32,158 nt of DNA, from NCBI GenBank assembly GCA_002354555.1, contig DELT01000045.1, forward strand, positions 1 to 32,158, written 5' to 3'. The notes beneath the pieces were generated by a model. The model was not told the origin of the DNA. It worked only from the letters and a program-made list of their open reading frames with translations, and made no database searches. A program made the position numbers and the translations under genes. Of the stretch, positions 1 through 32,158 are shown in pieces (the first letter of the stretch is position 1; each line of letters begins with the position of its first letter). The DNA comes from Methylophaga sp. UBA2689. GTDB lineage: Bacteria > Pseudomonadota > Gammaproteobacteria > Nitrosococcales > Methylophagaceae.

Positions 1-118
1 AGCGCCACTCTGCGTTGCTCGTCCCTTATTTAGAACAACTAAAAGGCGCTCCTCGTGCCTTGATTGACGCTTTTTCAGCTCACAACAGAGGCGGAGATGA
101 AAGATAAACAAGCCCTAG
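1..118 (-). repeat. Dispersed intergenic repeat, long copy (runs off the left edge)
   Basis: Read on the minus strand, this stretch begins with TAGGGCTTGTTTATCT (at 117-102) and continues with short inverted repeats, including AAGGC/GCCTT (43-47 with 57-61) and AGCGCC/GGCGCT (1-6 with 45-50). The 16-base head is repeated exactly at 32046-32061, and near-copies of the head occur at 5234-5252 and 16274-16292. No reading frame was found. The structure suggests a small non-coding dispersed element (REP- or MITE-like). I cannot name a family, and the other end may lie outside the window. Confidence 0.6.
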
Positions 119-146
119 TTCAGTTTTTGGCAACATTCATCAGCAT

Positions 147-749
147 TCAGGGATAGGTGCGTAACTGACCTACCACAACGCCCTGGATGCTCAGTCGCTT
201 TGCATCAATCGTAACAGGATCAAAGTCGTCATTCGCTGGCATTAAGGTAATCGTTCCATCCTGGTTGACCAGCATGGTTTTCAGGGTTGCATCAAAGCCA
301 TCGACCAACGCTACAATCATGTCGCCATGTCTGGCCTGCCGGGTTGATTCAATCACTACATAATCACCTGGCATAATACCTTTGCCGATCATCGATTCAC
401 CACTGATTTTCAGGACGTATCGACCCTTGCCTTTAAACATGATGCCAAGATCAATTTCTGATTCATCGGCTACGGCCTCTATCAATCGGCCTGCTGCAAT
501 TTTTCCCATCATGGGAAGAATAAGTGATTGATCGTCGCCCTCCTGCTCAATCAACTGTAAGCCCCGAGTTCTTCCCGATAATCGCTCCAGATAGCCCCCG
601 TCAATTAACGCCTGAATATATCTGTGCGTGGTGCCTTGTGATTTGATTCCCAACCCTTCGGCTATTTCGGTAACCAAAGGTGCTTCACTATTTTCTTCAA
701 TGTAATGGCGAATAAAGTTAAGCGTATCTTGCTGTCTTTTAGTTAACAT
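147..749 (-). CDS. lexA: LexA-family SOS repressor/autoprotease
   Basis: This 200-residue protein has the usual LexA length and layout. An N-terminal winged helix-turn-helix (about residues 1-65) is followed by an S24 peptidase domain. The self-cleavage pair is Ala86-Gly87 in GKIAAGRL, the nucleophile is Ser119 in SGESM, and the general base is Lys157 in ATLKTM. By family knowledge it represses SOS genes and cleaves itself when RecA forms filaments on single-stranded DNA. The start is supported by AGGAG eight bases upstream. The recognition-helix region (KSQGTTHRYIQAL) is unlike that of E. coli LexA (SPNAAEEHLKAL), and no CTGT-N8-ACAG box is seen upstream, so the operator is probably of another type. 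It stands alone, without an adjacent sulA or imuA gene. Confidence 0.93.
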   Translation of the reverse strand: MLTKRQQDTLNFIRHYIEENSEAPLVTEIAEGLGIKSQGTTHRYIQALIDGGYLERLSGRTRGLQLIEQEGDDQSLILPMMGKIAAGRLIEAVADESEIDLGIMFKGKGRYVLKISGESMIGKGIMPGDYVVIESTRQARHGDMIVALVDGFDATLKTMLVNQDGTITLMPANDDFDPVTIDAKRLSIQGVVVGQLRTYP

Positions 750-787
750 AAATTTTCTCCTAGCGAGAGAACATACCGAGAAGAGAA

Positions 788-816
788 AATATAGAGAAAT
801 TACATCTTAAATACAA
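788..816 (-). promoter_or_regulatory. Candidate sigma-70 promoter of lexA
   Basis: On the minus strand TTGTAT (816-811) and TATATT (793-788) are separated by exactly 17 bases. Transcription would start near 781, giving a leader of about 30 bases. Downstream, between the -10 and the SD, lie the direct repeats TTCTCGG-TATG-TTCTCTCG and an inverted TTCTC/GAGAA pair (755-771). These are candidate LexA operators, but they match no box I know. Confidence 0.55.
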
Positions 817-885
817 GCAAAATCTTTGATTTATCGTGCGTAGTCGCCATATCATTGAAAAGGTAGAAATACAGTTTATTTGAAC

Positions 886-894
886 TGGTATAAT
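886..894 (+). promoter_or_regulatory. Extended -10 promoter for the first small membrane protein
   Basis: TGGTATAAT is a perfect extended -10 element (TG-N-TATAAT). No good -35 hexamer sits 17 bases upstream, which is typical of extended -10 promoters. The start would be near 901, about 47 bases before the ATG at 948. Confidence 0.6.
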
Positions 895-947
895 CCCCGC
901 GCAAATGATATTGTTTTCAGTTAAAAATGAATTGCTACGGGGTAATC

Positions 948-1058
948 ATGTTCAAAAAAATTGATGAATTTTTGATGCAAAAATTTCCACATATCATCTT
1001 ACTCTTCACCGTTTTCTGGTTGGGGTTAGTGGCTATCGGGTGGTTTTTGTCTAAATAG
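948..1058 (+). CDS. Small single-pass membrane protein, 36 aa (unrecognised)
   Basis: The ORF encodes 36 residues: an amphipathic, charged N-terminus (MFKKIDEFLMQKF) followed by one hydrophobic helix of about 20 residues ending GLVAIGWFLSK. A purine-rich GGGG precedes the ATG by about six bases, and an extended -10 promoter lies about 55 bases upstream. The strongest support is the next small gene, whose 34-residue product aligns with it from residue 4 without gaps (K-I/L-D/E-E-F/W-L-M ... I/L-G-L-V-A-I/F-G-W/L-F-L/M-S). I do not recognise a family. Such proteins often act as accessory subunits of membrane complexes, but no partner is visible here. It is below the size most gene callers report. 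Confidence 0.6.
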   Translation: MFKKIDEFLMQKFPHIILLFTVFWLGLVAIGWFLSK

Positions 1059-1100
1059 TTACAACGGGTTTATTTCAGTTATTTACAACCCGGGTATGAT

Positions 1101-1149
1101 TTGATCCAGATCAATGTCTTCTAGCCCAGCCAGCATGATAATCAACAAC
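1101..1149 (+). promoter_or_regulatory. FNR/ANR-type site with class II promoter
   Basis: TTGATCCAGATCAA at 1101-1114 is a perfect TTGAT-N4-ATCAA FNR/ANR dyad, centred at 1107.5. A GATAAT -10 element at 1137-1142 would start transcription near 1149. That places the dyad at about -41.5, the textbook class II activator position. The transcript would lead into the 34-aa gene at 1190. This implies induction under low oxygen by an FNR-family regulator; that is inference from sequence only. Confidence 0.75.
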
Positions 1150-1189
1150 GAAAACTTGTTATTAAGCACCGTTGTTAAGGAGGAATATC

Positions 1190-1294
1190 ATGCACAAATT
1201 AGAAGAATGGCTGATGGAGCACTTCATTGAGTTTATTGTATTTATATCAGTCGCATGTATTGGATTGGTAGCATTTGGTTTATTCATGTCCTGA
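1190..1294 (+). CDS. Small single-pass membrane protein, 34 aa, FNR-linked (unrecognised)
   Basis: The 34-residue product starts MHKLEEWLMEHF, followed by one hydrophobic helix ending GLVAFGLFMS. A near-ideal ribosome binding site, AAGGAGG, lies seven bases before the ATG, which strongly argues for translation. It is a diverged tandem copy of the 36-aa protein encoded 131 bases upstream: same N-terminal charge pattern, same helix length and a shared GLVA-x-G motif. Unlike that gene it has its own FNR/ANR-type promoter. A role in a low-oxygen respiratory or membrane complex is plausible but unproven. It does not look like CydX, and I could not match it to a known oxidase small subunit. Confidence 0.7.
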   Translation: MHKLEEWLMEHFIEFIVFISVACIGLVAFGLFMS

Positions 1295-1920
1295 ATAGAC
1301 CATTTTGTATACATCAAAGGACTGGACTCGTCAGAGCTATTAATCCGGTTACAGTTTGGCTATTTGTTAAATAGAATTTAACTCGCTTTATCGGATAGCT
1401 GTCTGAAAGATTGTTTTGGTAGTCACTATTTAAAGTGCCGGATGTCGTAAGACTGAATATGTTTCAGGTTACGGTTTGCTTTGTGATGGTAAATTGGCTT
1501 CGTTCATGTCAGAACAATCAAATTGCAGATCGTTACAACTTAGCTGTTAATCGACATTTTCTGTTAAACGTTACAGCATTTCTTAGCATTAAATAAATCA
1601 CCTTATAATGCCTGCATTGTCAAATGAACAAATTTGGTGTAAACCCTCAAGCACCCTTAAATAGTATCTGATACACCAGTTTTGAAAGTACCAGATAACT
1701 TTATTTAGCTTTGTAAGCGTCGCTAAACTAGCTTTCTAAGTGCAATACTACAAAGTTGAATTTCTAGTGTTTCTTTGATGCAGGATGATCAGCGATACGT
1801 CCTCATAAATTACCATACAATGCGTTACCATCAATTGAACAAAATTGAGATTTGAGCTTATCTCTCACTGCCGTAAACTTTTAGTTGATCAATACAACCA
1901 TTTCAGCACATCATTATCTA
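1295..1920 (+). other. Long gene-poor stretch upstream of ppsR
   Basis: About 620 bases lie between the second micro-gene and the chosen ppsR start. No ORF with a convincing ribosome site or family was found on either strand. A good -10 hexamer, TATAAT, is at 1604-1609 with only a weak -35 (TCTTAG, 17 bases upstream), so a long leader of about 300 bases before ppsR is possible. No clear riboswitch fold or terminator was recognised. It may hold the control region for ppsR-ppsA or an untranslated RNA. Confidence 0.4.
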
Positions 1921-2811
1921 ATGAACGATGTAACCGCAAATAATAGTCAAAAAATCAGAAACGTATTTTTTGTATCAGATCGAACCGGTTTGACCGCAGA
2001 ATCGTACGGAAAATGTCTATTGGCGCAATTTCCTGATATTGAATTCGAAACAATTACGCTGGCTTTTGTCGATACCAAAGAAAAAGCAGAAGATGCCTGC
2101 GAACAAATTAACTCGTTATGTTCAGAATCTGATTTACCGCCGTTGGTTTTCAGCACCTTAGTGAATAACGAAGCTCAACAAATCATCGAGGACTGTGATG
2201 GTTTTGTAATTAGTTTGTTTCATCAGTTTATCGGTTCAATGGAAAAATTTCTCGAGGTGGAATCCTCGCAGAAACTTGGTGTCTCCCGGATTACAATAAG
2301 TGATACAACTTATCAAAAACGTCTGGATGCGATTGATTATGCACTGACGCATGATGACGGCATTCGTCCGGATCAGTATGAAGAAGCGGATGTCATTTTA
2401 GTCGGTGTTTCACGTTGTGGTAAAACCCCCACCAGTTTGTATCTAGCAATGAACTTCTCCCTCAAAGTGGCTAACTATCCGTTAACCGTTGAAGATTTGG
2501 AAGCTGCAGAATTGCCAGATTATCTGAAAATTCATCAGCATAAACTTGCAGGTTTAACGATTAAACCGGTGCCGCTGAGCCGAATTCGCCGTCAACGCCG
2601 CCCTGATAGTAATTATTCCTCTTTAGAGATTTGTCAGGCAGAATTAGATAAAGCAATGATTATGTTTGATAAAGTTGATATTCCGGTATTTGATACGACG
2701 AATACTTCCATTGAAGAAATATCCAGCCGTGTTGTTCGCTCCTTGGGGCTTGCGCGTGAGCGCATCCGCGAATCAACCATTACATTTAATAAATCTAACA
2801 AGTTAAGGTAG
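1921..2811 (+). CDS. ppsR: PEP synthase regulatory protein (bifunctional kinase/pyrophosphorylase, DUF299)
   Basis: The product is 296 aa from this ATG. It carries the family's N-terminal [13 protein letters not shown] motif and a P-loop [11 protein letters not shown] at about residues 162-172. Family members inactivate PEP synthase by ADP-dependent phosphorylation of a threonine next to the catalytic histidine, and restore it by phosphate-dependent removal. The frame also opens at a TTG 36 bases earlier, but the family is normally about 270-280 aa and conservation begins near FFVSD, so the ATG is preferred; neither start has a clear SD. Seven bases separate it from ppsA, its substrate, so the two are almost certainly one operon. 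Confidence 0.93.
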
Positions 2812-2818
2812 AGGTGTC

Positions 2819-5176
2819 ATGACCGAATATGTAATTCCACTCGACAAATTGTGCATGGACGATGTCGGCAGAGTAGGCGGAAAAAATGCTTCATTGGGTG
2901 AAATGTTGCAGAATTTAGCTCCTTTGGGGGTAGCCGTTCCAAGCGGCTTTGCGACCACGGCGGATGCTTACAGAGAATTTTTAAAGCATGACGGACTACA
3001 AGACCAGATAAACGAATTATTACGTGAACTAAATGTTGACGATGTCGTTGCACTTCAGAAAGCGGGTAAAACCATCCGTGAATGGATCATGACCATTCCT
3101 TATCCGGAAAAAATGGAAGCCGCAATTGACGAGGCTTATGAAAAGCTAGTAGAAGAATACGGTACTTCGACCAGCTGGGCTGTTCGTTCATCTGCCACTG
3201 CCGAAGATTTACCTGATGCATCATTTGCCGGACAACAGGAAACCTTTTTGAATGTTTCTGGCTTAGACCATATCAAGTTTGCCATTAGAGAAGTCTTTGC
3301 TTCCCTGTTTAACGATCGGGCGATTGCCTATCGTGATCACCAAGGATTTGAACACAGCGAAGTTGCTTTATCTGCCGGTATTCAGAAGATGGTCCGCTCT
3401 GATATTGCTTCTGCCGGTGTAGCTTTTACTCTGGATACTGAAAGCGGTTTTCGTGATGTGGTCTTTATCACTGGCAGTTACGGGCTTGGCGAGATGGTGG
3501 TTCAAGGCGCGGTTAATCCCGATGAATTTTATGTACATAAAACCACATTAACCGCCGATCGTCCTGCGGTATTACGCAGAACTCTGGGCCAGAAAGCGCT
3601 CAAAATGGTTTACTCAGGTGATGCAAAATCACCGGTGAAAACTGTTGATGTTGATCACGAAGAACGTTTGCATTTTTGTCTGAATGATGAAGAAATTGAA
3701 TCATTGGCCCGTATGGCGATGATTATTGAAAAACATTACCAAAGACCAATGGATATCGAATGGGCAAAAGATGGTAATGATGGTCAGATCTATATTGTTC
3801 AGGCTCGGCCGGAAACGGTTGAAAGTCGCAGTGTAAATGTTACTGAGCAATTTATTTTAAAAGATAAAGGTGAATTGTTGGCTCGCGGTCGCGCCATCGG
3901 TAGAAAAATTGGCAGTGGCCGGGTTCGGATTCTGAACAGCCTTGATCAAATGGATCAGTTTGAAGCCGGTGATGTATTATTAACAGATATGACGGATCCT
4001 GATTGGGAACCGATTATGAAAAAAGCGGCGGCGATTATTACCAATCGTGGTGGTCGTACCTGTCATGCCGCTATCATTGCACGTGAATTAGGCATCCCGG
4101 CTGTAGTAGGCTGTGGCGATGCTACTGAAAAAGTTGCTGAGGGTATTTCGGCAACAGTATCCTGTGCCGAAGGTGATGAAGGTTATATTTATCAGGGACT
4201 GCTTGAATTTGAACATCGTGTTCAGTCTTTAGACCAAATGCCTGAGTTACCAGTCAAAATTATGATGAATGTGGGTAATCCTGACCGTGCATTCAGCTTT
4301 TCACAATTACCTAATGATGGTGTTGGTCTGGCCCGGCTTGAATTCATTATCAATAACATGATCGGTATTCATCCTAAAGCGCTAATGGCAGCAGATAAAA
4401 TGGATGCCGAAGTGCAACAGGTTATCCGCGAAAAAACCACTGCTTATGGCGACCCGGTTGAGTTTTATATCAGCCGTATTACTGAAGGTGTATCGACAAT
4501 TGCTGCAGCGTTTTATCCGTCCAAAGTGATTGTGCGTATGTCGGACTTTAAATCGAATGAATACGGCAACCTCGTTGGTGGCGCTGAATTCGAACCACAT
4601 GAAGAAAATCCAATGATTGGTTTCCGTGGTGCAGCACGCTACAGTTCTTCGGAATTTGAAGCCTGCTTTGAATTGGAATGTGAAGCAATCAAGCGTGTCC
4701 GTGATGTCATGGGATTAACCAACGTTGAAGTCATGATTCCTTTTGTCCGTACACTGACCGAAGCTGAAGCTGTCATCAAAATTCTGAAAAAGAATGGTCT
4801 GGAACGCGGCAAAAATGGTCTGCGTTTGATCATGATGTGTGAATTACCCTCCAATGCAGTACTGGCTGATCAATTCCTGGAATTCTTTGATGGCTTTTCA
4901 ATCGGTTCTAACGATATGACTCAGCTGACATTGGGTCTTGACCGGGATTCTGCACAAATTGCCGCAGCATTTGATGAACGTGACCCAGCGGTATTGGCAA
5001 TGCTGGATATGGCGATTAATGCCTGTCACAAAGCAGATAAATACGTCGGTATCTGTGGACAGGGTCCGTCAGATCATCCTGATTTGGCAGCATGGCTGCT
5101 TGAGCGTGGAATCAGTAGTATTTCATTAAATCCGGATACAGTTGTCAGTACCTGGCAAGCATTATCTAAACAGTAA
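2819..5176 (+). CDS. ppsA: Phosphoenolpyruvate synthase
   Basis: The protein is 785 aa (E. coli PpsA is 792) and converts pyruvate, ATP and water to PEP, AMP and phosphate, feeding gluconeogenesis. The N-terminal ATP-grasp-like domain shows [10 protein letters not shown] (about 20-29) and [22 protein letters not shown]. The swivelling phosphohistidine is His416 in [15 protein letters not shown], and the threonine two residues before it is the expected PpsR target. The C-terminal TIM-barrel ends with GICGQGPSD, whose Cys746 is the expected acid/base residue. GAGGTG precedes the ATG. It follows ppsR in one operon and is closed by a strong terminator. Confidence 0.97.
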
Positions 5177-5200
5177 TACTGTTTACAGTGATTCCACACA

Positions 5201-5228
5201 AAATGAGCCCTCCGGGGCTCATTTTTTT
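5201..5228 (+). terminator. Rho-independent terminator of ppsR-ppsA
   Basis: A stem AAATGAGCCC / GGGCTCATTT closes a TCCG loop and is followed by an uninterrupted T tract, 25 bases after the ppsA stop codon. Confidence 0.92.
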
Positions 5229-5233
5229 ATGGG

Positions 5234-5252
5234 TTTAGGGCGTGTTTAATTC
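5234..5252 (+). repeat. Head fragment of the dispersed repeat
   Basis: TTTAGGGCGTGTTTAATTC matches the head of the repeat at 1-118 except for one substitution in the core 13-mer. It lies between the ppsA terminator and the 3' end of the convergent alkC-like gene, and its last bases overlap that gene's stop codon. No longer element is visible here. Confidence 0.5.
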
Positions 5253-6393
5253 AGCCAAGTACTAGATTCACCATAGTTTGGTTATGAACCACCCCATTGA
5301 TAAGTATTTCAATGGGGTGTTGGCCAGCATAATATTGCCGGGTAGTCAGTTGTAAAAATCCGTGTGACTTTTTCAGATAAACACTTTCCCTCGCTGGCAA
5401 TGTAATATTTTTCCATTTATAAACTTTGGCGGTGGTTTTGCCGTTGCTTTTGACATGCCATACACGATAATCAACTACCAGTTGTTGAGCCTGACTGGCT
5501 TTAGAATGGATTGACAACAGCATTTCCAATGTTTGCCCCAATGTCACATCTTGCTCAGTTAAAACAAATTCAACCTTAACCGCTGGTTTGTCACTGTAGC
5601 CCAGTAATGGGAATACAGATGGTTCACCTGCCTTAATCAGACTACGAAGCCCGTGACGGATAATCCAGCGACGTTGTGGTGTGGAATTTTCCAGCCACTC
5701 ATGACATATATCGATCACACGCTGAGGATGATCCTTACTAATGTCATTTAAATTATTGGCAACCGATTTTTGAACATATTTACTTTTGTCATCTTTAAGC
5801 TGAGTGAGTATTTCAAATACCGGCCGCGGGTCTTGTTTTAATGCCTTTAAATGCCCGCCCCAAGGCAATCTTGGTCGCATTCCCTCTGATGCCAGTCGCC
5901 GGACATGCTCATTATCATCCTCACACCACCGCAATAATTCTTTAAAGGTCAGCTCAAAATGCTTTTCTATGTAAGGCCTGATAGCAAATTCTGCAGTAAA
6001 CAATGGTGTCAAATGCTCTAACACATCCAGTGCGATTGTCGGCTGTTGCAGCCCTTGCTTTCCGGCATAATCAATTAATGGCCAGGCCATAAAACTATGC
6101 CAGCCTTTACCGGGTTCCAGATTGGGCCAGTGCTCGGCTATCTGCTTCAACCATTTGGCATTCACTGAGAAATCATTAACCAGTAGCACTGCCAAAACCT
6201 CACTAAGATGGTTTACTCGAGCTTTAAGTGACATGCCATCCAATTGATAGATGGCCATAGCCCTGAACTTATTATCAGGAAAATCCGGTTGATACTGTTT
6301 GATTAATCCAGCTAACGTCTCGATAGATTTGGCATTTATATGATCTTTTAATAAAGCTGGGGTAGATTCAGCTAACAGATCAGACTTTGCCAT
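5251..6393 (-). CDS. AlkC-type 3-methyladenine DNA glycosylase with Ig-like C-terminal domain
   Basis: The 380-residue product is a HEAT-like repeat protein with the AlkC/AlkD signature region RLASEGMRPRLPWGGHLKAL, then KSVANNLNDISKDHP and WIIRHGLRSLIKAG. The family excises N3-alkylated purines without flipping the base. After about residue 270 the sequence turns beta-rich (VKVEFVLTEQDV through the C-terminus), consistent with the Ig-like domain known in some AlkC proteins. The start is set at the ATG at 6393, preceded by a GAGAG stretch. An in-frame ATG nine codons earlier lies in the U tract of the upstream gene's terminator and has no SD. It is convergent with ppsA. Substrate specificity cannot be read from the sequence. 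Confidence 0.82.
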   Translation of the reverse strand: MAKSDLLAESTPALLKDHINAKSIETLAGLIKQYQPDFPDNKFRAMAIYQLDGMSLKARVNHLSEVLAVLLVNDFSVNAKWLKQIAEHWPNLEPGKGWHSFMAWPLIDYAGKQGLQQPTIALDVLEHLTPLFTAEFAIRPYIEKHFELTFKELLRWCEDDNEHVRRLASEGMRPRLPWGGHLKALKQDPRPVFEILTQLKDDKSKYVQKSVANNLNDISKDHPQRVIDICHEWLENSTPQRRWIIRHGLRSLIKAGEPSVFPLLGYSDKPAVKVEFVLTEQDVTLGQTLEMLLSIHSKASQAQQLVVDYRVWHVKSNGKTTAKVYKWKNITLPARESVYLKKSHGFLQLTTRQYYAGQHPIEILINGVVHNQTMVNLVLG

Positions 6394-6420
6394 TGGAATT
6401 AACTCTCTTTTTTCAGACAT

Positions 6421-6449
6421 AAAAAAACCGTGGCTCGAAGGCCACGGTT
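6421..6449 (-). terminator. Terminator of the PEP-CTERM gene
   Basis: AACCGTGGC (6426-6434) pairs with GCCACGGTT (6441-6449) around a six-base loop. On the minus strand a run of seven T follows. An A run on the other side makes it potentially bidirectional, although only the minus-strand gene ends nearby. Confidence 0.88.
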
Positions 6450-6474
6450 TTTATTTTACGGTATTACGAGAGAA

Positions 6475-7221
6475 TTATGCTTGTTGCGCTTTTGCTCTTC
6501 TGCGCATTGCCATAAAGCCCATCAGACCTGAACCGAATAACCATACTGCTGCTGGTAAAGGTACTTCTGAAGGCATTGATGTAAATTGGCCAAGCAATTT
6601 TACTGTTTTGTCTTTGCCTTCTTTCAAGAAAAGTTCATCAACAAGTTGGATACCTTTTTTGGTATGAATTCCAAAACCTGTTAATTCAAAGTAATAATCT
6701 GTACCTTCATGACTTAAAAATTTAGTGGGCACAGAATTCAGGAAAGTAACGCTATCACCTTGAGGATTAACTGTATTATCGAGTGAAAAACCATATGTAA
6801 AGGTTTCAGAAAATAATGACGGTGAAGTGAAATCCAAAGTCAATGCAAAATCTACAGTTTCAGCCTGGGTACCAGAATAAATAATGCCGTTATTGAAATT
6901 CATGTAACCGGCAATAAAAGTCTGATTAACATCGGTATTAAAATTATTACCTTGATAAGTCAATGAACTTGGGTCTGAATAATGATCGACCGTAACTTTT
7001 TTATAACTACACCCCCAATAACAAACCTTTTCATATTCGTATGTAGAATGAGTGTAAGCACCTTCACCCCATGTGAAATGGTCGGTTCCAGTCCCAGTCG
7101 TTACCATACCAGATGGGCCAGTAGGATTCTCAAATGTTCCTGATGTGCTACCTTGGAATGTGGCAGCGTTGGCCGAGATAGAAGCAACTAAAAACGTCGC
7201 TAAAAGTAGCAAATTTTTCAT
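6475..7221 (-). CDS. VPLPA/PEP-CTERM sorted exported protein (choice-of-anchor K type)
   Basis: The 248-aa protein has an N-terminal signal peptide (MKNLLLLATFLVASISANA) and a C-terminal tripartite sorting signal. That signal consists of VPLPAAVWLFGSGLMG, a short hydrophobic helix and a basic tail RRRAKAQQA. Such signals are processed by exosortase in organisms that make an extracellular polysaccharide matrix; no exosortase is in this window. The middle, with FTWGEG, SSLTYQGNNF and GYMNFNNGIIYSGT, resembles choice-of-anchor K domains. AAGGAA lies just before the ATG. The leader carries a cyclic-di-GMP riboswitch, so the protein is probably made as part of the biofilm or sessile programme. It appears monocistronic, with its own terminator. 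Confidence 0.85.
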   Translation of the reverse strand: MKNLLLLATFLVASISANAATFQGSTSGTFENPTGPSGMVTTGTGTDHFTWGEGAYTHSTYEYEKVCYWGCSYKKVTVDHYSDPSSLTYQGNNFNTDVNQTFIAGYMNFNNGIIYSGTQAETVDFALTLDFTSPSLFSETFTYGFSLDNTVNPQGDSVTFLNSVPTKFLSHEGTDYYFELTGFGIHTKKGIQLVDELFLKEGKDKTVKLLGQFTSMPSEVPLPAAVWLFGSGLMGFMAMRRRAKAQQA

Positions 7222-7243
7222 AAAATTTCCTTTTCAGAAAAAA

Positions 7244-7310
7244 GCAACCCGGCTATCTTTTCATTAAGACCCGTGGTTTTCCGTCTCTTGGTTCACACCA
7301 AGGTTGGCAC
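7244..7310 (-). ncRNA. Cyclic-di-GMP-I (GEMM) riboswitch
   Basis: On the minus strand the leader reads GCCAACC, then a hairpin CTTGG/CCAAG with a six-base loop. It continues with GAGACGGAAAACCACGGGTC, a variable loop, and AGATAGCCGGGTTGC. These match the conserved GEMM-I blocks: the AACC-to-GGTT closing helix, GGACGCAAAGCC-like core, and the second hairpin with its GCCGGGTT end. The aptamer ends about 22 bases before the start codon. The linker can fold CTTTT with AAAAG across the SD, suggesting control of translation initiation. The on/off direction cannot be told by eye. Confidence 0.85.
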
Positions 7311-7355
7311 TCAGTTAATTAATTGTTGCAGTTCAGACTTAGAGCAACGGTGCCT

Positions 7356-7437
7356 ATAATAGAGAAAAAAAACCTTAAAACTATTGTACCTTGGTACTAT
7401 CAGTAGCTTTTTCGCTTAATTAATCACAATTTGTGAT
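7356..7437 (-). promoter_or_regulatory. Promoter and two palindromes upstream of the riboswitch
   Basis: On the minus strand a TATTAT -10 (7361-7356) has a poor -35 (ATAGTT) 17 bases upstream, which suggests activator dependence. A palindrome GTACC-TT-GGTAC (7386-7397) is centred about 42 bases before the predicted start near 7349. A second dyad, ATCACAA-T-TTGTGAT (7423-7437), is centred near -81. Neither matches a site I can assign with confidence. The first has the position of a class II activator site. Confidence 0.45.
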
Positions 7438-7471
7438 ATTTTTAATGATTCTATTACTAGTAATTATTTAT

Positions 7472-8800
7472 TCACTTTTTGAATAATGCGATAGATTCAA
7501 CGTGACTGGTATGTGGAAACATATCCATGATGCCGGTCTGAACAAGCGTATATCCATATTGATTTACTAGCTCACCGGCATCACGTGCCAGAGTGGCGGG
7601 GTTACAGGAAACGTAAACAATAGTTTCTGCACCCAATTCAGCAATCTGACCCAGCACCTCAAAGGCACCGCTTCTGGGAGGATCAAGTAATACTTTTGTG
7701 AATCCTTCCTGTGCCCATGGATAATCTTTTAATTGGGTTATCGTTAGATCAGCCATTTCAAATACAGCGTTGTCCAAACCATTCATTGCGGCATTGCGCT
7801 GTGCATGTGCCACCAGAGATTTGTCCCCTTCTACCCCTATGACACTACTTACACGTTTTGCCAGTGGCAGCGTAAAGTTACCCAAACCACAAAACAAATC
7901 CAGTACCCGATCACTTTCCTGCAAATCAAGCAATTCAATCGCCTTGGCAATCATTTTATGATTGATACCGGCATTGACCTGGGTAAAGTCGCCCGGGGCA
8001 AATTCCAGTCTGAGACCGTCTTCAGGTGCATAATGCAGTTGTGGTGCTTCAGGCCATAACGGACTGACGGTATCCGGCCCGCCTGATTGAAGATAAATCC
8101 ACAAATCCTGTTGCTGACCATAGTTGATCAATTTTTGCTTATCCGTTTCGCACAATGGATCCATATTTCGGAAAACCAAAGCTGTGTTGACATCATCCAT
8201 CGCCACTTCTATTTGTGCAATTCGGTTATATGCTTCCAGGCCAGCGATCATCTCTCCCAACTCTTCCAGGCGTAATCCAACGCGTGGGTCCAGTACTTCA
8301 CATTGCGTTAGCTCAGCCAGATAAGGCGAACCTTTCTCTCTAAAGCCGACCAGTACTTTTTCTTTTTTGGTTACATAACGGACACCCAATCGCGCTTTAC
8401 GTCGATAGCCCCATAAAGGACCGGTTAACGGAGCTAACCAGTTCTCTGGTGTGAGTTGTCCAAAGTGCGATAGCTGTTCCTTTAAAGTGTCTTGTTTCAG
8501 GCTTAATTGAGCTTCTGGTGCCATATGCATCAAACTACAACCACCACAAACACCAAAATGCTGGCATTTTGCTGCAACGCGATCAGCGGAGGCGGACTCA
8601 ACCGAGATTACTTTGGCCTCATCATATTTTTTATGCAGCCGGGTATACTTAAATGACACATTTTCACCCGCCAGCGCTCCGTCGACAAAGACGGTTTTAC
8701 CCTCAATTCGGGCAATGCCACGACCATCATGAGAAAGACTCTCTATAGTTGCCTGAACAGCTTCTGTAGGGAGCCGTTTTCTGTGATTACGTCGTGCCAT
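7472..8800 (-). CDS. rlmD: 23S rRNA (uracil-1939-C5)-methyltransferase
   Basis: The 442-aa protein begins with a TRAM domain (about residues 13-70). It then carries the iron-sulfur cysteines Cys79, Cys85 and Cys88 (KCQHFGVCGGC), with a likely fourth in LTQCEVLDP. The methyltransferase domain has the SAM-binding motif VLDLFCGLGNFTLP and the catalytic nucleophile in VYVSCNPATLARD. Family members methylate U1939 of 23S rRNA. AAAGG lies about 10 bases before the ATG. The gene is separated from the upstream ydbH/ydbL group by a terminator, so it probably has its own promoter, although none was identified. Confidence 0.95.
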   Translation of the reverse strand: MARRNHRKRLPTEAVQATIESLSHDGRGIARIEGKTVFVDGALAGENVSFKYTRLHKKYDEAKVISVESASADRVAAKCQHFGVCGGCSLMHMAPEAQLSLKQDTLKEQLSHFGQLTPENWLAPLTGPLWGYRRKARLGVRYVTKKEKVLVGFREKGSPYLAELTQCEVLDPRVGLRLEELGEMIAGLEAYNRIAQIEVAMDDVNTALVFRNMDPLCETDKQKLINYGQQQDLWIYLQSGGPDTVSPLWPEAPQLHYAPEDGLRLEFAPGDFTQVNAGINHKMIAKAIELLDLQESDRVLDLFCGLGNFTLPLAKRVSSVIGVEGDKSLVAHAQRNAAMNGLDNAVFEMADLTITQLKDYPWAQEGFTKVLLDPPRSGAFEVLGQIAELGAETIVYVSCNPATLARDAGELVNQYGYTLVQTGIMDMFPHTSHVESIALFKK

Positions 8801-8828
8801 TTGTTAAACCTTTAAACGAAAATTACAT

Positions 8829-8865
8829 AAAAAAAGTCCGGTCATACTTTTGCATAACCGGACTT
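8829..8865 (-). terminator. Terminator downstream of the YdbL-domain gene
   Basis: AAGTCCGGT (8834-8842) pairs with ACCGGACTT (8857-8865). On the minus strand the hairpin is followed by a run of seven T, ending about 30 bases before the rlmD start. Confidence 0.88.
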
Positions 8866-8881
8866 AAACTTGATTGAAAAT

Positions 8882-9481
8882 TTATTTTTGCTGCCAGCTA
8901 CCGCCTTGCTGATACCACCAACCTTTGGTTGCATTGCTTATCCAGCGTCTGGCAAAGGTTTCCTGGATCTCAGATTCCCATTCAGGATGACCATTGGCAC
9001 GGGCTATTTCAGCGTATAAGGCGTTACGATCCTGATTCTCTTCTGCAATCAAAGTATTTACCGTATTACGATCTTTTAATGGCACCGCAGAGGCATCACG
9101 CAGAGTAATCAAACCGTTACTGGTTAACCCTACAGCCCCAGTTTGATAAAACGGATGCAGTTTCTCATGGCGCTGTTTCATTTTTGCCTGCAAGGCATTA
9201 ATCGCCGGCGAATTAATATTCAAATTGGCTTCTGCCTGTGCAGGAGTGACCAACCAGTTCAAGACCTGCATAGCAAGTGGTAGATTCTGTTTTAAAACAC
9301 TACTGGTATCTTCCGATTCAGTCGGTTGTGGCTGGTTCGGGTTATCACGTCCCCAAACATCCTCAATAATTCGATCTGCAGCTTTTTCAGCAGCCGCTGC
9401 CGGAAAATAGATATTGATTGTCACGCAGGAAATCAGCATTAACCCTGCGGTACTGCCCATTAACCATTTTAATAAACCCAT
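8882..9481 (-). CDS. YdbL-domain (DUF1318) lipoprotein
   Basis: The 199-aa product starts with a lipoprotein signal whose lipobox LISC places the lipidated cysteine at residue 19, followed by VTINIYFPAAAAEKAAD. The C-terminal 100 residues match E. coli YdbL in layout: GAVGLTSNGLI, then NTLIAEENQDRNALYAEIAR, then a tryptophan-rich end. In E. coli three proteins work together: YdbH (inner membrane to periplasm), YnbE (outer-membrane lipoprotein) and YdbL (periplasmic, keeps YnbE from self-assembling). Here one protein seems to carry both the lipoprotein anchor and the YdbL domain. It lies 11 bases after ydbH, with AAAGGAAA before its start. Confidence 0.82.
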   Translation of the reverse strand: MGLLKWLMGSTAGLMLISCVTINIYFPAAAAEKAADRIIEDVWGRDNPNQPQPTESEDTSSVLKQNLPLAMQVLNWLVTPAQAEANLNINSPAINALQAKMKQRHEKLHPFYQTGAVGLTSNGLITLRDASAVPLKDRNTVNTLIAEENQDRNALYAEIARANGHPEWESEIQETFARRWISNATKGWWYQQGGSWQQK

Positions 9482-9492
9482 TCGATTTTCCT

Positions 9493-11553
9493 TTATTGAA
9501 TAACTGGCCCGTCACTTTGACTGACCGCTTTTAATCTGGCGATTAATTCTGGCCAATCCACCTCGCGGTTATAACCAATCACATTAATCCATGGTGGCAG
9601 ACCTCCACCCTTAACAATATAGTACCCCTGCTCTGCGGTTTCTATACCATCCATTTGACAGATAGAGTTCATCAAACGACAACTTAGACCAATTTTGCTA
9701 TAGGAAAAATCTTCAAACAGGCCCATAAAGCCACGCGATAAAATGGCGGCCGGACCACCACCAATCTGCGAAAGATTATTGACGGCACGCTGACTTATTC
9801 GCCGCCGACCTGGATCCTCTTCTGGTGTCTCAAATAATGCATCAAATTGCACCGGTTGCCAGTTTGATAAGCGTAAATTATGGATACGACCATCTAATTT
9901 GCCGCTTATATTACCAAAATCGAAAGTATTGGTGAGCGTCTGTAGATCCAGACGGTTAATATCGATATTGGCATACAACTGAGGCAGGCTTCCGAATGGC
10001 TGTTGTAAACGGAGATCTCTAATCACCGTTGTGCCATCAAATAATTTCAGTAACAATGCGCCATCGACAGTGATCTCTTCATCAGCATAACTGACTTTGG
10101 GGATCATGCCGGACAATTTACCTTGAAGCGTTGGCCAGCCCAGTAAAGGACTTAATTGATCCATTGAAATCGGGCTTAATAATCCCTCAAACTGCCAGCT
10201 TCTTCCCTGCTCTTCATCAAGACTTAATTGAAAGTCATTCAAAGATAATGCTCCATCCAGAATAGGTAATGACAAATTGGAAAATTGAATCTGATTCTGA
10301 CTCGCTTCTGCCTGTAAGGTCGAACCACCCAATGGCAAGGATAAAATAGAAGCCGAGTTCCAGCGTAAATCAATCGGTATCACTGACGCCTGATTAGTCC
10401 AGCCAAGTTTTCCTTCGAGGTTATCAATAGCAAATCGTCCAGCATCATCGACTATCGTGACCGACTGTAAATTCATTTGAAACTGATATTGCTCTGGCTG
10501 CCATTGCAAACTGGCGGTTAACTCCCCGCTGGTTTGCAAATGACTCAGGGACGAACCTGGAATAAACGGTTGCAGCCAGTCTTTATATAATTGTGCTAAA
10601 TCGGTGCTGCTGAGATCCATTTGCAGATGCGTTAATTGCGCTGCCTCACCATTTAGCTGTGCATTGGCTGAAATAGAAGTGCTTTGTGCAAATTCAATAT
10701 CACTTATCTGCCATTTTTTGTTGGCATTATTAAATTCTCCTTCACTGCTTAACGTGACCGATTGTTCAGACAAATCCAAAAATATCGGTTCAAAATAGGT
10801 CTGGCCCTTATCGATATTCAGCGTTTGCTGCCATGACCAGCGGTCATTTTCGATTTGCAGCGCCAGCTGTATTTGGGCCGCCAGGGCTTCGCCTGCATAA
10901 CTTCCGGTAGAATCAGCAAACATTACATCTCTTAGTTTTCCGGAAACCTTTGCCGAGGTTAAGCGTGTTTGATGACCAGTAAGTTCTGCATCAACATTGA
11001 TTACGGCATTGATATTCCATTGCGAAAGCCTCTCCAGTTGCTTTTCATTAACGTATGGACCGATAAACTTAAACAAACTGTTTAACGCAATATTTTTCCC
11101 GGTCAGCTCAGCTTGCCACTGTCCCTGTTGGTAATCTGCCTGCACATCCATGTTGCCTTGATCCAGCTGGATGCCTGTTAAAGTCAGTTGATAATTTTCT
11201 TCTTCTGCACGAGATTTAATATTGAAGGCTATTTTTTGGTTTCCCAAAAGGGCATGGCTGAAATCCAGTTGACCAGACTGACAATCTATTTGCCCGGATA
11301 ACCAGCGTAAGGTTTCACAGCGCAGTCTGACATTTGATAGCTGACCTACTGGTTCGGTTAACTGCACCTGTTTGGCAGTGGCGGTAACCGCTAACCCTGT
11401 GGATTGTAAATTTATTTCAACTTGCAAATCAGTGATGTCGATTTGCTCACTCGACCAGGAACCGATTTGAATAGCCATCTGTTCTATGGCCCATACCGGG
11501 GCAATGGCTACGAATAACAATAAGGCTAGTGAATATCTGGCCCTGGCTAACAT
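9493..11553 (-). CDS. ydbH: YdbH-family AsmA-like protein, probable intermembrane phospholipid transport
   Basis: The 686-aa protein has an N-terminal hydrophobic signal or anchor (MLARARYSLALLLFVAIAPVWA) and a long, beta-strand-rich body of repeated alternating patterns. It ends with the conserved YdbH/DUF block containing LDGRIHNLRLSNWQP, FETPEEDPGRRRISQRA and GGGPAAILSRGFMGLFEDFSYSKIGLSC. E. coli YdbH (about 880 aa) is thought to form a hydrophobic groove that carries phospholipids to the outer membrane, redundantly with TamB and YhdP. This copy is shorter. Its ATG overlaps the cysM stop (TAATG), and it is followed by the YdbL-domain lipoprotein, the partner expected from E. coli. Confidence 0.85.
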   Translation of the reverse strand: MLARARYSLALLLFVAIAPVWAIEQMAIQIGSWSSEQIDITDLQVEINLQSTGLAVTATAKQVQLTEPVGQLSNVRLRCETLRWLSGQIDCQSGQLDFSHALLGNQKIAFNIKSRAEEENYQLTLTGIQLDQGNMDVQADYQQGQWQAELTGKNIALNSLFKFIGPYVNEKQLERLSQWNINAVINVDAELTGHQTRLTSAKVSGKLRDVMFADSTGSYAGEALAAQIQLALQIENDRWSWQQTLNIDKGQTYFEPIFLDLSEQSVTLSSEGEFNNANKKWQISDIEFAQSTSISANAQLNGEAAQLTHLQMDLSSTDLAQLYKDWLQPFIPGSSLSHLQTSGELTASLQWQPEQYQFQMNLQSVTIVDDAGRFAIDNLEGKLGWTNQASVIPIDLRWNSASILSLPLGGSTLQAEASQNQIQFSNLSLPILDGALSLNDFQLSLDEEQGRSWQFEGLLSPISMDQLSPLLGWPTLQGKLSGMIPKVSYADEEITVDGALLLKLFDGTTVIRDLRLQQPFGSLPQLYANIDINRLDLQTLTNTFDFGNISGKLDGRIHNLRLSNWQPVQFDALFETPEEDPGRRRISQRAVNNLSQIGGGPAAILSRGFMGLFEDFSYSKIGLSCRLMNSICQMDGIETAEQGYYIVKGGGLPPWINVIGYNREVDWPELIARLKAVSQSDGPVIQ

Positions 11554-12440
11554 TAGTCTGCCGGAAACACACCCGTGGAAAGATAGCGATCACCACGATC
11601 GCAAATAATGCAGACGATCACAGCATTGTTAACCGTTTCCGATAATCGTAACGCAGCAGCAACACTGCCACCTGATGACACACCACAGAAAATGCCTTCC
11701 TCGCTGGCCAGTTTGCGCATAGTGTCTTCAGCAAGGTTCTGTTCTACATCCAGCGTCATATCTACTCGTTCCGGCTCAAAGATTTCCGGCAGGTAAGCGG
11801 CTGACCAGCGTCGGATACCCGGTATTTTCGAACCTTCGACCGGTTGAACCCCGACTATCTGAACGGCTGGATTCTGTTGTTTCAAATATCTGGAAACACC
11901 CATGATGGTGCCAGTGGTTCCCATGGCGCTGACAAAATGGGTTACTTCACCATTGGTATCCTGCCAGATTTCAGGTCCGGTCGTTTCATAATGTGCTAAT
12001 GGATTATCAAAATTACCAAACTGATTCAGGACTTTGCCTTCCCCCATCGCCTGCATTTGCAGCGCCAAATCACGTGCGGACTCCATTCCATCGGTTAAGA
12101 TAATTTCTGCACCATAAGCCCGCATTGAGGCCCGCCGCTCCGAACTCATGTTTTCCGGCATAATCAGAATCATCCGATATCCCAGAATGGCGGTGACCAT
12201 TGCCAGCGCGATGCCGGTATTGCCGCTGGTCGCTTCAATCAGCGTATCACCAGGCTGAATATCGCCTCTCAGTTGAGCATGGCGAATCATGCTGGCTACC
12301 GGACGATCTTTAACTGAACCCGCAGGGTTATTACCTTCAAGCTTGGCCAGAATGGTATTACTGGTATTGCCGGGCAGTCGCTGTAAACGGACCAGAGGTG
12401 TATTGCCTATGCAGGATTCAATGGTGGGATATTGTGACAT
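11553..12440 (-). CDS. cysM: Cysteine synthase B (O-acetylserine sulfhydrylase)
   Basis: The protein is 295 aa from the ATG at 12440. It shows IGNTPLVRL near the start, the PLP lysine in EGNNPAGSVKDRP and the substrate loop EATSGNTGIALA, and later SSGGSVAAAL. The LEGNNPAGSVKDR form and the length favour CysM over CysK. It makes cysteine from O-acetylserine with sulfide or thiosulfate. The frame stays open 17 codons further upstream inside acpS, but GGAAGG lies properly before this ATG, and homology begins with SQYPTIESCIGNTP. Only one base separates it from the acpS stop, and its own stop overlaps the next start. Confidence 0.94.
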   Translation of the reverse strand: MSQYPTIESCIGNTPLVRLQRLPGNTSNTILAKLEGNNPAGSVKDRPVASMIRHAQLRGDIQPGDTLIEATSGNTGIALAMVTAILGYRMILIMPENMSSERRASMRAYGAEIILTDGMESARDLALQMQAMGEGKVLNQFGNFDNPLAHYETTGPEIWQDTNGEVTHFVSAMGTTGTIMGVSRYLKQQNPAVQIVGVQPVEGSKIPGIRRWSAAYLPEIFEPERVDMTLDVEQNLAEDTMRKLASEEGIFCGVSSGGSVAAALRLSETVNNAVIVCIICDRGDRYLSTGVFPAD

Positions 12441-12441
12441 T

Positions 12442-12822
12442 CTAGCCTTCCACCAGAACAACATAGGCGGTGGCATAATCACCATCGTCACTTAGACTGA
12501 GCATAGCGGTCTGGATATTTTTTTCTGACAGTAACTGCTCGGCATAATGATTAAATACCAGTTCCGGTTTGCCCAGACTATTATTACGCACGGCGATATG
12601 TTGCAGGCTTAGTCCGTCACGAAAGCCTGTGCCCAGGGCTTTGGCCGTTGCTTCTTTTGCAGCAAACCGTTTTGCCAGAAATGCGGCTGGTTGCTGGTTT
12701 TTTTGAAACTGCTCGAATTCGCTGTCATCCAGAATACGCTGAGCGGCTTTATCGCCGTATTTGTTTAACATTTCAGCGATACGGGGAATATGCACTAAAT
12801 CCGTGCCGATGCCACTGATCAT
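12442..12822 (-). CDS. acpS: Holo-[acyl-carrier-protein] synthase
   Basis: The 126-aa product carries the magnesium-binding motif IGTDLV at residues 5-10 and [13 protein letters not shown] at about 52-64. It transfers 4'-phosphopantetheine from coenzyme A to a serine of acyl carrier protein. Its start overlaps the pdxJ stop by four bases (ATGA). The pdxJ-acpS pairing is conserved across proteobacteria. Confidence 0.96.
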
Positions 12823-13550
12823 GAATGCCGTGCACCTAACATCAGTTTTTTCATTTCCCGGACGGCTTCCTGAAATCCGGTAAAAAATGATCGTGCCACA
12901 ATGGCGTGGCCGATATTCAATTCCACCAGCTCTTTAATCGCTGCGATGGGTCTTACGTTGTGATAATGCAAACCATGACCAGCATTCACCTGCAACCCCA
13001 TAGCATGGGCTTTTTCAGCGGCCTGACGGATGATTTTCAGCTCATGTTGGGCTTCTGCCGCTGAACTGGCTTCGGCATAACGACCGGTATGTAACTCAAT
13101 GACCGGTGCACCACAGGCTGCGGCAGCTTCAATTTGCTTCATTTCAGGATCAATAAATAACGAAACAGTAATGCCGGCTTCTGCTAATCGGGTACAGGCG
13201 TCATGCATTCTGGATTGTTGCCCGGCAACGTCCAGACCACCTTCAGTAGTTAATTCTTCTCTACGTTCCGGTACCAGACAGCAATCAGCTGGACGGTATA
13301 GTTCAGCGATGCCAAGCATCTCTTCGGTTACCGCCATCTCCAGATTCATTTTGGTTTGCAGAATATCGGCCAGCATTCTGACATCACGATCCTGGATATG
13401 CCGGCGGTCTTCACGTAGATGCAAAGTAATACTGTCAGCACCGGCTTGTTCAGCTTCAATAGCTGCCTGAATCGGATCGGGGTAACGGGTACCGCGGGCT
13501 TGTCTTAACGTGGCCACATGATCAATATTAACGCCAAGATAAATCGACAT
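12819..13550 (-). CDS. pdxJ: Pyridoxine 5'-phosphate synthase
   Basis: The 243-aa TIM-barrel protein starts [17 protein letters not shown] and contains [17 protein letters not shown] and the C-terminal [11 protein letters not shown]. It condenses 1-deoxy-D-xylulose 5-phosphate with 3-amino-1-hydroxyacetone 1-phosphate to give pyridoxine 5'-phosphate, the last ring-forming step of vitamin B6 synthesis. AAGGAA precedes the ATG. It sits 12 bases after recO and overlaps acpS, as in E. coli. Confidence 0.96.
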
Positions 13551-13562
13551 GATGTTCCTTAA

Positions 13563-14282
13563 TTAATTCACTGCTTTAGGGCCGGCATAACGTTGCATTT
13601 CAGCAAACAACTGCCGGCTTTTCAGCGGTTTGCCATCCAAATGATAGTTTATTATCAAACGCATTAATTGTTTTGTTTCATTGAGGCTAACCGGATCACT
13701 CAGTTTTTCCTGCTGAAGCTGTGACAAACTGGCTCCTGAAATAATCCGTTTTCTGTCATTTGCCAGACAAGGCTGCAATCCTAGCTCCGGCTGATAACTG
13801 TAATGCTGTTGATCGGACACTGGCTCACCCTGACTATCGTTGTTCAGGTCCAGCCCATAACCTAATGCTTCCAGTAGCCGCTTTTCAAAAAGTCTTAACA
13901 CTTGCTCAGCCTGATCAGCCTGCTGCAAACCATCCAAAGCTTTTTGATAAGCTTCAAACACCATTGGTTCCGCTTGCTGCTGGGTTAACAATCTGACTAA
14001 TAATTCATTGATATAAAGACCGCATAAAGCAGCATGTCCCTGCAACCAATAGGGTGCGGTGGTCGTCTCAATTTTGCTTAATGTAAGCAAGTCACCTCTT
14101 CCAAACCAGTTTAGCCATAGCGGTTGGAATAATTGTAATGGGTTGTTGTGACGGCGTTTGTTCTGGCGCATGCCGCGAGCTACCAGGCTTAGTCGACCAT
14201 AATCTTCGGTAAACACATCCAGCAAAAAACTGGTTTCCCGATAAGGGCGTTGGTGTAAAACAAATGCCTGGGTGAATTCCAC
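13563..14282 (-). CDS. recO: DNA repair protein RecO
   Basis: The 239-aa protein has an OB-fold N-terminus (AFVLHQRPYRETSFLLDVFTEDYG, then LVARGMR) and a helical C-terminus with ALGYGLDL. It mediates loading of RecA on SSB-coated DNA with RecR. The start codon is GTG, with AGG eight bases upstream; no better in-frame start was found. No zinc-binding cysteine cluster is visible. It lies 12 bases after era. Confidence 0.92.
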   Translation of the reverse strand: MEFTQAFVLHQRPYRETSFLLDVFTEDYGRLSLVARGMRQNKRRHNNPLQLFQPLWLNWFGRGDLLTLSKIETTTAPYWLQGHAALCGLYINELLVRLLTQQQAEPMVFEAYQKALDGLQQADQAEQVLRLFEKRLLEALGYGLDLNNDSQGEPVSDQQHYSYQPELGLQPCLANDRKRIISGASLSQLQQEKLSDPVSLNETKQLMRLIINYHLDGKPLKSRQLFAEMQRYAGPKAVN

Positions 14283-14294
14283 CGTAATGCCTAA

Positions 14295-15200
14295 TCAGAG
14301 ATCGTCGTTATAGCCCAGATTTCTGAGCATGCGCTCGTTATCAGACCAGCCTTCACGCACTTTGACCCATAATTGCAAGAACACCTTACAGTCAAATAAC
14401 TTTTCCATATCTTCTCGGGCATCCTTACCGACTTGCTTAAGCAACTCACCTTTTTTGCCAATAACAATGGATTTCTGACCACTACGTTCTACATAGATAA
14501 CCGCGCTGATACGATACATACCGTTATCATCTTCAAACTGTTCAATATCAACCGTCAATGAATAAGGCAGTTCCTGACCTAAATGGCGGAACAGCTTTTC
14601 ACGGACCATTTCGGCCGCCAGGAAGCGTGAACTTCGATCGGTGAGTTGATCCTCATCAAAGATCATCTCACCTTCCGGCATTAACTTATAGATGGACTCT
14701 TCGAGAGATTCCAGATTGATGCCTTTACGCGCTGATAAAGGCACGATATCGGTAAATTTGAATAATGCAGCCAGCTTTTCTACCTGTGGAAACAAAGTAG
14801 CTTTATCTTCTAATTTATCAATTTTATTCATCACTAAAATGACTGGCTTGCTGGTTTCCTTTAATTTCTGTAATACCCGCTCATCCTCTTCGGTCCACTT
14901 CATGCCTTCGATAACAAACACCACGACATCGACATCTTCTACCGAAGCCGCTGCAGCACGATTCATATATCGATTCATGGCACGTTTGCCATCACTGTGG
15001 ATACCCGGCGTATCAACGTAAATGAACTGTCCCAATTCAGAGGTTTTAATGCCCAGAATGCGATGACGGGTGGTTTGCGGACGGCGCGAGGTAATACATA
15101 ACTTTTGACCCAATACCCGATTAATCAGGGTGGATTTGCCGACATTGGGGCGGCCGATAATGGCTACATAGCCACTGCGAAAAGCAGGTTGATCATTCAT
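14295..15200 (-). CDS. era: GTPase Era (16S rRNA-binding)
   Basis: The protein is 301 aa, the usual Era length. G1 is GRPNVGKSTLINRVLG, the switch I region is RPQTTRHRILGI, G3 is DTPG and G4 is NKID. The C-terminal KH domain contains VIGKKGELLKQVGKDAREDMEKLF. Era assists 30S maturation and binds the 3' end of 16S rRNA. Its ATG overlaps the rnc stop by four bases. Confidence 0.97.
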   Translation of the reverse strand: MNDQPAFRSGYVAIIGRPNVGKSTLINRVLGQKLCITSRRPQTTRHRILGIKTSELGQFIYVDTPGIHSDGKRAMNRYMNRAAAASVEDVDVVVFVIEGMKWTEEDERVLQKLKETSKPVILVMNKIDKLEDKATLFPQVEKLAALFKFTDIVPLSARKGINLESLEESIYKLMPEGEMIFDEDQLTDRSSRFLAAEMVREKLFRHLGQELPYSLTVDIEQFEDDNGMYRISAVIYVERSGQKSIVIGKKGELLKQVGKDAREDMEKLFDCKVFLQLWVKVREGWSDNERMLRNLGYNDDL

Positions 15201-15880
15201 AATTTTGACTCGATTAGCGTCAGGGCACGTTCAGCGGCTTTTTTTTCAGCCTTGCGATGACTGCTTCCCTGAGCCACCACTAATTTATTCAGCAAACTTA
15301 CCTGACAAGAGGCTTCAAAAACCGGCTGTTTATCAGCAGATTCAATTTCTCTCACACTGTATAGCGGCAAAGGTAATTTGCGGCTTTGTAGTAATTCCTG
15401 CAAACGGGTTTTAGGATCTTTTACGGTTTCAGTGACGTCAATAGAATCCAAACGTTCATCATAAAGGCGCAGGATCAAAGGTTTGACGATATCAATTCCA
15501 CTATCCAGAAACAGTGCACCTAGAATAGCTTCCACCGCATCGGCCAGAATTGACTCACGGCGGAAACCACCACTCTTCAATTCCCCCTGACCGAGGATTA
15601 ATACTTCACCTAATTTAAGTTCGCGGGCTATTTCTGCCAGGGTTTCCCCTTTCACCAGGCTCGCACGTAGGCGACTCATCTTGCCTTCCTTGGCTTGTGG
15701 AAAACGATTAAACAGTTCTTCGGCAATCACGAAACTCAAAATCGCATCGCCCAGAAATTCCAGACGTTCATTATTTTTTGGATCAGCACTGCGATGTGTC
15801 AGAGCCTGCAATAACAATGTTTCATTTTTAAATTGAATGCCAAGTTGCTGGCAGAGTTTTTTCTGTTTGATGCTTGTCAT
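15197..15880 (-). CDS. rnc: Ribonuclease III
   Basis: The 227-aa protein has the catalytic signature NERLEFLGDAILSF at about residues 36-49, a second acidic set in ADAVEAILGALFLD, and a C-terminal double-stranded-RNA-binding domain from about residue 157. It cleaves double-stranded RNA in rRNA processing. It overlaps both neighbours by four bases (ATGA), so lepB-side to era is a translationally coupled series. Confidence 0.97.
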   Translation of the reverse strand: MTSIKQKKLCQQLGIQFKNETLLLQALTHRSADPKNNERLEFLGDAILSFVIAEELFNRFPQAKEGKMSRLRASLVKGETLAEIARELKLGEVLILGQGELKSGGFRRESILADAVEAILGALFLDSGIDIVKPLILRLYDERLDSIDVTETVKDPKTRLQELLQSRKLPLPLYSVREIESADKQPVFEASCQVSLLNKLVVAQGSSHRKAEKKAAERALTLIESKL

Positions 15881-16263
15881 CGATTTGTCGGTTCCGGTTC
15901 CACATCCACTTCGGTCACAAAATGCCCTACTAAATCAATGTGGGCAAAAAACGGTTTCCGCACTTCATAATCAAGCACTATTTTGGTGACATAAGCATTG
16001 CTTCTGCCACGGAATAATTCGATATTTTCTTTTTTTACGCTGGAGATATAACCGGTATTAAACCGTTTGCTCAGTAGCAACATCACTTGTTGATTGCTCA
16101 GCTTGTTGTTTTTTAATTCGGCTTCCATAGACTTCATGATTTGCAAAACGCCATAGTATTCCTGATACATCGGCACCAATCGCATGGTTAAGGTGGCAAA
16201 AAAAGCAATGATTGCCAGTACAATCACCCAACTGATTAGTGTCATTCCCTGTTGTTTTTTCAT
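15877..16263 (-). CDS. DUF4845 membrane protein (lepB-rnc interval protein)
   Basis: This 128-aa protein has one N-terminal transmembrane helix (about residues 9-30, SWVIVLAIIAFFATLTMRLVP) after a short basic start MKKQQGMTL, and a small extracytoplasmic domain. The N-terminus resembles the type IV pilin class III signal in outline, but no clear cleavage glycine-phenylalanine pair is seen. Members of the DUF4845 family sit between lepB and rnc in many gammaproteobacteria; function unknown. AGGAG precedes the ATG, and this SD directly abuts the head of a dispersed repeat (16274 on). Confidence 0.8.
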   Translation of the reverse strand: MKKQQGMTLISWVIVLAIIAFFATLTMRLVPMYQEYYGVLQIMKSMEAELKNNKLSNQQVMLLLSKRFNTGYISSVKKENIELFRGRSNAYVTKIVLDYEVRKPFFAHIDLVGHFVTEVDVEPEPTNR

Positions 16264-16273
16264 AATGCACTCC

Positions 16274-16380
16274 TAGGACTTGTTTAACTTTCCTCGCCAC
16301 CACTGCTGGAGGCACCTTTCATCATACAAGGCGGAAATGACTTATTTAGATTCTATAAATCATTTCCAATGGAAAAACTC
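16274..16380 (+). repeat. Diverged copy of the dispersed repeat, between lepB and DUF4845
   Basis: The head TAGGACTTGTTTAACTTTC matches the minus-strand head of the element at 1-118 (TAGGGCTTGTTTATCTTTC) at 17 of 19 bases. Like that copy it continues through a TC/CC-rich stretch to a CAAGGC block, then a hairpin with a TTTAG...CTA-type loop. Here the stem is GGAAATGA (16333-16340) with TCATTTCC (16360-16367). It fills the only sizeable gap in the lepA-to-rnc series, so the element may act as an intra-operon spacer or attenuator. Confidence 0.55.
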
Positions 16381-16384
16381 GCCT

Positions 16385-17146
16385 CTAGTTAATAGAGCTT
16401 CCCACCCTTGACCAGACCAAACCGCCCTGATTCCAATCCCAACTCATCCAGACAAAAAAGGCTTTACCAACCAGGTTCTCTTCCGGAACAGTGCCCCAAA
16501 CACGGCTATCATTACTATTATCGCGGTTATCCCCCATAACAAAATAATGACCTTCAGGAACAGTCACCTCACCTTCCATTGATTGACGTTGTGGGTCCAA
16601 AAATATTTCATGAGGATCAGAGTTCAGAAATTCATGCTTGAGCTGTACTCGCGGCGCAATAGTACCCAGCATTTCTGAGGGTTTATCAACTAACTCCGTT
16701 TTAACTTCCTCACCGTTTATATACAGTGTTTTGTTGAAATAACCGACTTTGTCACCCGGTAAGCCAATAACCCGTTTGATATAGTCAATTTCAGGTTGTT
16801 TGGGATAACGGAATACCATCACATCACCGCGGTCTGGCGAACCGGTATCCAGAATCTTAGTATTAATGACCGGTAGTCGGACACCGTAGGAAAATTTGTT
16901 CACCAAAATAAAATCGCCTACATGCAAAGTCGGCAACATAGATTCTGACGGGATGCGGAAAGGTTCAGCGATAAATGAGCGAATCACCAAGACCAGCAAC
17001 AGAATGGGGAAAAATGATTTGGCGTATTCAACAATCGCCGGTTCATTGTCATTTACTTTACGTTTAGGTGCTAACCAAAAGCGGTCCACCAACCATATCA
17101 GACCGGTTATCGCGACCAGTAACACCATTATTGCTGGGAAACTCAC
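16385..17146 (-). CDS. lepB: Signal peptidase I
   Basis: From the GTG at 17146 the protein is 253 aa. It has two N-terminal transmembrane segments (about 4-20 and 45-60), the catalytic serine Ser69 in RIPSESMLPTL, and the catalytic lysine Lys124 in DYIKRVIGLPGD. The C-terminal box GDNRDNSNDSRVWG is intact. It cleaves signal peptides of exported proteins at the outer face of the inner membrane. The frame extends 22 codons further upstream into lepA, but AAGGAG sits at the right distance from the GTG and the extension looks unlike the family. It lies 13 bases after lepA. Confidence 0.95.
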   Translation of the reverse strand: MSFPAIMVLLVAITGLIWLVDRFWLAPKRKVNDNEPAIVEYAKSFFPILLLVLVIRSFIAEPFRIPSESMLPTLHVGDFILVNKFSYGVRLPVINTKILDTGSPDRGDVMVFRYPKQPEIDYIKRVIGLPGDKVGYFNKTLYINGEEVKTELVDKPSEMLGTIAPRVQLKHEFLNSDPHEIFLDPQRQSMEGEVTVPEGHYFVMGDNRDNSNDSRVWGTVPEENLVGKAFFVWMSWDWNQGGLVWSRVGSSIN

Positions 17147-17159
17147 TTGACGCTCCTTA

Positions 17160-18956
17160 TTAAGATTTCTTGGATAACTGCAATACCGCCAAGAATGCTT
17201 CCTGCGGCACATCCACTTTGCCGATGGATTTCATTCGTTTTTTACCGGCTTTTTGTTTTTCAAGCAATTTACGTTTACGAGAAACGTCGCCTCCGTAACA
17301 TTTTGCCAAAACATTCTTCCGCATTGCCTTGACTGTTGAGCGCGCAATAATGTGTCCACCAATAGCGGCCTGAATGGCGACATCAAACATTTGCCGCGGG
17401 ATCAACTCCTGCATTTTTTCAACTAGCTGACGACCACGTGAAACGCTTTGATCTTTATGCACTATCATCGACAAAGCATCAACTTTTTCGCCGTTAATCA
17501 ACACATCAAGTTTCACCAGGGGTGCCGCTTGAAAACGAATAAAATGATAGTCCAATGAGGCATAGCCGCGACTAACCGATTTGATGCGATCAAAGAAATC
17601 GATCACTACTTCATTCATTGGTAATTCGTAACTCAGTGCAACCTGTTTGCCCATGTAATGCATGGATTTCTGCACGCCACGTTTTTCTACACACAGGGTA
17701 ATGACCGCTCCAAGATAATCCTGCGGCACCAGCATGTCAGCCGCTACGATAGGTTCACGGATTTCCTCAACGGAACCGGCATCAGGTAATGAAGCCGGAT
17801 TTTCGATCTTAATCACATCACCTTTTTTGGTGACCACTTCAAACACCACGGTCGGAGCCGTAGTAATCAGATCCAGATCGTATTCACGTTCCAGACGTTC
17901 CTGGATGATTTCCATATGCAGCAGACCGAGGAAGCCACAGCGAAAGCCGAAGCCCAAAGCCTGAGAGTTTTCCGGTTCAAAAAACAGTGATGAATCGTTT
18001 AAGCGTAATTTGCCCAGTGCTTCACGAAATGCATCGTAATCATCACTGCTAACAGGGAATACACCTGCATAAACTTGTGGCGTTACCGATTTAAAGCCCG
18101 GCAACATTTCAGTAGCACCATGTTGAGCCGTCGTTAACGTATCCCCTACTGGCGCACCATCAATTTCCTTGACCCCGGAAATGACATACCCCACTTCACC
18201 ACAATTTAACGCAGTGCGTTTGCTGCGCTTTGGGGTAAATACGCCGACTTCGTCAACCTGATATTCCTGTCCAGTGGACATAACTTTGATTTTATCGCGG
18301 GTTTTCAGTCTGCCCTGCTTGATTCGTACCAATGAGATAACACCGACATAGCTGTCAAACCAGGAATCAATAATCAGTGCCTTTAATGGTCCTTCAGGAT
18401 CCCCTTGTGGTGGCGGAATACGCGCAACCAATTCTTCAAGGATTTCATCAATACCCTCACCCGTTTTAGCACTGCATCGCACGGCATTCAATGCGTCCAC
18501 ACCGATAATATCTTCAATTTCCTGAGCAACCCGATCGGGTTCTGCAGCAGGTAAATCAATTTTGTTTAACACCGGCAGGACTTCAAGCCCCAGATCGATA
18601 GCTGTGTAACAGTTGGCAACACTTTGCGCTTCAACACCTTGAGCCGCATCCACAACCAGTAAAGCACCTTCACAGGCAGCCAGTGAGCGTGAAACTTCAT
18701 AGGAAAAGTCAACGTGGCCAGGCGTATCGATAAAGTTGAGGTGATAGGTTTCACCATCTTTTGCCTTGTAGTCCAAAGAAACGCTTTGCGCCTTGATGGT
18801 AATGCCACGCTCTTTTTCGATGTCCATCGAATCAAGCACCTGTTGGGACATCTCACGTGCAGTCAGACCACCGCAGATTTGAATAAAGCGGTCTGCTATG
18901 GTGGATTTACCGTGATCAATATGGGCAATGATTGAGAAGTTTCTAATGTTTTTCAT
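17160..18956 (-). CDS. lepA: Elongation factor 4 (LepA), ribosome back-translocating GTPase
   Basis: The 598-aa product (E. coli 599) begins [19 protein letters not shown]. It contains [14 protein letters not shown] and the LepA-specific C-terminal domain ending [25 protein letters not shown]. It is a translational GTPase acting on the ribosome under stress and during initiation or biogenesis. It forms an operon with lepB, as in most bacteria. A -10 element lies about 115 bases upstream; there is no strong SD. Confidence 0.97.
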
Positions 18957-19071
18957 TGAATAGCGATTATGAACGTGTCGGAGGTTGAAATGACGTGTTG
19001 CAAAATGTGTTCAGCTCCATGTTTTAGAATGTGTTGCCAACGCGAAACACGCATCAGACAAATGACCCGGT

Positions 19072-19077
19072 ATTATA
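19072..19077 (-). promoter_or_regulatory. Candidate -10 element of lepA
   Basis: TATAAT on the minus strand, preceded by TGCG, with no clear -35. Transcription would start near 19065, giving a leader of about 110 bases before lepA. This is the only good -10 sequence in the lepA/MATE divergent interval. Confidence 0.5.
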
Positions 19078-19221
19078 CGCACTTAACTGAGTTATAACGA
19101 TAATAAATACCGCATTAATCAATAGTTTTGATGTGCTCCGGTGAAAAGAGCGCCGCTAAAATAAAAAGAATAATTAGCATTGAGCGCTCACCGACCTTTC
19201 TTCTTTGAAAATGGAAACCAA

Positions 19222-20577
19222 ATGCAGGCTAGCAACACCGATAATTACGTCCTCAACGGTCCGATTATTTCCACTTTTCTGAGGTTTGCCATCCCTTCCA
19301 TTCTGGGCTTGCTGGCCATCACCACTGCCAGCATTGTCGACGGAATTTTCATCGGACAATTTGTCAGTTCGGCGGGCCTGGCTGCGATTACGTTGTTGAT
19401 TCCCTTTTTTACGCTGATTTTTGCGATTGCTCTGATGTTTTCTATTGGTGGGGCTGTTCGTGCCGGTAGTTATTTAGGGCAAAGCAATATCAAAGCAGCT
19501 TCTGCCGTGTTCAGTAAATGTCTGATAAGTATTTTAGTCGTTAGTCTGCTGTTTATGAGTTTTTCACTCATTTTGGATCGACAAATATTAACGCTATTGG
19601 GTGCGCCGAAAGAATTGGTTACGTTGGTTCTGCCTTATTTTCATATTATTTGTGTTGTACTGGTTCTGCAGGTGACCAGTATGGTCCTGTATTACTTTAT
19701 TCGACTGGATAACCGTCAAAAACTGGGGACATTCGCTTTGGTTGCCGGGGCGTTAATAAATATTGCGCTTGATGCGCTATTCATTATCAGCCTGGAAATG
19801 GGGTTAAAAGGTGCGGCTATGGCAACTCTAGCTGCCCAGATCGTACAGATGCTTATCCTTTCAACGTATTTTCTCAGCAAAAAAAGACGTTTAAGGCTGC
19901 TTTTGCGACCGGGAAACTGGTCGGAAGTGGTTAAAGTCGCTTACAACGGTCTATCTGAATTTGTAAATGAGCTTTCCGGCGGTATGGTGATTTTATTGCT
20001 TAACTGGCTACTTATTATCCATCAGGGAGTCAGTGGTTTAGCGGCGTTTGCAGTGATTAACTATCTTATTTTCATCAGTCTGATGATTTATTATGGTATA
20101 GCAGATGCTCTGCATTTGTTAATCAGCCAAAATCATGGGGCTGCTCAGGCAAAGCGGATTCGAGATTTTTTGATCACTGCTATGGTAATAGTACTGAGCT
20201 TATCCCTGTCGATAATCAGTGTTTTGCTTCTTTATCCGGAATGGTTGATTCAATTATTTTTGCAGGATGACGCCGTGGAAAGCCAGCAATTATCTGCTCA
20301 GTTCATTTTGTTGGTTTGGCCGTTATTTGTTGTCAATGGACTGAATGTCACGTTATCGGTGTATTTAACCGCTATGCAAAAGCCGCTGCCATCTATGCTG
20401 GTTGCTTTAACTCGGGGCTTAGTACTGCCTGCAGCTTTATTATTACTATTTGTCGCATTGCTACCAGACAAACAGTTTCTTATTGCCCTTCCGCTGGCAG
20501 AGTGGCTGACATTTATCTTTGCTCTGGTACTTTGCTGGAAATATTCTCCCAGCAATATTATTGAGAAAAAAAGGTAA
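19222..20577 (+). CDS. MATE-family efflux transporter
   Basis: From the ATG at 19222 the protein is 451 aa, with about twelve hydrophobic segments in two halves. The start shows GPIISTFLRFAIPSILGLLAITTASIVDGIFIG, a typical MATE opening. MATE proteins export cationic compounds in exchange for sodium or protons; the substrate here is unknown. The frame opens earlier at a TTG (19180), but the ATG has GGAA upstream and matches family starts better. It is divergent from lepA and convergent with the TonB receptor gene, and belongs to the insert between mucD and lepA. Confidence 0.88.
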   Translation: MQASNTDNYVLNGPIISTFLRFAIPSILGLLAITTASIVDGIFIGQFVSSAGLAAITLLIPFFTLIFAIALMFSIGGAVRAGSYLGQSNIKAASAVFSKCLISILVVSLLFMSFSLILDRQILTLLGAPKELVTLVLPYFHIICVVLVLQVTSMVLYYFIRLDNRQKLGTFALVAGALINIALDALFIISLEMGLKGAAMATLAAQIVQMLILSTYFLSKKRRLRLLLRPGNWSEVVKVAYNGLSEFVNELSGGMVILLLNWLLIIHQGVSGLAAFAVINYLIFISLMIYYGIADALHLLISQNHGAAQAKRIRDFLITAMVIVLSLSLSIISVLLLYPEWLIQLFLQDDAVESQQLSAQFILLVWPLFVVNGLNVTLSVYLTAMQKPLPSMLVALTRGLVLPAALLLLFVALLPDKQFLIALPLAEWLTFIFALVLCWKYSPSNIIEKKR

Positions 20578-20587
20578 CCTGAATATG

Positions 20588-20619
20588 AAAAAAAGCCGGA
20601 TGTCATTGCAACATCCGGC
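20588..20619 (-). terminator. Terminator of the TonB-dependent receptor gene
   Basis: GCCGGATGT (20595-20603) pairs with ACATCCGGC (20611-20619). On the minus strand it is followed by seven T. It lies about 40 bases beyond the receptor stop codon. On the plus strand it also closes the MATE gene but lacks a T tract. Confidence 0.88.
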
Positions 20620-20661
20620 CAAAGCTCATCAAGCATTTTCAGGGGAAGACTGCTTGGCGAA

Positions 20662-22611
20662 TTAGAATTGCCAGGCCACGCTCAGACGAACATCACGTCC
20701 GGGTTCGTTGTAACCACTCAGGATTCCTTCATAATTCGCAACACTTGAATGATCCAGATAATCCTTGTCTAAAACGTTACGCAGCGCCAGGCCGATTCGA
20801 ACATCCTCAGTTGTTGACGGGGTCCACTGAACGTATAAATCATGTACACCAAAACCGGGTTGATCAACTTCGCCCAATGAAGATTCAACGTTGTCACGCC
20901 CTTTTACAAACCGGGCATTCCAACCAAAATTCCATTGCGGATCATACTGGTAGTCCATAGACACTATTACTGTATCGCGAACGGTATTTGCTATGCCATT
21001 GTGGTCATAGGCATTCGCCTCAACGCCATCAACTTCAGCATCATTGTAATGATAGCTAAGTCGCGCCATTACACTTTTCCATCGATGCCCTACTTCAAGA
21101 ATATAGCCATCCGAATCCAGATCGCCGATATTATCGAAGAGATTTCTATTGCTCGGAGAAACCCCGATAACATCCTGAATTTCACTTCTGTAGGCCTTGG
21201 CAGAACCAAACCAGGAAATGGATTCATAAGCCACACCAAATTCAATATTTTCGGCTTTCTCTGGTTTTAAATCAACGGCGTTGCTGGTGAACCCAACTTT
21301 AAAAGCATCTTGTGCCAGAGGCCCTTTAAAGGCTTCTGCATAAGAAGCAAAAGCACTGAAATTTTCTGTGAAGTGAAAATTCAAACCAATGTTATGACTT
21401 ACATCGTCCTCACTGTATTGAGTATTAGCAAATTCATTTTCTAACTCATAATCGTCATACCGCATACCGCCACTTAACAATAATGCGTCTGTTATGTAAA
21501 TATCGTCCTGAATATAAATACCTTTGACTTTGGAATCATCCTTAGCACTTTCGCTTACGCCATCAGCTATCGTCTTATCCTCACGATAGTCCACCCCATA
21601 AGTAACATTATGCATACCTAAAATGGACGTATTACGTAAATCAAAACCTGTACTCTCACCAGTACCGGTAAAAGGTCCAAACCGGCCATTTTGAAACATT
21701 TCTGTTTCTGTATCATATAAGGTTAAAGCCAAATCCAGATAAGGGTTATTAATGGGATTTAACGTATAGTTAAGCGTAATGGTTTCACGCTCACTTTCTA
21801 TTGGATAAAGCGGATTGAACCCTGCAACTCTCCATTGAGGACGCTGAGATCTTTCACCTTCATCTTCACGTTTTTCAAAACTCAGGCGAAGGGTCTGGCT
21901 ATCGGTTAAATGACCGACCACTTTAGCAAACAAATACTCCTGATCAGCCTCAGTGCCCAACATTTCATCGCCATTACCATCTTCGTAGTTATCTACATCT
22001 GCTTGAGTATAAGAAACCATCGCACTCCAATCATCGGTCAGACGGCCAAATAAGCTGGTGTTGGTTTTAAAGCTATCGGTATTGCTGGAAAACATGCCTT
22101 TTACTAGACCACCAAACTGGTCACCTGGCTTCAACATATCTTCGGGATCTTTAGTAGTAAATTTAACTGAACCGCCCAAAGCACCTGGACCAGATAACGC
22201 ATTCCCTGCTCCAGCGTTTACCTCAACACGCTTAAGTAATTCTGGTTCAATGCTGATCCGCCCAGCATGATGGAATTGACGTGTTGCCTGTTGGGCACCA
22301 TCAATAGTTATGTTGAGTAATTGATCCTCTACACCACGGATATAAAGTTTTTGAGCAAAACCCGGTCCACCACCGATAGTAACTTCTGGTGATTGGCTGA
22401 ATAAATCCTGCAGATCATTTGCTTGAATTTTTTCAATTTGCTCTGCAGTGACGCTATTGGTCTCTGGGGTAATAGTATTACCAGTAACTTTTACAGTATC
22501 GAGCTGGATACTTTCATTTTCTGCGGCCCAGGCAACCTGACCTGATAAAGCATAAGCTATTGCCAATGTTAAAATCGTCGGACGACCTACAATACTCCGT
22601 TTTATACTCAC
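20662..22611 (-). CDS. TonB-dependent outer-membrane receptor (heme/siderophore class)
   Basis: The chosen GTG start gives 649 aa with a signal peptide (VSIKRSIVGRPTILTLAIAYALSGQVAWA). A TonB-box-like DTVKVTG precedes a plug domain (about 50-165) with IRGVEDQLLNITIDG and VEVNAGAGNALSGPGALGGSVKFTTKDPEDML. A beta barrel follows, ending in the terminal aromatic WQF. The plug text resembles heme/hemoglobin receptors, but the ligand is not certain. The frame is open ten codons further upstream, but those codons form the Fur box; GAGG just before the GTG supports the shorter form. A Fur box and an adjacent two-component system point to iron-regulated uptake. Confidence 0.87.
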   Translation of the reverse strand: MSIKRSIVGRPTILTLAIAYALSGQVAWAAENESIQLDTVKVTGNTITPETNSVTAEQIEKIQANDLQDLFSQSPEVTIGGGPGFAQKLYIRGVEDQLLNITIDGAQQATRQFHHAGRISIEPELLKRVEVNAGAGNALSGPGALGGSVKFTTKDPEDMLKPGDQFGGLVKGMFSSNTDSFKTNTSLFGRLTDDWSAMVSYTQADVDNYEDGNGDEMLGTEADQEYLFAKVVGHLTDSQTLRLSFEKREDEGERSQRPQWRVAGFNPLYPIESERETITLNYTLNPINNPYLDLALTLYDTETEMFQNGRFGPFTGTGESTGFDLRNTSILGMHNVTYGVDYREDKTIADGVSESAKDDSKVKGIYIQDDIYITDALLLSGGMRYDDYELENEFANTQYSEDDVSHNIGLNFHFTENFSAFASYAEAFKGPLAQDAFKVGFTSNAVDLKPEKAENIEFGVAYESISWFGSAKAYRSEIQDVIGVSPSNRNLFDNIGDLDSDGYILEVGHRWKSVMARLSYHYNDAEVDGVEANAYDHNGIANTVRDTVIVSMDYQYDPQWNFGWNARFVKGRDNVESSLGEVDQPGFGVHDLYVQWTPSTTEDVRIGLALRNVLDKDYLDHSSVANYEGILSGYNEPGRDVRLSVAWQF

Positions 22612-22620
22612 ATCAACCTC

Positions 22621-22639
22621 GCGAATAATAATCATTATC
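22621..22639 (-). promoter_or_regulatory. Fur box upstream of the TonB receptor
   Basis: On the minus strand GATAATGATTATTATTCGC matches the 19-base Fur consensus GATAATGATAATCATTATC at 14-15 of 19 positions, including the whole first nine. It ends about ten bases before the GTG start, where bound Fur-Fe would block the promoter or ribosome site. Confidence 0.78.
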
Positions 22640-22726
22640 AAATAGAACAGATTCGCATTCTAGTCAGTGTGAACGGAGATTAAAACCAAATTTACAATTG
22701 TTACAAATATCCGGTAGCTGGTTTTG

Positions 22727-24076
22727 TTAAATTTGTTTGGTTAAGGGCAATTGCATGATCATTGTTAAACCGCCGTGCTCATTTATTTCTGCCCATAACT
22801 TTCCACCTGTAGCTTCAACTTGTCGCCGAGCCAGCGCCAAGCCCACACCAAACCCTTTATGAACGATGGAAGTGAGAGTGTTTAAACGAAAAAACGGTTT
22901 GAAAATATTCTGCAGGTGCTCTCTGGGTACACCAGGCCCTTGATCATCAATCTGCAGATCAAAACGGTCTGGATACTTTTTCAGCGATAAGCTGACAGTT
23001 CCGTGTTGTGGAGTATGCGAAAGTGCATTACGTAAGATATTTTCAATCGCATGTCCTAAGGCTCGGTCACTGCTTTGCTGCAGATAAGCTGTTTCTGGTA
23101 TTTGTAGGGTAATCACCTGTCCGGGGAATTCAAATCGTGCATTCTCCACAATACTGTCAATCAAATCTGTCAGGTCCAAAGATTCATTACGTAATGCGGG
23201 ACGCTCATTTTCCAACCATGCAAGTGTTAAAGCATCTTCCACCATTTCACGCATTTGCTGGCATTCATCACGGATACGCTGCAGTGATTCATCGTCTGGA
23301 GTGGATTGTTCAGCAATACTTAATGCCAGTTCAACGCGCGTTAATGGTGTTCTTAATTCATGAGATAAATCTGATGTCAGATGACGTTGCGTCTGGATTT
23401 GTGTACCAATTCTTTCTGCCATACTGTCAAAGGTACTGGCCAAGACCGCTATTTCATCATTCCGTTTGCCAAGGTCATCGCGCACTCTTACTTGATAATC
23501 ACCATCACTGAATTGCTTAGTGGCGGTCTCGAGCTGCCTTAATGGGGACATGACATGCCGGTAAATCACCACACTCAAGATAGCCAGCAATAGCATTGGT
23601 AAAGCAATTTGTAATAACAGGCTGGTGTAGGTCCAATAGCCTCCGGGACGCATACGCTGCGGCAGTCTTATCAGGAAATGGGTGTGACCATCTGCAAAGG
23701 TAATATCCATAATTGGATTTTGGGCAAAATAAAGATGGATCTTCCAGCTGACATCTCTTCCCAATGCAAAATTTTCTACAAAATAGTCATCCATCTCACT
23801 ACCTGCCAGTGGTGTGAGCTGTGAACGGATCAGTGCAACCCAAGTGTCTTCATGCTGCTTTATATATCTGATCCAACCTGCCAGTTTTTTATCTTCTCCT
23901 TGCAGATAAAGCATTTCAGCATGTCTTGCATAATCAATTAACTGTTGCTGATCCTGTTTATCAATAAAACTCATATGCTGCTCGGTTTGCAGGATCAAAT
24001 GATGGATTATCCAGAACAAGGCAATTGTGCCGACCGTAATAGTCAGGGACAGTTTCCACAACAAACGTCGCTTCAT
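22727..24076 (-). CDS. Sensor histidine kinase (iron-uptake associated, PfeS-like)
   Basis: The 449-aa protein has two transmembrane segments (about 9-29 and 151-172) flanking a periplasmic domain of about 120 residues. A HAMP domain (about 173-227) and the H-box SDLSHELRTPLTR with His239 follow. The ATPase boxes are ENILRNALSHT, DDQGPGVP and GFGVGLALARR. It should phosphorylate the response regulator, whose stop codon overlaps its start by four bases. The gene order and Fur box recall PfeR-PfeS-PfeA of Pseudomonas, in which the pair senses a ferric siderophore and induces the receptor. The actual signal is unknown. Confidence 0.88.
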   Translation of the reverse strand: MKRRLLWKLSLTITVGTIALFWIIHHLILQTEQHMSFIDKQDQQQLIDYARHAEMLYLQGEDKKLAGWIRYIKQHEDTWVALIRSQLTPLAGSEMDDYFVENFALGRDVSWKIHLYFAQNPIMDITFADGHTHFLIRLPQRMRPGGYWTYTSLLLQIALPMLLLAILSVVIYRHVMSPLRQLETATKQFSDGDYQVRVRDDLGKRNDEIAVLASTFDSMAERIGTQIQTQRHLTSDLSHELRTPLTRVELALSIAEQSTPDDESLQRIRDECQQMREMVEDALTLAWLENERPALRNESLDLTDLIDSIVENARFEFPGQVITLQIPETAYLQQSSDRALGHAIENILRNALSHTPQHGTVSLSLKKYPDRFDLQIDDQGPGVPREHLQNIFKPFFRLNTLTSIVHKGFGVGLALARRQVEATGGKLWAEINEHGGLTMIMQLPLTKQI

Positions 24077-24777
24077 AACAGAATATAGCCAGCCCCATGG
24101 ACTGTTTGCAGGCGATCAACCGGCATACCGACATCGATTAATTTTCGCCGGACCCGACTCATATGCATATCAAGGCTTCGATCATAACGACTGAAGTCGC
24201 GTTCCATTACCAGACGATAGAGCTGTGGTTTACTGAGCAGATGGTTAGCGTGCTGCATTAGTGTCCACAATAATTTGAACTGGATAGGTGTCAGCTGCAC
24301 CGCATGCTCATGAAAAAAAACCTGCTGTTTCTGCCGATCCAGCATCAAACCATCGTTTTGTAAAACAGATCCACTCAAATGTTGAAGTTTGGTGGGACTT
24401 GCTCTTCTGATGATTGCCTCAATGCGGAGCACCAACTCAGTGAAATTAAATGGTTTTGCTAAATAATCATCTGCTCCATTTTTAAAACCCAGAATGCGTT
24501 CTTCTTCAGCACCGTGGGCGGTGAGAATAATGACAGGCGTCTGATGAGTTTGTCGCAATGTATTTAAAACAGAATAACCATCTCGTTCAGGAAGACTTAT
24601 ATCAAGCAGAATCAGGTCGTAATCATCACGGACTGCAGTAAGTAATCCCTCTTCGCCATTAAAACACTGAGTAACAATAAAACACTGTTTTTCCAGCAGC
24701 TGTTTTAGCTGATGATTCAACACCAAATCGTCTTCAATAATCAGAATACTGGTGGAGGCTTTATTTTGGTTGGACAT
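24073..24777 (-). CDS. OmpR/PhoB-family response regulator (PfeR-like)
   Basis: From the ATG at 24777 the product is 234 aa. The receiver domain has the acidic pocket IIEDD (about 13-17), the phosphorylated Asp59 in LILLDISLPERDG, and the conserved lysine in DDYLAKPF. The C-terminal winged-helix domain contains LTPIQFKLLWTLMQHANHLLSKPQL and SLDMHMSRVRRKL. The frame opens three codons earlier at a TTG, but the ATG is preferred. No SD is visible and the Fur boxes lie only 25 bases upstream, so the leader is very short. It probably activates the nearby receptor gene under iron shortage. Confidence 0.9.
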   Translation of the reverse strand: MSNQNKASTSILIIEDDLVLNHQLKQLLEKQCFIVTQCFNGEEGLLTAVRDDYDLILLDISLPERDGYSVLNTLRQTHQTPVIILTAHGAEEERILGFKNGADDYLAKPFNFTELVLRIEAIIRRASPTKLQHLSGSVLQNDGLMLDRQKQQVFFHEHAVQLTPIQFKLLWTLMQHANHLLSKPQLYRLVMERDFSRYDRSLDMHMSRVRRKLIDVGMPVDRLQTVHGAGYILL

Positions 24778-24801
24778 GTAATACAAAACTTTCTATCTAG
24801 A

Positions 24802-24826
24802 TGATAATAATTATCATTAATGATAA
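24802..24826 (-). promoter_or_regulatory. Overlapping Fur boxes upstream of the two-component genes
   Basis: TGATAAT-A-ATTATCA (24802-24816) is a perfect 7-1-7 Fur dyad. It overlaps a second perfect palindrome, TTATCATTAATGATAA (24811-24826). Together they match overlapping Fur dimer sites. They lie immediately upstream of the response-regulator start, so the two-component operon itself should be iron-repressed. Confidence 0.8.
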
Positions 24827-24874
24827 ATCAAAAGTCACTCAATAAGAAATTTTTGTTTTTCAGTCCATCTATTG

Positions 24875-24911
24875 AAAAAAAAAGCAGCTGATGGAATCCA
24901 TCAGCTGCTTT
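24875..24911 (-). terminator. Terminator of the rpoE-mucD operon
   Basis: AAAGCAGCTGATG (24881-24893) pairs with CATCAGCTGCTTT (24899-24911) around a five-base loop. On the minus strand it continues into a T run. It lies about 33 bases beyond the mucD stop. Confidence 0.9.
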
Positions 24912-24944
24912 TGAGGTATCTACCCAGAATTATTTTATTAAAAT

Positions 24945-26375
24945 CTATTCTGGAATTTTTAGCGCCAGGAACTGTGATGCACCAGAACGCTGAACCAAGA
25001 CCGGTATCGCTTTATTGGTAGGTAACTGTTCAGCCAGATCAATAAATTGTTTTGCATCGACAATCTTTTGATTGTTTATGCTCAGCAATATGTCTCCAGG
25101 GACAATACCAGCTTGTGCCGCTGGGCCTGATTCAATTTTCTTGACTGTCACACCGGATTGATTAGGTCCTAACTCGGCACGTTGCTCAGCTGTCAGGTCG
25201 GTGACTTCAATTGCCAGCCGACTATTGTGAAACTCACCTGTACGAGGCGTTGTACCACTGGCAACTTGATCATCTTCAGGTAATTCTTCCACGACCACCG
25301 AGAGTGTCATTTTTTTGTTATTACGCATGATTTCGGCTGTGGAATTTTTACCGATTTCGGTACGACCGACAATTGGCGGTAAATCTGATGAACTATCTAC
25401 AATGCGATCATTAAACTTGAGAATCACATCACCCGCTTCGAACCCAGCTTTCTCTGCAGGACTTCCAGCAACAACTCTGGATACTAAGGCACCACGCGGT
25501 TTGCTTAACCCAAAGGATTCTGCCAGTTCACGTGTAACATCCTGGATGACAACACCTAACCAGCCGCGACTCACATAGCCTTGCTCTTTAATCTGCTCGA
25601 CCACATTCATCACAGTATCAACCGGAATAGCGAATGAAACCCCCATAAATCCACCAGTGCGGCTGTAAATTTGTGAATTTATACCAACAACCTCACCATC
25701 CAGGTTAAATAAGGGACCTCCAGAGTTACCTGGATTGATTGCTACGTCCGTTTGAATAAATGGCACATAGCTATCACTTGGCAGGCTACGACCCAATGCA
25801 CTGACAATACCGGCTGTAGCCGAATAATCAAATCCAAATGGTGAACCAATTGCCAACACCCACTCGCCAACTTGTAAATCGTTGGAGTCGCCGAGTTTAA
25901 CGGCTTTCAGATCCATGCCTTCGGCATCAACTTTCAACAAAGCAACATCACTGCGTTCGTCGCTTCCTAATAATTCTGCCACCAGTTCAGTACGATCGCT
26001 GAAACGGACAATTATTTCATCAGCGTCTTTAATAACGTGATGATTTGTCAGAATAAATCCATCCTCTGAAAGAACAAAACCTGACCCCAGTGAATTTGGT
26101 TGGGGGGCACGTGGTTGTGAAGGGTCACCAAAGAAACGTTTAAAAAAATCATCAAATGGTGTTCCTTCAGGCATTTCCATGCCTGGTGGAAGTTGTTGTG
26201 ATGAGGCCATTTCTTTTGGCTTGCTTGTGGTACTTATATTAACGACCGCATCGCCATTTTCAGCCACCAGTTCAGTAAACTCGGGTAAACCACCCCTTGC
26301 CTGAACAGCTGAGCTCAACATTAACCACATAAGCAATGCCATAATCATTGCGCCTGTTGTTTTGTATTGCGTCAT
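24945..26375 (-). CDS. mucD: Periplasmic serine protease/chaperone of the DegP family (MucD)
   Basis: The 476-aa protein has a signal peptide (to about SAVQA) and a trypsin-like protease domain with His113 in LTNHHVI, Asp143 in RSDVALLKVD, and Ser218 in INPGNSGGPLF. Two PDZ domains follow (about 275-365 and 395-470). DegP-family proteins degrade misfolded envelope proteins and, as MucD, restrain sigma-E activity. The start is the ATG that overlaps the rseC stop (TAATG) with AGAGGA upstream. The frame is open 22 codons further into rseC, but that extension has no signal-peptide character. Confidence 0.95.
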   Translation of the reverse strand: MTQYKTTGAMIMALLMWLMLSSAVQARGGLPEFTELVAENGDAVVNISTTSKPKEMASSQQLPPGMEMPEGTPFDDFFKRFFGDPSQPRAPQPNSLGSGFVLSEDGFILTNHHVIKDADEIIVRFSDRTELVAELLGSDERSDVALLKVDAEGMDLKAVKLGDSNDLQVGEWVLAIGSPFGFDYSATAGIVSALGRSLPSDSYVPFIQTDVAINPGNSGGPLFNLDGEVVGINSQIYSRTGGFMGVSFAIPVDTVMNVVEQIKEQGYVSRGWLGVVIQDVTRELAESFGLSKPRGALVSRVVAGSPAEKAGFEAGDVILKFNDRIVDSSSDLPPIVGRTEIGKNSTAEIMRNNKKMTLSVVVEELPEDDQVASGTTPRTGEFHNSRLAIEVTDLTAEQRAELGPNQSGVTVKKIESGPAAQAGIVPGDILLSINNQKIVDAKQFIDLAEQLPTNKAIPVLVQRSGASQFLALKIPE

Positions 26376-26797
26376 TATTTTTCCTCTAAGATTTGAGTTT
26401 CTATGGCTATTTTCTGATTTTTGAGTCGAGTTTTGACCCAATAAAAGCCAAACATCAGACCAGCCAATCCGCCAATAATTTCCAGCAATTCATTTGCAAA
26501 AATAAACCGACTGATGACTGCGCCCATAAACATAAACAAAATAGGTAACAGATACATCATGAAAGCACCATGTAAAAGTGCTTCTTCAGGAATAGAGACA
26601 TTCATTTTCTGGCCAGGTTCTACAGCTTGTCTCTTGGGTACGGCAATCGTCGAAAAACGTCGTCCTACATGTTCACTTAACAGGCCAGTACCACAGCCTT
26701 TTTTCACCTGGCATTTATCACAGGTGGATTGTCTTTCAGCCTGCAACCAGATAGTTGACTCATCTGAACGTAAAACAGTAGCTTTTTGTTCAATCAT
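26375..26797 (-). CDS. rseC: SoxR-reducing/sigma-E regulatory membrane protein RseC (MucC)
   Basis: The 140-aa protein has an N-terminal cysteine cluster STCDKCQVKKGCG (about 24-36), a short soluble region, and two transmembrane helices (about 75-94 and 98-117). RseC proteins act in the sigma-E regulon and, in some species, in the Rsx electron-transfer system that reduces SoxR. Its start overlaps the rseB stop (ATGA). Confidence 0.9.
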   Translation of the reverse strand: MIEQKATVLRSDESTIWLQAERQSTCDKCQVKKGCGTGLLSEHVGRRFSTIAVPKRQAVEPGQKMNVSIPEEALLHGAFMMYLLPILFMFMGAVISRFIFANELLEIIGGLAGLMFGFYWVKTRLKNQKIAIETQILEEK

Positions 26798-27774
26798 CTT
26801 GGTTCCGGACCAGCATACTCAATTGCCGCACCAATTTTTTCGACTGTCACAGCAGGTACTTCACCAACCACTGTTATAAAATGCGCGTGTATTACACTGC
26901 CAAAGGCGTTTACTGCCCCCATATGAGAGCCACCGTGAAAATGGTTATGTTGGGCACGTATTTTTTCTATAAACACTGAGACAGAGCTTAAGCCGTCGCT
27001 GTAGACCCGCTGCTCAACATGGGCGCCATTGTTAGCACGCAGGCGGTTTTGATGGGCAACCAATGTAAAACCGTCTGGCAACCACTTAGCCTGCCAGTGA
27101 GAAAAAGCCACTAAATCCTGGGTAGTCATTTCACCGGGCTCGGTACGATGCCAAATCATTTCGTTGCCCGACATCTGCGGTGCCAGCTCAGCGTCTGCTA
27201 TTTCAATTCCAGTTTCGATATCAGTAAATTCAAAGGTTTCCAATACCTCATTGTTTTCACCGATTAATTCTGATTTGAGTAATAAATCAGTTTCTTTATC
27301 CATCCACAGTCGATAGCCATATCGATAACTATCAACCGGCTTAATATCAAGTCGCTGCGTTAATTTACCGGCAATGCGGTCTTCTACACCCAGTTTTAAT
27401 TCATAAAACGGAGTCGCGGAACGCAGTCTCCGAGGAAGATCACTGGGAAATCCCCGACCTAAAGGTCTTTGGCTAACGTTAACCTGCTTCCCGTCAGGAT
27501 TGATGCAGGTAACCGTATCATTTGAACGGAGGACTTCACGAGCTGAACCATTAAGTGAAACCAGTCTTTCAGATTCATTGCCATTATCATTACGATGATA
27601 AATACGCACTGACTGAAAAGTATTACCGCTTTGGTAGGCAAAAACGCCTTCATAGTTGAGTTGCTTTGCTGCCTGGCTCATTCGCTCGAGTAATTCTATC
27701 GAAGCGGATTCTGCCTGAACTACTGGAACAAATAACACCAGCAATGCAACGCAAAAACGAAATCGCTGGAACAT
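26794..27774 (-). CDS. rseB: Sigma-E regulator RseB (MucB), periplasmic
   Basis: The 326-aa protein has a cleavable signal peptide (CVALLVLFVPVVQAES). The MucB/RseB fold shows AKQLNYEGVFAYQSGNTFQSVRIYH, then YRYGYRLWMDKETDLLLKSEL, and HWQAKWLPDGFTLVAHQNR. RseB binds the periplasmic part of RseA and shields it from DegS-type cleavage until lipopolysaccharide or fatty acyl signals release it. It starts two bases after rseA ends. Confidence 0.94.
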   Translation of the reverse strand: MFQRFRFCVALLVLFVPVVQAESASIELLERMSQAAKQLNYEGVFAYQSGNTFQSVRIYHRNDNGNESERLVSLNGSAREVLRSNDTVTCINPDGKQVNVSQRPLGRGFPSDLPRRLRSATPFYELKLGVEDRIAGKLTQRLDIKPVDSYRYGYRLWMDKETDLLLKSELIGENNEVLETFEFTDIETGIEIADAELAPQMSGNEMIWHRTEPGEMTTQDLVAFSHWQAKWLPDGFTLVAHQNRLRANNGAHVEQRVYSDGLSSVSVFIEKIRAQHNHFHGGSHMGAVNAFGSVIHAHFITVVGEVPAVTVEKIGAAIEYAGPEPR

Positions 27775-27776
27775 TC

Positions 27777-28343
27777 TTATTGCTCCGTGCCATAAGAAAC
27801 GACACGACCGTAAGAAAACATGCCTGATGTGCCGACATATTCATTATGATCCACCAGATAATTATTGAGCCTGTCTTCAATTTCCGGTTCAGCGACTGTC
27901 CAGCGATTTGATTGACTAACCAGCGTCGCTGGTGATTCATTCGCCACTACGCTGGCTACGGGCAAATTGTCGAATCCGTTTTGTTGCTGAAAAACGCCGA
28001 CCACTGCAAGTGCCCCCACGGAGGCAGCCATCGCCAGACCTGTTGCTTGTTTCCAGAAGTTTTTAGGAAAACGTAATAATTTTGCGGTTGATTTATTTTG
28101 AGAATCAATTGAATAAACCGGTTCAGCCGCCAGCGCAGCAGAAATGCGCGATGTTAGCTCTAACGGTGCTTGTGTAATGCTACGCGTATATCCATGCAGG
28201 ATATCGCTTGCCTGCTGGAATCGCATAAATGCTTCGCGGGCGCCGCTATCATTGTTAATTAATTCCAACGCCTGTTCGAGTTCACTACCGGTCAGCTGGC
28301 CATCAACCAAAGCAGACACTAATTCGAGATGATTAATTGCCAT
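27777..28343 (-). CDS. rseA: Anti-sigma-E factor RseA (MucA)
   Basis: The 188-aa protein starts with an anti-sigma domain (residues 1-90: HLELVSALVDGQLTGSELEQAL). One transmembrane helix at about 97-115 (ATGLAMAASVGALAVVGVF) leads to a periplasmic tail. Family members hold sigma-E inactive at the inner membrane until stepwise proteolysis. It sits two bases after rpoE and before rseB, the classic order. Confidence 0.93.
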   Translation of the reverse strand: MAINHLELVSALVDGQLTGSELEQALELINNDSGAREAFMRFQQASDILHGYTRSITQAPLELTSRISAALAAEPVYSIDSQNKSTAKLLRFPKNFWKQATGLAMAASVGALAVVGVFQQQNGFDNLPVASVVANESPATLVSQSNRWTVAEPEIEDRLNNYLVDHNEYVGTSGMFSYGRVVSYGTEQ

Positions 28344-28345
28344 TG

Positions 28346-28921
28346 TTATTCCTCTTCACCCATCACTGACTTAACTTGTTTATCGATAGCTTCCCTAGCC
28401 CTGAATATTCTTGAACGGACGGTACCAATCGGACAGTCCATCGCTTCCGCGATTTCTTCGTAACTCATACCTTCAAATTCTCGCAACTTGATAGCTGTAG
28501 CGGTATCTTCCGGCAAATCTTCAATTGCTTGCTGGATAGCCTCTTCCAACTCTACACACATGAGACTGTTTTCAGGGGTCTCAAATTCCTTAAGTTCGGG
28601 TGCATCGTAATAATTTGTTGCATCCATAGCATCGACATCACTCATAGGTGGTCGACGCGAACTGGCAGTAAGATGATTTTTAGAGGTATTGATAGCGATA
28701 CGATAAAGCCACGTATAGAACGCACTGTCCCCGCGAAAGTTCGGCAACGCACGATAAGCTTTAATAAAAGCTTCCTGCGCTACATCCATTGCTTCAACTG
28801 GGTCATGCACAAATCCGGTTATCACATGTATGATTCGCTGTTGGTACTTCATTATCAGCAGATCAAACGCCTTTTTGTCGCCCGCCTGTACCCGCTGAAC
28901 TAATTCCTGATCCACGTTCAT
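28346..28921 (-). CDS. rpoE: RNA polymerase sigma-E factor (AlgU/RpoE)
   Basis: The 191-aa ECF sigma factor starts MNVDQELVQRVQAGDKKAFDLL. Region 2 contains YQQRIIHVITGFVHDPVEAMDVAQEAFIKAYRAL and region 4 contains LREFEGMSYEEIAEAMDCPIGTVRSRIFRAR. It directs envelope-stress genes. It is the first gene of the rse/muc operon and is divergent from nadB, an arrangement shared with E. coli and Pseudomonas. A sigma-E-like promoter is found upstream, implying autoregulation. Confidence 0.97.
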   Translation of the reverse strand: MNVDQELVQRVQAGDKKAFDLLIMKYQQRIIHVITGFVHDPVEAMDVAQEAFIKAYRALPNFRGDSAFYTWLYRIAINTSKNHLTASSRRPPMSDVDAMDATNYYDAPELKEFETPENSLMCVELEEAIQQAIEDLPEDTATAIKLREFEGMSYEEIAEAMDCPIGTVRSRIFRAREAIDKQVKSVMGEEE

Positions 28922-28974
28922 TTATTTATCCGGCCTACTCCGACAAGCCGGAGACAATTTCTGTTTAATGCTAG

Positions 28975-29002
28975 ATTGACCAATGTCATTTATTTTTGTT
29001 CC
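28975..29002 (-). promoter_or_regulatory. Candidate sigma-E autoregulatory promoter of rpoE
   Basis: On the minus strand GGAACAA (29002-28996) is followed after 15 bases by GTCAAT (28980-28975), close to the sigma-E pattern GGAACTT ... GTCTAA. Transcription would start near 28968. The leader then carries two mutually exclusive stems near the start codon: CTCCG/CGGAG (28938-28953) and CCGGC/GCCGG. Confidence 0.62.
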
Positions 29003-29049
29003 ACAATCAGTGCACAATAATTGTTGGCATTCTACCTTTAACAGGACCC

Positions 29050-30651
29050 ATGACGACAACTCATCATTTTGATCTGCTGATTATCGGCAGCGGAACAGCA
29101 GGTCTGACCCTGGCTTTAAAGATGGCAGACAAGGCCCGTGTTGCCGTTCTATCCAAAAGCCAGCTTGAGGAAGGTGCTTCGCTTTATGCTCAAGGCGGCA
29201 TATCAGTTGTACTCGATAAAGCCGATTCTTTGCAATCCCATATTGATGATACTTTGCGCGCAGGCGGCGGATTATGCGATGAAGATGTCGTACGTTTTAC
29301 CGTTGAACATGCGCGGGAAAGTGTCGAGTGGCTGATTGAACAGGGTGTTTCTTTTACCCGAGATGATATGACCACCGAGACTTATCATCTGACTCAGGAA
29401 GGTGGTCACAGTCATCGACGGGTGATTCATTCGGCTGATGCAACCGGTCGGGCGGTGGAAACAACTCTGCTGGATAAAGCCAAGGCGCATCCGAATATTT
29501 CGTTATTTCCTTATCATATCGGTATTGATCTGATTACTGCGCACAAACATCTTGCCACTGAAGAGAATAGTTGCCTGGGCTGTTATGTGCTGGATATCAA
29601 AAAAGATCAACCCAAAACCTTTTTGGCCCCTGTCACTGTGCTCGCCACGGGAGGTGCCGGAAAAGTGTATTTATATACCAGTAATCCAGACGTATCGACC
29701 GGCGATGGAATTGCCATGGGCTGGCGTGCCGGCTGTCGAATCGCCAATATGGAATTTATCCAGTTTCACCCAACCTGCTTATTTCATCCTAAAGCCAAAT
29801 CTTTTCTAATTTCTGAAGCTTTGCGCGGTGAAGGTGCCACATTAAAATTAGCTGATGGCACACGGTTTATGCCGGCGTTTCACCCTCAGGCTGAACTGGC
29901 GCCAAGAGATATAGTGGCACGCGCAATAGATCATGAAATGAAACGTCTCGGTCAGGATTGTGTTTATCTCGATATCAGTCATCAGTCCAAAGAATTTATT
30001 ACCACGCATTTTCCTACTATCTATAAACGCTGCCTAAAGTTCGGTGTGGATATGGCGAAAGAACCGATTCCGGTGGTACCTGCGGCACATTACACCTGTG
30101 GCGGCGTTATGACCGATATGCGAGGAAGAACAGATATTGATGGTCTGTATGCGATAGGCGAAACTGCTCATACCGGTTTGCATGGTGCCAATCGAATGGC
30201 CAGTAATTCATTACTGGAATGTCTGGTATTTGCCGATGCAGCAGCACGCGACATTTTGAATCGACCCAAAATAACAATGCCTGATGATATTCCGCATTGG
30301 GACGAAAGCCGTGTGCACCCTGCCAAGGAGGCTGTTGCGATAAGCCATAACTGGGATGAACTACGTCGTTTCATGTGGGATTACGTAGGCATTGTTCGCA
30401 GTACTCAGCGACTTAATCGCGCCCGCCAGCGTTTGTACCTGTTACAACAGGAAATTGATGAGTTTTACAGTCAGCACCATATCAGTAATGATTTGCTCGA
30501 ATTACGTAATCTGGCTGATGTGGCGGAGTTGATTATTGAATCAGCACTGCAGCGCAAGGAAAGTCGTGGGCTGCATTACACGCTTGATTATCCGGAAACA
30601 TCGGACATAACCGCCAGTAACAGTATTATTGCTGGAAAAAAGCCAACCTGA
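29050..30651 (+). CDS. nadB: L-aspartate oxidase
   Basis: The 533-aa flavoprotein (E. coli 540) has the FAD-binding motif [15 protein letters not shown], the substrate-loop sequences [15 protein letters not shown] and [13 protein letters not shown], and the C-terminal [17 protein letters not shown]. It oxidises L-aspartate to iminoaspartate, the first step of NAD synthesis, with quinolinate synthase NadA as partner. The chosen ATG has AGGA close by; the frame is open 18 codons upstream, but homology begins with [11 protein letters not shown]. It diverges from rpoE and overlaps the 3' end of the convergent YgfX-like gene by 26 bases. Confidence 0.96.
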
Positions 30652-31069
30652 GCCGCACGCATAATTGTCGAAACTGTTCCTGCTCAACCGAATCTTTCAG
30701 AATAAGAATTGAAAGACGTTTTTTGTTAAATGGTTTGAAATGGATAATGACGGCGAAACGGTTGACCCAGGCTGATTCGAGTAATAAATCAGACGTTTTT
30801 GAACTGTCGGCATAGCCTATCTGCCAATATTCATTCATGGCGTTTATAAGCGTAACAGGCCGTTTCTTATATTCCCGGAGATAACCCAAGCGACTGATAT
30901 GAAAAAACTGATTTATAAAAATTCCTGAAATAAACAATATTTTCACAACTGAGCTGATGTTTATTAAAAATATGCTGATTACTGCCAGCATATGCGCCAA
31001 CAGGCTGTAACTAAGCAAATATCGTGACCGCCCTAATGGCAGATAAAATCCTTTTTCCTGCGTCTTCAT
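30626..31069 (-). CDS. YgfX-like small membrane protein (DUF1434 type)
   Basis: The 147-aa protein has two adjacent hydrophobic helices near the N-terminus (about 18-37 and 40-56), then a soluble domain with [43 protein letters not shown]. That block matches the YgfX pattern (W-x-V, a basic-rich strand, LxILxDS, fRxLRxxLR). In E. coli ygfX follows sdhE and both diverge from ygfZ. Here the gene also diverges from ygfZ, but no sdhE lies between them. Identity is fairly likely, but the sequence is diverged. GGGAG precedes the ATG. Confidence 0.65.
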
Positions 31070-31095
31070 CCTTGTTCTCCCAAACTGAGGGCCTG

Positions 31096-31124
31096 TTACA
31101 ATTACACGTTACTAATCCTATAAG
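31096..31124 (+). promoter_or_regulatory. Candidate sigma-70 promoter of ygfZ
   Basis: TTACAA (31096-31101) and TATAAG (31119-31124) are spaced by 17 bases. Transcription would start near 31131, very close to the ATG at 31140, giving a short leader. Confidence 0.5.
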
Positions 31125-31139
31125 CTAAAGAGTAAATTC

Positions 31140-32048
31140 ATGACCGCTGACTATCAATCCATTTTGCAACAACAGGCATCAGCTCCATTAGCAAGCAGAA
31201 ATGATGAAAACCATTACCTGATTCCATTACCTAGTTATGGCGTAATAACGGTAACGGGTGAAGAAGCTGCCGACTTTTTGCAAAATCTACTGACCAATGA
31301 TGTCAAGCAACTGGAACAACAAGCTTCGCAGATTACGGCTATGTGTAATCCCAAAGGTCGTTTGCTGGCACTTTTTCTGCTGGTTAAAACAGAGCACGGT
31401 TATCAGCTGGTATTACCTGAGAGCCAATGTGCTTTTCTGGCACAGCGGCTGCAAATGTTCAAATTACGCAGCAAAGTTGAGATTGAAGACTGCAGCGAAA
31501 CTCTACAAGTATGCGGGCTGCAGGGTAACGATCCATCGACATCAGCAATCCCTTTACCTTCACAATCTCGCGCTCTGCTGATTGCCACAGCTGACCAGAT
31601 AACTTCTGATTTGGAAGATCTGATGAGCAAAGGCTGGCAACTTGCTGCAGAAGCCAGCTGGTTTATCACTGAGATTGAAAGCGGAGTTCCGGTAATTTTT
31701 CCATCAAGTCGCGAGCTGTTTACCGCACAACAGCTGAACCTGGATTTAATCGGTGGTGTGAGTTTCCGTAAAGGCTGTTACCCGGGACAGGAAGTGGTCG
31801 CGCGTTTGCATTATCTTGGGGAACCCAAACGTCGTTTGTTTCAGGCTATAGCCAAAACAGATACTGTGCCTGAAATTGGTGAGACCATTGTTGATAACGA
31901 AAAAGCGGTGATTGGCCATGTTGTTAATGCTATCCACGGCGATGAAAACCAGTTATTTCTGCAGCTCAGTTTAAAGCTGGATGGAGCCAATCAGGATTTG
32001 TATTTGAATGATGGTAGCGGCATTGAATCGGTGCAGGCTTACGTTTAG
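31140..32048 (+). CDS. ygfZ: Folate-binding tRNA-modification/Fe-S protein YgfZ
   Basis: The 302-aa protein belongs to the GcvT-like folate-binding family. It carries LQNLLTNDVKQL near residue 48 and the family signature KGCYPGQEVVARLHYLGEPKRRL at about 211-233. The cysteine in this signature is functionally important. YgfZ supports repair or assembly of certain Fe-S proteins with tetrahydrofolate. AAAGAG lies upstream of the ATG. Its TAG stop lies within the head of a dispersed repeat. Confidence 0.95.
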   Translation: MTADYQSILQQQASAPLASRNDENHYLIPLPSYGVITVTGEEAADFLQNLLTNDVKQLEQQASQITAMCNPKGRLLALFLLVKTEHGYQLVLPESQCAFLAQRLQMFKLRSKVEIEDCSETLQVCGLQGNDPSTSAIPLPSQSRALLIATADQITSDLEDLMSKGWQLAAEASWFITEIESGVPVIFPSSRELFTAQQLNLDLIGGVSFRKGCYPGQEVVARLHYLGEPKRRLFQAIAKTDTVPEIGETIVDNEKAVIGHVVNAIHGDENQLFLQLSLKLDGANQDLYLNDGSGIESVQAYV

Positions 32049-32061
32049 GGCTTGTTTATCT
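32044..32061 (+). repeat. Head fragment of the dispersed repeat at the ygfZ 3' end
   Basis: TAGGGCTTGTTTATCT at 32046-32061 is identical over 16 bases to the head of the element at 1-118. It overlaps the ygfZ stop codon (TAG is the first triplet of the motif) and fills the 14-base gap to the converging pilR-like gene. Confidence 0.55.
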
Positions 32062-32062
32062 C

Positions 32063-32158
32063 TTAGTCCAAGTCCAGCTTTTTAAGTTTGTAACGTAAAG
32101 CCCGGAATGTAATTCCAAGCCGTTTGGCAGCAGCTGTTTTATTCCAGCGGGTCTCATT
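32063..32158 (-). CDS. pilR: PilR-like sigma-54 response regulator, C-terminal fragment
   Basis: Only the last 31 codons are in the window; the frame runs off the right edge. The visible text (NETRWNKTAAAKRLG, then ITFRALRYKLKKLDLD) is the Fis-type helix-turn-helix that ends NtrC-family activators. Its wording is closest to PilR, the type IV pilus regulator. Assignment rests on this fragment alone. Confidence 0.7.
   Translation of the reverse strand, partial: NETRWNKTAAAKRLGITFRALRYKLKKLDLD

Follow-up and report, generated by a model that had tools for sequence, protein, structure and literature searches.

Tandem micro-protein genes between lexA and ppsR of a Methylophaga species, the second preceded by a conserved FNR-type box: candidate isoforms of a small cbb3 oxidase accessory subunit

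What two adjacent open reading frames of 36 and 34 codons might be doing between lexA and ppsR, and whether they are genes at all, is the question raised by a 32,158-nucleotide stretch of DNA from Methylophaga sp. UBA2689, the whole of which is referred to here as the window. The pair lies between lexA (147–749, minus strand) and ppsR (1885–2811); the names lexA, ppsR and ppsA were assigned by eye from the translations. A first-pass annotation, made from the letters of the window, had described the two frames as homologous membrane micro-proteins, the second with an AAGGAGG ribosome site and an FNR-type promoter, and had suggested that they are isoforms of an accessory subunit for a membrane complex used at different oxygen levels. 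Both frames and the ribosome site were located again (Table 1). BLASTP aligned ORF1 and ORF2 with 14/33 identical residues (42%) and no gaps, which upholds the homology and the gapless alignment, although the alignment begins at residue 3 of ORF1 and not at residue 4 as had been proposed. When the genome itself was searched with ORF1, ORF2 was the sole other credible copy; a third match (E 1.55) contains an internal stop and was discarded as no credible copy.

Table 1. Features of the micro-protein locus, in window coordinates.
Feature	Position	Strand	Basis
Extended -10 TGGTATAAT of ORF1, predicted FNR-independent promoter	886–894	+	TGNTAT conservation
ORF1, 36 aa, predicted one-helix micro-protein	948–1058	+	Conserved frame; candidate standing isoform
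FNR-type box TTGATCCAGATCAA, perfect dyad, centre 1107.5	1101–1114	+	Conserved in place
-10 element GATAAT, predicted class II promoter	1137–1142	+	Offset +29 from box centre
Ribosome-binding site AAGGAGG of ORF2	1177–1183	+	Sequence; 6 nt before ORF2 ATG
ORF2, 34 aa, paralogue of ORF1	1190–1294	+	Conserved frame, FNR-type box; candidate FNR-controlled isoform
Terminator-like hairpin spanning the end of ORF2	1276–1302	+	Weak: 1 found versus 0.6 expected (shuffles)

Two further features of the window are recorded here. The genes ppsR and ppsA together occupy 1885–5176, and the ppsA of the source species and its nearest kin is only approximately 55% identical to the ppsA that adjoins the micro-protein genes elsewhere in the family, and it may be a replacement. 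Further along (6475–7221, minus strand) there is a gene for a secreted protein with the C-terminal end VPLPAAVWLFGSGL...RRR, which we take to resemble a PEP-CTERM sorting signal.

A family profile (A1, 30 rows; presence called at E <1e-9, with six matches at E 0.01–0.1 left out) detected the micro-protein in 44 of the 57 family genomes, all of them species representatives and many of them metagenome assemblies, and in none of six genomes of the sister family. Among 369 genomes of the class, the only match outside the family (G377) covers 23/34 positions and lies antisense to another ORF, and it was set aside as chance. Two copies are present in 38 of the 44 holders and one copy in the other six (G024, G025, G026, G028, G068 and G070). 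Pairwise comparisons among 18 members of the genus, restricted to pairs with dS <1.5, gave a median dN/dS of 0.14 for ORF1 (maximum 0.28; 45/153 pairs) and of 0.29 for ORF2 (maximum 0.91; 41/153 pairs), as under purifying selection. Conservation in related genomes and a dN/dS below 1 had been named at first pass as the marks of real frames, and both were found. In the near-complete genome G022 (L019, ~1495–1610), the run of A after the ATG of ORF1 is shorter by one A and the frame is shifted, through real decay, slippage or a sequencing error, and ORF2 and its box are intact.

Neither ORF1 nor ORF2 had a match in Pfam or NCBIfam, and the 30 members compared with these models gave only stray single-member matches at E 0.027 or worse. 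PDB searches returned no relative (best E 1.4), and Rfam had no match within 700–1950. A search of 5.8 billion predicted proteins, which reaches close relatives only, returned one cluster with ORF1 as the query and three with ORF2, all of them unnamed, and no description of the pair was found among the open-licence papers searched.

The comparison of upstream regions covered 74 copies, drawn from 40 of the 44 holders (G064, G068, G070 and G079 were left out); the ORF2 set comprised 37 copies with at least 130 nt of upstream sequence, the 38th (G063), with 51 nt, being left out. The motif TTGATNNNNATCAA with at most one mismatch was present 60–130 nt before the start in 36/37 ORF2 copies, 20 of them perfect, the exception being that of G062 with two mismatches; in the same range it was found in 0/36 ORF1 copies. 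The FNR-type site assigned to the second ORF at first pass is conserved across genera. The box flagged on the ORF1 of G005 was the product of a less strict pattern, and counting mismatches does not confirm it. The hexamer at +29 from the box centre matches TATAAT at 4.23 of six positions on average, whereas the mean for all offsets is 1.91 (sd 0.55); in 22/31 boxes it is the best hexamer within +24 to +35. The start of the ORF2 transcript is predicted near 1149, which would put the centre of the box at -41.5, the position of FNR at class II promoters according to PMC7349173; TTGATNNNNATCAA centred near the predicted -41.5 is the arrangement of an FNR class II promoter. The FNR of the genome itself has C35-x2-C38-x5-C44, C137 and ETVSR, and comparison with PMC7349173 shows that Cys 35, 38, 44 and 137 and ETVSR match the oxygen-sensing FNR pattern. 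ORF1 has a different signature: the extended -10 motif TGNTAT occurs in 34/36 ORF1 upstream regions (shuffled mean 3.4) versus 5/37 for ORF2.

A perfect dyad is by itself weak evidence, as 30 occur in the genome, 25 of them inside ORFs. The five between ORFs are that of ORF2, one before an acetate-kinase-like gene, one between a cation-ATPase-like gene and another gene, one before an HlyD-like gene and one more (gene names by eye). Because most lie inside ORFs, no weight was given to the dyad on its own, and perfect dyads were rejected as a means of finding the regulon; the evidence for the ORF2 box is its conservation in place. In two further species, G061 (L059) and G072 (L034), an FNR box lies directly downstream of the ORF1 extended -10, a placement that would be expected to give FNR repression of ORF1 and thereby reciprocal control of the two isoforms.

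Candidate partners were profiled in the 57 genomes by way of ccoN, FNR, cydA and aa3 ctaD, with ccoN and ctaD scored as present from 300 bits and weaker matches taken as other haem-copper oxidases. ccoN was present in all 44 holders and missing in 4/13 non-holders (Fisher p 0.0018), and among genomes of at least 90% completeness it was present in 32/32 holders and missing in 2/5 non-holders (p 0.015); FNR showed an association almost as good (42/44 holders versus 8/13 non-holders, p 0.0049), and the p values for all four genes ignore kinship. No association was found with cydA (21/44 holders, one by a partial match, versus 5/13 non-holders; p 0.75) or with aa3 ctaD (16/44 versus 3/13; p 0.51), and on the latter value the aa3 oxidase was rejected as the partner. 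In 13 holders cbb3 was the only oxidase found of the cbb3, bd and aa3 types.

The four genomes that lack ccoN (G033, G071, G076 and G077; G071 is 81% and G077 84% complete) are all non-holders, and each has the ppsA locus with full flanks and no micro-protein gene. G033, in which aa3 is present and cbb3 and FNR are missing, has a frameshifted remnant upstream of ppsA: an additional base disrupts its reading frame, and other residues stand at the F13 and G31 positions. Its sister G068 (100/99 in a 19-row ppsA tree), which has ccoN, carries an intact gene where G033 has the remnant. On the ppsA tree no fewer than two separate losses are required, and the number of independent losses is small. 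Nine non-holders do possess ccoN; in three of these (G004, G021 and G032) the contig ends at the locus, and the other six are 55–82% complete. One of the six, G074, has approximately 750 nt upstream of a divergent ppsA with no gene in it, and this may be a true absence of the micro-protein despite ccoN. In the loci that were read, the micro-protein genes never adjoin cco genes.

The main (best-scoring) ccoN is itself preceded by an FNR box with no more than one mismatch in 33/41 genomes (32/40, at 151–189 nt before the match, plus the source genome, whose ccoNOQP operon has TTGATCTGGATCAC); G064 and G078 were left out of this survey. The 8/40 that lack it are G024, G026, G028 and G068, together with the two-copy genomes G007, G030, G059 and G073, in which altered remnants of the box were seen by eye at the main ccoN. 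G070 was checked separately and its ccoN has no FNR box. The single-copy genomes without an intact micro-protein box (G024, G026, G028, G068 and G070) all lack the ccoN box, and in G025 the single copy is boxed and ccoN is boxed too. Tabulated for 39 genomes, the micro-protein box against the ccoN box gave 31/0/4/4 (p 0.00085), in a table that omits G070, G063 and G079 and in which two assignments, G062 boxed and G024 unboxed, were made manually; reversing one or both of them gives p 0.0039–0.022. Given that G026, G028, G068 and G070 form one clade in the ppsA tree, this co-loss of boxes rests on about two events. The pattern fits an order of loss in which FNR control of cbb3 went before ORF2, ORF2 before cbb3 and cbb3 before ORF1. 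It is because of the co-occurrence, the co-loss and the FNR box held in common with ccoN that we propose the cbb3 oxidase as the partner. The conserved frames under purifying selection, the paralogy, the box with its spacing, the box at ccoN and the shared presence and loss with ccoN are all direct observations on the genomes.

The source genome has a second, orphan ccoN (L092, G000 contig 90, ~5087–10274), with no adjacent ccoO or ccoP and no FNR box; a small ORF of one helix comes after it, and an NnrS-like gene lies farther along (names by eye).

With regard to the age of the pair, a tree of the micro-proteins, in which the columns are few and many forks unresolved, places 33/36 unboxed rows in one group (94/95) that crosses genera, with the first copy of G034, the copy of G024 and the truncated G063 among the boxed rows. 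As the unboxed rows group across genera, both the duplication and the switch are most likely older than the genera. The single copies are of the ORF1 type in G026, G028 and G068 and of the ORF2 type in G024 and G025. In G010, ORF2 has been relocated to an unrelated neighbourhood (L119:2808–2993) and has taken its box along, 77 nt ahead of the start codon: box and ORF2 behave as one cassette. Copies of G024 and G025, like those of G010, sit in other neighbourhoods. G024 (L123, L124 and L169) is a genome of 1.1 Mb, rated 100% complete, that has no FNR gene, no cydA and no aa3 and keeps cbb3 and one micro-protein copy. The box of that copy has one mismatch and its ccoN has no FNR box, which we read as promoter decay after loss of the regulator.

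AlphaFold2 predicts ORF1 to be one helix (residues 2–35, mean pLDDT 87.9); a lone helix matches any fold, and such a prediction cannot name a partner. F13 is present in 71/71 and G31 in 70/71 distinct proteins, and conservation is periodic at 100 degrees (p 0.0004 for the hydrophobic part, 0.0006 overall). F13, I17, F20, W24, L27 and G31 share one face, as for a helix that is packed on a partner. The ORF2 of the window deviates at two positions of this face, with Ile for F20 and Cys for W24; most family members have the conserved Trp at the site of this Cys.

Our preferred reading, to which we give a probability of roughly 0.6, is that ORF1 is the standing and ORF2 the FNR-induced, low-oxygen isoform of one small accessory subunit of the cbb3 oxidase. 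ORF1 would be made from its FNR-independent extended -10 promoter and would pack the F13/I17/F20/W24/L27/G31 face on the oxidase core. As oxygen falls, FNR would bind at -41.5 and activate ORF2, as well as the ccoNOQP operon by way of a similar box, so that the newly built oxidase would then carry the ORF2 isoform; in the two species with an FNR box downstream of the ORF1 -10, ORF1 would be shut off simultaneously. Within this scheme we infer membrane insertion, FNR binding, the change in expression and the contact with the oxidase. Of what the first-pass annotation had proposed, the coding status, the duplication and the FNR-type box on one copy are sustained by conservation across genera; for its membrane complex cbb3 can now be named as the candidate, with membership in that complex a matter of inference. 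The wider claim, that bacteria exchange dedicated oxidase-subunit isoforms according to oxygen level, with one cbb3 core taking ORF1 at high oxygen and FNR-induced ORF2 at low oxygen, both vanishing with cbb3 and belonging to a 35-aa family homologous to no known subunit, is one that we hold tentatively and at somewhat less than even odds.

The main rival has the micro-proteins serving cbb3 biogenesis or another partner in the low-oxygen chain, and not as subunits of the finished oxidase; they could help in assembly or cofactor insertion, or act as a link to the bc1 complex or to a c-type cytochrome. Co-occurrence and co-loss cannot separate a subunit from such a helper, and the genes do lie apart from the cco operon; in our judgement, however, two differently controlled isoforms and the helix stripe fit a lasting packing partner better, and we regard the helper as unlikely, at about one chance in four. 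Less probable again is a partner outside the oxidases, with an FNR-linked membrane micro-protein modulating some transporter or sensor of low-oxygen life and the link to ccoN a case of hitch-hiking on loss of the low-oxygen module. The association with FNR would agree with this, as would the absence of both FNR and ccoN from G033, G076 and G077. It is countered by the unboxed ORF1, which is also lost or decayed where there is no cbb3, by G024, which retains cbb3 and one copy without FNR, and by G071, which has FNR and cydA and lacks both ccoN and the micro-protein, albeit in an assembly of 81% completeness.

Other explanations carry very little weight beside a cbb3 subunit. Small proteins of one helix do occur in bd oxidases, but a CydX-like subunit of cytochrome bd is strongly disfavoured by the 23/44 holders that have no cydA. 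Short, hydrophobic, tandem frames near lexA and ppsR–ppsA might bring to mind a hydrophobic toxin of type I or a cis-acting element of lexA, ppsR or ppsA, and one of the 30 members does match a toxin model (E 0.31); conservation through the family under purifying selection and the copies in other neighbourhoods make this just as improbable. Chance open reading frames, a reading to which the short length and the want of a family model had lent some colour, have next to no probability against conserved frames, dN/dS well below 1 and conserved promoters.

Oxidase micro-subunits are hard to spot in genomes, and the pair is a new and testable candidate that comes with an evolutionary record of retention, of relocation together with its switch and of decay once cbb3 was lost. 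CydX and other bd-oxidase micro-subunits are small proteins of one helix and resemble the micro-proteins in both respects, but the latter have no association with cydA and no Pfam or NCBIfam match. CydX is named in PMC12350097. CcoQ (FixQ) is likewise a small one-helix cbb3 component, but a separate FixQ-type gene is present in the genome's own ccoNOQP operon, where CcoQ matches the FixQ model (33.9 bits, cut-off 29), and the micro-proteins have no match to that model; with CcoQ already in the operon, we rejected it as their identity.

The gene for another small cbb3 subunit, CcoM, lies outside the cco operon, and we take chain N of PDB 5djq, a putative uncharacterized protein to its depositors, to be this subunit. 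To our knowledge there is no isoform pair of CcoM. According to PMC10433244, CcoM is a subunit of 36 aa in the cbb3 oxidase of Pseudomonas stutzeri and is said to be essential under oxygen limitation. The micro-proteins share with it their length, one hydrophobic helix, a gene outside the cco operon and the tie to cbb3 and oxygen limitation, and in the 57 genomes profiled they occur only with a cbb3 oxidase; they differ in that their charges are at the N terminus and those of CcoM at the C terminus. Profile A1 matched none of the PDB chains at E ≤10, though 5djq_N was in the set, and hhalign against 5djq_N gave a probability of 0.4%; homology to CcoM was rejected on these results.

Yeast COX Va/Vb and mammalian COX4-1/COX4-2 are, according to PMC5448071, isoforms of oxidase accessory subunits, one of which is induced by low oxygen. 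The likeness would be that of two isoforms of one accessory subunit with one for low oxygen, although the proteins are unrelated, and those systems have eukaryotic regulators and an aa3-type enzyme where we have a 35-aa bacterial helix and an FNR box. If the preferred reading is true, a terminal oxidase of bacteria would exchange isoforms under the control of oxygen, and with two natural variants it would become directly testable how so small a helix affects cbb3 (affinity, stability or supercomplex contacts). By analogy, then, the pair is best read as a probable bacterial counterpart of yeast COX Va/Vb.
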